Part shown: positions 1-64,000 of the stretch, one piece after another
Position numbering within the stretch: position 1 is the first letter of the stretch
Layout: every line of letters begins with the position of its first letter
Source: Thermomonas sp. S9
GTDB lineage: Bacteria > Pseudomonadota > Gammaproteobacteria > Xanthomonadales > Xanthomonadaceae
Reading direction: 5' to 3'
NCBI RefSeq assembly: GCF_024704365.1
Contig: NZ_JAJDFY010000001.1
Location: forward strand, 434,001 to 498,000
DNA: 64,000 nt
The notes under the pieces: model-generated
The model's database searches: none
What the model was told of the DNA's origin: nothing
What the model saw: the letters and a program-made list of their open reading frames with translations, nothing else
Position numbers and translations under genes: made by a program

Positions 1-2400
1 CCTGCGCGCGGTGCCGATGGTAGAGGTGCCGGCCGATGCGCGTCTGAGTACCGAGCAGCGCGTGCGCAAGGCGCTGGCGGTGTTCGCCGACGAGGTGGTG
101 GAGCAGCGCTACGACGTGATGCTGGGGCAGGTGCCGAAAGCGCGCCTGCGCGCGATGGTGCCGCTGCCGACCGGCCCGACCAGCGCGCGCGCCACCGGTG
201 CGCCGCTGCGTGCGCAGTCGCTGGTGGCGCCAGCGGTGGCCTGCCCTACACCATCTACTACGGCAACCTGCACAGCCAGACCAACCACAGTGACGGCGGC
301 ACCCCGGTGGCCACCTGCGGCGGGGCAGAAACGCCGCAGGCCGGCGCCTACGGGCCGGCCGACGCCTACGCGATGATGCAGACCCAGGCTGGCGGCGACT
401 TCCTGCTCGCCTCCGAGCACAACCACATGTACGACGGCTCGACCGGCACCAACACCTCGGCCAGCCCCACCACCGCCAACAACCTGTTCAACTCCGGCCT
501 CGCCGCCGCCGCCAGCTATCGCAGCGCGCATCCGCAGTTCCTGGCCCTGTACGGTAGCGAGTGGGGCGTGATCAGCAACGGTGGCCACCTCAACATCATC
601 AATCCGGACGGCCTGGCCAGCTGGGAATACAACAGCAGCAACCAGCTGATCGGCAGCGTCGCCACCCCGAAGTCGAACTACGCCAGCCTGTACGCCACCA
701 TGAAGGCGCGCGGCTGGATCGGCCAGTTCAACCACCCGGCCAGCAGCGGCCAGTTCCAGATCAACGGCGTGTCGCTGGCGTACGACGCCAATGGCGCCGA
801 AGTGATGGTGCTGGCGGAGGTACTGAACAGCTCCGCGTTTTCCACCAACACCACCATGACCGAGACCGGCCGCAGCAGCTACGAGAGCGCATGGAACAAG
901 CTGCTGGAGGCCGGCTACCGGCTGGCGCCCTCCAGCGACCAGGACAACCACTGCGCCAACTGGGGCCTGAGCTTCACCAATCGCACCGGCGTGCTGCTGC
1001 CCAGCGGCACCGCGCTCACGCCGGCGGCGTTCTATGACACCCTGCGCGCGCGCCGGGTGTTCGCCACCGAGGACCGCACCAGCCAGCTGGTGCTGACCGC
1101 CAACGGGCACGTGATGGGCGAGTCGTTTTCCAACACCGGCCCGGTGACGCTGATCGCCAATTACGCCAGCAGCAGCGGCCAGAGCGCGCAGCGGGTGCAG
1201 TTCTTCGAAGGCGTGCCGGGCCGCAACGGCACCGTCACCCAGCTCGCGGAAGGCAGCGGCAGCTATACCTTCACGCCCGCCACCGGCAAGCACTTCTACT
1301 ACGCGAAAATCACCCAGGCCGACGGCCTGCGCCTGTGGTCGGCGCCGGTGTGGATCGATCAGGGCGGCAGCACGCCGGCCGATACCACCCCGCCCACGGT
1401 CAGCGCCAGCGAATCCGGCAGCAGCGGCACCATCACCCTGTCGGCCAGCGCCAGCGACAATGTCGGCGTGAGCAAGGTGGAGTTCTGGATCGACGGCGTG
1501 CTGGTCGCCACCGATACCAGCGCCCCGTATGCGGTCACCTTCGATTCCACCACCCTGTCCAACGGCAGCCACGGCCTGGTGGCGAAAGCCTATGACGCCG
1601 CCGGCAACGTCGGCACCTCCTCGTCGGTGAGCTTCAGCGTGAGCAATGCCGCCGCCGACACCACCCCGCCCACGGTCGGCGCCAGCGAATCCGGCAGCAG
1701 CGGCACCATCACCCTGTCCGCCACGGCCAGCGACAACGTCGGCGTGAGCAAGGTGGAGTTCTGGATCGACGGGCTGCTCAAAGGCACGGTGCTGACGCCG
1801 CCGTACACGCTGGCGCTGGACTCGACCACGCTCAGCGACGGCAGCCACACCCTGGTGGCCAAGGCCTATGACGCCGCCGGCAACGTCGGCACCTCCTCGG
1901 CGGTGGCCTTCAGCATCAGCAATGCGCCGGCCGCGGTGGAGCGGATCAGCAACGGCGGCTTCGAATCCGGCACCACCGGCTGGACCGGCAGCAGCGGGGT
2001 GATCACCAGCGATGCCACCTATCCGGCCAAGGCCGGCAGCTGGAAGGCGTGGCTGGACGGCTACGGCAGCAGCCACACCGACTCGCTGTACCAGACGGTG
2101 ACGCTCCCCTCCACCGCCACCAGCGCGACCCTGAGCTTCTGGCTGCGGGTGGACAGCAGCGAGACCACCACCCGCACCGCCTACGACACCCTGAAGGTGC
2201 AGATCCGCGACACCAGCGGCAACGTGCTCGCCACCCTGGCCACCTATTCCAACCTCAACAAAGGCAGCAGCTACGTGCAGCGCAGCTTCGACGTGAAGTC
2301 CTGGAAGGGGAAGACGGTGCGGGTGTACTTCCTCGGGGTGGAGGATTCCAGCCTGGCGACCTCGTTCCTGATCGACGAGGTGTCGCTGAAGACGCAGTGA
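1..2400 (+). CDS. CehA/McbA-type PHP metallohydrolase, secreted, with Ig-like repeats (5' partial, frameshifted)
   Basis: The gene enters from outside the window and ends at TGA 2398-2400. A PHP-type metal site is visible: a paired-His motif (HSQTNHSDGG) from 271, SEHNH near 411-425, FNHP near 727 and SDQDNH near 935. This fits a CehA/McbA-family phosphoesterase-like hydrolase; the substrate is unknown. From 1381 two nearly identical Ig-like modules follow, each with an FWIDG strand, then a C-terminal domain (about 1930-2397, opening ISNGGFESG) resembling galactose-binding/carbohydrate-binding jelly rolls of secreted Lysobacter/Xanthomonas enzymes. Residues 5' of the metal site read in frame 2, and everything from about 240 reads in frame 1, so one base seems to be missing at about 228-240. 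Family assignment is good; extracellular location is inferred from the accessory domains because the signal peptide lies outside the window. Confidence 0.8.
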   Translation, partial: PARGADGRGAGRCASEYRAARAQGAGGVRRRGGGAALRRDAGAGAESAPARDGAAADRPDQRARHRCAAACAVAGGASGGLPYTIYYGNLHSQTNHSDGGTPVATCGGAETPQAGAYGPADAYAMMQTQAGGDFLLASEHNHMYDGSTGTNTSASPTTANNLFNSGLAAAASYRSAHPQFLALYGSEWGVISNGGHLNIINPDGLASWEYNSSNQLIGSVATPKSNYASLYATMKARGWIGQFNHPASSGQFQINGVSLAYDANGAEVMVLAEVLNSSAFSTNTTMTETGRSSYESAWNKLLEAGYRLAPSSDQDNHCANWGLSFTNRTGVLLPSGTALTPAAFYDTLRARRVFATEDRTSQLVLTANGHVMGESFSNTGPVTLIANYASSSGQSAQRVQFFEGVPGRNGTVTQLAEGSGSYTFTPATGKHFYYAKITQADGLRLWSAPVWIDQGGSTPADTTPPTVSASESGSSGTITLSASASDNVGVSKVEFWIDGVLVATDTSAPYAVTFDSTTLSNGSHGLVAKAYDAAGNVGTSSSVSFSVSNAAADTTPPTVGASESGSSGTITLSATASDNVGVSKVEFWIDGLLKGTVLTPPYTLALDSTTLSDGSHTLVAKAYDAAGNVGTSSAVAFSISNAPAAVERISNGGFESGTTGWTGSSGVITSDATYPAKAGSWKAWLDGYGSSHTDSLYQTVTLPSTATSATLSFWLRVDSSETTTRTAYDTLKVQIRDTSGNVLATLATYSNLNKGSSYVQRSFDVKSWKGKTVRVYFLGVEDSSLATSFLIDEVSLKTQ
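1381..1932 (+). repeat. Tandem duplication of an Ig-like module, 276-bp period
   Basis: Two copies start at 1381 and 1657, both opening with codons for DTTPPTV. They share long identical stretches (for example the NVGVSKVEFWID region and the AYDAAGNVGTSS region). The period is exactly 92 codons, so gain or loss of a unit keeps the reading frame. Confidence 0.85.
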
Positions 2401-2409
2401 TGCAGGAAG

Positions 2410-2442
2410 GCGCACCGGGGCGGCGGCACCGCCCCGGTGCGC
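2410..2442. terminator. Perfect 14-bp hairpin between convergent genes
   Basis: Left arm 2410-2423, loop 2424-2428, right arm 2429-2442, all paired. It lies 10 bases after the metallohydrolase stop and before the end of hemD on the other strand. No T-run follows, so it is a likely transcript-end structure rather than a canonical intrinsic terminator. Confidence 0.5.
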
Positions 2443-2545
2443 GGCGGACGCTCACGGCCGCTGCCAGGACACCGCGTCCGGCACCCGGTGCGAGCCCGGC
2501 CGCTGCAATTGCTCCGGCAGCCGCGAAAACGACCGGGACATCGCG

Positions 2546-3371
2546 TCACCCCGCATCGGGATGAAGACGAGGCTTGCATGACGATCCGCCATGCGGCGCC
2601 AGAGGCCACGCGCGCAGCAGATCGGCGGGGAGCGTGCCGGCAGCCACCGCCACGCGGGTGAAGCCAGCGGTGCGCGCCACCTCTGCCAGGCGCGCGCTGG
2701 CCGCAGCCACCGCGACCGTGCGCAGGCGCGGGTCGTCCACCTGTGCCAGCAGCGCGGCCAGCGCCTCGCCGCTGCTCAGCGCCAGCAGCACCTGCTGCGG
2801 GTGTGCCAGTGCGGCCGCGAGTGCGGCCCGCTGGCGCGCGCCTAGCGCCACCGGCACGCGCGCATAGACATCAGCGCGCTGCACCTGCGCGCCGCGCGCG
2901 GCCAGCGCCGGCGCCAGCCGGTCGCGCCCGCCCGGGGCGGTCACCAGCCCGACCGCGTGTCCGCGCACGGCCGCCAGCGCCGGCAGCGCGAGCAGGCCTT
3001 CGCTGTCCATCCGCGCCGGGGCCTGCGCGGCGATCCCCAGCCGTTGCAGCGCGCGCCGGGTGCCGCTGCCCACGGCGAGCCAGGGCCTGGCCGCGGCGCG
3101 GGTGCAGGGACGCCAGCGCCGCCGCCGCGCGCACCGCGTTGGGGCTGGTGAACAGCACGAAATCGGACGCCAGCGCGTCTTCCAGTGCCTGCCGGGTGGC
3201 ATCGTCATGGCGTGCGACGATCGCCTGCGGCGACAGCGCCAGCACCCGCGCACCCGCGCGCGCCGCGGCGGCGCGCAGACCGCCGTGCTGGCCGCGCGGA
3301 CGCAGCGACAGCACGGTCCAGCCGTACAGCGGCGGCAACGTGGACGGCAGCCTGGGCGAGGGGACGCGCAT
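2546..3371 (-). CDS. hemD: Uroporphyrinogen-III synthase HemD (frameshifted)
   Basis: Cyclises hydroxymethylbilane to uroporphyrinogen III in haem/tetrapyrrole synthesis. The N-terminal part from ATG 3371 carries LYGWTVLSLRP and the FVLFTSPNAV segment typical of HemD. The C-terminal part carries WLAVGSGTRRAL, GLVTAPGGRDRL and VLLALSSGEAL. The two halves lie in different frames and join with one extra base near 3085, giving about 275 residues, close to the usual 250-260. It is divergent from the thioesterase gene with a 45-bp gap. The frameshift is probably an error because the gene is essential in most haem-producing bacteria. The last residues before the stop at 2546 are not typical, so the true end may differ slightly. 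Confidence 0.8.
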
Positions 3372-3416
3372 GCGCCCAGCTTGGCATAGCCGCGCGCTTT
3401 GCGGCAGGCTTGGGCG

Positions 3417-3899
3417 ATGGATAAGACCGCTTCGCGCAGCGTATTGGACGCCCTTTCCCGCCATCTGCACGGCATGCCGCCGGTGGCGGCCCTGCAGCCG
3501 CGCATCCTTGCGTGGGAAGCGGGCCGGCTGCGCCTGGGCGCGCCGCTGGCGGCCAACGTCAATGACAAGGGCTGCGCGTTCGGCGGCAGCCTGGCCTCGC
3601 TGATGACGCTGGCGGCCTGGGGACTGGTGACCCTGACCCTGGCCGAGGCCGGCCTGAGCGCGGAGGTGTTCGTGGCCGACAGCCAGGTGCGCTATCTCAA
3701 GCCGGTGTTCGAGGACCTGGACGTGGAGGCCACGTTCGAGGACCCCGCCGCCGCGGCCGCGCTGGTCGCGGCGGTGCGCGACCAGGGCCGCGCCAGCCTG
3801 CGCCTGCAGGCACAGGCGCGGCTGGCCGCAGGCGCGGTGGCGGCGACCTTCGCCGGGCGTTACGTGGCGATTGCGAAAACCGCCGCCGGCGCCGGGTAG
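3417..3899 (+). CDS. YiiD C-terminal-type thioesterase-like protein
   Basis: A 160-residue protein with a hot-dog fold signature. The run NVNDKGCAFGGSLASL resembles the helix-capping segment of the putative thioesterase domain found at the C-terminus of YiiD, and is followed by VRYLKPV. Such proteins are presumed acyl-CoA or acyl-ACP thioesterases; the substrate is not known. ATG 3417 is chosen, with an in-frame ATG at 3399 as an alternative; neither has a strong Shine-Dalgarno sequence. It faces away from hemD, and a small exported protein follows 36 bases downstream on the same strand. Confidence 0.65.
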   Translation: MDKTASRSVLDALSRHLHGMPPVAALQPRILAWEAGRLRLGAPLAANVNDKGCAFGGSLASLMTLAAWGLVTLTLAEAGLSAEVFVADSQVRYLKPVFEDLDVEATFEDPAAAAALVAAVRDQGRASLRLQAQARLAAGAVAATFAGRYVAIAKTAAGAG

Positions 3900-3935
3900 G
3901 ATGCTTGCCATCCGCCGTCTGCCGAGGATCCGCCG

Positions 3936-4361
3936 ATGCTCCGTTTCCTGCTGCGCTGCCTGTTGCTGGTGCTGCTGCCGCTGCTGGCCTGGCCAGTGGG
4001 TGCCGCCAGCAGCCGCCGCGATGCGCTCGACCAGGCCCAGTACGCGTGGTCGGAGGCGATCCGCTGGGGCGATTTCGAGCGCGCCTGGGGCCAGGTCGAT
4101 CCCGAGGTGCGCGCCGCGCACCCGCTGACCGACATCGATTTCTCGCGCTACCGGCAGCTGCAGGTCGCCGGCTACCGCGACCTCGGCAGCAGCGTGGTCG
4201 GCGGCAGCCAGATCCAGCGCCGGATCGAGATCACGGTGGTCAACCGCAATACCCAGCAGGTACGCACCGTGCTGTTCCAGGAACGCTGGCGCTTTGATCC
4301 GGCCCGCAAGACCTGGTGGCAGACCAGCGGCCTGCCCGATTTCTGGCAGGAGCAGGACTAA
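3936..4361 (+). CDS. Exported hypothetical protein, 141 aa
   Basis: Residues 1-23 form a clear signal peptide: positive start, leucine-rich core and a cleavage-like AWPVGAAS. The mature part is about 118 residues and contains WSEAIRWGDFERAW and a C-terminal WRFDPARKTWWQTSGLPDFW. No catalytic motif is seen. It resembles uncharacterised exported proteins of the Xanthomonadaceae. An AGGA sequence lies about 8 bases before ATG 3936. It is followed immediately by an unusual cluster of hairpins. Confidence 0.6.
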   Translation: MLRFLLRCLLLVLLPLLAWPVGAASSRRDALDQAQYAWSEAIRWGDFERAWGQVDPEVRAAHPLTDIDFSRYRQLQVAGYRDLGSSVVGGSQIQRRIEITVVNRNTQQVRTVLFQERWRFDPARKTWWQTSGLPDFWQEQD

Positions 4362-4501
4362 GGAACCTCTGACAACTCGGAGGTTCCCGCCGGCCATGGA
4401 GGGCTGGCCACGCATCCATCATGCAAGTGATGGATGCGTGTGAGCCGAGTCCGGGCCTGTACCGGACCCGGCGTGGGCTGACAACGCCTGGATGGCGTTG
4501 T
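4362..4501. repeat. Cluster of four consecutive perfect inverted repeats
   Basis: Starting one base after the stop codon at 4361 there are four separate perfect hairpins: arms 4362-4369/4380-4387, 4409-4421/4428-4440 (13 bp, 6-base loop), 4449-4454/4462-4467 and 4481-4488/4494-4501. No T-run follows any of them. This may be a dispersed extragenic palindromic element or a transcript 3'-end structure. Confidence 0.65.
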
Positions 4502-4545
4502 TCAGACCTTCCCTAAAACGGCCGCCCGCACCGTCAGCCGCTACA

Positions 4546-5010
4546 ATGGCCAGCCCCTTCCGACCGATCCATGCCGTGACCTTCGCCGAACTGGCCGCCT
4601 TCGCCGGCCGCAATCCCGTCCTGTCGCTGGCCTTCGTCGGCCTGACCGTGGCCATCATCGCCAACGAGATCGCCGGCCTGCTCAGCGGCATCAAGCGCGT
4701 CGGCCCGGCCCAGCTGACCGCGCTGGTCAACCGCGACAACGCGCTGGTGATCGACCTGCGCGCCGCCGCCGATTTCGCCAAGGGCCACATCGCCGGCGCG
4801 AAGAACGTGCAGATGAGCCAGTTCGACCCCGAGAACAAGGCGCTGGCCCCGGCCAAGGCGCTGCCGGTGGTGCTGGTATGCAACGTCGGCCAGACAGCGT
4901 CGGTCGCCGCCAGGCGCCTGCGCAAGGCCGGGTTCGCCAACGTGGCGGTGCTGGAGGGCGGCATCCGCGCCTGGCTGGCCGCCGACCTGCCGGTGGTCAA
5001 GGGCCGCTGA
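4546..5010 (+). CDS. Membrane-anchored rhodanese-like sulfurtransferase
   Basis: 154 residues when read from ATG 4546. One N-terminal transmembrane helix (about residues 25-46) is followed by a single rhodanese domain with the active-site cysteine at about residue 112 in VLVCNVGQTAS and the terminal motif VLEGGIRAWLAADLPV. Likely a cytoplasm-facing sulfurtransferase resembling YibN. An alternative GTG start at 4576 gives VTFAELAAFAG, closer to how relatives usually begin. The TACAAT around ATG 4546 looks like a -10 box, so GTG may be the true start. It precedes secB and gpsA, the usual order in Xanthomonadaceae. Confidence 0.75.
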   Translation: MASPFRPIHAVTFAELAAFAGRNPVLSLAFVGLTVAIIANEIAGLLSGIKRVGPAQLTALVNRDNALVIDLRAAADFAKGHIAGAKNVQMSQFDPENKALAPAKALPVVLVCNVGQTASVAARRLRKAGFANVAVLEGGIRAWLAADLPVVKGR

Positions 5011-5086
5011 GCGCCCCGCCCCCGCCCGGGGCTTGTGTTCGCCGCCGTCCGCCCCAATTTCGCTGGGGTTGCCCCGGGTTCGATGC

Positions 5087-5092
5087 GATAAT
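5087..5092 (+). promoter_or_regulatory. Candidate -10 box for secB
   Basis: GATAAT preceded by TGC (extended -10 form) lies 50 bases before the secB ATG. No convincing -35 hexamer is found at the right spacing. Confidence 0.35.
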
Positions 5093-5142
5093 CGACCTTC
5101 CCTTTTCGTTAGCCGCACCTTGCGTGCCTTCTGGAGTGTTCC

Positions 5143-5668
5143 ATGTCCGATGAAACCCTGAACGGCGCCGCGCCGTCCGCCGATGCCCCGATGGGCCCGA
5201 CCTTCACCGTCGAGAAGCTGTACGTGAAGGACGTGTCCTTCGAAGCGCCGAACGCGCCGCAGGTGTTCAACGAGCAGGGCCAACCCGACCTGCAGATGAA
5301 GCTCAACCAGAAGGTGCAGCGCCTGGCCGAGAACGCGTTCGAGGTCAGCCTGGGCATCACCCTGACCTGCACCCTGAACGGCAAGACCGCCTACCTGGCG
5401 GAAGTCGAGCAGGCCGGCGTGTTCGGTCTGGCCGGCATGGACGAGCAGATGATGGACGCCATGCTGGGCATCCAGTGCCCGAACATCCTGTACCCCTACG
5501 CCTCGGCGGCGGTGGGCCAGATGATCACCGCCGGCGGCTTCCCCGCCGTTCCCGATGCAGCCGATCAACTTCGAGGCGCTGTACGCCGAGACCTTGCGCC
5601 AGCGCGCCGCGCAGATGGGGCAGGAAGGCGGCCTGCTGGCCGACGCCGAAACCGCCGGCAACGCCTGA
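5143..5668 (+). CDS. secB: Protein-export chaperone SecB (frameshifted)
   Basis: Cytoplasmic chaperone that keeps preproteins unfolded and hands them to SecA. The family signatures [28 protein letters not shown] and CPNILYPYA are all present. The expected tail ([19 protein letters not shown]) is in another frame, reached by removing one C from the CCCC run at 5541-5544. Corrected length is about 174 residues, normal for SecB. GGAG lies about 8 bases before ATG 5143. The stop is at 5666-5668 and gpsA begins 10 bases later. The break is almost certainly a sequence error. Confidence 0.92.
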
Positions 5669-5678
5669 CCGGCGACGC

Positions 5679-6722
5679 ATGGCGGCAGCTGCCAAGCCGA
5701 AGGTCGCGGTCCTCGGCGCGGGCTCCTGGGGCACCGCGCTGGCCGCGCTGATCGCCCGCCACGGCCACCCCACGGTGCTGTGGGGGCGCGATCCGGCGGT
5801 GGCGTCCGCGATCGCCGGGCGCCACGAGAACCCGCGCTACCTGCCGGGCATCGCCCTGCCGGCGGGGCTGCACGCGACCACGTCGCTGCCGGACGCGATG
5901 GCCGATGCCGGCCTGGTGCTGGTGGTGGTGCCCTCGCACGCCTTCGCGGAGACCCTGCGCGCGCTGGCCCCGCTGCGGCCGGCGGGCGCCGGCGTGGTCT
6001 GGGCCACCAAGGGCTTCGAGCCGGGCAGCGGCCGCTTCCTGCACGAAGTCGCCGGTGACATTCTGGATGCCAGCGGGCTGGGCGGCGGCGTGCCGCTGGC
6101 GGTGGTCACCGGCCCTTCGTTCGCCAAGGAAGTGGCGGAAGGCCTGCCCACCGCGCTCACCGTGCATTCCGACGACGCCGGCTTCTGCCAGCAGGTCGCC
6201 GACGCCCTGCACGGCCCCGCGTTCCGCGCCTACACCGGCAATGACATGCGCGGCGCTGAGCTGGGCGGGGCGATGAAGAACGTGCTGGCCGTGGCCACCG
6301 GCGTCGCCGACGGCATGGGCCTGGGCCTGAACGCCCGCGCTGGCCTGATCACCCGCGGCCTCAACGAGATGCTGCGCCTCAACATCGCCCTCGGCGGCCG
6401 CCCGGAAACCCTGATGGGCCTGGCCGGGCTGGGCGACCTGGTGCTGACCTGCACGGGCGATCTCTCGCGCAACCGCCGGCTGGGCCTGGCGCTGGGCCGC
6501 GGCGCGTCGATCGCGGAGGCGGTGTGCGAGATCGGACAGGTGGTGGAATCGCTGCAGACCGCCGACGAGGTGATGCGCCTGGCGGACGCGCATGGCATTG
6601 AGCTGCCGATCGCCGAAGGCGTGCGCGACGTGCTGCACGGCGCGGTGACCCCGGCGGAAGGACTGGCGCGGCTGATGGCGCGCGAGCGCAAGGCCGAATA
6701 TCCGCAGTCGCTGTTCTGCTGA
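5679..6722 (+). CDS. gpsA: NAD(P)-dependent glycerol-3-phosphate dehydrogenase GpsA
   Basis: Reduces dihydroxyacetone phosphate to sn-glycerol 3-phosphate for phospholipid synthesis. 347 residues. The N-terminal Rossmann motif is [14 protein letters not shown], followed by WATKGFEP, the catalytic-lysine segment [13 protein letters not shown] and [20 protein letters not shown], all typical. It probably forms one transcription unit with secB (10-base gap) and perhaps the rhodanese gene. A bidirectional terminator-like hairpin follows at 6779. Confidence 0.95.
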
Positions 6723-6778
6723 CGCTGCTGACGGCCGCTGCTTCCGCGTGGCGGTCAATGCGGCGATGCCAAAGAAAA

Positions 6779-6800
6779 CGCCCGGCCTGCGCCGGGCGTT
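6779..6800. terminator. Bidirectional intrinsic terminator between gpsA and the Ax21-family gene
   Basis: Stem 6779-6786/6791-6798 with a 4-base loop. On the minus strand the stem is followed by TTTTCTTT, a good tail for the Ax21-family transcript; on the plus strand only a short T-run follows. A near-identical hairpin follows cspA at 51238. Confidence 0.75.
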
Positions 6801-6823
6801 TCCGTGTTGCGGCGTGGCGTCGC

Positions 6824-7384
6824 TTACCAGGTGAAGCGCGGGCCGACGAAGTACTGCTTGTCGCCGCCCTGGATCAGGCGCACGTCGGCGTTCATGCCGA
6901 AGTTCTGGGTGAACATCAGGTTCGCGCCCAGGCGGCCATAGGCTTCGCCGCTGGTCTTGTTGGTGTCCATGTAGCCGACCTTGGCATAGCCTTCCAGGTT
7001 CGGCATCAGGGCGCTGCGCACGCCGGTCTCGACGCTGTAGCCGTTGGCCTTCGGGCCGCCGTGCTTCACGGCGTAGCGGTCATAGGCCACGTCGGCCACG
7101 AAGTCGGTGTTCTTGCCGACCGCGGTGTTGTAGCCGCCGCCGATGCGCCACTGGTCGAAGCCGGCACTGGAGTGCTTCACGTCCTGGTTGGTGTACTCGG
7201 CCAGCAGGTGGAAGTTCGGGCTGACGGCGACCGAGCCGTTCACGCCCCAACCGTCCGCATCCGGGCCGCTGGTGTTGGTGGCGACGTAGCCACCCTGCAC
7301 GTAGTTGTAGGTGATGCCGTCGGCCGCGGAAGCGGCGAAGGGCAGGGCAGCAATCAGGGCCAGGGCAATGGCATAACGCTTCAT
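6824..7384 (-). CDS. Ax21-family outer-membrane protein
   Basis: 186 residues from ATG 7384, with signal peptide MKRYAIALALIAALPFAASA and a mature part rich in alternating aromatic and polar residues ending PRFTW, the usual C-terminal aromatic of outer-membrane barrels. The pattern ITYNYVQGGYVATN, DGWGVNGSVAVSPNFHL and FDQWRIGGGYNTAVG is that of the Xanthomonas/Stenotrophomonas Ax21 family of small barrels. The older claim that Ax21 is a secreted quorum/immune signal was withdrawn; an outer-membrane location is the safe reading. Upstream (7414-7439) is a large palindrome. Confidence 0.85.
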   Translation of the reverse strand: MKRYAIALALIAALPFAASAADGITYNYVQGGYVATNTSGPDADGWGVNGSVAVSPNFHLLAEYTNQDVKHSSAGFDQWRIGGGYNTAVGKNTDFVADVAYDRYAVKHGGPKANGYSVETGVRSALMPNLEGYAKVGYMDTNKTSGEAYGRLGANLMFTQNFGMNADVRLIQGGDKQYFVGPRFTW

Positions 7385-7413
7385 GGGGGATGACCTCCGT
7401 GTTTGTTGTTGTA

Positions 7414-7439
7414 CGCACGACCGACCGGTCGGGCGTGCG
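7414..7439. promoter_or_regulatory. 26-bp palindrome, candidate TetR-type operator
   Basis: The centre CCGACCGGTCGG (7421-7432) is a perfect palindrome and the flanks extend it to 26 bp with one mismatched pair. It contains GACC-N4-GGTC, the arrangement bound by some TetR-family repressors such as NemR. It lies 30 bp upstream of the Ax21-family start. No regulator gene is adjacent. Confidence 0.45.
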
Positions 7440-7552
7440 GCCATTGTTGGCGGGCGCCCGCAACGCGGCCTGAATCCAGAACTCTCTGGTACAGGAACCA
7501 TTCGGGAACGCAGGAGTAAACGCGCGCCTTTGTCTGTCGCGCTGCGCGGCGT

Positions 7553-8032
7553 TCAGTCGCCGCCGGTGAAACCGGCCTGGCGCCAGGCTTCGAACACCAT
7601 CACCGCCACCGCGTTGGACAGGTTGAGGCTGCGGTTGTGCGGGCGCATCGGCAGGCGCAGGCGCTGCGCCTCGGGGATCGCCTCCAGCACCGCCTGCGGC
7701 AGTCCGGCGGTTTCGCTGCCGAACAGGAACACGTCGTCGTCGCGGTAGGCCGGCGTGTCGTAGCGCACGCGGCCGCGGGTGGACAGCGCGAACACCCGCG
7801 GCCGCGCGCCGATGTCGGCGGCGATCGCCGCCAGCGCGGCGTCGAGATCGTCGTGCACCTGCACCCGCGCGTACTCGTGGTAGTCCAGCCCGGCGCGCCT
7901 GAGCTGGCGATCCTCGAGGTCGAAGCCGAGCGGGCGCACCAGGTGCAGCCGCGCGCCGGTGTTGGCGCACAGACGGATCACGTTGCCGGTATTGGGCGGG
8001 ATTTCCGGGCGATGCAGGATGACGTGCGGCAT
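7553..8032 (-). CDS. trmL: tRNA (cytidine(34)-2'-O)-methyltransferase TrmL
   Basis: SPOUT-class methyltransferase that 2'-O-methylates the wobble base of tRNA-Leu isoacceptors. 159 residues, the usual length. Visible motifs: PEIPPNTGNVIRLCANTG at the N-terminus, FLFGSETAGLP (AdoMet-binding knot) and LPMRPHNRSLNLSNAVAV near the C-terminus. It starts at ATG 8032. The downstream Ax21-family gene has its own promoter region of about 170 bp. Confidence 0.93.
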   Translation of the reverse strand: MPHVILHRPEIPPNTGNVIRLCANTGARLHLVRPLGFDLEDRQLRRAGLDYHEYARVQVHDDLDAALAAIAADIGARPRVFALSTRGRVRYDTPAYRDDDVFLFGSETAGLPQAVLEAIPEAQRLRLPMRPHNRSLNLSNAVAVMVFEAWRQAGFTGGD

Positions 8033-8051
8033 CGCGGCATTGTAGGGCGGC

Positions 8052-8753
8052 CTACCAGGGCAGCGTCTGGCCCTGCCAGTCGAGGAAGGCGCCGGACTGC
8101 GCGGGCGTGGCGCGCTCGATCACCCGCAGCAGCCCGGCCGCCGATTCCTGCGCGCTCAGCGACGCCTGCGGCCCGCCCATGTCAGTCTGCACCCAGCCCG
8201 GGTGCAGCTGCAGCACCACGATGCCGCGCGGCGCCAGCGCCTGCGCGAGCTGCGCGCCCAGCATGTTCTGCGCCGCCTTGCCGGCGCAGTAGCTGGGCGT
8301 GCCGAAGCGGGCCACGCGCGCGATCGAGCCCAGCTGCGAGCTGAGGTTGGCGACGGTGGCGCCGTCGCGCAGGTGCGCGGCCAGCGCCTGCACCAGCAGG
8401 AACGGGCCGATCGCGTTGGTGCGCAGGCTCTCCTCCAGCGCAGCCTGGGTCACCTGGCCGAAGCGCTCGCCCGGCTGCAGCACGCCGGCGTTGTTGATCA
8501 ACAGGTCCAGCGCCGCGCCGGCGAGGGTGTGCTCCAGTACCGCCGTGAACTGCACGCGTGCGGCCTCGCTGGCCACGTCCAGCGCCAGCACCCGCAATTG
8601 GCCTGGATGCGCCGTGCCCAGCGCCTGCAGCGCCGTCGCCTGCGCGGGCTGGCGGCAGGTGGCGATCACGGCCTCGCCGCGGGCCAGCAGCTGGCGCGTG
8701 AATTCGAGCCCGAGGCCGCGGTTGGCGCCGGTGACGAGGACGGTGCATGGCAT
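8052..8753 (-). CDS. Short-chain dehydrogenase/reductase, C-factor-like
   Basis: 233 residues. Cofactor-binding TGANRGLG at the N-terminus, NNAG (LLINNAGVL), Ser in NLSSQLGS, and the catalytic YxxxK in SYCAGKAAQ. The overall layout fits the CsgA/C-factor-like SDR subgroup, for which substrates are mostly unknown. The stop lies 19 bases from trmL on the same strand, so the two may be co-transcribed. It is divergent from the M16 peptidase gene. Confidence 0.8.
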   Translation of the reverse strand: MPCTVLVTGANRGLGLEFTRQLLARGEAVIATCRQPAQATALQALGTAHPGQLRVLALDVASEAARVQFTAVLEHTLAGAALDLLINNAGVLQPGERFGQVTQAALEESLRTNAIGPFLLVQALAAHLRDGATVANLSSQLGSIARVARFGTPSYCAGKAAQNMLGAQLAQALAPRGIVVLQLHPGWVQTDMGGPQASLSAQESAAGLLRVIERATPAQSGAFLDWQGQTLPW

Positions 8754-8875
8754 GGCGAAAACTCCCGGGTGGCTTTCGGCCTAGTGTAGGCCGCCGGGGT
8801 GGCGGCTATGATCGAACGCTCGCCGTTCCAGGCCCCCGCCGGAACCGCTCCCGCCAGAACCCGAAGGAGTCGTCG

Positions 8876-11713
8876 ATGTCCGTGTTCCGTCCCGCCGCAC
8901 TGGCGCTTGCCCTCGCCGCCAGCCTGCCGATCGCAGGCTATGCGCCCTCGGCACGCGCCGCCGCTGCCACCACCGCCGCCACGGTCGATATCCCCTACGA
9001 GACCTTCACCCTGCCCAACGGCCTGCGCGTGATCGTGCATACCGACCGCAAGGCCCCGATCGTCGCGGTCAACCTCTGGTACCACGTCGGCAGCAAGGAC
9101 GAACCGGCCGGCCGCACCGGTTTCGCGCACCTGTTCGAGCACCTGATGTTCAACGGCAGCGAGAACGCGCCGGGCGAGTTCTTCACTCCGTTCAAGGCGA
9201 TCGGCGCCACCAACCAGAACGGCACCACCAACTCCGACCGCACCAACTACTTCGAGAACGTGCCCACCACCGCGCTCGACACCGCGCTGTGGATGGAATC
9301 CGACCGCATGGGCCACCTGCTCGGCGCAATCGACCAGAAGACCCTGGACGAGCAGCGCGGCGTGGTCCAGAACGAGAAGCGCCAGGGCGAGAACCAGCCC
9401 TATGGCCAGGTGTGGGACGTGCTGGGCAAGACCATGTACCCGGCCGGCCACCCGTACCACCACAGCACCATCGGCTCGATGAACGACCTCAACGCGGCCT
9501 CGCTGGAGGACGTGAAGACCTGGTTCCGCACCTGGTACGGCCCCAACAACGCGGCGCTGGTGCTGGCCGGCGACATCGACCTGGCCACCGCGAAGGAAAA
9601 GGTGGCCAAGTACTTCGGCGACATCCCGGCCGGCCCGACCATGGCCCAACCCAAGGTGGACGTCGCCGCGCACACCGCCGACACCCGCAGCGAGATGACC
9701 GACAACGTGCCGCAGTCGCGTATCTACCGCGTATGGAACGTGGCCGAGTACGGCCAGCCCGACCTCGACCGCCTGCAGGTGCTGGCGCGCATCCTCGGCG
9801 GCGGCAAGGCCTCGCGCCTGGATCGCCGGCTGGTGCACCAGGACAAGCTGGTGGACAACATCAGCGCCGGCGCCTACGGCGCGCAGCTCAGCAGCACCTT
9901 CATGATCACCGCCGCGGTCAAGCAGGGCGTGGACGTGGCCAAGGTGGAGGCGGCGATCGACGAGGAGCTGAAAGCGCTGCTGAAGGACGGCCCGAGCGCG
10001 GACGAAGTGGCGCGCGCGCGCACCGCGCTGGAGGCCGGCTGGATCCGCGGCATCGAGCGCATCGGCGGGTTCGGCGGCAAGGCCGACGTGCTGGCCGAAT
10101 GCGCGGTGTACACCGGCAACCCCGGCTGCTTCCGCGCCAGCCTCAAGACCCTGGCCGCGGTGACCCCGGCCAACCTGCGCGCCACCGGCAATGCCTGGCT
10201 GGGCGCCGGCAAGGGTAGCCACACCCTGGTGGTGAACCCCGGCAAGCGGGTCGCGCTGGCGGAAGACCCCACGGTCACCCCGGCGCCGTTCAAGACCCCC
10301 AGGCCGGATCCCAAGTACACGACCCTGCCGAGCACGGTGGACCGCAAGGCCGGCGTACCGATGCCCGCGCGTTTTCCGGATTTGAAGTTCCCGCAGCAGC
10401 AGCATGCCACCCTGCGCAACGGCACCAAGGTGATCCTGGCCGAGCGCCATGACGTGCCGGTGGTGCAGATGAGCTACGAGTTCCGCGGCGGCGCCGCCGC
10501 CAGCGCGCCCGGCGTGGCCAGCTTCGCAGCCGGCCTGCTGGACGAGGGCACCGGCGATCTCGACGCGCTGGCGTTCGCCGACCGCGCCGAGGCGCTGGGC
10601 GCGCAGCTGGGCGCCAGCGCCGGCCAGGACGGCAGCAGCGCCTACCTGTCGGCGCTGAAGCAGAACCTCGCCCCATCGCTGGCGCTGTACGCCGACATGC
10701 TGCGCAGGCCGCGCTTCGCGCAGGCCGACATCGACCGCGTGCGCGGGCAGTGGATCGCCGGCATCAAGCAGGAGAAGGCCAGCCCGAACGGCATCGTGCA
10801 GCGCGTGCTGCCGGGCCTGGTGTACGGCGCCGGGCATCCCTACGCGGCGCCGCGCAGCGGCACCGAGGCCGGGATCGCGGCCCTGACCCGCGCCGACATC
10901 CAGCGCTGGCACGCCACCGCCCTGCGCCCGCAGGACGCCACCCTGGTGGTGGTGGGCGACACCACCCTGCCGGAAATCCTGCCGCTGCTGGAACAGGCGT
11001 TCGGCGACTGGACGGCCGCCCCCGGCGCGCCCGCCGCACCGGCCATCCCGCAGGTGCCGGCGCAGCCCAAGCCGCGGGTGTTCCTGGTGGACCAGCCGGG
11101 GGCGGTGCAGGCCAACATCGTCGCGGCCACCCTGCTGCCGTCCAGCACCGATCCGAAGACGGTCGAGTACGACATGGCCAACATGGTGATCGGCGGCGAT
11201 TTCACCGCGCGCCTGAACATGAACCTGCGCGAGGACAAGCACTGGTCCTACGGCGCCCGCAGCGGCGCCGGCGGCGCCCTCGGCCAGCGCCTGTGGACCG
11301 CCTCGGCCCCGGTGCAGATCGACAAGACCGGCGAGGCAGCGGCGGAGATGCGGCGCGAGATCGCCGAGTACGCCGGCGGCCAGCGCCCGGCCAGCGCCGA
11401 GGAAGTGGAGGGCATGGAGAAGGTGCTCACCCTGACCCTGCCCGGCGCCTACGAGACCGCCGCCGCGGTGATGAACACCATCGCCAGCAATGCGCTGTAC
11501 GGCCGCCCCGACGATTACGTGTTCCAGCGCAAGGCGCAGATCGAGGCGATGACCCCGGCGCAGGTGAACGCGGCCGCCAAGGCCCTCGATTCCAGCGGCC
11601 TGACCTGGGTGGTGGTGGGCGATCTGTCCAGGACCGAGGCCCCGCTGCGCGCGCTCAACCTGGGCGAGGTGACCGTGATCGACGCCGACGGCAAGCCGGT
11701 GGCGAAGAAGTAA
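8876..11713 (+). CDS. Secreted M16-family zinc metallopeptidase
   Basis: 945 residues from ATG 8876 with GAAGGAG 7 bases upstream. Residues 1-32 form a signal peptide. The first M16 domain contains the inverted zinc motif HLFEH (residues 85-89) with the downstream acidic helix; a second M16-like domain in the C-terminal half (from about residue 505) lacks that motif and is probably structural. This two-domain form is typical of periplasmic pitrilysin/insulinase-like peptidases in Xanthomonadaceae. Substrates are probably unfolded or signal-peptide-like peptides (family inference). Confidence 0.9.
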   Translation: MSVFRPAALALALAASLPIAGYAPSARAAAATTAATVDIPYETFTLPNGLRVIVHTDRKAPIVAVNLWYHVGSKDEPAGRTGFAHLFEHLMFNGSENAPGEFFTPFKAIGATNQNGTTNSDRTNYFENVPTTALDTALWMESDRMGHLLGAIDQKTLDEQRGVVQNEKRQGENQPYGQVWDVLGKTMYPAGHPYHHSTIGSMNDLNAASLEDVKTWFRTWYGPNNAALVLAGDIDLATAKEKVAKYFGDIPAGPTMAQPKVDVAAHTADTRSEMTDNVPQSRIYRVWNVAEYGQPDLDRLQVLARILGGGKASRLDRRLVHQDKLVDNISAGAYGAQLSSTFMITAAVKQGVDVAKVEAAIDEELKALLKDGPSADEVARARTALEAGWIRGIERIGGFGGKADVLAECAVYTGNPGCFRASLKTLAAVTPANLRATGNAWLGAGKGSHTLVVNPGKRVALAEDPTVTPAPFKTPRPDPKYTTLPSTVDRKAGVPMPARFPDLKFPQQQHATLRNGTKVILAERHDVPVVQMSYEFRGGAAASAPGVASFAAGLLDEGTGDLDALAFADRAEALGAQLGASAGQDGSSAYLSALKQNLAPSLALYADMLRRPRFAQADIDRVRGQWIAGIKQEKASPNGIVQRVLPGLVYGAGHPYAAPRSGTEAGIAALTRADIQRWHATALRPQDATLVVVGDTTLPEILPLLEQAFGDWTAAPGAPAAPAIPQVPAQPKPRVFLVDQPGAVQANIVAATLLPSSTDPKTVEYDMANMVIGGDFTARLNMNLREDKHWSYGARSGAGGALGQRLWTASAPVQIDKTGEAAAEMRREIAEYAGGQRPASAEEVEGMEKVLTLTLPGAYETAAAVMNTIASNALYGRPDDYVFQRKAQIEAMTPAQVNAAAKALDSSGLTWVVVGDLSRTEAPLRALNLGEVTVIDADGKPVAKK

Positions 11714-11832
11714 GCCCCGGCCGGTCGCCGCGGCCCATGTGCCAGCGGGTGCGGCGCCCCCCACCGCTTTTGCACGATTCAGACGCACCGGGCCACAATC
11801 CGGTGCGTCTTCGTTTTCCGGGAGTCCCGCGC

Positions 11833-12151
11833 ATGCCCCTGCCGATCCGTGTCGCCGCCGTCGTCCTGCTGGTGCTGGCCCTACCGGCCTGCACCTTCGT
11901 GAAGATGGCCCCGGGGGGCACAGCAGGTGACGGTGCTGGCGGCCGCCCCGGCCGGCTGCGAGGCGCGCGGCGAGGTGGTGGTCTCGGTGACCCACAAGGT
12001 GGGCTTCTACGAGCGCGACGCCCTGCGCGTGCGCGACGAGCTGGAGGTCCTGGCCCGCAACGAGGCGCCGCGCCTGGGCGCCAACCGGATCAGCCCGCTC
12101 GGCCCGCCGGCCGAGGGCGAGCAGCGCTGGGCGATGTGGCGCTGCCGCTGA
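11833..12151 (+). CDS. DUF4156-like lipoprotein (frameshifted)
   Basis: Small predicted lipoprotein. Residues 1-20 carry a signal peptide and lipobox ending LALPACT. The remainder (QQVTVLAAAPAGCEARGEV, YERDALRVRDELEVLARNEA, LGANRISPLG) matches the layout of DUF4156 proteins, in which the Cys in the GCE region and the N-R-I segment recur. The two parts join if one G is removed from the run at 11913-11918. Corrected length is about 105 residues. Function unknown. Confidence 0.65.
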
Positions 12152-12263
12152 GGCCGGCGCCGCGCCAACCTGAACAGGCCGGGGATACGCCGGCGTACGG
12201 GAGCGAAAGCCGCTATCCTAGGCGGTTCCGGCGCCGCCCCGGCGCCCGTACGAGTGTCCCGCC

Positions 12264-13281
12264 ATGCTGTTCCACCACGTTGCCATTGCCGGCCTGGCCC
12301 ATATCGACGCCCCGCGCCGGTTGACCTCCGGGGAGATCAACGCGCGCCTGAAGCCGACCCTCGACCGCCTCGGCATCCGGGTGGACGTGCTCGGCGACGT
12401 GGCCGGCGTGCATGCGCGCCGCCTGTGGGACGGCGACGTGCAGGCCTCGGATGCCGCCACCCTGGCCGGGGTGAAGGCGTTGGCGGATGCCGGCATCGAC
12501 CCCGACAAGGTGGGCCTGCTGGTCAACACCTCGGTCAGCCGCGACTACCTGGAGCCGTCCACCGCCTCCATCGTCAGCGGCAACCTCGGTCTGCCCGACA
12601 CCTGCCAGAACTTCGACGTGGCCAACGCCTGCCTGGCCTTCATCAACGGCATGGACATCGCCGCGCGCATGATCGAACGCGGCGAGATCGAATACGCCCT
12701 GGTGGTGGACGGCGAGACCGCCAATCTCGCCTACGAGAAGACGCTCGAGCCGCATGACCCGCGCCGACGTCACCGAGGAAGACTTCAAGAACGAGCTGGC
12801 CACCCTCACCCTTGGCTCCGGCGCCGCCGCGATGGTGCTGGCGCGCGCCGAGCTGGCCCCGGGCGCGCCGCGCTACAAGGGCGGCGTGACGCGCGCCGCC
12901 ACCGAGTGGAACAAGCTCTGCCGCGGCAACATCGACGGCATGATCACCGACACCCGCATGCTGCTGGTGGAGGGCATCAAGCTGGCCACCAAGACCTTCG
13001 AGGTCGCCAAGCAGAAGCTGGGATGGGTCGTCTCCGAACTGGACGAATTCGTCATCCACCAGGTCAGCAAGGTGCATACCGCCGCCTTCACCAAGGCGAT
13101 GGGGATCGACCCGAAGAAGGTCATGACCATCTTCGCCGAGCACGGCAACATCGGCCCGGCCAGCGTGCCGATCGTGCTGTCCAAGCTGCGCGAGATGGGC
13201 CGCCTGAAGAAGGGCAGCCGGGTGGCCCTGCTCGGCATCGGCTCCGGCCTGAACTGTTCGATGGCGGAAGTGGAATGGTGA
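12264..13281 (+). CDS. oleA: OleA, acyl-CoA head-to-head condensing enzyme (frameshifted)
   Basis: Thiolase-fold enzyme joining two fatty acyl-CoAs to a beta-keto acid, the first step of long-chain olefin synthesis. The opening AIAGLAHIDAPRRLTS, NTSVSRDYLEPSTASIVSG, the nucleophile segment VANACLAFINGMD and FAEHGNIGPASVPIVLSK closely follow the Xanthomonas OleA. The two halves join (TLERMTRADVTEE) when one C is removed at 12750-12751. About 338 residues after correction. The usual partners oleB, oleC and oleD are not next to it: downstream is a gene on the opposite strand, and none occurs elsewhere in the window. Confidence 0.92.
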
Positions 13282-13341
13282 GCTGGCGCTGGCCTGCGTC
13301 GGGTGCGGGCTCCCGCGTCGATTAATCGCCAAGGAACCTGA

Positions 13342-13359
13342 ATCCCGAACCTTCGGGAT
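13342..13359. repeat. Intergenic hairpin after oleA
   Basis: Perfect arms 13342-13349/13352-13359 with a tight loop, preceded by AAGGAACCT at 13331-13339. The same nine bases open the hairpin cluster at 4360. A second inverted repeat (GCGTCCG/CGGACGC) follows before 13408. Confidence 0.45.
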
Positions 13360-13407
13360 GGATGCGCGAATCGCGATGGCGTCCGTGCGGTGCCGCCGGA
13401 CGCGCGC

Positions 13408-14676
13408 TCAGCGCGCCACGCGCGCGCCCTTGAGGTGGGCCACGCCGCTGGCGTCCACGTCGGTCCAGGCCAGCCACGCGCCGCCCTCATCCACCACCAG
13501 GCGCGGATAGCCACTGGCCAGGCCGCGGGTTGCCAATGTGGCGAGGGTGAGGGTCTGCAGGCGACGCGACAGGTCGGGTGCGTAGCGCGCCAGCTGCAGG
13601 CGCTGGCCGCGGTCGGCCTGCTCCAGCCAGGCCACCCACACCTGGCGGGCGTCCAGTGCGACCGCGGGGCGTCCCAGCACGTTGGGGCCGGCGGCCACCG
13701 TTACCGGCGGGTCGAACTGGTCGCCCGCATCCTGGCTGCGGGCCAGGTATACGGCCGGCTGGCCGCTGCCTTCGCTGTACCAGGCCAGCGCCACGTTCGC
13801 ATCGTGGGCGGCCAGCGCCGGGCCGTTCACCGGGCAGCCTTCCACCTTCCAGCCGTCGGCATGCGCGATCCGCGGCGCGGTCCACGCGCCCTGCTGATAG
13901 CGCGCGGTGGCGATGTCGCGCACCTCGTTGGCGTCGCGGTCGCGCCAGGCCAGCAGCGGGCCGCGGCGGGTGAGGGCCACCGCGACCTGGCAGCAGTCGC
14001 AGCTGCGCACATCCACCACGGCATCGCTGCCGCGCGCCAGGTCGAGGGTGAAGCGGTTGGCGCGCAGCTGCATGTCGCCCTCGCCTTCGTCATGCGCACC
14101 CGTGGCGGCGCCATGCGGGGGCGCGGGGCGCTTGCCGCGCCCGTCCAGCCAGGCGACTCCGGCGCCATCGCTGCCGTCGGCCCACAGCGCGGCGAAGCCG
14201 TGCTCGGTGGGCATGCCGTCGGTGTTCACCCGGGTGATCTGCTCCCAGGCCATGCCGCCGTCCTTGGAGCGCGCCAGCACCACGTCGGTCCCACCGGCAG
14301 CGTCCGGCTGCGTCTGCACCCACTGCGCCCACAGCGCGCCATCGGGCGTGGCCAGCAGGTGTGGAGGGTCGGCGGCATTCGCCTGCAGCGCGTTGCCGAT
14401 GGCAATCGTGCGCGGCTGGCTCTGCCAGCCGTCGGCCTCGGTGTAGGAGGCGAACTGCAGCGCGTTGCGGCGGCCTTCGCGGCGGTTGATCCAGCCCAGC
14501 AGCACGCGCCCGCCGGGGCCCGCCACCAGGGCGGGCGCCATCGAGCCGGCCTCGGCCGGCAGCACCCAGGTCTGCACCGCGTAGTCGCCGTTGGCGGGCC
14601 GGGGCGGCGCAGACGTTCGCTGGCAGGCAGACAGCAGCAGGGCGAAAGCGGCGAAGGTGAAAGCAGGCAGGCGCAT
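13408..14676 (-). CDS. BNR/sialidase-like beta-propeller lipoprotein
   Basis: 422 residues from ATG 14676, with a lipobox at about residue 19 (ALLLSACQ). The mature part has repeated blades with W/D motifs such as LLGWINRREG, LWAQWVQTQPD, SKDGGMAWEQITR, VAWLDGRGKR and LAWYSEGSGQPAVYLARSQD; the SxDGGxxW and SQDAG motifs are Asp-box (BNR) signatures. A CDCC motif (VRSCDCCQVA) is prominent and could hold a disulfide or metal. Glycosidase residues are not evident, so a binding or surface role is as likely as sialidase activity. Confidence 0.65.
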   Translation of the reverse strand: MRLPAFTFAAFALLLSACQRTSAPPRPANGDYAVQTWVLPAEAGSMAPALVAGPGGRVLLGWINRREGRRNALQFASYTEADGWQSQPRTIAIGNALQANAADPPHLLATPDGALWAQWVQTQPDAAGGTDVVLARSKDGGMAWEQITRVNTDGMPTEHGFAALWADGSDGAGVAWLDGRGKRPAPPHGAATGAHDEGEGDMQLRANRFTLDLARGSDAVVDVRSCDCCQVAVALTRRGPLLAWRDRDANEVRDIATARYQQGAWTAPRIAHADGWKVEGCPVNGPALAAHDANVALAWYSEGSGQPAVYLARSQDAGDQFDPPVTVAAGPNVLGRPAVALDARQVWVAWLEQADRGQRLQLARYAPDLSRRLQTLTLATLATRGLASGYPRLVVDEGGAWLAWTDVDASGVAHLKGARVAR

Positions 14677-14741
14677 GGTCGGCACTCCGGCAGTGAGGGG
14701 CGATTGTCGCGCAACTGCGCCGTACTGGAACGGCCGCTTGT

Positions 14742-16631
14742 TCAGGCCGCGCGTTCGCGCCGCGCGCGCTCCAGGTGCACCAGCAGCAGCGAGATCGCCG
14801 CCGGGGTCACGCCCGGGATGCGCTGCGCCTGCCCGATGGTCTGCGGCCGCACCTGCTGCAGCTTCTGCAGCACTTCGGCGGAGAGCCCGCGCACCTGCGC
14901 ATAGTCGAAGCCGTCCGGGATCGCGGTCGCCTCGTGGCGCTGCTGGCGCGCGATCTCCTCGCGCTGGCGCTCGAGGTAGCCGGCGTACTTGGTGGCGATT
15001 TCCACCTGCTCGGCGACCTTCTGGTCGGCAACGCCGGGTCCCAGTTCGGGCACCTGCATCAGCCGGGCGTAGTCCAGCTCCGGCCGCCGCAGCAGGTCCA
15101 GCGCGCTGTTCTCGCGGCTGACCTCGAGCCCGAGGTGGCGCGCCAGCGCCGCGCCCAGCGCGTTGTTCGGCGCCGCCCACAGGCCGGCCAGGCGCGCGGT
15201 CTCGCGCTCAATCGCCGCGCGCTTGCGGCTGAAGCGTTCCCAGCGCAGGTCATCGACCAGGCCCAGTTCGCGCCCGAGCGGTGTCAGCCGCGCGTCGGCA
15301 TTGTCCTCGCGCAGCTGCAGCCGGTATTCGGCGCGGCTGGTGAACATGCGGTAGGGCTCGCTGGTGCCGTGGGTGATCAGGTCATCGACCAGCACGCCGA
15401 GGTAGGCCTGGTCGCGGCGCAGCGTGCAGGGCGGCTTGTCCTGCGCGTGGCGCGCGGCGTTCACCCCCGCCAGCAGGCCCTGCGCGGCGGCTTCCTCGTA
15501 GCCGGTGGTGCCGTTGATCTGGCCGGCGAAGAACAGCCCGGCCACCGTCTTGGTCTCCAGCGAGGCCTTCAGCCCGCGCGGGTCGAAGAAGTCGTATTCG
15601 ATGGCGTAGCCGGGGCGGGTGATGTGCGCCTGCTCGAAGCCGCGGATCGAGCGCACCAACTCCAGCTGCACGTCGAACGGCAGCGAGGTGGAGATGCCGT
15701 TCGGATAGATTTCCACCACGTCCAGCCCCTCGGGCTCGACGAAAATCTGGTGGCTGGGCTTGTCGGCGAAACGCACCACCTTGTCCTCGATCGACGGGCA
15801 ATAGCGCGGGCCGATGCCCTCGATCTGGCCGCTGTACAGCGGCGAGCGGTCGAGCGCGCCGCGGATGATGGCGTGGGTGCGTTCGCTGGTGTGGGTGATC
15901 CAGCAGCTGACCTGGCGCGGATGGTCGTGAAGGCTGCCGAGGAACGACATCACCGGGCGCGGATCGTCGCCCGGCTGTTCTTCCATCACCGCGTAATCCA
16001 GCGTGCGTCCGTCGATCCGCGGCGGGGTGCCGGTCTTCAGCCGGTCCACCACGAAGCGGCCTTCGCGCAGCTTGTGCGCCAGCGCGGTGGACGGCGGATC
16101 GCCCATGCGCCCGGCGGCGTACTGGGTCGGCCCGATGTGGATCTTGCCGGCCAGGAAGGTGCCGGCGGTGAGCACCACCGCCGGCGCGTGGAAGCGCAGG
16201 CCGGTATGGGTGATCGCGCCGCGCACGGCGTCCTGTTCGATGACGATGTCGTCCACCGCGGCCTGGAACACGGTGAGGTTCGGCTGGGTTTCCACCGCGC
16301 GGCGGATGAAGGCGCGGTACAGCGCGCGGTCGGCCTGGCAGCGGGTGGCGCGCACCGCCGGGCCCTTGCTGGCGTTGAGCACGCGCCACTGGATGCCGGC
16401 GGCGTCCGCGGCGCGCGCCATGATGCCGCCCAGCGCGTCGATCTCCTTCACCAGATGGCCCTTGCCGATGCCGCCGATCGCCGGGTTGCAGCTCATCGCG
16501 CCCACGGTCTCGATGCTGTGGGTCAGCAGCAAGGTGCGCGCGCCGGCGCGCGCGGAGGCCAGCGCGGCCTCGGTGCCGGCATGGCCGCCGCCGATCACGA
16601 TCACGTCGAAGTGGTAGAAGGCGTTGCTCAT
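14742..16631 (-). CDS. mnmG: tRNA uridine-5-carboxymethylaminomethyl modification enzyme MnmG (GidA)
   Basis: FAD-dependent partner of MnmE that makes cmnm5U34 in several tRNAs. 629 residues from ATG 16631, normal length. Motifs: FAD-binding [15 protein letters not shown] at the N-terminus, [37 protein letters not shown] and the central [14 protein letters not shown]. The C-terminal tRNA/MnmE-binding part includes [24 protein letters not shown] box (16641-16646 reversed) lies only 10 bases before the start, implying a very short leader. Confidence 0.96.
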
Positions 16632-16640
16632 CCTGGGGCC

Positions 16641-16646
16641 ATTATC
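16641..16646 (-). promoter_or_regulatory. Candidate -10 box for mnmG
   Basis: Reverse strand reads GCGCGATAATGG just ahead of the mnmG ATG. The same GCGCGATAATG context precedes bioH at 20319. No clear -35 element is visible. Confidence 0.4.
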
Positions 16647-16664
16647 GCGCGGCGGGCGGGGCGG

Positions 16665-16818
16665 TGCGCGGGACTGGCACGCTTCCTGCTTCCAACAGTC
16701 CGGCACTCGGCCTGGCACACCGCCAGGTGATGGTCGGACTGAACAGGGGCCGACCCTGCGCAGGTCGAGGATGCCGGGAGGGCCGGTTGTCGGGGGACAG
16801 CCGGCCCTCGTTCTTTTT
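16665..16818 (+). ncRNA. Candidate structured small RNA with intrinsic terminator
   Basis: This stretch has no open frame with gene-like composition but contains successive stems: 16671-16676/16696-16701, 16711-16716/16722-16727, 16732-16737/16750-16755 and the palindrome 16755-16764. They are followed by a 13-bp hairpin (16779-16791/16796-16808, one G-U pair) and the tail TTCTTTTT. The first loop displays two CTTCC pyrimidine motifs that could pair with ribosome-binding sites. A 5' end and promoter could not be identified. It could also be an attenuator-like leader or the end of an antisense transcript. Confidence 0.45.
16779..16818 (+). terminator. Strong intrinsic terminator
   Basis: 13-bp stem with a 4-base GGGG loop, followed by CGTTCTTTTT. 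It is oriented on the plus strand, where no protein gene precedes it, which is the main argument for a non-coding transcript here. Confidence 0.8.
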
Positions 16819-16977
16819 ACACATCCGATCTGCGCGCCAGTGCGCGCCGCGTCTCGCCTTGCGATGGCACCGGAGGGGCGGCCGTGGCGATGGCCGCGCG
16901 CCGCGCCGGTGCAGCGGGCGCCGGTGCCGGCAGGACGACGGAACAGGGGGATCCGGGAAATCCTGCCGACACCGGCA

Positions 16978-16992
16978 GCGCTAGATTAGCGC
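16978..16992. promoter_or_regulatory. Palindrome with CTAGATTAG core, candidate NtrC-like operator
   Basis: GCGCTA-GAT-TAGCGC is a perfect 15-bp palindrome 141 bp upstream of the dehydratase gene. The palindrome before ntrB (35667-35687) has the same core and differs by one symmetric, pairing-preserving change. The rest of 16819-17133 holds nothing else I can support. Confidence 0.4.
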
Positions 16993-17133
16993 GATCCGGC
17001 GCGAAGTGACGCATCCGGTCACCCTTGCGACGCTTTCCGGTGCGGTCTGTGGGCTGCGTCACGGTTCGTGACCGCGGGCGCCGGCGGCGACTGCCCCGGG
17101 CCTGCGCGTTGGGCCGCGGGTTAGCATGTGCGG

Positions 17134-18111
17134 ATGTACGCCGCCTCGCCCGATTTCAATGATGTCCTCGACGCCGCGGCGCGCATCGCCGCGCATGTGC
17201 ACGCCACCCCGGTGCTCACGTCGCGTGCGCTCAACGCCGAGACCGGCGCGCGCCTGCACTTCAAGGCCGAGCACCTGCAGCGCATCGGGGCGTTCAAGTT
17301 CCGCGGCGCCTGCAATGCGGTGTTCGCGCTGGACGATGCCACCGCCGCCCGCGGCGTGGTGACGCATTCCTCCGGCAACCATGGCGCGGCGCTGGCGCTG
17401 GCCGCCCGCCTGCGCGGGATTGCCTGCCACGTGGTGGTGCCGGAAGGGGCGGTGCGCGCCAAGCTCGCGGCGATCGCGCACGCCGGCGCGCTGCTGCACC
17501 CCTGCGCGCCCACCATCGCCGCGCGCGAGGCCGCCTGCGCGCGGGTGCAGGCCGAGACCGGCGCCACCGTGGTGCATCCCTATGCCGATGCGCGCGTGAT
17601 CGCAGGCCAGGGCACCGCCGCGCTGGAACTGCTGCACACGGTGCCCGATCTGGATGCCGTGGTGGTGCCGCTGGGCGGCGGCGGGCTGGCCGCCGGCACC
17701 GCGCTGGCGGTGCGCGCGCTGGCACCGGCGTGCGAGTTGTTCCTGGCCGAACCCGAAGGCGCCGCCGACGGCGCGCGCTCGTTCGCGCGCGGTGCGCTCG
17801 ACCATGACTTCGTGCCCGATACCGTCTGCGACGGCCTGCGCGGCACCCTGGGCGCGCCCAATTTCGCCCTGCTGCGCGCATCGGGCGCGCGCGTGCTCAC
17901 CGTGGACGATGCGCGCACCGTGGCCGCGCTGCGCCTGCTGTGGACGCGCAGCAAGCAGCTGGTGGAGCCGTCGTCGGCGATCGCGCTGGCGGCGGTGCTG
18001 GCGCATCCGGCGCTGTTTTCCGGACGCCGGGTCGGGATCGTGCTGTCGGGCGGCAACGTCGACCTCGACGCGCTGCCGGCCCTGTTCGCCCTTGCAGGAG
18101 ACGCCGCGTGA
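17134..18111 (+). CDS. PLP-dependent threonine dehydratase/serine racemase-type enzyme
   Basis: Fold-type II PLP enzyme of the serine/threonine dehydratase family, about 325 residues with only the catalytic domain (no ACT domain). The PLP lysine sits in GAFKFRGACNA; SSGNHGAALALAA is the substrate-binding loop, GGGGLAAGTALAV the phosphate-binding loop, and SGGNVDLDAL the C-terminal motif. Short members of this group act as catabolic dehydratases (releasing ammonia), serine racemases or threo-3-hydroxyaspartate dehydratases, and sequence alone does not decide. ATG 17134 is chosen; a GTG at 17128 is in frame. It is coupled to the next gene by a 4-base overlap. Confidence 0.85.
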   Translation: MYAASPDFNDVLDAAARIAAHVHATPVLTSRALNAETGARLHFKAEHLQRIGAFKFRGACNAVFALDDATAARGVVTHSSGNHGAALALAARLRGIACHVVVPEGAVRAKLAAIAHAGALLHPCAPTIAAREAACARVQAETGATVVHPYADARVIAGQGTAALELLHTVPDLDAVVVPLGGGGLAAGTALAVRALAPACELFLAEPEGAADGARSFARGALDHDFVPDTVCDGLRGTLGAPNFALLRASGARVLTVDDARTVAALRLLWTRSKQLVEPSSAIALAAVLAHPALFSGRRVGIVLSGGNVDLDALPALFALAGDAA

Positions 18112-18533
18112 AGATCGATGGCAACCGCGCGCACGACCGCGCGATCGAACTGGTGCTGTCCTACTACGCCGCGTTCAACCGCGGCGACTGGGACGGCATG
18201 CTGGCGCTGCTGGCCGAGGAGGTGATCCACGATCTCAACCAGGGCCCGCGCGAAACCGGCAAGCCGGCGTTTGCCGCCTTCCTGCAGCGGATGGCGCGCT
18301 GCTACCGCGAGCAGCTGCGCGACGTGGTGGTGCTGGCCAGCGAGGACGGCACCCGCGCCGCCGCCGAGTACGTGGTGCACGGGCAGTACCTGCGGGCGGA
18401 TACCGGGCTGCCGCCCGCGCGCGGGCAGGCCTACGTGCTGCCGGGCGGGGCGTTCTTCGACCTGCGCGAAGGCCGCATCGCGCGGGTCAGCAACTACTAC
18501 AACCTCGAGGACTGGCTGGCGCAGGTGCGCTGA
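18108..18533 (+). CDS. SnoaL/NTF2-like protein, translationally coupled to the dehydratase
   Basis: 141 residues from GTG 18108, which overlaps the preceding stop as GTGA and has AGGAG 8 bases upstream. The pattern AIELVLSYYAAFNRGDWDGM, LLAEEVIHDLN, ETGKPAFAAFL and FFDLREGRIARVSNYYN is the SnoaL/ketosteroid-isomerase-like cone fold. Members include isomerases, cyclases and hydratases; the substrate here is unknown. The coupling suggests it acts with the PLP enzyme. Confidence 0.75.
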   Translation: MKIDGNRAHDRAIELVLSYYAAFNRGDWDGMLALLAEEVIHDLNQGPRETGKPAFAAFLQRMARCYREQLRDVVVLASEDGTRAAAEYVVHGQYLRADTGLPPARGQAYVLPGGAFFDLREGRIARVSNYYNLEDWLAQVR

Positions 18534-18542
18534 GGACGCGCC

Positions 18543-19475
18543 TCAGCCGCGCCGGCGGATCGGGATGCGCGCTACCGGCACCGCGGCCAGGTCGACCCCG
18601 TGTTCGCGGATCGGGGTGCCGGCCTCCGGCGCCCAGGCCATCGCGCTGATGATTTCCCAGCTGGCCGGCAGCCCGGACGCGGCGCGCCGGGCCTCGTAGG
18701 CCTCGGCCGCGACCGCGAAGCGGCGGCGCCCGGTCAGCGCGTGGCGGCGCGAGGCCAGCGCATTGGTGGCGCCCAGCGCGCGCAGTTCGCGCATCAGCGC
18801 CGGCATGTCCGGATACAGGCTGGTCTCGAGGTCGCGGTCCACCACCGGCTGGAAGAAGCCCGCGGCCACCAGCGCATCGCCCACCGCCGCCACGTCCATG
18901 AACGGGCTGACGTGCGGGGCCTCGTCGGCTTGCGCGAACGCATCGCGCAGCTCCCACAGGGTGTCCGGGCCGAAGGTGGAAAACAGCAGCAGCCCGTGCG
19001 GCTTGAGCACGCGGCGGAAGCCGGCCAGCACCGCCGGCAGATCCTCGACCCACTGCAGGCACAGATTGGAGAAGAGCACGTCCACGCTGGCCTCGGCCAG
19101 CGGCAGTGCGCGCGCATCCGCGCACACCGGCTGCGGGGTGGCCGCGAACGGATTGCGCAGCGGCAGTCCGGGCAGGCGCGGGGCGGCATTGGCGGCGCGC
19201 GCCTGGCGCAGCATCGGCAGCGCCAGATCCAGCGCGATGACGCGCGCCTTCGGCCAGCGCCTCTGCAGCATGCCGCTGGCGTGGCCGGTGCCGCTGCCCA
19301 GATCCAGCACCACCTGCGGCGGCGTGCGGCCGAGCGCGGGATCGTCGAGGTAGTCCAGCGCTTCCAGCAGCCGCGCTTCTACCAGCCGCTGCAGGCGCGC
19401 GGCGGCGTCGTAGCTGGCGGCCGAACGCGAGAACGCGCGCCGCACCTGGCGGGTATCGAACAGCGGCGCGCTCAT
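18543..19475 (-). CDS. bioC: Malonyl-ACP O-methyltransferase BioC
   Basis: Methylates malonyl-ACP so the fatty-acid pathway can build pimeloyl-ACP methyl ester for biotin. 310 residues. The opening [22 protein letters not shown] is the usual BioC start, AdoMet motif I is VLDLGSGTG (about 56-64), followed by [14 protein letters not shown] and [15 protein letters not shown]. Its ATG overlaps the bioH stop as ATGA, so the two are translated together. It is somewhat longer than many BioC proteins through its C-terminal tail. Confidence 0.92.
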
Positions 19476-20260
19476 GCCGATGCTCCGTCGAGGAAGTCGC
19501 GCAGCGCGGTGGCCACCGCGTCGGCATGGGTCAGGAACGGCGCGTGCCCGGCATGCCCCACCTCGACGTAGCGCGCCTGCGGCGCCAGCGCGGCGGCGGC
19601 CTGCAGCGCGGCCGGGTTCACCAGGCGGTCGCGGCGGCCGCCCGGCCACAGGCTGGGCATGCGCAGCGCCGGCAGCGCCGCGCGCAGGTCGCAGGTTTCC
19701 AGCAGGCGCAGGCCGGCGGCCAGCACCTGCGGCACGGGCGCGCCGCGCGCCAGCACCGCCTCGCGCAGCAGGCGCAGCTCCTCGCGCATGTGCTCGGAGC
19801 CGAACGCCTCCAGCGCGAGGAAGCGTTCGACCGTGCCCTGCCAGTCCTGCGCCAGGGACTGTGCGAACTCGGTGAACACCTGTACCGGCATCCCGTGTGG
19901 CCAGCCGTCGCCGCGCACGAACTTCGGCGTGGCGCAGACCATCGCCAGCGCCGGCACCCGCTGCGGCGCCTGCTGCGCAGCGTGCAGGGCGATCAGCCCG
20001 CCCAGCGACCAGCCGCACCACGGCGCGGTGGGCACCGCGGCCAGCACCGCCTGTGCGCAGGCCTCCAGCGCCAGCGGCACGCCGGCATCGCGGCTGTGGC
20101 CGTGCCCCGGCAGGTCCACCACGTACAGGGTGCGCCGCGCGCGCAGCGCCTGCACCAGCGGCGCGAAGATACCACCGTGCATGGCCCAGCCATGCAGCAG
20201 CACCAGCGGCGGGCCGTCGCCCGTGATCTCCACGTGCAATGCGTTGTTCGGATCGGTCAT
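19472..20260 (-). CDS. bioH: Pimeloyl-ACP methyl ester carboxylesterase BioH
   Basis: Alpha/beta hydrolase that removes the methyl group from pimeloyl-ACP methyl ester. 262 residues from ATG 20260. [14 protein letters not shown] forms the oxyanion region, the nucleophile is Ser85 in GWSLGGL, the acid lies in [10 protein letters not shown] and the base in [18 protein letters not shown] box (20319-20324 reversed) lies about 60 bases upstream. It forms an operon with bioC. Confidence 0.92.
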
Positions 20261-20318
20261 GGGGATTCCTGCCAGTGATGCGGCGCGGCAGGCGGAAACG
20301 GAAGCGGAACGGATGTGC

Positions 20319-20324
20319 ATTATC
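20319..20324 (-). promoter_or_regulatory. Candidate -10 box for bioH-bioC
   Basis: Reverse strand reads GCGCGATAATGC in the 126-bp divergent interval between bioH and the aldehyde dehydrogenase gene. No strong -35 element and no BirA-type operator are seen. Confidence 0.35.
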
Positions 20325-20386
20325 GCGCGAAGCTCACGCCGCCCGGCGTATCGTTTCCGCACCGTCATCGTTCCCGGAGGAGGCCA

Positions 20387-21859
20387 ATGGACGCTTCGAC
20401 TCGCCTCGCGCTTGCCGACCCTGATCTTTTTCGCCAGCAGGCGCTGATCGACGGCCGCTGGTGCGCGGCCGACGCCGGCGGTACCTGCGCCGTGCACGAC
20501 CCGGTCGACGGCCTGCCGTTGGGCACGGTGCCGGACATGGGCGCGGCCGAAACCCGGCGCGCGATCGCCGCCGCGCATGCCGCCTTTCCCGCGTGGGCGG
20601 GCCAGACCGCCAAACAGCGGGCGCAGGTGCTGCGGCGGATGGCCGATCTGATGCTGCAACACCAGGAAGACCTGGCGCGGCTGATGACCGCCGAGCAGGG
20701 CAAGCCGCTGACGGAGGCGCGCGCCGAGATCGCCTATTCGGCGAGCTATTTCGAATGGTTCGGCGAGCAGGCCAAGCGCATGGACGGCGAGGTGATCCCG
20801 GGCCACGTGGATGGCGTGCGCATCCTCACCCTGCGCCAGCCGGTGGGCGTGGTGGCGGCGATCACGCCGTGGAACTTCCCGTCCGCGATGCTGGGGCGCA
20901 AGCTTGGCGCGGCGCTGGCCGCCGGCTGCACGGTGGTGTGCAAGCCGGCGCTGCAGACCCCGCTGTCGGCGCTGGCCCTGGGCGTGATCGCCGAGCGCGC
21001 GGGGCTGATGCCGGGCGCGTTCAACATCGTCACCGGCCAGGATGCCGCGGCCATCGGCCAGGAGATGACCGCCAATCCGCAGGTGCGCAAGCTCACCTTC
21101 ACCGGCTCCACCGCGGTCGGCAAGCGGCTGATGGCGCAGTGCGCGGACGATCTCAAGCGGCTCTCGCTGGAGCTGGGCGGCAATGCCCCGTTCATCGTGT
21201 TCGACGATGCCGACCTCGATGCCGCGGTCGCCGGCGCGATCGCCAGCAAGTTCCGCAACAGCGGCCAGACCTGCGTGTGCGCCAACCGGCTGCTGGTGCA
21301 GGAGGGCATCTACGATGCCTTCGCGGACAAGCTGGTCGAGGCGGCGCGCAAGCTGCGGGTGGGGCCGGGCCTGTCCGGCGCGAGCGACCAGGGGCCGCTG
21401 ATCGATGCCAAGGCGCTCGCGAAAGTGGAAGCGCACGTGGCCGACGCGCTGGCCAAGGGCGCGCGGCTGGCGCTGGGCGGCCGCCGGCACGCGCTGGGCG
21501 GCACGTTCTATGAACCGACCGTGCTGCTGGACGCCACGCCGGAGATGCGGCTGGCGCAGGAGGAAACCTTCGGGCCGGTGGCGCCGCTGCTGCGCTTCAA
21601 CACGGAGGACGAGGCCATTGCGCTGGCCAACGCCACCGAGTTCGGGCTGGCCGGCTATTTCTACACCCGCGACCTGGCACGCGCCTGGCGGGTGGCCGAG
21701 GCGCTGCAGTGCGGGATGGTCGGCCTCAATACCGGGCTGATTTCCACCGAGGTCGCGCCGTTCGGCGGGATCAAGCAGTCCGGCTTCGGGCGCGAAGGCT
21801 CGCAGCACGGGCTGGACGACTACACGGCGATCAAATATCTGTGCCTGGGCGGGCTGTAG
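20387..21859 (+). CDS. gabD: NAD(P)-dependent succinate-semialdehyde dehydrogenase
   Basis: 490 residues from ATG 20387 behind a strong [35 protein letters not shown], the general base in [18 protein letters not shown] and the nucleophile in GQTCVCANR match GabD of the aldehyde dehydrogenase superfamily, which oxidises succinate semialdehyde to succinate in GABA degradation. The C-terminal [14 protein letters not shown] is typical. It lies on the opposite strand between bioH and bioF, and its last 29 bases overlap the 3' end of bioF. No GABA transaminase is nearby. Confidence 0.9.
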
Positions 21860-23057
21860 CGCCAGCGAGCCGGTCGTGGACGCGCGCCAGCGCGTCCAGC
21901 AGGGTGCGCAGCTGGGCTTCGTGTGTGCGGCCGACAGGGTGATACGCAGGCGCGCGCGGCCTTCCGGCACGGTTGGCGGACGGATCGCGCCGACCCAGAG
22001 GCCCTGCGCCTCCAGCGCCTGCGCCAGCGCCAGCGCGCGCGCGTCGTCGCCGCAGTGCAGCGGCTGGATCGGGGTGTCGGAGTCGAGCAGCGGCAGCCCG
22101 AGCCGGCGCGCGCCGGCGCGGAAGCGGGCCACCAGTTCCGCCAGCCGCGCGCGCCGCCAGCTCATCGCGGCGCGCGCGCTGGACCGCCGCCAGCGAGGCC
22201 GCGGCCAGCGCCGGCGGCAGCGCGGTGGTGTAGATGTAGGGGCGCGCGGTTTCCGCCAGGTGCCGCACCAGATCCGCCTCGCCCACCACCAGCGCGCCGT
22301 AGCCGCCCAGCGCCTTGCCCAGGGTCACCAGCCGCAGCGGCACCGCGCCGTGATCGAGCCCGGCGGCGGCCACGCTGCCGCGGCCTTCCTCGCCGAGCAC
22401 CCCAGTTGCATGCGCCTCGTCGATGTAGAGCGTGGCGCGCTGCGCGCGCGCGATCAGCGCCAACGCGCGCAGCGGGGCGATGTCGCCGTCCATGCTGAAC
22501 ACCCCGTCGCTGGCCAGCAGCGCGGCACCTTCGGGGGCGGCCCGCAGCTGACGCAGCGCGCCTTCGGGATCGGCGTGCGGATAGCGGCGCAGCGCGCAGC
22601 CGGCCAGGCGCGCGCCGTCGATCAGGCTGGCGTGGTTGAGGCGGTCCTGCACGCACACGTCGCCCTCGCCCAGCAGCGCCTGGACCACCGCCAGATTGGC
22701 CAGATAGCCGCTGCCCAGCAGCAGTGCCGCCGGCGCCTGCAGCCAGTCGGCCACCGCCAGCTCCAGCGCGACGTGCGCGGCGTGGTGGCCGCACACCAGA
22801 TGCGAGGCCACGCCGCCGGCGCCGCTGCGCGCCGCCTCGTCCTGCAGCGCGCCGCTGACGGTGTAATGCCGGGCCAGGCCCAGATAGTCGTTGCCGCAGA
22901 AGTCCAGCAGCCAGCGGGTGGCGCCGCCGTCCCCGGCCTGCACCTCGCAGCGCATGCCGTCGCGGCGCAGCACGGTGCGCCGCACGCGCAGGCGCTGCTG
23001 GTCGATGCGCTGCTGGCGCAGGGTGGCGATGCGGGCGGTCAGCAGCGGCCGCGACAT
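21831..23057 (-). CDS. bioF: 8-amino-7-oxononanoate synthase BioF (two frameshifts)
   Basis: PLP enzyme condensing pimeloyl-ACP with alanine. From ATG 23057: [57 protein letters not shown] and the PLP lysine in [11 protein letters not shown]. The C-terminal part continues in a second frame ([35 protein letters not shown]) and a third ([16 protein letters not shown]). The first break is repaired by removing one base of the CAGCTCA heptamer at 22158-22164; the second is a missing base near 21928. It follows bioB with a 6-base gap. Probably functional in the organism. Confidence 0.88.
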
Positions 23058-23063
23058 GTCCGC

Positions 23064-24098
23064 TCAGGCGGCTTCGGTGATGCCGGCGTGGACGGTGGTG
23101 GTACAGGCGTCGATGCGGTCGTCCGGCACCGATTCCACCGCCATCGGGCGCAGCCCCAGGCGCGCGAACAGGGCTTGATCGTGCGCGGTGTCGGGGTTGC
23201 CGGTGGTCAAGAGCTTCTCGCCGTAGAAGATCGAATTCGCGCCGGCCAGGAAGCACAGCGCCTGCAGCTCGTCGCTCATGGTTTCGCGCCCGGCGGACAG
23301 GCGCACCATCGATTTCGGCATCAGGATGCGGGCCACGGCGATGGTGCGCACGAACTCGAACGGATCCAGTTCGACGGTGCCATGCAGAGGGGTGCCTTCC
23401 ACCTGCACCAGGCGGTTGATCGGCACCGAGTCCGGATGCGCCGGCAGGTTGGCCAGGGTCTGCAGCAGGCCCGCGCGCTGATGGCGCGATTCGCCCATGC
23501 CCACGATCCCGCCGCAGCAGGTCTTCAGGCCAGCGTCGCGCACGTGGGTCAGGGTGTCCAGGCGGTCCTGCATCTGCCGGGTGTGGATGATGTCGCCGTA
23601 GTACTCGGGGTCGGTGTCGAGGTTGTGGTTGTAGTAGTCCAGCCCGGCGTCTTTCAGCGCCTGCGCCTGCGCGCCGCTGAGCATGCCGAGGGTGGCGCAG
23701 GTCTCCAGCCCCAGCGCCTTCACCGCGCGGATCATCGCCGCCACCTTCGGGATGTCGCGGTCCTTCGGGCTGCGCCAGGCCGCGCCCATGCAGAAGCGGG
23801 TGGCACCGGCGGCCTTGGCCTGCCTGGCGCGCTCGGCCACCGCCTCGGTCTCCATCAGCTTGGTCGCCGCGACGCCGGTGTGGTAGCGCGCCGCCTGCGG
23901 GCAATAGCCGCAATCCTCCGGGCAGCCGCCGGTCTTCACCGACAGCAGGGTGGAGACCTGCACTTCGCTGGGATCGAAATGCTGGCGATGCGCGCAGGCG
24001 GCGCGGTGCAGCAGTTCGGGGAAGGGAAGCGCGAACAGGGCCTCGACTTCGGCGCGGCTCCAGTCGTGGCGGTTGGGGAAATCGGCGACTTCAGGCAT
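23064..24098 (-). CDS. bioB: Biotin synthase BioB
   Basis: Radical-SAM enzyme inserting sulfur into dethiobiotin. 344 residues. The cluster motif [10 protein letters not shown], followed by [19 protein letters not shown] and [13 protein letters not shown], is diagnostic. The R and N segment [15 protein letters not shown] and [17 protein letters not shown] complete the family pattern. It is first in the minus-strand bioB-bioF pair and divergent from comF, with a 49-bp gap in which the promoters must lie. Confidence 0.97.
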
Positions 24099-24147
24099 GG
24101 GGGTTTACCGACGGACGGACGATGGGCAGGCCGGCAGTCTGGAGCGC

Positions 24148-24868
24148 ATGCCGATCACCGTCAACCAACCCTGCGCACCGAAAGTTGACGATGCCTCGCT
24201 GGGCTGGCTGCTGCCGCCGCGCTGCGTGGTGTGCGGCACGCGCGGAATGCCGGGGTGCGATCTGTGCGCGGACTGCCTGGCCATGCTGCCGCCGGCGCGC
24301 CAGGCCTGCCCACGCTGCGCCTGTCCACGTGCTGACGGCGCGCTGTGTCCGGAGTGCCGGCGGATCGCGCCCGATTTCCCGCTGGCGCGGGTGCGGGCCG
24401 CCTTCGCCTACGCCTTCCCGCTCGACCTGCTGCTGCCGCGGCTGAAGTTCCATGGCGATTTCGCCGCCGGCCAGGTCCTGGCGCAATGCATGGCCGCGCA
24501 CTTTGCGGCCGCACCGGCGCCGCAGGCGCTGCTGCCCGTGCCCCTGCATCGCGCGCCTGCGGCGGCGCGGCTACGACCAGGCGCTGGAGCTGGCGCGGCC
24601 GCTGGCGCGCGCGCTCGGGCTACCGCTGCGCACCGATCTGCTGCAGCGCGGCCGCGCCACCGCCGCGCAGACCCGGCTGGACGCCGCCGCCCGCCGCCGC
24701 AATCTGCAGGGTGCATTCGCGGTCCGTGCGCGTGCACCGCTGCCGGCACACGTGGTGCTGCTGGATGACGTGATGACCACCGGCGCCACCCTGCACGCCG
24801 CCGCTGCCGCCCTGCGCGCGGCCGGGGTGGCCCGGGTGGAGGCGTGGGTCTGTGCGCGGGTGGCGTGA
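24148..24868 (+). CDS. comF: ComF-family phosphoribosyltransferase-like protein (frameshifted)
   Basis: Family linked to DNA uptake/competence. The N-terminal zinc ribbon has four CxxC-like pairs (PRCVVCG, CDLCADC, CPRCACP, CPECRR). The PRTase domain ends with the PRPP loop VVLLDDVMTTGATL. The parts join when one base is removed near 24552, giving the conserved PVPLH...LRRRGYDQALELARPLA. Corrected length about 240 residues. GGAG precedes ATG 24148. Its position divergent to bioB is the same as in Xanthomonas. It converges on ubiA with only 13 bp between the stops. Confidence 0.88.
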
Positions 24869-24881
24869 GCAGTGCGGCGGA

Positions 24882-25799
24882 TCAGGCGGCGAGCGTCTTC
24901 GCGCGCAGGGCAAAGTCCAGTGCGATGCCGGCGAAGAGGGTCAGGCCCACCCAGTGGTTGTGCAGGAAGGCGCGGAAGCAGTCGGCGCGGGCGCGGCTGC
25001 GTGCGATCCCGAACTCCCAGGCCACCAGCACCACCGCCACGCCCAGGCCCGCCCAATACCACGGCCCCATGCCCGCGCTGCGCCCGGCCAGCGCCAGCGC
25101 CGCGAACATGCCGGCGTACAGCACGCCCTGCGCGATGAGGTCCAGCTCGCCGAACAGGATCGCGGTGGACTTCGCGCCCATGCGGATATCGTCCTCGCGG
25201 TCCACCATCGCATACCAGGTGTCGTAGGCGGTGGCCCAGAAGACGTTGGCCACGTACAGCACCCACGCCAGCGGCGGCACGCTGCCGGTCAGCGCGGCGA
25301 ACGCCATCGGAATGCCCCAGCCGAAGGCCATCCCCAGGTACACCTGCGGCAGGTAGGTATAGCGCTTGAGGTAGGGATAGCTGGCGGCCAGGAACACCCC
25401 GATCACACTCATCCATACCGTCAGCCGGTTGAGCGTCAGCACCAGGGCGAAGGCGACCAGCATCAGCGCCGCGAACACGGCCAGCGCCTCGCGCGCGGAT
25501 ACCGCGCCGGTCACCAGCGGCCGCGCGCGGGTGCGCTCCACATGGCCGTCCAGCCAGCGGTCGGCGTAATCGTTGATCACGCAGCCGGCCGAGCGGGTCA
25601 GCCACACCCCGAGCGTGAATACCAGCAGCGGCCACGCCGGCGGCATGCCCTTGGCCGCCATCCACAGCCCCCACCAGGTCGGCCACAGCAGCAGCAGCCA
25701 GCCGATCGGGCGGTCGCCGCGCACCAGCCGCCAGTACTGGGGCAGGCGTTCACGCCAGAGGGCAGGAGCGGTCAGTGCAGGGCCGTTGCGGTCGTTCAT
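24882..25799 (-). CDS. ubiA: 4-hydroxybenzoate octaprenyltransferase UbiA
   Basis: Inner-membrane prenyltransferase of ubiquinone synthesis. 305 residues from ATG 25799. The first aspartate-rich motif is [18 protein letters not shown], followed by RPLVTGAVS; the second is [12 protein letters not shown]. About nine hydrophobic helices are evident. The frame is open upstream to an in-frame ATG at 25862, but ATG 25799 ([15 protein letters not shown]) fits family length. No chorismate lyase gene (ubiC) is adjacent. Confidence 0.93.
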
Positions 25800-25920
25800 C
25801 GCGGTCGGATCAAAAAGGCAGCCGCCATCCTGCCAAATCCGCAACCGACAGCCCACTGTCAAATGGCCGCAACCCGGGGACGGCAGGCTGGCGTGACTGT
25901 ATCTTTGGGCCTACCTGCCG

Positions 25921-27036
25921 ATGTCGCCGCTGCTCGCCCTGGCCATGCTCGCCGCGCCTGCCTGCCCGGTGCCTGCCGCATTCCCGCCGGAGCCGGCGCG
26001 CGCCGCGCGGGTGCTGGTGTACGGCCACCGCGGCGCCAGTGCGCTGCGTCCGGAACACGCCCTGGCCAGCTACGCCAAAGCGATTGCGGATGGTGCGGAT
26101 GCGATCGAGCCAGACCTGGTCATGACGCGCGACGGGGTGCTGGTGGCGCGCCATGAGAATGAGATCGGCGGCACCACCGACGTGGCGGCGCATCCGGAAT
26201 TCGCCGGGCGTCGCACGACCAAAATCATCGACGGTGAAGCCGTCACGGGCTGGTTTACCGAGGACTTCACCCTCGCCGAGCTGAAGACCCTGCGTGCAAA
26301 AGAGCGGTTGCCGGAGCTGCGCGGCACCGCCTGGGACGGCCAGTTCCAGGTGCCAACCCTGGACGAAATCATCGCCTTCACCGCGGCCGAGGCTGCTGCG
26401 CGCGGGCGCACCATCGGACTGGTGCCGGAGCTCAAGCACTCCACCTATTTCCGCGCCCACGGGTTGCCGATGGAGGAGGCGCTGCTCGCGGTCCTGCAGG
26501 CGCATGCCTATACCCGGCAGGCGCCGGTGGAGATCCAGTCGTTCGAGATCGGCAACCTGCGCGCATTGCGCCAGACCTTGGGCCAGGCGCATCCCAACAT
26601 CCGTCTGCTGCAGCTGATCGACGATCCGGAGCTCAAGCCGGGCGACGTGCTGGCCGCCGGCGGCGCGCTGACCTATGCGCAGATGCTGGCGCCGGTCGGC
26701 CTGCGTGAGATAGCCCGGTATGCCGATGCGATCGGCCCCGACTACCACGCGGTGATCCCGTTCGATGCCAATGGCTGCCTCGGCGCACCGACGCCACTGG
26801 TGCGCGATGCGCACGCCGCCGGGCTGGAGGTGCACGTCTACACCTTCCGCCCGGAGAACGTCTTCCTGGCCCGCCAGTTCCGCGAAGGCGACAGCCCGGC
26901 GACGATCCCGGCCAACGGCATGGTGCGCCAGATCCGGCATTACCTGCGCACCGGGATCGATGCGTTCTTCACCGACGATCCTGCCGGCGGCCGCCGCGCG
27001 GTGGATGCCGGTCCGCTTTCCCCTGCCAAACGCTGA
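25921..27036 (+). CDS. glpQ: Secreted glycerophosphodiester phosphodiesterase (GlpQ type)
   Basis: Hydrolyses glycerophosphodiesters to glycerol 3-phosphate and an alcohol, here probably in the periplasm. 371 residues with a short N-terminal signal (MSPLLALAMLAAPACP). The GDPD catalytic segment VYGHRGASALRPEHALASY, the metal ligands in AIEPDLVMTRDGVLVARHE and the C-terminal GIDAFFTDDP are clear. The gene is followed after 7 bases by a type I phosphodiesterase and then a TonB receptor. A half-site resembling a Pho box (CTGTCAA) lies upstream, but no full box is seen. Confidence 0.9.
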   Translation: MSPLLALAMLAAPACPVPAAFPPEPARAARVLVYGHRGASALRPEHALASYAKAIADGADAIEPDLVMTRDGVLVARHENEIGGTTDVAAHPEFAGRRTTKIIDGEAVTGWFTEDFTLAELKTLRAKERLPELRGTAWDGQFQVPTLDEIIAFTAAEAAARGRTIGLVPELKHSTYFRAHGLPMEEALLAVLQAHAYTRQAPVEIQSFEIGNLRALRQTLGQAHPNIRLLQLIDDPELKPGDVLAAGGALTYAQMLAPVGLREIARYADAIGPDYHAVIPFDANGCLGAPTPLVRDAHAAGLEVHVYTFRPENVFLARQFREGDSPATIPANGMVRQIRHYLRTGIDAFFTDDPAGGRRAVDAGPLSPAKR

Positions 27037-27043
27037 GCCTCCC

Positions 27044-28423
27044 ATGCCCCGTTTCCCGCGTCGCCTCACCGTGCGCGCCGCCGCGTGCCTGCTGTCGTGT
27101 CTGTGCGCGCTGGCCGTGCTGCCGGCATTCGCCGCCGGCCGCCCGGTGCTGCTGGTGTCGATCGACGGCCTGCGCCCGCAGGACGTGCTGCAGCCGCCGC
27201 CGGGCGCGCCGCCACTGCCGCAGCTGCGCGCGCTGGCGCGCGAGGGCGCCTATGCCCAAGGCGTGGCCGGCGTGCTGCCGACCCTGACCTATCCCAGTCA
27301 CGTCACCCTGCTGACCGGCGCCGCGCCGCGCACCCACGGGATTGGCGGCAACCTTACCTTCGACCCCTACAACAAGAACCAGCAGGGCTGGGCCTGGTAT
27401 GCCAGCGACATCCGCGTGCCGACCCTGTGGCAGGCCGCGCACGCCGCCGGCCTGCGCACCGCCAACGTGCACTGGCCGGTGAGCGTGGCCGCGTCCGGGC
27501 TGGACGCCAACCTGCCGCAGATCTGGCGCACCGGCACCGACGACGACCGCAAGCTGCTGGCCGCGCTGGCCACGCCCGGCTTGCTGCCGGTACTCGAAAC
27601 GGAGACCGGCATCGCCTACCCACAGGGCATCGACGAGTCGCTGGAGGCCGATGTGCAGCGTGCGCGCTTCGCGCTGGCGTTGATCCGGCGCGACCACCCG
27701 CAGTTCATGACCGTGTACTTCGCCGCGCTCGACCACGAGGAGCATCTGCACGGCCCTGGCTCGGCGCAGGCCTGGCAGGTGCTGCAGCGGATGGACGCGA
27801 TCGTCGGTGAACTGCGTGCGGCGTGGCGGCAGGCGCATCCGGACGGCGTGCTGGCGCTGGTGTCCGACCACGGCTTCACCGATGTCGCGCACGACGTGAA
27901 TCTGTATGCCCCGTTCCTGCAGGCCGGGCTGATCACACTGCAGGACGGCCAGGTCAAGGACTGGCGGGCGATGCCGTGGAACCAGGGCGGCAGCGCCGCG
28001 ATCGTATTGCGCGATCCCGCCGATGCCGCGCTGCGCGCCAAGGTGCAGGCGCTGCTGCAATCGTTGAAAGCGGATCCCGCGCTGGGCATCGCGGCGGTGC
28101 TCGATCGCGCCGAGGTCGCGGCCAAGGGCGGCAGCGAGCGCGCCGAATGGTTCGTGGTGTTCGCACCCGGCTACGAAATGGCCGCGCGTCCGGATGCGCC
28201 GCTGGTCGGACCTGCGCAGCGGCGCGGCATGCATGGCTACGATCCGGCCCGGCCCGACCAGCGCGCCAGCCTCTATCTCGCGGGGGCGGGGATCGCCGCG
28301 GGGCAGGACCTCGGCGAAGTGGACATGCGGGCGATCGCGCCGACCCTGGCGGTGCTGCTGGGTGTCGCCCTGCCGTCGGCGGAGGTTGCGCCGCTGCCGC
28401 TGCGCCCGCCGTCATCGCGCTGA
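27044..28423 (+). CDS. Secreted ENPP-type nucleotide pyrophosphatase/phosphodiesterase
   Basis: 459 residues with a signal peptide (about 1-30). The alkaline-phosphatase-superfamily core is visible: metal ligand in LLVSIDGLRP, nucleophile Thr in LPTLTYPSHVTLLTG, zinc ligands in YFAALDHEEHLHGPGS and in LALVSDHGFTDV. Family members cleave nucleotide pyrophosphates, phosphodiesters or choline phosphodiesters. Probably exported to the periplasm and co-transcribed with glpQ (7-base gap). The substrate is unknown; its neighbours suggest organic phosphodiesters. Confidence 0.9.
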   Translation: MPRFPRRLTVRAAACLLSCLCALAVLPAFAAGRPVLLVSIDGLRPQDVLQPPPGAPPLPQLRALAREGAYAQGVAGVLPTLTYPSHVTLLTGAAPRTHGIGGNLTFDPYNKNQQGWAWYASDIRVPTLWQAAHAAGLRTANVHWPVSVAASGLDANLPQIWRTGTDDDRKLLAALATPGLLPVLETETGIAYPQGIDESLEADVQRARFALALIRRDHPQFMTVYFAALDHEEHLHGPGSAQAWQVLQRMDAIVGELRAAWRQAHPDGVLALVSDHGFTDVAHDVNLYAPFLQAGLITLQDGQVKDWRAMPWNQGGSAAIVLRDPADAALRAKVQALLQSLKADPALGIAAVLDRAEVAAKGGSERAEWFVVFAPGYEMAARPDAPLVGPAQRRGMHGYDPARPDQRASLYLAGAGIAAGQDLGEVDMRAIAPTLAVLLGVALPSAEVAPLPLRPPSSR

Positions 28424-28558
28424 CGCACGCGCGTCAGCGTTCCTAAACACGGGATCCACATCCTGCCGCCCACGCGCCGGCATCCACCGGTCGCGCGCTC
28501 GTGCGCTCCATTCCCCGCATCCGATTCCCACGCCATCCACTCCAGGGGTTCCCTCCAC

Positions 28559-30883
28559 ATGTCCGCCCAACTGCTTCCCCGCCGCCGCACTGTGCTCGCC
28601 ATCGCGCTGTTGGCTGCGCTGCATGCTCCCGCCTTCGCCGCCGAACCCGTGGACGCCGAGGATGCCGCCCGCGATCGCGTCGCCAAGCAACTGGACACGG
28701 TCTCGGTGATCGGCCAGGGCAATGCGCGCCAGGTGCACCGCATCAGCGTGCAGGAAACCGCGCTGCAGCCGCCCGGCGCCAGCCCGCTGCAGGTGCTGGC
28801 GGCCAAGCCCGGCGTGCACTTCGTCGCCGCCGACCCGTTCGGCAACTACGAGTGGTCGACCCGCTTCAGCCTGCGCGGCTTCAACCAGGCGCGGCTGGGC
28901 TTCACCCTCGATGGCATCCCGCTGGGCGACATGAGCTACGGCAACAACAACGGCATGCACATCAGCCGCGCGATCATCGCCGAGAACCTGGGGGGCGCCG
29001 AGCTGGCCGAAGGCATCGGCGCGCTGGGCACCGCCTCCAGCAGCGATCTCGGCGGCACCGTGCAGTTCTTCTCCGCCGACCCCCGCCCCGATTTTGGTGC
29101 CACCCTCGCGCAAAGCGTCGGCAGCGACGCCGCCCGCCGCACCTTCCTGCGCCTGGATACCGGCAGTCACAAGGGCTTTTCGATGTACCTGGCCTATGTT
29201 TATGCCGACGTGGACAAGTGGAAGGGTGATGGCCGCCAGCAGCAGCAGCAGTTCAACGCCAAGGCGGTGTACGAGCTCGGCGAGGACAGCCGGATCGGCG
29301 CCTGGTTGGGGACGTCCGATCGCGACGAGCAGGACTACCAGGACCTGTCGCTGGCACTGACACTGACCCGCCGCAACGGCTGGAACTGGGACAACTTCCG
29401 TCCGGACTGGGCGCGGGCGGTCAGGGTTGCACAGCAGTACCAGACCACCGGCAGCGTCAACGATGGCAATGTGCAGAGCGTGGATGACGCCTATTACGAT
29501 GCGCGCGGCCTGCGTCGCGACACCCTGGGCAGCGTGTTCGGGGATTTCGCGCTGGGCGACGGGGTGCGCCTGAAGGCGACCCTCTATCACCACGAGAACC
29601 GCGGCCAGGGCCACTGGTTCACCCCGTATGTACCGTCGTTTCCGGGTACATCGCAGCAGACCCCGATCTCGATCCGCACCACCGAGTACGGCATCAACCG
29701 CAGTGGTGCGGTCGCCTCTCTGGCCTGGGAGCTGGGCATGCACCGGATCGAGGCCGGGCTGTGGTACGAGGATTCCGGCCACAACGTGCAGCGCAATTTC
29801 TATTACATCACCGGCCCGCTCGACAGCAGCTACTTCCTGCGCAACCCGAACCTGCGCCAGTTCAGCCTGCATTTCCAGACCACCACCCGCATGGTCTACC
29901 TGCAGGACAGCCTGAGCCTGCTGGATGGCCGCCTGCGCGTGGACGCCGGCTTCAAGGCGCTGGACGTGCAGACCGACGGTCGCCCGCTGCCTGGCACGCT
30001 GACTTACGGCACCGCGGGGTCCTATGCGACCGGCACCTTGACCGCGAAGAAAAACTTCCTGCCGCAGCTGGGGGCCAGCCTCGATCTCGGCGACGGCTTC
30101 GAGGTGTTCGGCTCCTATGCCGAGAACATCGCGGCCTTCCAGCCCGGCATCACCAGCCCGCTGGCCACCACCCAGGTCGCCTTCGACACCTTCGCCCGCA
30201 ATCTCAAGCCGGAGGAGTCGCGCACCTTCGAGGGCGGCCTGCGCCAGGTCAATGCGCTGTTCGAGGCCTCGCTGGCCCTGTACCACGTCAAGTTCGACAA
30301 CCGCCTGCTGGTGATCTCGCAGTGCGCCGGCATCGTCGGCTGTGCCAACGCCTACGCCAACGTCGGTTCGGTCACCAGCAAGGGCGTGGAGCTGGCGATG
30401 AACTTCAAGCTCGCCCCGGACCTGCGCTGGAACAACGCGCTGGCCTTCAACCAGGCGCGCTACGACAACGACTACGTGAGCGGGCTGGACGGCAATGGCA
30501 ATCCGGTCATCGTGCCCATCCGCGGCAAGGCGGTGGTCGACAGCCCCAAGCAGCTGTTCAGCAGCAACCTGTACTGGACCCCGGGCCCGTGGGAGCTGGG
30601 CCTGTCGGCCCATTACACCGGCAAACGCTACTACAGCTACCTCAACGACGCGGGCGTCCCCGCGTTCTGGCTGTTCAACGGTGTGGTCGGCTACGACTTC
30701 GGCAAACTCGGCGCCGCCGAGGGCGTGAAGCTGACCCTGAACGTGACCAACCTCGCCAACAAGCGCTACTTCTCGACCATCGGCTCCAACGGGTTCGTGG
30801 TCAGCGATCCCGACGGCAGCTACCAGACCCTGCAGGTCGGCGCCCCGCGCGCCCTGATGCTGACTGCCAGCGTGCGCTTCTGA
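28559..30883 (+). CDS. TonB-dependent outer-membrane receptor
   Basis: 774 residues: signal peptide to about residue 27, TonB-box-like LDTVSVIGQ, plug domain (LQVLAAKPGVHF, FSLRGFNQARLGFTLDGIPL, LGGTVQFFS) and a 22-strand-type barrel ending in FGKLGAAEGVKLTLNVTNLAN and a terminal Phe (SVRF). It follows the two phosphodiesterase genes after 135 bp. This supports uptake of their substrates or products, but receptor sequence alone does not identify the ligand. An imperfect 14-bp hairpin follows the stop. Confidence 0.9.
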   Translation: MSAQLLPRRRTVLAIALLAALHAPAFAAEPVDAEDAARDRVAKQLDTVSVIGQGNARQVHRISVQETALQPPGASPLQVLAAKPGVHFVAADPFGNYEWSTRFSLRGFNQARLGFTLDGIPLGDMSYGNNNGMHISRAIIAENLGGAELAEGIGALGTASSSDLGGTVQFFSADPRPDFGATLAQSVGSDAARRTFLRLDTGSHKGFSMYLAYVYADVDKWKGDGRQQQQQFNAKAVYELGEDSRIGAWLGTSDRDEQDYQDLSLALTLTRRNGWNWDNFRPDWARAVRVAQQYQTTGSVNDGNVQSVDDAYYDARGLRRDTLGSVFGDFALGDGVRLKATLYHHENRGQGHWFTPYVPSFPGTSQQTPISIRTTEYGINRSGAVASLAWELGMHRIEAGLWYEDSGHNVQRNFYYITGPLDSSYFLRNPNLRQFSLHFQTTTRMVYLQDSLSLLDGRLRVDAGFKALDVQTDGRPLPGTLTYGTAGSYATGTLTAKKNFLPQLGASLDLGDGFEVFGSYAENIAAFQPGITSPLATTQVAFDTFARNLKPEESRTFEGGLRQVNALFEASLALYHVKFDNRLLVISQCAGIVGCANAYANVGSVTSKGVELAMNFKLAPDLRWNNALAFNQARYDNDYVSGLDGNGNPVIVPIRGKAVVDSPKQLFSSNLYWTPGPWELGLSAHYTGKRYYSYLNDAGVPAFWLFNGVVGYDFGKLGAAEGVKLTLNVTNLANKRYFSTIGSNGFVVSDPDGSYQTLQVGAPRALMLTASVRF

Positions 30884-30901
30884 CCGGTCCTGCAAGCAGC
30901 C

Positions 30902-30936
30902 CCGCCTCCGTCCGGACGCGAGCCGGGCGGAGGCGG
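30902..30936. terminator. Hairpin after the TonB receptor gene
   Basis: 14-bp stem (30902-30915/30923-30936) with one G-U pair and a 7-base loop, 18 bases after the stop. No T-run follows. Confidence 0.5.
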
Positions 30937-31011
30937 CCCCGGGCAGGCATGTCATCGAACCCGCGTTTCATGCCAGAATAACCGGCCGCGATGCCCGCCA
31001 TCGCGCACCGC

Positions 31012-31088
31012 GCGCCTGTAGCTCAGCCGGATAGAGTAGTGGCTTCCGAAGCCATTGGTCGGGGGTTCGAATCCCTCCAGGCGCGCCA
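31012..31088 (+). tRNA. tRNA-Arg (anticodon CCG)
   Basis: A complete cloverleaf: 7-bp acceptor stem 31012-31018/31078-31084, D arm with AGCTCAG, anticodon loop TTCCGAA giving CCG (reads CGG), T loop TTCGAAT and encoded CCA at 31086-31088. A direct repeat of TCTGGGACA units begins 17 bases after it. It marks the left edge of an accessory stretch, and fragments resembling its 3' half occur at 33508-33533 and 33635-33650. Confidence 0.97.
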
Positions 31089-31167
31089 AACCCCCTGTGA
31101 CAAATCTGGGACAGATCTGGGACAAAACCTGATCGGGTTCCCTGCCCGGATTGAGTAAAGGCGCGCC

Positions 31168-31788
31168 ATGCCCAAGCCCATCCTCCAGATCCGGGTCGAG
31201 CTCCAGGAAATCGAACCACTGGTCTGGCGCCGCCTGCAGGTGCCGGGCGACTACACCTTCTGGGACCTGCACGTCGCCATCCAGAGCGCCTTCGCCTGGA
31301 CCGACACCCACCTGCATGAGTTCCGGCCCTGGGGCCAGCGCGACGGCACGCCGCGCTTCGGCATGCCGCTCGACGACTTCGACGACAACCCGCCCCTGCC
31401 CGGCTGGGAACACCGCGTGGCCGACGTCCTGACCCGTGCCAATCCCCGGATCGAGTACGAATACGACTTCGGCGACGGCTGGGAGCACACGGTCGTACTC
31501 GAGGAGATCCTCGAGGCGGCACCGGGCAAGAAGTACCCGCGCTGCACCGCCGGCGAGCGCTCGGCGCCGCCCGACGACTGCGGCGGCCCCGGCGGCTACG
31601 AAAGCCTGCTCGAAACCCTGGCGGACCCCGAGGACCCGGAGCACACGTCGTCCCACGTCTGGGCCAGCAGCCAGAAGGGCCGGCGCGGCAAGTTCGACCC
31701 CGAGGCCTTCGACGAGCAGCAGGTGAAGTTCGCCAACCCGGCGCCTCGACTCAAACGGCTGCTGGCGTACCTGGCATCCCGGCGTTGA
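31168..31788 (+). CDS. Plasmid pRiA4b ORF-3-like protein
   Basis: 206 residues belonging to the pRiA4b ORF-3 / IS1096 TnpR-like family: LQIRVELQEIEPLVWRRLQV, FWDLHVAIQSAFAWTDTHLHEF, YEYDFGDGWEHTVVLE and CGGPGGYESLL are its hallmark motifs. The molecular role of the family is unknown; members are common on plasmids and genomic islands. It lies 80 bases after tRNA-Arg and converges on the AbiE operon with almost no gap, and the abiEii frame as written runs antisense through it. Confidence 0.85.
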   Translation: MPKPILQIRVELQEIEPLVWRRLQVPGDYTFWDLHVAIQSAFAWTDTHLHEFRPWGQRDGTPRFGMPLDDFDDNPPLPGWEHRVADVLTRANPRIEYEYDFGDGWEHTVVLEEILEAAPGKKYPRCTAGERSAPPDDCGGPGGYESLLETLADPEDPEHTSSHVWASSQKGRRGKFDPEAFDEQQVKFANPAPRLKRLLAYLASRR

Positions 31789-31801
31789 CGGCCGGCCCCG
31801 G

Positions 31802-32670
31802 CTATCGGGGGCCTGCGGCGTCTCAAGAAGCGGAGCCACGACGCCAGCGAGCTCGGCCACTACCTCGGCAAGCCCAGGCGCCTCCAGCCGACCCCTTTCG
31901 AGGAAGGCCCGCCATTGCTTCTGCTTGGCGCTGTCTGAGGCGAACGCCTCCGTCAGCCCCACCGGCAGGGAACCAGGCATTGGGGTGTCCCGTCGCGCGA
32001 ACGTGGCGGACACGGCGTTTCGAAGCACCGTCGGATCGAGCCGGCCCTCCTGGGCCAGGCTGAGCAGATCGAAGTAATCCTTCATCCGGCTGTTGGTCAT
32101 GCCGAGCACGACGATCGCCTCCAGCTTCTCGGCGAAGACGGTTTCGCGCGGATAGATGCGCAGCGAGGGCACGGGCAGGTCATCGAGCAGGGTCGGCAGT
32201 TCGGCGTCCTCGGGCCCAGGCGTCACGGCATCCCCGAACCCGATATCCCACTGGATTAGACACTCCGCCGATCCGAGTCGTGCTCTCAGGTTCACGCGCA
32301 GCCCGTCGTAGCGCGCCGTTTCCCGGATCTCGCTGACACGCAGGCCCGCGAGGTCGAAGGCCAGGCCGTCGTCGACCTCAAGTTCGCAGAGTTCGCGGAC
32401 GATGGCTTCGATCCGCGCCGGATCCGCCGCGCCAAAGCCCAGGAAGTCCGCGTCGCGCGTCGGCCTGTGCTCCTGGTCGAACCAGTGCCGGAAAAGCATG
32501 GCGCCCTTGAGCAGGAAGTCATCCCGGTGGCGCGAGATCGAGAGCCGATACAGGAGACGCTCGACGGCGTATCGATCGAGCGTGAGCTGGAACTCCTCGC
32601 CCGACGTCTTCGCATGGTTCAGCAGCCGCTGGCGGATCGAATCGACGCGGGCTGGCGAGGGCGCACTCAT
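31802..32670 (-). CDS. abiEii: AbiEii-family nucleotidyltransferase toxin
   Basis: Toxin half of a type IV AbiE toxin-antitoxin/abortive-infection pair. From ATG 32670: RYAVERLLYRLSIS, the nucleotidyltransferase core FLLKGAMLFRHWF and PTRDADFLGFG (the DxD-like pair), then YPRETVFAEKLEAIVVLGMTNSRMKDYFDL with the conserved K and D segments. About 290 residues are expected. As written there is no stop and the frame runs on to 30952. One extra C in the run at 31806-31810 would create TAG at 31802-31804, so the stop was probably lost to a homopolymer error. The start overlaps the abiEi stop (ATGA). Confidence 0.85.
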
Positions 32671-33262
32671 GCCACCGATTCCAGATAGGGACGCATCACG
32701 TTCGCCATCCGAAGCTGGCTCGCCAGCCGCCAGAGTTCGTCGTTGCTCGCCCGACGCTCGCGGCGCAGCTGGGACAGCGCCTCCAGCGCCACGTCCAGGC
32801 CAATCCTGTTGCGGAACTTGAAACAATCCACGACGGTCCGTGCGACCCCGGTAACCCGAAGCGGCACGCCATCGCGGTCATGGGTTTCGATCCCGGCCGA
32901 GAGGCCGGCACCCGAGTACCGAACGACCCGCAGCGAAGGCCAGTCAAGCTTGGGCGCGTGCCGGCCGGCGGCAATACCAGCCAGACCGAGTGCGGTGCCT
33001 GTGTCGTGAGCCCGTGGAAGCGCAGCGCCGTCAGGAGGCAGAAGAATCCGTCGGGCACGCGGCGCGCGACGATCTGCAGCCCCTCGTCCGCCGACGGCGC
33101 CCGACCGGGCAGCGAGTAGACGCCACGCGCCAGCCTGACCAGCTCACCCCGTTGCACCAGGCGCGCGATCTGGGCGCCCTCCAGCCCGGCGGCCCGGAGG
33201 TCGCGGGCCCGGGCACTGCCCTGAGCTTCGAGCAGGTGCTTGGCTTTGGCGTGGGGATCCAT
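32667..33262 (-). CDS. abiEi: AbiEi-family antitoxin/transcriptional repressor (frameshifted)
   Basis: Antitoxin of the AbiE pair: N-terminal winged-helix (LRAAGLEGAQIARLVQRGEL, LARGVYSLPG) and C-terminal domain (RVTGVARTVVDCFKFRNRIG, LDVALEALSQL). One missing base near 32951 in a CCC run separates the halves; corrected, the join reads LDWPSLRVVRYSGAGLSAG. Family members repress their own operon by binding inverted repeats upstream. ATG 33262 is chosen because the likely promoter leaves almost no leader; an in-frame ATG at 33298 overlaps the -35 box. About 198 residues. Confidence 0.82.
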
Positions 33263-33298
33263 GCCGAAAGATTGTTCCAATTCGGCAATCAAAGTCAA
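33263..33298 (-). promoter_or_regulatory. abiE promoter with overlapping inverted repeats
   Basis: On the minus strand TTGACT (33293-33298) and AACAAT (33271-33276) are 16 bp apart. Two nested inverted repeats sit over the -10: GCCGAA (33263-33268)/TTCGGC (33281-33286) and GATTG (33270-33274)/CAATC (33286-33290). This fits autorepression by AbiEi and a nearly leaderless transcript. Confidence 0.5.
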
Positions 33299-33689
33299 TT
33301 ATGTGTGCGATTTTGTAACGTTCGCTGTACGCCCCGGGAGGTAGCCTCTACTCCATTGACCGTGCCGCGGAGAGCTTTGGGGCGAGGCGCCAAATGGCCT
33401 CAAGCGAACTCTTTGCAGGTCGGGCATGGCGCGTGCAGAAGCCGGCCAGATCGCTTCGAGCGAATGGAGATGGTCTGTAATCCTTTGCCGTCACTGGGAT
33501 TCCACGCCTTCCGAAGCCCCTCCGGGCGCGCCATCTTCGATGGCGCTTCCTGCGTGATTTCCGGCCCGCGCGCGGCCCGCGCGCAGGCGTTCGCGTTCGC
33601 GCGAAGCTGGCGCTTCGCAGGTGCGTCCGCTCACCCCTCCGGGCGCGCCATCTCCGGTGCCGCCGCGCTTTGCGTGGCTCCGCCGGCCT
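33299..33689. other. Gene-free interval with tRNA-like fragments and repeats
   Basis: No credible gene. It contains CTTCCGAAGCC (33508-33518) directly followed by a 16-mer (33518-33533) that matches the last 16 bases of tRNA-Arg except for one, an exact second copy of that 16-mer at 33635-33650 within a 20-bp direct repeat, an 8-bp hairpin at 33528-33546 and an 11-bp GC-only tandem duplication at 33563-33584. Likely a decayed island boundary. Confidence 0.55.
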
Positions 33690-35585
33690 TCAGGCGCGGG
33701 CCTGGTGGTGCTGGACGAAGGCGATGAAGTCCTGCGGCGGCAGCGCCGGCGACCAGTGGAAGCCCTGGCCGCGTTCGCAGCCGAACGCGAGCAGGCGCGC
33801 CAGCGTCTGCGCATCTTCCACGCCCTCGGCCACCACCTGCAGGCCCAGGCAGTGGCCCATTTCGATGATCGCGCGCACCAGTCCCTCGTCGTGCGGGTTG
33901 CTGGTCATGCGGCGCACGAACGACTGATCCACCTTCAGCCGGTCCACCGCGAAATGGCGCAGGTAGCCGAGGTTGGAATAGCCGGTGCCGAAGTCGTCGA
34001 TGGCGATCTGCACGCCGCGGCTGCTGAGCCGCTGCAGCACGTCGCCGAGGTAGCTGGCGTCGGCCATCAGCAGGGATTCGGTCAGCTCCAGCTCCAGCGC
34101 CTGCGCCGGCAGGCCGCTGCTGGCGAGCGCACGGGCGACATCGCGTTCGAGCCCGTCGCGGCGGAACTGCACGGCCGAGACGTTCACCGCCACGCCCAGC
34201 GCGCCCAGGCCAAGCTCGCGCCAGGATTGCGCGTCCAGGCAGGCCTGGCGCAGCACCCAGGCGCCGAGCTCGTGGATCAGGCCGCTGCGCTCGGCCACCG
34301 GGATGAAGCGCGCGGGCGAGATCCAGCCGTGTTCGGGATGCCGCCAGCGCAGCAGCGCTTCGGCGCCGACGATGCGCCCGCTCGTCAGTTCCAGCTGCGG
34401 CTGGTAGTGCAGCATCAGCTGCTCGCTGCCCAGCGCGCTGCGCAGCCCGGACGCCAGGTGCAGTTGTTCGACCACGCTTCCGTTCATGCTCGGGTCGAAG
34501 AACCGGAAGGTGTTGCGGCCGGCGTCCTTGGCCCGGTACATCGCCATGTCGGCGTGCTTGAGCAGGGTGCCGGTATCGCTGCCATCGCGTGGCGCCACCG
34601 CGATCCCCAGCGAGGCGGTCACCAGCACGTCCACGCCTTCCACCGGGAAGGCCTGCCCCAGGCGATGGGTCAGCTTGGCCACCGCCGCGACGATCGCGTC
34701 TTCGTCCGGCAGATCTCCGAGCAGGATCAGGAACTCGTCGCCCGACACCCGCGCCACGGTGTCGGATTCGCGCACGCAGTCGCGCAGGGTATCGGCCACC
34801 TGGCACAGCAGCGCATCGCCGGCGATGTGTCCGAGCGAGTCGTTGATGGTCTTGAAGTTGTCCAGGTCCAGGAACAGCACCGCCACCATGCCGCCATTGC
34901 GCCGGGCCTGGGTCAGCAGGTGGGTGAGCCGGTCCTTGGCCAGCGCGCGGTTGGGCAGGCTGGTCAGGCTGTCGCGCTGGGCGAGGATCTCGATCTGCGC
35001 GTGCGACTGTTCCAGCGCCTCTTTTTCTTCCTCCAGCTGGCGCACGGTGGCGTCGAGATCGCGCACGATCAGCCACACGAACAGGGCGGTGACCGTCAGG
35101 ATCAGGCCGATCACGAAGGGCCGCCGCCAGTCCATCGGCACCAGCGGCTGGCTGACCACCAGCCCGCCCTGGTGCAGGAAGAACAGCGCGACGATCGCGG
35201 CCAGCACGACCGCCGCCAGCCCCAGGAACATCCGGCGCGAGCCGAACATGCCCGCGAACAGCAGCAGCGCGGGGAGCGCCAGCACCGCCTCGTCGTACAG
35301 GCCCTGGTTATGCACTATCAGCACGATCAGGCCCAGCAGCAGCGACACCGCGGCCAGCGCGACCGCGCCCCGGGAGGAGCGATGAGCAATCGGCAGCGCC
35401 ACCAGCAGCAGGCTGGCGATCAGCCCTTCCAGTGCGGCGGTACGCATCGCGCCGCTGGCCAGGTTGATGCCGATCACCAGCGCGAAGGCACCCACCAGCA
35501 GCCACAGCATCTGGCACAGCCGGCGCCGCTGGCGGGCGGCAAGCGGATCGGGCGGCGCGTCGGGCAGGCGCGGTGGGATGGGCAT
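33690..35585 (-). CDS. Membrane GGDEF-EAL cyclic-di-GMP enzyme
   Basis: 631 residues. About five to six transmembrane helices in residues 20-175, a short coiled-coil linker (RQLEEEKEALEQSHAQIEIL), then GGDEF (about 195-355) and EAL (about 375-625). The cyclase signature is SGDEF instead of GGDEF, with an RxxD inhibitory site (RESD) five residues before it. The EAL domain has all expected residues: EALLRW, VNVSAVQF, ELTES, DDFGTGYSNL, KVDQSFV and EGVED. A phosphodiesterase with a regulatory or weak cyclase domain is most likely. The start and the 100-bp interval to ntrB show a divergent promoter region. Confidence 0.9.
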   Translation of the reverse strand: MPIPPRLPDAPPDPLAARQRRRLCQMLWLLVGAFALVIGINLASGAMRTAALEGLIASLLLVALPIAHRSSRGAVALAAVSLLLGLIVLIVHNQGLYDEAVLALPALLLFAGMFGSRRMFLGLAAVVLAAIVALFFLHQGGLVVSQPLVPMDWRRPFVIGLILTVTALFVWLIVRDLDATVRQLEEEKEALEQSHAQIEILAQRDSLTSLPNRALAKDRLTHLLTQARRNGGMVAVLFLDLDNFKTINDSLGHIAGDALLCQVADTLRDCVRESDTVARVSGDEFLILLGDLPDEDAIVAAVAKLTHRLGQAFPVEGVDVLVTASLGIAVAPRDGSDTGTLLKHADMAMYRAKDAGRNTFRFFDPSMNGSVVEQLHLASGLRSALGSEQLMLHYQPQLELTSGRIVGAEALLRWRHPEHGWISPARFIPVAERSGLIHELGAWVLRQACLDAQSWRELGLGALGVAVNVSAVQFRRDGLERDVARALASSGLPAQALELELTESLLMADASYLGDVLQRLSSRGVQIAIDDFGTGYSNLGYLRHFAVDRLKVDQSFVRRMTSNPHDEGLVRAIIEMGHCLGLQVVAEGVEDAQTLARLLAFGCERGQGFHWSPALPPQDFIAFVQHHQARA

Positions 35586-35666
35586 GCGGTCGATGGGGGA
35601 AGCCGGCGTGTTCAGTCTGTTTTTCGGCCACGTCGCCGGTAGCTGAAGCTACGCGGGTGGGCGGTG

Positions 35667-35687
35667 TTTGCACTAGATTAGTGCAAA
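35667..35687. promoter_or_regulatory. Perfect 21-bp palindrome at the ntrB start, NtrC-type site
   Basis: TTTGCACTA-GAT-TAGTGCAAA is fully symmetric and contains TGCAC-N7-GTGCA, close to the known NtrC-binding consensus. It ends on the A of ntrB's ATG and includes TAGATT, a possible -10 box. Autoregulation of ntrBC by NtrC is the natural reading. Confidence 0.65.
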
Positions 35688-36725
35688 TGGTGATGCCGGC
35701 GGACAGCGCGCTCCTCGAGACCCTGGACAGCCTGGGCACGCCGCTGTTGCGGCTGGATGCGCTGGGTGTGGTGACGTTCGCCAATCTTGCGCTGGCGCGC
35801 TGGCTGGGCGTGAGCCAACGCCGTCTGCTGGGCCTGCACGCGGCCGCGCTGGAGCAGGAGGGACAGCAGCTGGCGATCGGTCTGGTGCGCGGGATGCAGG
35901 CGCCGCTGCGGCTGCGGCGGGTGGGGCTGGCCCTGCCTGGCACCGCGCCGGTGCTGTTCGCCGACCTGTGGCTGTCCCCGGCGGCGGACGGGCTGTGGCT
36001 GGAAGCGCATCCGGTGGACGAGTTCCCCGGCGAGGATCCGGCGCGGCTGCTGCCGGCGGCGCTGGCGGCTTCGCTGAAGGGGCTGGCGCACGAGCTGCGC
36101 AACCCGCTGCTGGGCATCAAGGGCGCGGCGCAGTTGCTGGCGCGGCGGATCGATGCGGAAGGCCGCGAGCTGACCGCCATCATCGAAAGCGAGGTCGGCC
36201 GGCTGTCGATGCTGGTGGACCAGCTGCTCAGCCCGGCGCCGCCGCGGCCATTCGTTCCGGTCAACGTCCACGCCGTGCTGGAGCGCGTGCTGCGCCTGGC
36301 CGAAAGCGATGCCGGCTGGGCGGTACACCTGCAGCGCGATTACGATCCCTCGTTGCCGGAGTTTCCCGCGGATCCCGATCGCCTCGCGCAGGCCGTCTGG
36401 AACCTGGTGCGCAATGCGATCGAGGCCGGCGCCGGGCGCGTCACCCTGCGCACCCGCGCCGAGCATGCGGCGCGGATCGGCAGCGCGCCGCCCGCGCTGG
36501 CGCTGCGGTTGGACGTGATTGACGATGGCCGCGGGGTGCCGCCGGAGCTGGCCGAGCACCTGCTGCTGCCGCTGGTCAGCGGGCGCGCCGACGGCACCGG
36601 GCTGGGCCTGGCGTTGGCGCAGCAGGTCGCGCGCGAGCACCGCGGTGCACTGACCTGGCGCTCGCGTCCGGGGCATACCGTGTTCACCCTGATGCTGCCG
36701 CTGGGCAGCGAAACGGAGCCGGCCG

Positions 36726-36733
<8 letters not shown>
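35687..36733 (+). CDS. ntrB: Nitrogen regulation sensor kinase NtrB (GlnL)
   Basis: Cytoplasmic histidine kinase that phosphorylates NtrC under nitrogen limitation, controlled by PII. 348 residues from ATG 35687 (ATG 35693 also possible). A PAS-like N-terminal domain is followed by the H box LAHELRNPLLGIKGAAQLL, N box QAVWNLVRNAIEA, G1 DDGRGVPPEL and G2 DGTGLGLALAQQVAREHRG. Its end overlaps ntrC by 8 bases. No glnA or glnK is present in the window. Confidence 0.92.
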
Positions 36734-38133
<1,400 letters not shown>

Positions 38134-38203
38134 TTCGCACCTTCATGCCGGCATCCGCCATGTGCGGGTAGAGTGGTGCGGCCCATTCGCGGAGGAGCCC
38201 CCC

Positions 38204-38770
38204 ATGAAGCCGACAGTCATGCCTATCGTCGCCACCTGCAGCTTGCTCCTGGCCGCCTGCGCCAGCGCGCCGCCGCCCGCGCCGGTGCCGGCCCCGGCCG
38301 TGCCGCCCGGCAGCGCGCGCGAGGCCGTGGCCAACCTCGCCGCCGCCTCCGGCAGCCTGGTCAGCGGGCGCCTGGTGCTGGTGCCGATGGGCGATGGCGT
38401 GCATCTCACGGGCGAGATCGGCGGCCTGCAACCCGGCAGCCAGCACGGCTTCCACATCCACGAAAAAGGCGACTGCAGCGCGGCCGATGCCAGCAGCGCC
38501 GGCGGCCATTTCAATCCCGGCGCGCAGCCGCACGGCCGCGCCGGCCACGGCGCCCACCACGCCGGCGATGCCGACAATCTGGTCGCCGACGCCAACGGCG
38601 TGGCGCGCGTGGACGTGCACGTTTCCGGCGTCAGCCTCGGCACCGGCACGGCCAACGACATCACCGGCCGCGCGATCGTCGTCCACGCCGCGCCCGACGA
38701 CTACCGCAGCCAGCCCGCCGGCAACGCCGGCGCACGCATCGCCTGCGGGGTGATCCGCGTCACCCGCTGA
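38204..38770 (+). CDS. sodC: Periplasmic Cu/Zn superoxide dismutase, lipoprotein type
   Basis: Converts superoxide to peroxide and oxygen in the periplasm. 188 residues from ATG 38204 behind GGAGGAG. Lipobox LLLAACAS (Cys about 19), then a proline-rich linker. Copper/zinc ligands are visible in HGFHIHEKGDC, GGHFNPGAQPHG, GAHHAGDADN and the C-terminal HAAPDDYRSQPAGNAGARI with the paired Cys in IACGVI. It is a single gene between ntrC and a convergent hypothetical gene. Confidence 0.93.
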   Translation: MKPTVMPIVATCSLLLAACASAPPPAPVPAPAVPPGSAREAVANLAAASGSLVSGRLVLVPMGDGVHLTGEIGGLQPGSQHGFHIHEKGDCSAADASSAGGHFNPGAQPHGRAGHGAHHAGDADNLVADANGVARVDVHVSGVSLGTGTANDITGRAIVVHAAPDDYRSQPAGNAGARIACGVIRVTR

Positions 38771-38798
38771 CGGCCTTGCGGACACCAATTGGCGGTGT

Positions 38799-39671
38799 TC
38801 ACTGCAGACAGGCGGAATCGCCGTCGCCGCAGTGCACGAAATTGACGTCGATGGCGTGTGCGCCCAGCACCGCGGCGTACTGCCGCTGGCGGGCCTGGAA
38901 CAGGGCGAAGCCGCGCTCCAGGCGCGCGCCGTCTTCCTCGTCGGGCAGGGTGCGCCGGCGCCAGGCGGCGGGGTCGAGCAGGGCGATGCGCACCTCGCCG
39001 TCGCCGTAGCGCGCCAGCGGTTCCGGCGGGGCGTCCAGCAGGCAGGTGCCGGCGGGGTCCAGCAGCGCGGTTTCCAGCAGCGACCACAGCCCGTCCAGGC
39101 CGACGTTGCGGTACTGCATGGCCATCATCGCCAGCAGGTCGTGCAGGCTCAGGTAGCGGACATGTTCGAGCTGCGCGCCCAGCCCGTCCTGCAGCGCGAG
39201 CGCAGTGTCGGCGGCGGCCATGCCGCGGTCCAGCAGCCGCGCCTCCAGCGCTTCACCGGCCGCTTCCGCATTTTCGCCGCGCAGCACGAACGGCAGCACC
39301 CGCAGGCCGCCACCGGCCAGCGCGGGATCGGCCTGCAGCGGCAGCGGCACGTCGCCCTGCGCGTCTGCGCCGAAGCCGACGATGCGCGCGCCCTGCGCCT
39401 TGCCGGGCGCGCGCTGCAGCAGTTCCAGCGCGCGCCGGTGCAGCGGCCAGCCCGGGCGCAGGACCTCGGCCGGGTCGAAGTGGGCGCCGAGCAGGGCCAG
39501 CGCGCAGGTGGCCGCTTCCGGCACCAGTTCCGCAAGATCGCGCCCGAGGCGTTCGGCCACGTCGCCGGCGCTGGCAGCCTCCAGCGCGGCGTGTGCCGGC
39601 GGCGCGCCGTTGCGCAGTTCCAGGGCGATCACGCCGCGGAAAGCGGCGCGGTCTGAGGCGTCGAATGGCAT
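38799..39671 (-). CDS. Conserved hypothetical protein, 290 aa
   Basis: Starts MPFDASDRAAFRGVIALEL. It has no signal peptide, no transmembrane segment and no recognisable catalytic motif. Internal features: ALELLQRAPGKAQGARIVGF, LRVLPFVLRGENAEAAGEAL, YLSLHDLLAMMAMQYRNVGLDGLWSLLE and, at the end, IDVNFVHCGDGDSACLQ with two close Cys. Codon usage is typical of its neighbours, so it is a real gene. It looks like an uncharacterised cytoplasmic protein of this bacterial family. It is divergent from the thiolase gene. Confidence 0.6.
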   Translation of the reverse strand: MPFDASDRAAFRGVIALELRNGAPPAHAALEAASAGDVAERLGRDLAELVPEAATCALALLGAHFDPAEVLRPGWPLHRRALELLQRAPGKAQGARIVGFGADAQGDVPLPLQADPALAGGGLRVLPFVLRGENAEAAGEALEARLLDRGMAAADTALALQDGLGAQLEHVRYLSLHDLLAMMAMQYRNVGLDGLWSLLETALLDPAGTCLLDAPPEPLARYGDGEVRIALLDPAAWRRRTLPDEEDGARLERGFALFQARQRQYAAVLGAHAIDVNFVHCGDGDSACLQ

Positions 39672-39747
39672 GTGGAGTCCCGGCTCGGCGAGGCAACGCT
39701 ACACTTGCCATTATGCCCGCGCCGCGGGCGCGTCCTCGAGGTGAAGC

Positions 39748-41025
39748 ATGCAATATGGTCGTCCCGTCGCCGTGCTGGGCGGCGTCCGCATTCCGTTCTG
39801 CCGCCAGAACACCGCCTATGCCGATGTCGGCAACCTCGGGCTGTCGGTGCGCACCCTGGGCGCGCTGGTCGAGAAGTTCGGCCTGCACGGGCAGCAGCTG
39901 GGCGAGGTGGCGATGGGCGCGGTGATCAAGCACGCATCCGACTGGAACCTGGCGCGCGAGGCCACGCTGTCCTCCGGGCTGTCGCCGCGCACGCCCGGCA
40001 TCACCCTGCAGCGCGCCTGCGGCACCTCGCTGGACAGCCTCCTGCTGATCGCCGGCAAGATCGCGACGGGCCAGATCGAGGCCGGCATCGGCGGCGGCTC
40101 CGATACCACATCGGACGTGCCGATCGTGTACGGCAAGGCCCTGCGCCAGCGCCTGCTGCGCGCGGCCGCGGGCAAGACCTTCGGGCAGAAGCTGGCCGCG
40201 TTCAAGGGCTTTCGGCTGTCCGAGCTGAAGCCCGAGTTCCCCGGCGTGGCCGAGCCGCGCACCGGCAAGTCGATGGGCCAGCACTGCGAGGACATGGCCA
40301 AGGAATGGAACATCCCGCGCGAGGCGCAGGACGCGCTGGCCGCCGACTCCCACCACAAGCTGGCCGCCGCCTACGGGCGCGGGTTCTTCGACGACCTGGT
40401 GGTGAGCTTCCGCGGCATTGCGCGCGACAACATCCTGCGCCCGGACACCAGCATCGAGAAGCTGTCCACGCTCAAGCCCGCGTTCGACAAGACCTCCGGC
40501 CGCGGCACCCTGACCGCCGGCAACTCCACCCCGCTCACCGATGGCGCCGCCGCCTGCCTGCTGGCCAGCGACGACTGGGCCAGTGCGCACGGCCACGAGG
40601 TGCTGTGCCATATCCGCGACGCGCAGGTGGCGGCGGTGGATTTCGTGCACGGCGAGGGGCTGCTGATGGCGCCCACCATCGCGGTGGCAGAGATGCTGGC
40701 GCGCAACAACCTCAGCCTGCAGGATTTCGATGTCTACGAGATCCACGAGGCGTTCGCGGCGCAGGTGCTGTGCACCCTGCGCGCCTGGGAAAGCGCCGGC
40801 TACTGCCGCGACCGCCTGGGCCTGGCCGCGCCGCTGGGCCGGATCGACCCCAACCGGATCAATCCGAACGGCTCCTCGCTGGCCACCGGGCATCCGTTCG
40901 CCGCCACCGGCGCGCGCATCGTCGCCACCGCCGCCAAGGAGCTCAAGCAGCGCGGCCACGGCCGCTGCCTGGTGTCGATCTGCACCGCCGGCGGCATGGG
41001 CGTGGTGGCGATCCTGGAACGCTGA
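39748..41025 (+). CDS. fadI: Acetyl-CoA C-acyltransferase, FadI-type thiolase
   Basis: 425 residues from ATG 39748 with GAGGTGAA just upstream. Thiolase residues: nucleophile Cys in LQRACGTSLDS, NGSSLATGHPFAATGAR with the catalytic His, and the second Cys in SICTAGGMGV. The insertion region and the opening YGRPVAVLGGVRIPF fit FadI, the beta subunit of the (anaerobic) fatty-acid oxidation complex, more than PhaA/AtoB. No fadJ partner is adjacent. Confidence 0.88.
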   Translation: MQYGRPVAVLGGVRIPFCRQNTAYADVGNLGLSVRTLGALVEKFGLHGQQLGEVAMGAVIKHASDWNLAREATLSSGLSPRTPGITLQRACGTSLDSLLLIAGKIATGQIEAGIGGGSDTTSDVPIVYGKALRQRLLRAAAGKTFGQKLAAFKGFRLSELKPEFPGVAEPRTGKSMGQHCEDMAKEWNIPREAQDALAADSHHKLAAAYGRGFFDDLVVSFRGIARDNILRPDTSIEKLSTLKPAFDKTSGRGTLTAGNSTPLTDGAAACLLASDDWASAHGHEVLCHIRDAQVAAVDFVHGEGLLMAPTIAVAEMLARNNLSLQDFDVYEIHEAFAAQVLCTLRAWESAGYCRDRLGLAAPLGRIDPNRINPNGSSLATGHPFAATGARIVATAAKELKQRGHGRCLVSICTAGGMGVVAILER

Positions 41026-41128
41026 CGGCGCCGCCGCGCAGGCCACGCCGCTATCCGCTATTCCGCCTGCCGCGTATCGCCGGGCGCAGTGGACGCGCTA
41101 CGCCCGGCCGTATCCCGCGTTTCTCGGC

Positions 41129-42046
41129 TCAGTCGGTTCGCAGCGCATCCTGCTTGGCCTTGCGGCGCACGTCGGCGGGCTGGGTCCAATCGTTGTTGAA
41201 CAGCGCCGGTTCCCAGCTGCCGTAGGTCGGGTTGGGCAGCATGAACCAGCGCACCCCGAACCAGTCGCGATACTGCTTGAACAGCGCGGCGCGGCCTTCC
41301 GGGGTGTTGCTGATGATCTGCACGAAATCGCCCAGCTGGTCGCCCACCTGCAGCAGGATGCGGTAGCGGCGGCTGGCCAGCCGGCGCCGGCAGTCCTTCT
41401 CGCTGCCGTTCTGCTCGCAGCCGGGCACGAACGTGCCCAGGCCCATGAACACGCTGGCGTCCTTGATCGGGAAGCCTTCCGCCTTCAGGTTGTCGAGGGT
41501 GTCGGCGTCCAGGTCCGTCGCGCGGTTGGAAATGTAGAGCACGGTGATGCCGCGCGCGGCGGCGGCCTGGGCGAACGCCACGGCGCCCGGAATCGCGCGC
41601 GCCTTGCGCGCGTGCACCCAGTCGGCCCAGGTCGCTTCGTCGTATTCCCCGCCGCTGCGCACCAGTCGGGCCTGATACGGGGAGTTGTCGAGCACGGTCT
41701 CGTCCACGTCCACGATCACCGCGGGCGGCAGGCTGGCATCCGGCTTCTCGCGTTCCTCCGGCACCAGCGCATTCCAGGTTTTGTCCTTCAGGGCCTGGTC
41801 CAGGCGCGCCTCGGCCGCGCGGTACACGGTCTGGGTGACGGCCGCGTATTCCACCGTCTGCTGCATCCACACCGTGGCGTTGAGGTTGTCGTTGGGCAAC
41901 GCGGCGGGTGCCGGTGCGGGGGCGGGGGCGGCCGCTGCGACCGGCGCGGGTGCGGCGGCGGGCACCTGCGCGGTGCGGGGCATGCTCTGGCAGGCGGACA
42001 GCGCCAGCGCGGCGGCCAGCGCGGACAGGGGGAGAGCAAAGCGCAT
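41129..42046 (-). CDS. Acid phosphatase/5'-nucleotidase, lipoprotein e(P4) family
   Basis: 305 residues. Lipobox ALALSACQS at about residues 13-20, then an Ala/Pro-rich linker. HAD-type class B phosphatase core: the nucleophile motif IVDVDETVLDNSPYQ, the second motif VLYISNRATDL and the lysine/acidic segment RRYRILLQVGDQLGDF. Members sit on the outer membrane or in the periplasm and dephosphorylate nucleotides (NMN, 5'-NMP). The tail NPTYGSWEPALFNNDW is typical. Confidence 0.92.
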   Translation of the reverse strand: MRFALPLSALAAALALSACQSMPRTAQVPAAAPAPVAAAAPAPAPAPAALPNDNLNATVWMQQTVEYAAVTQTVYRAAEARLDQALKDKTWNALVPEEREKPDASLPPAVIVDVDETVLDNSPYQARLVRSGGEYDEATWADWVHARKARAIPGAVAFAQAAAARGITVLYISNRATDLDADTLDNLKAEGFPIKDASVFMGLGTFVPGCEQNGSEKDCRRRLASRRYRILLQVGDQLGDFVQIISNTPEGRAALFKQYRDWFGVRWFMLPNPTYGSWEPALFNNDWTQPADVRRKAKQDALRTD

Positions 42047-42105
42047 GAAAAGGCTCCAGGACGGCGGACCGGCGGATTGTACGGCGTGCGGATGACGGCA
42101 GCGGG

Positions 42106-44115
42106 TCAGTCCGCCAGCAGGGCCTGGATGTCGGCGAAGCTGGCGCGGCGGCGCGCGGCCCGCTGCGCGGCCTCGGCCTCGGGGTCGGCGCCGTCGCGCA
42201 GCAGGTCATCCGTGGGCAGTTCGTCCAGGAAGCGGCTGGGCGACAGGCGCAGCCGCTCGCCCCAGCGCTGGGCTTCCTTCGCGTATGACAGCCACAGCCG
42301 CTCCTTGGCGCGGGTGATGCCGACGTAGAACAGCCGCCGCTCCTCGTCGATGCGGCCTTCCTCGAGGCTGGCCTCGTGCGGCAGGTTGCCGTCCTCCACC
42401 CCGACGATGAACACGAAGCGGAACTCCAGCCCCTTCGAGGCGTGCATCGACATCAGCCGCACCTGGTTGCCGGCCTCGCCCTTGTCGGCGTGCGAGAGCA
42501 GCGCCAGCGCGGCGGCCAGTTCGCCGGGCCCACTGGTCTTCGGGCCGTCGAACCAGTCGGCCAGCTCGTCGAGGTTGCGCCGGCGTGCCTGGAACTGCGC
42601 CTCGTCCTTGCAGGTCGCGCGCAGCGCAGCGAGCAGACCGGAGCGCTCGTTGAGCCTGCGCACCAGCTCGGCCGGTGGCAGCGTGCGGGCGTCCGCGCGC
42701 AGGCCCTGCACGATCGCGGAGAAGCCCTGCAGCGCGTTGGCCGCGCGCGCCGGCAGCTGCTGCGCCACCGTCATCGACTCGGCGGCGCGGGCCAGCGGCA
42801 GGTGCTTCTGGTTGGCCAGTTCGCCCAGTTTCGCCAGCGTGCCGGCGCCGACGCCGCGGTTGGGCGACTGCACCGCGCGCAGGAAAGCGGCGTCGTCGTC
42901 GGGGTTGGCCAGCAGGCGCAGCTCAGGCCAGCGCATCCTTCACTTCGCCGCGGTCGAGGAAGGCGGTGCCGCCGCTGAGGTGATACGGAATGCGCAGCAG
43001 CTGCAGCGCCTTCTCCAGCGCGCGGCTCTGGTGGTTGCCGCGGAACAGGATGCAGAACTCGCCCCATGGCAGGCTGCCGTCGGCGGCGGCGTGCTGCCTG
43101 GCGAGGAACTGGATCTCGGCGGCCACCCGCTCGGCCTCGTGCGCGGCGTCGCGGCACTCCCACACGCGGATGCGCTCGCCGTCGCCGGCCTCGCTCCACA
43201 GGGTCTTGAGATGCTCGTGCGGGTTGTGGGCGATCAGCGCGTTGGCCGCGCGCAGCACGCGGCCCGGGCAGCGGTAGTTCTGCTCCAGCTTGATGACTTT
43301 CAGCGCCGGATAATCGCGGCCCAATGCGAGCAGGTTGTCCGGATTGGCGCCGCGCCAGGCGTAGATGCTCTGGTCGTCGTCGCCCACGCAGGTGAACTGC
43401 CCGGCGGTGCCGGCGATCGCCTTCAGCAGCCGGTACTGCGCATCGTTGGTGTCCTGCGCCTCGTCCACCAGTAGATAGCCGATGCGCTCGCGCCAGCCCA
43501 TCCGCGCGTCTTCGTCGCTCTCCAGCAGCTGCACCGGCAGCCGGATCAGGTCGTCGAAATCGACCGCATTGAACGCCGCAAGCCGCTGCTGGTAGTGCGC
43601 GTACAGCGCTGCGGCCTCGCGCTCGCGCGCGCTGCGCGCGGCCTCCGCGGCCTGCTCCGGGGACAGGCAGGCATTCTTGGCGCGGCTGATCAGCTGCTGC
43701 ATCGCCGCGACCGCGTCGGGTTTTCTGCCGGGCGGCAGCAGGTCCTTGATCTGCGCGGCGGAATCGTCGGCATCGAAGATCGAAAAGCCGCGCCGCAGGC
43801 CCAGCCTGGCGTGGTCGGTCTGCACGATCTTCAGCCCCAGCGCGTGGAAGGTGCAGACGGTCAGCGCCTGCGCGTCGTCACCTTTGAGGCGCTTGCCGAC
43901 GCGCTCGCGCATCTCGCGCGCGGACTTGTTGGTGAAAGTGATCGCGGCGATCCGCCGCGCCGGGTAGCGGCCGCGCTGCACCAGGTGCGCGATCTTCTCC
44001 ACGATCACCCGGGTCTTGCCGCTGCCGGCGCCGGCCAGCACCAGCAGTGGGCCCTCGGTATGCAGGACCGCGGCGCGTTGCGGGGGTTGAGGCCGTGGAG
44101 GGGGTCGCGTGACAT
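42106..44115 (-). CDS. rep: ATP-dependent DNA helicase Rep (two frameshifts)
   Basis: Superfamily 1 3'-5' helicase aiding replication past protein roadblocks. Motif I is VLAGAGSGKTRVI, then ITFTNKSAREM (Ia), LLVDEAQDTND (II), VGDDDQSIYAWRGA (III), LEQNYRCPGRVL (IV), VRLMSMHASKGLEF (V) and YVGITRAKERL (VI). From ATG 44115 the first residues (MSRDPLHGLNP) are in another frame, one base missing near 44083 in a G/C run. A second break at 42920-42926 lies in the heptamer CAGCTCA; removing one base gives the conserved DALAWLRLLANPDDD. About 669 residues when corrected. Confidence 0.92.
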
Positions 44116-44178
44116 CGGCGCCCATTGTCGAAGCACGCGGCGGCGCATGCCAGCCTTGTGCGCCGGTAGAATCCGTGC

Positions 44179-44799
44179 ATGGCCAAGCTCTATTTCTACT
44201 ATTCCGCGATGAACGCGGGGAAGACCACCACCCTGCTGCAATCGGCCTACAACTACCGCGAACGCGGCATGCGGGTGGCCATCCTCACCCCGCGATTGGG
44301 CGTGCGCGCCGGCAGCGGCACCGTGGCCTCGCGCATCGGCCTGCGCGCCGACGGCATCGCGTTCGGCCAGGGCGACGACCTGCAGCGCATCGTGGAGGCC
44401 GACATCGCGGGCAACGGCCCGCTGCACTGCGTGCTGGTGGACGAGGCCCAGTTCCTCACCAAGGCGCAGGTCTGGCAATTGTCCGAAGTGGTGGATGCGC
44501 TGCGCATCCCGGTGCTGTGCTACGGCCTGCGCACCGATTTCCGCGGCGAGCTGTTCGAGGGCAGCCAGTACCTGCTGGCCTGGGCGGATGAGCTGCAGGA
44601 GATCAAGACCATCTGCCACAGCGGCAGCAAGGCGACCATGAACGTGCGCATCGACGCGCAGGGCCGCGCGCTGCAGGACGGGCCGCAGGTGGAGATCGGC
44701 GGCAACGAGCGCTATGTCTCGGTGTCGCGCAGGGAGTTCAAGAAGGTGATGCGCGGCGAGGGCGGCATCGATCCGCTGCAGGCGCCGCTGCCGCTGTAG
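44179..44799 (+). CDS. tdk: Thymidine kinase (type II)
   Basis: Phosphorylates thymidine to dTMP in the salvage pathway. 206 residues. P-loop [16 protein letters not shown], Walker B VDEAQFLT, and lasso region [14 protein letters not shown]. Relatives such as the E. coli enzyme hold a structural zinc with four Cys/His; here the segments read ICHSGSKA and VSVSRREF, so the second Cys of the first pair and the Cys of the second are replaced by Ser. The same loss is seen in Xanthomonas relatives as far as I recall. It is divergent from rep (63 bp). Confidence 0.93.
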
Positions 44800-44801
44800 C
44801 G

Positions 44802-47601
<2,800 letters not shown>

Positions 47602-47628
47602 GGCGGGGCCGCCTGCCCGACCTTGCGG

Positions 47629-48210
47629 TCAGGCCGGGGGCGTCTCCTGCAGCGCGGCCAGCAGGAACATCCGTGCCTTCTGCCAGTCGCGGCGCACGCT
47701 GCGCTCGGAGCGCTGCAGCAGCGAGGCGATCTCCAGTTCCGACAGCCCCGCGAAATAGCGCAGTTCCACCACCTGGGTCAGCCGCGGGTCCACCGCCGAC
47801 AGCCGCTGCAGCGCCGCGTCCAGCCCCAGCATGTCCTCGTCCACCCGCAGTCCGCCCTCGAGATTCTCCGGCAGGTCGGTGACCCGGTGCATGTCGCCGC
47901 CGCGTTTCTGCGCCAGGCGCTGGCGCGCGTAGTCCACGATCACCGAGCGCATCGCCGAGGCAGCGTAGGCGAAGAAGTGGCCGCGGTCGTCGAAGCGGGC
48001 GCTGCCACTGCCGCGTCCGACCAGTTTCAGGTAGGCCTCGTGCACCAGCGCGGTGGCGTCCAGGGTGTGGCCGTGGTGCTGGCCGGCCAGCTGGCGCCGG
48101 GCCATGCCGTGCAGTTCCTGGTAGAGCGTGGCGAGCACGCGGTCCATTGCCGCGCGGTCGCCATCGCGCGCAGCGTCCAGCAGGACGGTGATGTCGCCGG
48201 CTTGGGTCAT
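47629..48210 (-). CDS. ECF-type RNA polymerase sigma factor, kinase-associated (ECF43/Sig-70_X6 type)
   Basis: 193 residues. Region 2 includes LYQELHGMARRQL and DATALVHEAYLKLVG, followed by FFAYAASAMRSVIVDYAR. Region 4 includes AVDPRLTQVVELRYFAGLSELEIASLL and RSERSVRRDWQKARMFL. The layout matches sigma factors encoded beside Ser/Thr kinases (TIGR02999-like, ECF43), several of which have been shown to be activated by kinase phosphorylation of a region-2 threonine rather than by an anti-sigma factor. Thr49 and Thr53 here are candidates. No anti-sigma gene is present. Target genes cannot be read from the window. Confidence 0.9.
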   Translation of the reverse strand: MTQAGDITVLLDAARDGDRAAMDRVLATLYQELHGMARRQLAGQHHGHTLDATALVHEAYLKLVGRGSGSARFDDRGHFFAYAASAMRSVIVDYARQRLAQKRGGDMHRVTDLPENLEGGLRVDEDMLGLDAALQRLSAVDPRLTQVVELRYFAGLSELEIASLLQRSERSVRRDWQKARMFLLAALQETPPA

Positions 48211-48315
48211 CGTCGGTTGTGCGAACAGAGGGTGTCGGGGGACGCCGGCACTATAGCGAATGGCAGGAGTGCGTGGCGCGCACCTTGCGCACGCCGCCCT
48301 CGCGTTCCGGCGTGC

Positions 48316-49128
48316 CTAGCGCTGGCAGTGCGCGCACCAGACGGTGGTGCGCTGGCCGATGCTGGCCTGTTTCAGCGGGCGGCCGCAGCGCGGGCAGGGC
48401 TGCCCGCCGCGGCCGTAGGCCAGCAGTTCCTGCTCGAAGTAGCCGGGCGCACCGTCGGGGCTGAGGAAGTCGCGCAGAGTGGTGCCGCCGCGCGTGATCG
48501 CATGCGCGAGGATCGCCTTCACTTCCCGCGCCAGCGCGGCGTAGCGCTCGCGCGAGACCTTGCCGGCCGCGCGCAGCGGCGCGATGCCGGCCCGGAACAG
48601 GGCCTCGGCGGCGTAGATGTTGCCGACCCCGACCACCACCGCCTGGTCCATCAGGAAGGCCTTGACCGGGGCGCTGCGACCACGGCTGCGCGCGAACAGG
48701 TAGTCGCCGTCGAAACCGTCCTCCAGCGGCTCCGGGCCGAGCCCGGCCAGCAGCGGGTGCACTTCGCCCGGTGCCTGCCACAGCAGGCAGCCGAACCGGC
48801 GCGGATCGTTGAAGCGCAGCACCTGGCCGGAGTCGAGGGCGATATCCACGTGGTCGTGCGCGCGCACCGGGGTGTCGGCGGGCAGCACCCGCAGGCTGCC
48901 GGACATGCCCAGGTGCAGCAGCGCGCTGCCGGCGGCGGTGTCCAGCAGCAGGTACTTGGCGCGCCGGCGGATGGCGTCGATCCGCTGGCTCGGCAGTAGT
49001 TCCTCCACTTCGCGCGGGATCGGCCAGCGCAGGTCGGCGCGGCGCAGGCGCACCTGCTCGACGGTGCGCCCGGCCACGTGCGGCAGCAGCCCGCGGCGGG
49101 TGGTTTCGACTTCGGGGAGTTCGGGCAT
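48316..49128 (-). CDS. mutM: Formamidopyrimidine-DNA glycosylase MutM (Fpg)
   Basis: Removes 8-oxoguanine and ring-opened purines from DNA. 270 residues. The mature N-terminus [13 protein letters not shown] carries catalytic Pro and Glu; the conserved Lys is in [21 protein letters not shown] and DPRRFGCL follow. Helix-two-turn-helix [17 protein letters not shown] and the C-terminal zinc finger CPRCG...CAHCQ are complete. It is a single gene on the minus strand upstream of the sigma/kinase pair and divergent from the desaturase gene. Confidence 0.97.
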
Positions 49129-49217
49129 GGGGGCATGATGCCGCGCCGGGCGGCGTACAGCTCATGCCGTGGCATCATGCGCTGGCGCATCCGCGCCCAT
49201 GTCCCACGAGCCATCCG

Positions 49218-50421
49218 ATGTCCACGTCCATGATCGATTTCCTCGCCGGCGGCCTGCTCCAGCTGGGCTGGTGGGAAATGCTGCTGTACCTGCTGATCGC
49301 CACCCAGGTCACCATCTTCACCGTCACCCTGTACCTGCACCGCAGCTCAGGCCCACCGCGGGGTGGACTTCCATCCAGTGGTGGCGCACTTCTTCCGGTT
49401 CTGGTCGTGGCTGACCACCTCGATGATCACCAAGGAGTGGGCGGCGATCCATCGCAAGCACCACGCCAAGTGCGAGACCGAGGACGACCCGCACAGCCCG
49501 ATGCACAAGGGCATCGGCACCGTGTTCTGGCGCGGCGCCGACCTCTACAGCGCCGCGCGGTTGAACCGCGAGGACATCGAGCAGTACGGCAAGGGCTGCC
49601 CGGACGACTGGATCGAGCGCCGCCTGTACACCCGCTTCGCCAATGCCGGCGTGGCCCTGCTGCTGGCGCTGAGCTTCGTCCTGTTCGGCTTCAAGGGCGT
49701 GGCCGCGTGGGCGATCCAGATGGCGTGGATCCCGTTCTGGGCGGCCGGCGTCATCAACGGCCTCGGCCACTGGTGGGGCTACCGCAACTTCGAGACCACC
49801 GATACCGCCACCAACCTCACGCCGTGGGCGGTGTGGGTGGGCGGCGAGGAGCTGCACAACAACCACCACGCGTTCCCGTCGAGCGCGAAGTTCGCGCTGC
49901 GCCGGTTCGAGTTCGACATCGGCTGGGCGGTGATCCGGCTGTTGGCCGCGCTGCGCCTGGCGCGGGTGCTGCGGGTGGCGCCTACACTGCGCCTGCGCCC
50001 GAACATCCACATGCCCGACGCGGAGACTCTGAAGGCGCTGCTGGCGCACCGCTTCCAGGCCATGACCGACTACCAGCGCAACGTGCTCACCCCGGCGCTG
50101 CGCGAGGAAGCCGCGGCGGCGGGCGCGAAGCTGCGCGCGCTGTTGCCGCGCAAGCTGCGCAAGGCCATGGCCGATGACGGCCGCTGGCTGCAGCCGGACG
50201 CGCGCGCGCAGCTGCAGGCCTGGGTAGAGGCGCGCCCGCGCATCCGCGGCCTGCTCGAACAGCGCCGGCGCCTGGCCGAGGTGCTGGAAAGCCGCGGCCA
50301 CGATGCCGCCGAACGCCTGCGCCGGCTGCAGGCCTGGTGCGCCGAGGCCGAGGCCAGCGGCGTGCGCGCGCTGCAGGAGTATGCCGCGCGCCTGCGCGGC
50401 TACGCCCTGGTCCAGGCGTGA
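49218..50421 (+). CDS. Acyl-CoA delta-9 desaturase (frameshifted)
   Basis: Integral-membrane di-iron desaturase introducing a double bond into saturated acyl chains. From ATG 49218: transmembrane segment LLYLLIATQVTIFTVTLYL, then the His boxes YLHR(SQ)AHRGVDFHP, HRKHHAKCE and ELHNNHHAFPSS. The C-terminal extension is a long helical, Arg/Ala-rich region (about residues 255-400) found in Xanthomonadaceae relatives. The frame breaks inside the first His box at the CAGCTCA heptamer (49344-49350); dropping the T at 49347 restores SQAHRGVDFHP. The stop overlaps the next gene's GTG. Confidence 0.9.
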
Positions 50422-50753
50422 TCCGGCATCCCGCCGCGCTTTTGTGTGCCCTGCTGCCGTTGGCGGCGGGCGCGCAGCAGGTGCGCGGCGCGGGCGATTA
50501 CCTGGCGCGCATGGATGCCGATGGCGACGGCCGCGTCTCGCTTCCCGAATACCTGGCCTGGATGGGCTACGCCTTCGATCGCATGGACCGCGACCACGAC
50601 GGCGTGCTGCAGGCAGGCGAGCTGCCGGGCGGCAAGGGCCAACCGCTCACCCGCGCGGCGCATCGCGCGCAGTTGGCCGAGCGCTTCCGTCGCCAGGACG
50701 TCGATCACGACGGCTATCTCGATGCCCACGAACTGGCCGCGCCGCCGCGCTGA
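50418..50753 (+). CDS. Exported EF-hand protein
   Basis: 111 residues from GTG 50418, overlapping the desaturase stop (GTGA). A short signal peptide (HPAALLCALLPLAAGA) is followed by three EF-hand-type calcium loops: DADGDGRVSLPE, DRDHDGVLQAGE and DVDHDGYLDAHE. Likely a periplasmic calcium-binding protein of unknown purpose. Translational coupling to a desaturase is unusual, and may reflect only gene order. No other domain is seen. Confidence 0.75.
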   Translation: MIRHPAALLCALLPLAAGAQQVRGAGDYLARMDADGDGRVSLPEYLAWMGYAFDRMDRDHDGVLQAGELPGGKGQPLTRAAHRAQLAERFRRQDVDHDGYLDAHELAAPPR

Positions 50754-51000
50754 GCGGTCGTTTGCGGGCGTTTCCGCGCATTCGGCGCACGGGGTTGCCT
50801 GAACGGCGTCCACGCGCCGGTTTGCTTTCCGCGTCCGATGCGCCTACCGTGGCCGGGCTGAATGACAAGGGTCACCTTGAATCGTGGCCTGATGTTGCAG
50901 TCGCCCGTTCCTCTGCATCGTTACACCCGCTTCTCAATTCTCCTTGGCACCAGCGTTCCCGCCGCACCCGCGGCTTCACCCGTTACAAGGAGCAATTGCG

Positions 51001-51213
51001 ATGTCCAATACCGGAACCGGTACCGTGAAGTGGTTCAACGATGCCAAGGGCTTTGGCTTCATCACCCAGGATGGCGGTGGCGACGACCTGTTCGTCCACT
51101 TCCGCTCGATCGAGTCCTCGGGCTTCAAGTCCCTGCAGGAAGGCCAGAAAGTGTCCTACGTGGCCGTGAAGGGCCAGAAGGGCATGCAGGCCGAGCAGGT
51201 CCGCCCGCTCTAA
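51001..51213 (+). CDS. cspA: CspA-family cold-shock protein
   Basis: 70-residue single-stranded nucleic-acid-binding beta-barrel. [16 protein letters not shown] contains RNP1, DLFVHFRSI contains RNP2. It starts at ATG 51001 with AAGGAG upstream. The 247 bases before it hold no gene and include A/T-richer stretches, consistent with the long structured leader typical of cold-shock genes, though no TSS can be assigned. A strong terminator follows. Confidence 0.96.
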
Positions 51214-51237
51214 AGCCACGCCCGCGCGTGACCCGAA

Positions 51238-51267
51238 ACGCCCGGCCTTGCGCCGGGCGTTTTCGTT
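51238..51267 (+). terminator. Intrinsic terminator of cspA
   Basis: 9-bp stem 51238-51246/51252-51260 with a 5-base loop and the tail TTTTCGTTT. It shares its stem sequence with the terminator at 6779. Confidence 0.85.
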
Positions 51268-51378
51268 TGCGCCGATCGTGTTGCGGCGGGGCGGGTGTTG
51301 CGGCGCGCGCACGCCGGCCCCGGAAAGCCGGATGCCGGCGCGCGGCCGGCGTCCGCAGCGCCCAGCGGGCGCGGCCGC

Positions 51379-53504
51379 TTACCAGATCTTCACCCGCGCG
51401 TCCGGGGCCAGGTACAGCGTCTGGCCGTCCTTCACGTCGAAGGCCGAATACCACGGATCGAGATTGCGCACCGTCAGCGCGCGCCACGGGCCGGGCGCGT
51501 GCTCGTTGCCGACCACCTGCGCGCGCAGGGCGGCGTCGCGCATCTTGGTGCGCCAGGCCTGGGCGAAGGCGATGAAGAAGCGCTGGTCGCCGGTGAGGCC
51601 GTCGATCACCGGCGCCGGCTTGCCGCCCAGCGACTGGTGGTAGGCCGCCAGCGCCGCCTGCAGGCCGGCCACGTCGGCGATGTTCTCGCCCAGCGTCTGC
51701 TGGCCGTTGATGTGCAGGCCCGGCAGCACCTCGTAGGCGTCGTACTGCTGGACCAGCTTCTCGGTAGCGGCCTTGAAGTGGGCCGCGTCCTGCGGCGTCC
51801 ACCAGTTGTGCAGACGACCCTCGGCGTCGAACTCGGCGCCGAGGTTGTCGAAGCCGTGGCTGATCTCGTGGCCGATCACCGCGCCGATCGCCCCGTAGTT
51901 GGCGGCGGCGTCCGCGTGCGGGTCGAAGAACGGCGGCTCCAGGATCGCGGCCGGGAAGTTCATCGCGTTCTGCAGCGGCAGGTTCACCGCGTTCACCGTC
52001 TGCGGGGTCATCCACCACTCGCCGCGGTCCGGGGTCTTGCCCAGTTTGGCCAGCTGGTGGCGGTATTCGGCAAGCTGGGCGCGCTGGGCGTTGCCGAGGG
52101 CATCGTCCGGCTTCACGTCCAGCGAGGCGTAGTCGCGCCAGTGGTCGGGGTAGCCGACCATCACCCGCATGTTCTCGGCCTTGCGCTTGGCCTCGGCCTT
52201 GGTCTGCGGGCTCATCCAGGTGAGCCGGTCGATGCCGTCGCGGAACGCGGCCAGGATGTTGGCCACCATCGCCTCCACCTGCGCCTTGGAGCTGGCCGGG
52301 AAGTACTGCTTCACGTACAGCTGGCCGATGGCGTCGCCGAGCGCACCGTTGGTGGCCGCCAGCGCGCGCTTCCAGCGGTCGCGCTGCTGGGTGGCGCCGG
52401 ACAGCTGGGTGCCGTAGAAGCCGAAACGCAGGTCGGCATAAGCCTTCGGCAGCAGCGCGGCGTTCTCGTTGAGCGCATGGAAGCGCAGGTAGTCCTTCCA
52501 CACCGGCAGCGGCACGCGGGCCACCAGCGCCGACAGTTTCTTCACCGCCTCCGGCTGCCATGCCACCAGCACCGGCTGCCCGGATAGCTGCGCGGCTTCG
52601 AGGAAGGCCGGCCAGTCGATGCCCGGCGCGCGCTTGCCGAGCTCGGCGGTGGGCCACGGGTTGTTGGCCTTGTGGATGTCCTGGGTGTCGACCACGCTGG
52701 CCTGCGCCCTGGCGATCTGCAGCTCCAGGTCGAAGATCGCCGCGGCCTGCTTCTTCGCCTCCGCCTCCGGCGTGCCGGCCTGCTTCAGCAGGGCCGCGAT
52801 GTAGGCCTGGTAGGCCTGCCGGTTCTTGACCATCGCCGGGTCGGAGGAGAGGTAGTACTCGCGGTCGGGCATGCCCAGGCCGCCCTGCAGCAGATAGCCG
52901 ACGTTCTTGCCGGGATCGTCCAGGCCGGCGGCCACGAACAGGCCGAACAGGTGTTCGGTGTAGTAGTTGGTGGCGTTGAGCGGGTCCACGTCGGCGCGCA
53001 GGGTGCTGCCGAGATAGGCCGATAGCGCCTTGCGATCGTCGATCCGGGCGATCGCATCCAGGGTCGGCTGCAGCGGCGTCAGGCCGCGGCCTTCGATGCC
53101 GGCCTCGTCCATGTAGGCGGCGTAGTAGTCGGCGATCTTGCGTTCGTTGCTGCCGGCGGGGGATTCTGCTTTTGCAGGCCCTGCACGAGGTCGGCCAGGC
53201 GCTTCTCGGCCTTCTCGAACACGGTGTAGAACACGCCGGTGCTGCTGCGGTCGGGTGGGATCTCGGTGGTCTTCTGCCAGGTGCCGTTGGCATAGGCGTA
53301 GAAGTCGTCGCCCGGTGCCACCGACCGGTCCATTCCGGCGAGGTCGATGCCGATCGAAGGCTTGGAGGCCGGCGCGGATGTGGCCTGCGGCGTGGCGGCG
53401 GCCTTGGGGGCCTCGGCGGGCTTGCAGGCGGCCAGGGTCAGGCCGGCGACGGCGCACAGGGTGGCGATCGCCAGCGGGGTACGGCGGAGGGAAACGGAGG
53501 GCAT
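51379..53504 (-). CDS. M13-family zinc metallopeptidase (PepO/neprilysin type), lipoprotein (frameshifted)
   Basis: About 708 residues from ATG 53504. Lipobox LTLAACKP (about residue 23), then an Ala/Pro linker. The M13 N-terminal region includes PGDDFYAYANGTWQK; the catalytic site is VIGHEISHGFDN with downstream NIADVAGLQAA supplying the third ligand, and the C-terminal RVKIW is typical. The frame breaks at 53158-53162, where one more C in the run restores NPPAGSNERKIADYYAAYMD. Probably anchored in the periplasm; cleaves short peptides. Confidence 0.92.
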
Positions 53505-53702
53505 GGGGCGGCTCGTGGGTGTGGAGACCTGCCTATCCTGCGCCGGCGAATGTTGCGATCCAGTGCAGGAAGTCAGCCCGCCGCCGCGACGCGGCCGCGG
53601 CTGTACGCGGTTTAACATTCGCCCAACGCTGCGGGCCGCCGCCTGCGGCACACTCGACCCCGGCGCGGGCGGCCGCGCCTGCGCCTGCAGGAGGACCATA
53701 CG

Positions 53703-55646
<1,944 letters not shown>

Positions 55647-55712
55647 AGGGCAAAGGGAGTGCGCATGCTATAACCGAAGTCGGCTCCCAAGAACCGCTAT
55701 CAAGGAGGCTGT

Positions 55713-56222
55713 ATGACTCATGCGATTCGTCGTGGACTGCTGCTGTTGGGGGCCATGGCCGCGGGCACTCTCTACGCCGGCGTGAAGGGCTTCGACTTCG
55801 ATATCAGCGGTTCAAGCGTCCGAACCGATGCCGTGACGCGTGTCGTCACGGTTCAGGATGCGGAGTTCCCGCTCGGGGGTTCATCCGCGACGGTCAGTGC
55901 CGATAGCGTCTCGTTTATTGCTCCGCGTGCGGGGAACCCTGCATCGGTACAGCTTGGAAAGCTCGCGCGCATTTCGCAGCAGGGACGGGCGCTGCTGGCA
56001 TCCGATGCCGTGTACTACCCGGAACTCGATACCCTGACCGCACAGTCGCTCAAGGGCGAGGGCATCGCTAGTTCCACGTGGACGTGTCAGTCGGGGATCC
56101 TGTTCCAGGATGGCGCCTCCACCGGCAAGTCCAGCATGTGCTGGGGAGCTGCGGAAATCTCCTGTACCGGCAGCGGGGGCAATCGCGTTCGCTATCTTTC
56201 CAGTTCGCCCAACTGTCCGTGA
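55713..56222 (+). CDS. Exported orphan protein, 169 aa, atypical composition
   Basis: From ATG 55713 with AAGGAGG 7 bases upstream and TGCTATAAC (extended -10 like) about 55 bases upstream. Signal peptide to about residue 22 (LLLGAMAAGTLYAG). The mature part is Ser/Gly/Thr-rich with four Cys near the C-terminus (STWTCQSG, SSMCWGAAEISC, SSPNCP), suggesting two disulfides. The DNA is visibly less G+C-rich than its neighbours and codon choice is looser. No family recognised. It abuts a LysR fragment, as if inserted there. Confidence 0.6.
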   Translation: MTHAIRRGLLLLGAMAAGTLYAGVKGFDFDISGSSVRTDAVTRVVTVQDAEFPLGGSSATVSADSVSFIAPRAGNPASVQLGKLARISQQGRALLASDAVYYPELDTLTAQSLKGEGIASSTWTCQSGILFQDGASTGKSSMCWGAAEISCTGSGGNRVRYLSSSPNCP

Positions 56223-56338
56223 TCCGGCGGCTGCTGTGGCTGGTGCTGCATCCGGATGTGCGGCACAGCCCGCGCGTGGCCCGCGCCAGCGCGCTGGTGG
56301 CCGAGGTGGCGACGGCCGCGGCCGCCGCGCTGGAATGA
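56222..56338 (+). pseudogene. C-terminal remnant resembling a LysR-family regulator
   Basis: About 38 codons ending at TGA 56336-56338: RRLLWLVLHPDVRHSPRVARA and then ALVAEVATAA. The LWLVxHPDxRxSPRVRA pattern followed by a terminal helix is how LysR-type regulators usually end. There is no start and no upstream DNA-binding half; the preceding DNA is the A+T-richer orphan gene. Likely the left-over end of a gene disrupted by insertion or deletion. The short length keeps confidence moderate. Confidence 0.5.
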
Positions 56339-56363
56339 ACGCGCGCCTGCCGGCGGCATCGGC

Positions 56364-57143
56364 TCAGAACCCGTAGCGCAGGAAGCCGCCGTCCACGGCG
56401 ATGCATTCGCCGGTGATGTAGCTGGCGGCGGGCAGGCACAGAAAGGCGACTGCCGCCGCCACTTCCTCGGGTTCGCCGATGCGCCCCAGCGGGGTGCGCA
56501 GCAGCACCTCGTCCAGATAGTCCGGATCGGCCAGCTTGCCGCTGGTGCGGCGGGTGCGGATGTACCACGGCGCCACCGCGTTCACGCGGATGCCGTCCTC
56601 GGCCCACTCGACCGCGAGGTTCTTCGTCATCTGGTGCAGCGCCGCCTTGCTCATGCCGTAGGGCGCGCCGCTGCGCACGTGGGTCAGGCCGGAGACGCTG
56701 CCGATGTTCACGATGCTCGAGGCCGCGTGCCTGGACAGCAGCGGGTGCGCCAGCCGGCACAGCTCGAAGGCGGAGAACAGGTTGGTCTCGAAGATCCCGC
56801 GCCACTGGTCCTCGCCGTAGTCCAGCGCGGGCCGGGTGAGGTTGCCGCCGGCGTTGTTGACCAGCAGGTGCAACCCACCCTGATCGGCGGCCCAGTCGAT
56901 GATCTCGGCGCGCTGTTCGTCGTCGGTGACGTCGGCGGGCAGCGCCAGGACCGCGTCCTCGGGGCCGGGGAACTCGTCCTCCAGCTCGGCGCGCGCCTGC
57001 TCCAGCAGTTCGGCATCGCGCGCCACCATCAGCACCTGCGCGCCCAGGCCCAGCAGTTCGCGGCAGATGGCCAAGCCAATGCCGGCGCTGGCGCCGGTCA
57101 CCAGCGCGCGTTGCCCGTGCAGGCTCCAGCGGGGCGAATGCAT
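56364..57143 (-). CDS. Short-chain dehydrogenase/reductase, tropinone-reductase-like
   Basis: 259 residues from ATG 57143. Cofactor motif [30 protein letters not shown], catalytic Ser in [11 protein letters not shown] and YxxxK in [11 protein letters not shown], then [19 protein letters not shown] and the C-terminal [13 protein letters not shown]. The arrangement matches bacterial proteins annotated as tropinone-reductase-like or glucose-1-dehydrogenase-like; the substrate is unknown. The adjacent LysR remnant could once have regulated it, as LysR genes often neighbour their targets. Confidence 0.85.
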
Positions 57144-57203
57144 GGATGCTCTCCGTTGCGAGGACCGGCGTAGGATAGGCCAAGCCCGTCGCCGGAGACC
57201 GCC

Positions 57204-57443
57204 ATGTCGCGCGCCCTGTCGCTGCCGTTCGTCCTCGCCGCCCTGCTGGCGGCCTGTTCGGAACCGACCCCGCCCGATCCGGAGCGCCCGCCGGTGCCGA
57301 AAGCCACGTCCTCGTCGGCCGCGCCGGCTTCCCCGATCACCGCCACCGCCAATGTCTACAAGGACGCTGCGCGCGACGCGGTGGACAAGACCCAGGCGCA
57401 GGCCGCGGAACAGGCGCGCGCGGCGGAGCAGGCGGCGCAATAA
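57204..57443 (+). CDS. Small predicted lipoprotein, 79 aa
   Basis: Signal peptide with lipobox LLAACSE (Cys about 18), a proline-rich stretch ([14 protein letters not shown]), then an alanine/glutamine-rich helix ([19 protein letters not shown]) likely to be a coiled coil. No known family. It is convergent with sppA, 27 bases between stops, and divergent from the SDR. Confidence 0.6.
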
Positions 57444-57470
57444 GGCCGCCCGCCGCCCGCGCGTGGCGGC

Positions 57471-59372
57471 TCAGCGCGGTTCGCAGAAGCAGTAGGCCAG
57501 CGCCGTCACCCGCGCCGGGCCGCGGCGTTCCAGCGCGGTCTGCACGAAGCGCAGCGGGGTGGCCTGCTGCAGGGCGTGCAGGCGACTGGCCAGCAGCAGG
57601 TCGCCGGCGCCGCTGGTGCGCAGCAGCGCCAGCCCGGCGCGGCTCTGCATGAAGTCGCCCAGCCAGTCCGAGAACGAGGTCGCACTCGGTTCCACGTAGC
57701 GCACCTGCCAGCGGTCGCGCGTGCCCAGCTTGGCGCGCGCGGCGGCATCGGCGGTGGCCTCGTCGAGCCCGCCGAAGGCGTCCACCAGCCCGCGCGCCTT
57801 GGCCTGCGCGCCGCTCCACACCCGGCCCTGCGCGACCGCGTCGATCTGCTCGATGCTCTTGCCGCGGGCCTTGGCCACCTTGCCGGTGAAGTCGCGGTAG
57901 CCCTTGTCGATCACCGCCTGCACGGTGGCGGCCACGCCCGGGTCGAGCGGACGGGTGATGTCGAACGCGCCGGCGTAGCGCGCGGTGGCCACGCCGTCGG
58001 TGTGCACGCCGAGCTTGCCGAGGGTGCGGTCGATGGTGGGGAACAGGCCGAAGATGCCGATCGAGCCGGTGATGGTGGACGGGTCGGCGTAGATGCGGTC
58101 GGCGTCCATGCCGATCCAGTAGCCGCCGGAGGCGGCGACATCGCCCATCGACACCACCACCGGCTTGCCGGCCTCCTTCAGCGCGGCCACTTCGCGGCGG
58201 ATCTGCTCGGAAGCGAACACCTCGCCGCCGGGCGAGCTGACCCGCAGCACCACCGCCTTCACGGCCTCGTCGTCGCGCGCCTGCCGCAGCAGGGCCGAGG
58301 TGGAGTCGCCGCCGATCTTGCCGGGCGGCAGGTTGCCGCCGGCGATCTCGCCCTCGGCCACCACCACCGCCACCTGCGGGCGGCTGTCGGCCTGCGGCAG
58401 CGCGCCGTCGAGGTGTTGCAGGTAGGTGTCCAGCCCGACCTGGCGGAAGCCGCCGTCGGCGTCGGGATCGGCCACCCCGCGTTCCGCCAGCAGGGCGTGC
58501 ACCTCGTCGCGGGTCTTCAGCGCGGTCACCAGCTTCTGCTGCAGGGCCAGCTGCGCCAGGTCGCCGCGGGCGGCCACCACCTGCTCCGGCAGGGTGTCGG
58601 CGTAGCGCTGCAACTGCGCCGGATCCAGCCCCCGGGCGCGGCCGATGTCGGCCAGCAGGCGCTGCCAGATGTCGCCCATCCAGTACAGGTCGGCTTCCTT
58701 GGCGGCCGGCGAGGCGGCATCCAGAACGTAGGGCTCGGCCGCCGACTTGTAGGTGCCGACCTTGAACAGGTGCATGTCCACGCCGAGCTTGTCCTGCAGC
58801 GCCTCGCGGTAGTACTGGCGGTAGGCGGCCAGGCCGTCCAGCATCACCCCGCCGGACGACATCGGGTCGAGGTAGATCTCGCTGGCCTGCGCGGCCAGCA
58901 GGTACTGGCCCTGGGTATAGCCGTCGCCATAGGCGATCACCTGCTTGCCGGCGGCGCGGATCGCGGCCAGTTTGGCGGCGATGGCGTGCAGCGAGGCGAA
59001 TCCGGACGGCTGCAGTTCGTCCAGCGACACCGCCACCCGCTCGATCCGGGCATCGCTGCGCGCGGCGTCCAGCGCGCGCAGCGCATCGCGCAGGCGCACC
59101 TCGCGGCAGTCGTTGCTGCGGGTGGCGCGCGCCAGTCCGCGGCTGAAGGCGTCGCAGCTGTACTGCTCCACCAGCCGCCCTTCCGGCGCGAACACCAGGG
59201 TGGTGCGGGACTGCAGCGGCGCCAGCCGGCCACTGCCGAGCATCGCCAGCAGCAGTACCAGCACGACCAGCAGGAACAACAGGTTCAGCACCAGCCGGCG
59301 GGTGAAGTCGAGGGCCTGCCAGCTGCCGACGATCAGGCGGGCGATGGGGCCGCGGCGGCGCGGTTCGTTCAT
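57471..59372 (-). CDS. sppA: Signal peptide peptidase SppA, 67K type
   Basis: Inner-membrane serine protease that degrades cleaved signal peptides. 633 residues, the long two-domain form. One N-terminal transmembrane helix (LLFLLVVLVLLLAML). The Ser/Lys dyad is recognisable: Lys in VGTYKSAAEPYV in the N-terminal half and Ser in GDVAASGGYWIGMDAD in the C-terminal half, after VVLRVSSPGGEVFASE. TITGSIGIFG is also typical. It starts at ATG 59372. Confidence 0.94.
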   Translation of the reverse strand: MNEPRRRGPIARLIVGSWQALDFTRRLVLNLLFLLVVLVLLLAMLGSGRLAPLQSRTTLVFAPEGRLVEQYSCDAFSRGLARATRSNDCREVRLRDALRALDAARSDARIERVAVSLDELQPSGFASLHAIAAKLAAIRAAGKQVIAYGDGYTQGQYLLAAQASEIYLDPMSSGGVMLDGLAAYRQYYREALQDKLGVDMHLFKVGTYKSAAEPYVLDAASPAAKEADLYWMGDIWQRLLADIGRARGLDPAQLQRYADTLPEQVVAARGDLAQLALQQKLVTALKTRDEVHALLAERGVADPDADGGFRQVGLDTYLQHLDGALPQADSRPQVAVVVAEGEIAGGNLPPGKIGGDSTSALLRQARDDEAVKAVVLRVSSPGGEVFASEQIRREVAALKEAGKPVVVSMGDVAASGGYWIGMDADRIYADPSTITGSIGIFGLFPTIDRTLGKLGVHTDGVATARYAGAFDITRPLDPGVAATVQAVIDKGYRDFTGKVAKARGKSIEQIDAVAQGRVWSGAQAKARGLVDAFGGLDEATADAAARAKLGTRDRWQVRYVEPSATSFSDWLGDFMQSRAGLALLRTSGAGDLLLASRLHALQQATPLRFVQTALERRGPARVTALAYCFCEPR

Positions 59373-59445
59373 TGCGTTGCTCCGTGGGGGACATGCCGCG
59401 CGCGGGCGGCATGGAAGGGGATGCTAGCGGGGCGGGCGGGGAGAA

Positions 59446-60832
59446 TCATCCGGCATCGGTCACCCTGACCGACGGCGCAGGCGCGGGAATGGGGAGGCGC
59501 CGGCTGCTGCGCAAGAAGCGCCGCAGCAGCAGGACCGCGGCGACGGCGAGGCCGGCGGTCAGGCCCAGCTCACATGCCGGGCGCGCCCCAGCCCAGCGCC
59601 AGCCCCAGCCCGGCGCCCACCGGCATGCCGATGCCCCAGTAGGCCAGCGCCGCCAGCCACATCGGCACGCGGGTGTCCTTGAGGCCGCGCAGGGCGCCGG
59701 CCGATACCACCTGGATGCCGTCGGGGAACTGGAACAGCGCGGCGTACAGCAGCAGGCTGCCGGCCAGCGCGATCACCGCCGGGTCGGTGGTGTACAGGCC
59801 GGCGATGGCCTGGTGGCCCAGCAGCATCAGCAGCGCCGAGCCGGCCTGGGTGGCCAGCGCCAGCGCGAACCCGGCGAACGCGGCGCGGCGCACGCCGTCG
59901 CGGTCGCCGCGGCCCAATGCGTGGCCCACCCGCACGGTGGTGGCCTCGGCCAGGCCGAACGGCACCATGAAGCACAGCGAGGCCACGTTCAGCGCGATCT
60001 GGTGCGCGGCCGCCGGCACTTCGCCCAGCCGCCCGATCAGCAGCGCGGTGGCCGCGAACAGCCCGCCCTCCATGGTCACCGTCACCCCGATCGGCAGCCC
60101 GGTGCGCAGCAGGCCGGCGATCACCGCCCGGCGCGGTGGCTCCCAGTGCGCGAACAGGGCGAGGTCGGCGAACCGGCGCGCGCGCCGCAGGTACAGCGCC
60201 AGCGCCAGCGCCTGCAGCCAGAACATCAGCGCCGAGGCCACCCCCACGCCGGCAGCGCCCAGCGCCGGCAGCCCCAGCAGGCCGTTGGTCAGCACGTAGC
60301 CCACCGGCGCCAGCAGCAGCAGGCCGCCGAACCCCACCACCATGGTCGGCATCGACCAGTGCAGGCCGTCGCTGAGATAGCGCATGGCCAGGTACAGGGT
60401 GAAGCCGGGGATGCCCCAGCGGATCGCGTGCAGGAAGGCGGTCGCGCCGGGCACGATGTCGGGCGCGATGCCCATCGGACGCAGCGCCAGCGGCAGCAGC
60501 GAGATCAGCGCGAACAGCAGCACCCCCAGCAGCGCCGCCAGCCACAGCGCCTGCCGGAACAGCGGGCCGATCTCGGCGCGCCGCCCGCCGCCGTCCAGCT
60601 GCGATACCGACGGCGGCAGCGCCATCAGGGTGCCCATCGGCGCCAGCATCGGCAGCCAGAACAGGGCCGCGCCCACCGCCACCGCGGCCAGGGTGGCCGT
60701 GCCGTGGTGGCCGGCGACCACGGTGTCGATCAGGCCCACCAGCCCGTGCGAAAGATGCCCGGCCGCCAGCGGCGCGGCCAGGCGCGCGGTCAGGGCCGCA
60801 TCGTGGCGGAGGCGGGAGAATGTGGAGGGCAT
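59446..60832 (-). CDS. MATE-family efflux transporter (frameshifted)
   Basis: Twelve-helix cation-coupled multidrug exporter, NorM/MdtK-like. From ATG 60832: LAAPLAAGHLSHGLVGLIDTVVAG and the second-half counterpart LLRTGLPIGVTVTMEGGLFA are MATE hallmarks, as is ATTVRVGHALGRGD. As written the protein stops at 59570, but removing one base of CAGCTCA at 59566-59572 continues it as WLGLTAGLAVAAVLLLRRF to TGA 59446, giving 461 residues, the normal length. This is another occurrence of the same indel context as in rep, bioF and the desaturase. Confidence 0.9.
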
Positions 60833-61180
60833 GGCATGGAGGCGGGGGGCTGGCGGTGCGCACTGGCGCGTGCGCCACGCGGCCTGCCATTCTACCGGCA
60901 TCACCGCCTCCGACGATCCCGCGCCAGATGGCAGCTGGCGCAACGGCGTGTCCGGCTGGATCGACGGTCTGCTGCTGCAAAAGCGGGGGGACGCGCAGGC
61001 GGGCCGATGACGCTGTTGAAGTCCGGCGTGCAGGGCGGCGTGTACTCGGTGCTGCCGGCCTGCGCCGTCACCGCCGTGGCGATGATCGGGCGGGTGTCGA
61101 TGTGGGCCGCGCCGGCACCGCAAACGCCGCGGGGCGGCTTTGGCCGCCCCGCGGGTGGGGTGTCGCCGGGCCGGGACAGC
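60833..61180. other. Gene-free interval between MATE transporter and adhesin
   Basis: No reading frame here looks like a gene on either strand. The only clear structure is the 12-bp hairpin at 61127-61154, at the 3' end of the adhesin gene. Confidence 0.5.
61127..61154 (-). terminator. Terminator hairpin of the adhesin gene
   Basis: Perfect 12-bp stem 61127-61138/61143-61154, 4-base loop, 27 bases past the adhesin stop; on the minus strand a short GTTTG follows. Confidence 0.65.
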
Positions 61181-63695
61181 TTACAGATCGAAGCCGACGC
61201 CCGCGCCGGCCGAGGATTCGCCGTTGCCGCCGAAGCTGACGCCGGCCGAGAACGAGCCGCGGTCGCCGATCCGCTTGCCGTAGCCGATCGACACCGCGCC
61301 CTGCCCGCCCTGTGCGCCCACGCCGATCGCCACGCGTCCTCGCGGGCTGTTGCCGATCGCCGCGTTCACCGCCATCTGGGTCATCGCCGTGCCCATCGCG
61401 CCGATCCGGTCGATGCGGCGGTCGGTCTGTACGAAGCGGCGGTCGGTCTGCTGCTGGAACTGGGTAAAGCTGTCGTTCCAGGCGGCGAACTTGGCATCGG
61501 TATAGGCCTTGGAGGCCGACAGCGTCTGCGCCGAGGAGGTGTCGGTATAGCGCTTGGCGGAGGCCAGGGTGGCCGCATCGCCGGCCACCATGTCGGTGCG
61601 GATCGCCGCCTCGCGGGTATCGGTATAGGCATTGGCGGTGCCCACCGCATTGTTCGCCGCGGTCAGTGCCGTGTCCGCGGTGGCCTGCGCATTGTTCGCC
61701 GCGGTGAGTGCGGTATTGGCGGTGGCCTGCGCGGTGTTGGCCGTGCTCAGCGCCGTGTCCGCGGTGGCCTGCGCATTGTTCGCCGCGGTGAGTGCGGTAT
61801 CTGCGGTGGCCTGCGCGTTATTGGCGGCACTGAGGGCCGTGTCGGCCGTAGCCTGCGCATTGCTGGCGGCGGTGGCGGCGCCGTCCGCGGTGGCCTGGGC
61901 GGTGCCGGCGGCGGCCAGCGCGGCGTCGGCGGTGGCTTGCGCGTTGGCGGCATTGGCGTTGGCACCGGCCACCGCGCTGTCCAGCTGGCCCTTGTTCACC
62001 GCGTCGGTGGCAGCGATGCCGTTGCCCACGTTGCCCACCACGTTGCCGCCCATGTTGATGGTGGTGTTGTTGACGATGGTGAAATTGCCGCCACTGCCGC
62101 CGACGGTCAGCCCGAGGAAGGTCGGCGTGCTGCTGAAGCCGTAGCGGATGGTGTTGCCGCTGCGGGTGACGGTGAGGTTGCCGTTGGGGTCGTCGGCCTG
62201 GAACTCCACGGTATCGCCGCTGCCGATGGTCGCGCTGGTGGCGCCACCGTCGGCGGTGATCGCAAAGCCCGCATAGCTGCTGATGCCGCCGACCGCGGTG
62301 GTGATGGCCGCGTTCATCTGGCCCAGGTTCACCGCGTCGGTGTCGGCGGTGCCGGCGGCGACGTGGATCAGCTGGCGCTCGTTGCCGGCGCTGCCGATCG
62401 ACACGCTGTAATCGCGGTCGGCAATCGCCAGGTAGCCGAGCGCGGTGCTGCCGGTGTTGAGCGCCTGCGCCTCGGTGCCGAAGGCATTGCTGTAGTTGCC
62501 GCTGGCGATGGTGAAGTTGCCGACGGCGTTGGCCGCCTGCCCGCTGGCGTTGTTGAAGTTGCCAAGCGCGCTGCTGCCGAAGCCGCTGGCGGTGTTCAGG
62601 TAGCCGATCGCGTTGCTGCCGTAGCCGCTGGCGCTGTTGTAGTGGCCGAAGGCATTGGCACCGAACGCGCTGGCGACGTTGAGGTAGCCGAACGCGCTAC
62701 TGGCATAGCCGCTGGCGCTGTTGCCGACGCCGAACGCGCTGGCGTATGTCGCGCTGGCCGTGTTGCGGCGATCACTTCCGGTGTCGAATGTGCCGTCGCC
62801 GTTGGAATCGAACCAGGTACCCACGGCCACGCTGTTGCGCGCGGTGGTGGGATCACTGTCGCTGTTCCCCGCCCGGCTGTAGGTGCCGATCGCGATGCTG
62901 CTGTTGTCGTAGGCCAGATTGCCGTAGCCGAAGGCGTTGCTGGTCATGCCCATGGCCCTGTTGGAGCCGCCGACGGCCGCGCTGTAGTTGCCATCGGCCT
63001 GGTTCAAGGTTCCGAAGGCATTGCCGCTGATGCCGTTGGCGGCATTCTGGTACCCGAACGCATTCGCGTAATAGCCGCTTGCCGTATTGAAGATGCCGTA
63101 GCCGTTGGCATACGCGCCGCTGACCGTATTGATGGCACCGAAGGCGCTGCTGTAGGTGCCGCTGGACGCATTGGATGCACCGAAGGCATTGCTGCTGCTG
63201 CCAGTCGCGGCGTTATTGAGCCCGAATGCATTGCCAGAGTAACCGCTGGCGACGTTGTTGCCACCATAGGCGTTGCTTGCGTACTCGCTCGCGGAGTTGC
63301 GGTAGCCGAACGCATTGCTGTACGAGCCGCTGGCGGTGTTGACGGCACCAAAAGCGCTGCTGACCGTGCCGCTGGCCAAATTGATACTGCCGAAGGCGCT
63401 GCTGGCGAGGTTGCTTGCGATGTTGTAATAGCCATAGGCGCTGCTGTAGGCACCACTGGAAATGCTTTGCCAGCCGTATGCGCTGGCGGTGGGGGGTGCA
63501 GGTGCTGTTCTGGCCATTGGCGCTGCCGGTGTCTTCGACCCCCTGGCTGGTATTGGCGCCGGTCGTGTTTCCGTATTCATCCACACACGGGCGGTCGGCG
63601 GCGAATGCCGGGCTGGCCGCGGCCAGCACGAGCAGGGACAGGGCGATGGCCAGCGGGCGGCGGGCGAGCCGGCGGGACGAAGTGCAGGACTGCAT
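61181..63695 (-). CDS. YadA-type trimeric autotransporter adhesin (frameshifted)
   Basis: Surface adhesin secreted by the type V(c) route. From ATG 63695 (GGAGACC upstream): signal peptide MQSCTSSRRLARRPLAIALS with core LLVLAAASPAFA, then about twenty 14-residue YadA-head-type repeats (pattern SNAFGxxNxASGxY). These are interrupted near 62740-62870 by an Asp/Gly loop DSNGDGTFDTGSD. A neck segment VNLGQMNAAITT is followed by a beta region, a second neck AVNKGQLDSAV, a 14-residue heptad-like stalk repeat (AQATADTALTAANN) and the C-terminal anchor GRVAIGVGAQGGQGAVSIGYG. The signal peptide and head are in different frames, with an indel in the G run 63491-63496. Corrected length about 838 residues. 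Confidence 0.92.
61650..61965 (-). repeat. 42-bp tandem repeat encoding the adhesin stalk
   Basis: About seven and a half units, each 14 codons (AQATADTALxAANN). Several units are nearly identical at DNA level (for example those around 61690 and 61780). Unit gain or loss keeps the frame and would change stalk length. Confidence 0.85.
62395..63480 (-). repeat. Head repeats of the adhesin, 42-bp period
   Basis: Degenerate 14-codon units with the pattern SNAFG-N-ASG-Y, roughly twelve before and eight or nine after the Asp/Gly-rich interruption at 62740-62870. These are protein-level repeats that have diverged at the DNA level. Confidence 0.8.
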
Positions 63696-63855
63696 GGAGG
63701 TCTCCCAAGGCGGGTCGATGGAAGGAAGCGGGTCCTTGCGCATTCGCATTCGCGTACCCTGGCAGGACCGCGCGCGGAACATGGCAAACGGCGATGGTGA
63801 TCTGCGTGGAAATGCAGATCCCGTCACCACGGGGTGACAGCGGCCCGCCGGATGC

Positions 63856-64000
63856 CTAGCGCTGCAGCTGCGCCTGCAGCTCAGGCCGAGCGGCGGGCGG
63901 GCGGTTCCGCCAGCAGGGCGCGGCGCAGGGTGGTGCGGGCCTGTGGCGGGGTGGTCTGGGCCAGCCGTGCCAGGGCCTCGAGGTCATCGCCGCTCAGTTC
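63856..64000 (-). CDS. 3' end of an unidentified gene (partial)
   Basis: An open frame enters from beyond 64000 and reads LSGDDLEALARLAQTTPPQ, then a helical Arg/Ala stretch, and stops at TGA 63881-63883. That stop lies in the heptamer CAGCTCA seen at other frame breaks; without the extra base it would continue WLQAQLQR to TAG at 63856. Too short to assign a family. Confidence 0.45.

Follow-up and report, generated by a model that had tools for sequence, protein, structure and literature searches.

A predicted AbiE pair on a mini-island in tRNA-Arg(CCG) of Thermomonas sp. S9, probably a non-autonomous unit mobilised in trans

Among described systems, the locus studied here is best filed as a CIME-like tRNA island. 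As in the CIMEs (cis-mobilizable elements) outlined in PMC5704250, att cores are kept and no integration or transfer genes are seen in the unit, and related units occur alone or share a contig with an integrase-bearing element that uses this tRNA. Compared with the CIMEs of that outline, however, the unit is not visibly a decayed ICE, being compact, with a recurrent gene order, a usual first gene and a presence in several genera, and its toxin-antitoxin cargo is swappable. The tRNA islands of Islander, as summarised in PMC4383910, likewise have ends marked by a regenerated tRNA and a displaced fragment, with an anticodon-centred crossover; at our locus both are present and in the right orientation. 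Since the Islander filter in that summary tests for an integrase gene, integrase-less units would be dropped by it, and in our unit we detected neither the integrase within the island that Islander looks for nor the integrase of its own that marks an IME.

CALINs (integrase-less integron cassette arrays) and other hitchers, in the part of PMC11389934 that treats them, are similar in that our unit, too, would depend on a recombinase acting in trans and may stand in tandem, but differ in that it sits at the anticodon loop of a tRNA and has arm-like repeats. In the additive flexible islands of the Methylophilaceae, recurring tRNA 3'-end copies also mark additive cargo; there, however, the tRNA is tRNA-Lys(ctt), the last 20 bp are involved, and the sections of PMC10872708 on these islands do not describe a core plus phased repeats. 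Finally, ICESsuHN105 carries an AbiE type IV toxin-antitoxin in which, according to the portion of PMC11062541 on this pair, AbiEi binds oriT and steadies the element. An AbiEi/AbiEii pair on an integrative element is what the two have in common, whereas in our case no integrase was found in the carrier and the function of AbiE is a predicted one.

The stretch of DNA analysed, hereafter the window, comprises 64,000 nucleotides of Thermomonas sp. S9. From the letters alone, an earlier note had described a tRNA-Arg(CCG) followed by a pRiA4b ORF-3-like gene and an abiE pair. The tRNA is confirmed by ARAGORN and the genes by Pfam, the AbiE pair also by PADLOC, whose AbiEi and AbiEii models both match; NCBIfam gave no match for any of the three genes. 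The features are as follows.

31012–31088 (+): tRNA-Arg(CCG), ARAGORN call, the sole tRNA in the window
31043–33518 (+): whole putative mobile unit of 2,476 bp, including both cores; homology with the Arenimonas locus L092 begins and ends at the two cores
31043–31053 (+): left core, CTTCCGAAGCC, the anticodon loop plus flanking stem bases of tRNA-Arg(CCG)
31096–31124 (+): direct repeats TGTGACA/TGGGACA/TGGGACA, starts 11 bp apart, putative integrase arm-type sites
31168–31788 (+): pRiA4b ORF-3-like gene (PF07929, E 1.8e-58)
31802–32670 (−): abiEii, toxin-type nucleotidyltransferase (PF08843, E 2e-46, over cut-off; PDB AbiGII 9hlo, E 6.2e-28)
32667–33298 (−): abiEi, antitoxin-type gene (PF13338, E 8.4e-10), frameshifted near 32976
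33468–33507 (+): right-end sequence, resembling the right ends of units carrying other cargo
33508–33518 (+): right core, CTTCCGAAGCC
33518–33533 (+): displaced host tRNA 3' end; 20 bp are gone between the right core and this piece (joined flanks aligned with L050)
33635–33651 (+): copy of the tRNA 3' end, a native downstream repeat outside the unit

The unit contains the tRNA 3' half, three phased repeats, pRiA4b, abiEii and abiEi. Pfam and an integrase profile revealed no integration or transfer genes among its three genes, in agreement with the remark in the note that no integrase is visible. Judging from sequence comparison, we consider it likely that this is a non-autonomous integrative unit, a CIME-like mini-island, mobilised in trans by an integrase of the PF12167 + PF00589 type.

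The borders were defined by comparison with an empty site. The tRNA was searched in 60 relatives, and 40 tRNA loci were taken from 39 of them. In two of these loci, L050 (G008) and L049 (G007), the tRNA is followed by the window's GGDEF-EAL gene; in the others the neighbourhood differs or is short. As the note had asked of an empty site, L050, from the same genus, has tRNA-Arg directly before the same GGDEF-EAL gene (91% identical to the window's), with a short native flank between them and neither pRiA4b nor abiE. When the window flanks were joined at the core and aligned with L050, 254 of 294 aligned bases were identical, with gaps of 1 to 6 bp and a single large gap of 20 bp beside the core. 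A second copy of the tRNA 3' end, with one mismatch, is already present in the native flank of L050 at +109, indicating that the copy at 33635 is native as well; tandem arrays of this native repeat occur in L033, L035 and L068, and the E. coli tyrT repeat offers a parallel. From the L050 alignment and the native status of the 33635 copy, the unit extends from 31043 to 33518. The note had set the right border at 33653, which is too far. Its reading of an integrated or decayed element with a partial tRNA copy at the right end is borne out as regards integration, whereas the right boundary had to be moved and the second 3'-end copy given another role. The attL site is complete and both cores are present; since attR has lost the 20 bp next to its core, the window copy may be locked in place.

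The junction of CTTCCGAAGCC with a near-identical tRNA 3'-end 16-mer, also pointed out earlier, was located at 33508–33518/33518–33533, where the 16-mer, CCCTCCGGGCGCGCCA, equals the tRNA 3' end but for one base. With either base allowed, the complete 2.85-Mb genome sequence contains CCCTCCRGGCGCGCCA three times (in the tRNA, at 33518 and at 33635), compared with no occurrence of the reversed 16-mer used as a control, so that it is not a common dispersed repeat, and an origin as such is ruled out by the three copies. In the window, the 17-mer with up to two mismatches was found three times against 0.21 expected, a count reached in 0 of 100 shuffles.

The variable base is A in the window tRNA but G in the native repeat as well as in the displaced 3' end. 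Both the tRNA and its copies have G in L050, L060 and L068 and A in L033, L035 and L039; in L052 the tRNA has G and its copy C. Since abiE units elsewhere (L092, L093, L094, L096 and L098) carry A at this base, the unit is the most likely source of the A in the window tRNA, whose pairing partner in the 5' half would then have changed to match. We infer that the 5' half of the tRNA is the host's and the 3' half was brought by the unit. In 12 of 297 family genomes the tRNA 3' half is present more than once; the two copies in G068 have the same flanks and may be an assembly duplicate.

Of 25 genomes of the genus, the window's among them, two have pRiA4b, in each case immediately after tRNA-Arg(CCG), and the situation that would have spoken against an island, all relatives carrying the genes with no empty site, does not obtain. 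In the T. hydrothermalis locus L049, only abiE is kept and the left side is rearranged. L095, which is the same contig as G007:C62, comes from Thermomonas hydrothermalis and has no more than abiE.

An AbiEii scan of the genomes gave 38 loci, ten of which were compared in detail together with three from another search. pRiA4b and the abiE pair stand in the same order in L092, L093, L094, L096, L097 (a short contig) and L098; L117 has a piece of pRiA4b and a piece of abiEii ∼5 kb apart, and L099, L109, L079, L080 and L081 hold more distant abiE genes without a pRiA4b of the window type. L092, from an Arenimonas MAG (G312), matches the window unit at 2392 of 2476 positions (96.6%) from one core to the other, and at two places the lengths differ by one base; the proteins (those of L092 taken from L149) are 97.6% (pRiA4b) and 96.2% (AbiEii) identical. 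Aligned bases agree with the window unit at 89.6% in L096, 87.2% in L093, 87.4% in L094, which is without a right end, and 75.5% in L098 (Silanimonas). Misbinning is possible for L092, as it is a MAG, whereas L093 and L094 come from named strains; in Arenimonas fontis 3729k (L093) the unit sits in an intact tRNA-Arg(CCG), and L094 is from A. caeni.

Host divergence was measured on one core protein, the C-terminal 375 aa of an NtrC-type regulator, for which identity to the window is 95% in G008, 80% in G007 and G004, 75% in G021, 74% in G312, 75% in A. fontis, 76% in G250 and 67% in the Silanimonas genome G157. By these measures, the identity of the unit does not follow the order of the core protein: AbiEii of T. 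hydrothermalis is 88.7% identical to that of the window, although its core protein is nearer (80%). Since the unit shares 96.6% identity with Arenimonas against 74% for the core protein, it is apparently a recent cross-genus mover and not an old relic. The earlier note had left a choice between a relic and an element mobilised in trans; recent mobility is favoured by the Arenimonas match, while the mover in trans is an inferred one. As to sources, a single-protein scan able to detect close relatives found no close pRiA4b relative in viral contigs, which argues against a phage origin. No recent plasmid source was seen either, since each of the 2,759 plasmid records with pRiA4b relatives has its best match below 60% identity; the GGDEF-EAL gene, as query in a near-DNA search of plasmids, had short or distant matches only.

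The gene pRiA4b is the usual first gene in related units. Across 297 genomes it gave 36 matches in 31 genomes, 13 of them directly behind a tRNA-Arg(CCG) 3' end (nine in fetched loci, G312:C24 and G187 by coordinates, G106:C16, whose contig starts inside the tRNA end, and G106:C30, assigned from the same layout). Of the other 23, 17 of which belong to one genus (g37), 20 have no tRNA-Arg(CCG) 3' end within the fetched 1.7–3.6 kb, including L186 (G283), which lies behind a decayed tRNA copy; the remaining three, second copies in G217, G269 and G280, were left out. In the related units the left end and pRiA4b are kept and the cargo is swapped: pRiA4b is followed by hipBA in L142 (Pfam), by tacAT plus hipBA in L136 (tacAT by Pfam) and L186 (similar ORFs), and by Fic in L137, whose contig begins inside pRiA4b. 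No link between pRiA4b and tRNA islands was found in the listed open-licence PMC papers that mention pRiA4b, and the open-licence PMC literature yielded no paper joining a Thermomonas or Arenimonas genomic island, tRNA, integrase and toxin-antitoxin.

The left end carries the three direct repeats, and helical phasing of such repeats is the look of tyrosine-integrase arm-type sites. Counted from the tRNA end, the repeats, of the pattern TG(T/G)G(A/C)C, have their starts at +8, +19 and +30. On both strands of the window, a triple of this kind is found at 31096 alone, and in 1,013,066 bases (both strands) of the 40 tRNA loci the triple occurs once, at +8 of the tRNA in L038. Twenty loci chosen for extra tRNA 3' halves (L130–L149) contain the triple nine times, in every case at +8 behind a 3' end of tRNA type. 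The layout is seen in most other left ends listed; it is absent from L144 and, by the strict pattern, from the A. fontis unit L093. For the integrase-bearing elements, the triple is present in L130 and L139, two of the three repeats in L135 and none in L144.

At the other end, the right ends of units with differing cargo appear to resemble each other in part. L136 (tacAT-hipBA) agrees with L093 (abiE) at 29 of 39 positions and with L137 (Fic) at 28, compared with a mean of 15.1, a 95th percentile of 19, a 99th of 21 and a maximum of 23 for 3,000 random window pairs. Between the window and the most distant unit right ends there are 19–21 matches of 39, near chance (19 with L137), and nine other pre-core sequences gave 10–19. 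Two of the nine, the right ends of the integrase-bearing elements in L132 and L133, are not like those of units (12–18 of 39). The left end is common to the unit and three of four integrase-bearing elements; the right end, in the two examined, is not. A wider reading, which we put forward tentatively and regard as doubtful, is a tRNA-Arg(CCG) cassette system in which a swappable AbiE, HipBA, TacAT or Fic module stands between a standard right end and a standard left end made up of the tRNA 3' half, three phased arm sites and pRiA4b; resident integrases would shuffle and stack such small units in trans, and pRiA4b would be a dedicated mobility or targeting factor.

Candidate helpers are encoded at the same tRNA. 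Elements at tRNA-Arg(CCG) in G074, G126, G250 and G159 encode integrases, with Arm-DNA-bind_2 plus Phage_integrase domains in the two elements scanned whole; all four match PF12167 and are mutually 44–60% identical. At 60 bits or more, PF12167 gave 22 matches over 297 genomes, one per genome. Eight (G159, G250, G074, G126, G312, G191, G114 and G165) share a contig with a tRNA-Arg(CCG) 3' half and lie 0.8–33 kb downstream of it, and for the other 14 no such tie could be made (seven on another contig, three with tRNA positions unlisted, four without a tRNA match). Among thirteen genomes with pRiA4b, or a piece of it, behind tRNA-Arg(CCG), in one case behind a decayed copy, seven have a PF12167 match over the cut-off, that of G198 in a 74-aa open frame. 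Of the two named strains, A. fontis 3729k carries the unit and gives no PF12167 match, and A. caeni z29 has such an integrase together with an incomplete unit. In the window's genome (89.9% complete) PF12167 has no match and PF00589 has eight. A profile of the four integrases found nothing in 10 unit stretches; as its three controls are among the four integrases from which it was built, this profile could overlook a divergent recombinase.

A unit and an integrase-bearing element share a contig in G312 and G250. Since three of the four integrase-bearing elements carry phased repeats, mobilisation of the unit in trans by integrases at the same tRNA is suggested. The unit sits in the anticodon-loop region of tRNA-Arg(CCG), with the old 3' half displaced and a new one supplied by the unit. 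An Arm-DNA-bind_2 tyrosine integrase (PF12167 + PF00589) of larger elements at the same tRNA would excise and integrate it in trans, and with such a helper it would travel between cells, alone or in tandem. The AbiE pair, by its predicted function, probably ensures through addiction or phage defence that the unit or its helper persists in the population, with pRiA4b as the usual companion gene.

Alternatively, the unit could be the decayed remnant of one larger element whose integrase-bearing middle was deleted locally, leaving the ends as fossils. The partial deletion of the displaced tRNA half, the T. hydrothermalis locus that retained abiE alone, the missing right end in L094 and the state of the abiE genes are consistent with this. 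A one-base frameshift near 31806 costs abiEii its in-frame stop, and another splits abiEi, which keeps its N-terminal AbiEi domain and whose frame is open in L092, L093, L094 and L096. Both breaks, however, are one-base differences in short C or G runs, and the window's NtrC-type core gene is likewise split over two frames, its best match lying in an open frame of at least 477 aa in 12 of 12 genomes. Given the split core gene and a genome of two contigs that is 89.9% complete, assembly errors are a fair explanation of the abiE frameshifts, though true decay may also lie behind them. Moreover, L092, L093 and L096 (Arenimonas group), L098 (Silanimonas) and the window have the gene order and both borders in common, so that any shrinkage must be older than the spread, and the latter went on across genera at 96.6% identity. 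We consider local decay unlikely.

If the block, once taken up as DNA, spread by homologous recombination at conserved tRNA flanks, with no site-specific step, it would make use of a tRNA that is conserved in the family (a 45-nt half is matched, with up to three mismatches, in 271 of 297 genomes). In L092, however, the DNA outside the cores is unrelated, with other modules on both sides (a gene for a 1,768-aa protein on the left and a second unit with hipBA on the right), and yet homology ends at the 11-bp cores, making this route quite improbable. That the recombinase in trans is not a PF12167 integrase but the very large protein (1,768–2,056 aa) beside the unit in Arenimonas is very improbable indeed: it adjoins units in L092, L094, L096 and L186, shows a Phage_integrase hint in L096 that is weak and below cut-off (E 0.056) and has conserved Arg, Lys, Arg, Gly-His and Tyr in a three-sequence alignment read by eye, but the L092 protein (in L149) matches nothing in Pfam even with E values up to 1 allowed, PDB matches include no recombinase and the structure model (pLDDT 48) is unusable.

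If the unit is indeed a non-autonomous integrative element moved by helpers at the same tRNA, island finders that require an integrase may overlook a class of recently mobile carriers of toxin-antitoxin and defence genes. The phased-repeat signature together with exact cores would provide a simple way to find such units and to test mobilisation in trans, and the pRiA4b ORF-3 family gains a concrete genetic context.

Tandem repeats of 114–118 bp, each containing the tRNA 3′ end, lie behind tRNA-Arg(CCG) at loci L068, L035, L033, L039 and L060, at the same-genus empty site L050, and in the window at positions 33518–33651. They form arrays in L033, L035 and L068 and are similar to the tyrT repeats of E. 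coli. The predicted fold of one window repeat unit is only slightly more stable than those of shuffled sequences (z -1.2).

Other abiE arrangements were also observed behind this tRNA. In Thermomonas hydrothermalis (L049 and L095), an abiE pair without pRiA4b is bounded on the left by a native repeat and on the right by a core remnant. A further integrase-less stretch at the same tRNA, in the toxin–antitoxin cargo locus L136 (about 4235–8605, locus reverse strand), carries a divergent AbiE pair, likewise without pRiA4b.

A segment of ∼130 bp is found in the integrase-bearing elements L130, L135 and L139, in the Silanimonas locus L098 and in loci L117 and L179, and in altered form in L136 and in L186, another cargo locus. 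An orphan tRNA 5′ half with the core is followed by a promoter-like stretch and then a complete tRNA, as if an insertion had brought a new tRNA 5′ half. Behind the hipBA unit of L142 (about 8009–8090), a different tRNA 3′ half precedes the same phased repeats; this half perhaps originated in a host with another tRNA-Arg sequence.

In the window, an NtrC-type response regulator gene (36726–38133) is broken across two frames. Since its relatives have long open frames in all 12 genomes searched, the split suggests assembly indels.

The contig of L096 (JAIBEO010000080.1) is labeled as a Rhizobium MAG; a contig with the same positions appears as G250, in the window's family. G250 belongs to genus g62, as do G123 and G191, two genomes that agree in their coordinates with A. 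fontis and A. caeni.

The units in L096, L092 (an Arenimonas MAG), L094 (A. caeni) and L186 are adjoined by genes for proteins of 1,768–2,056 aa. These are of two types, with ∼23% identity between types, and show only a weak hint of Phage_integrase; they could possibly represent a divergent recombinase.
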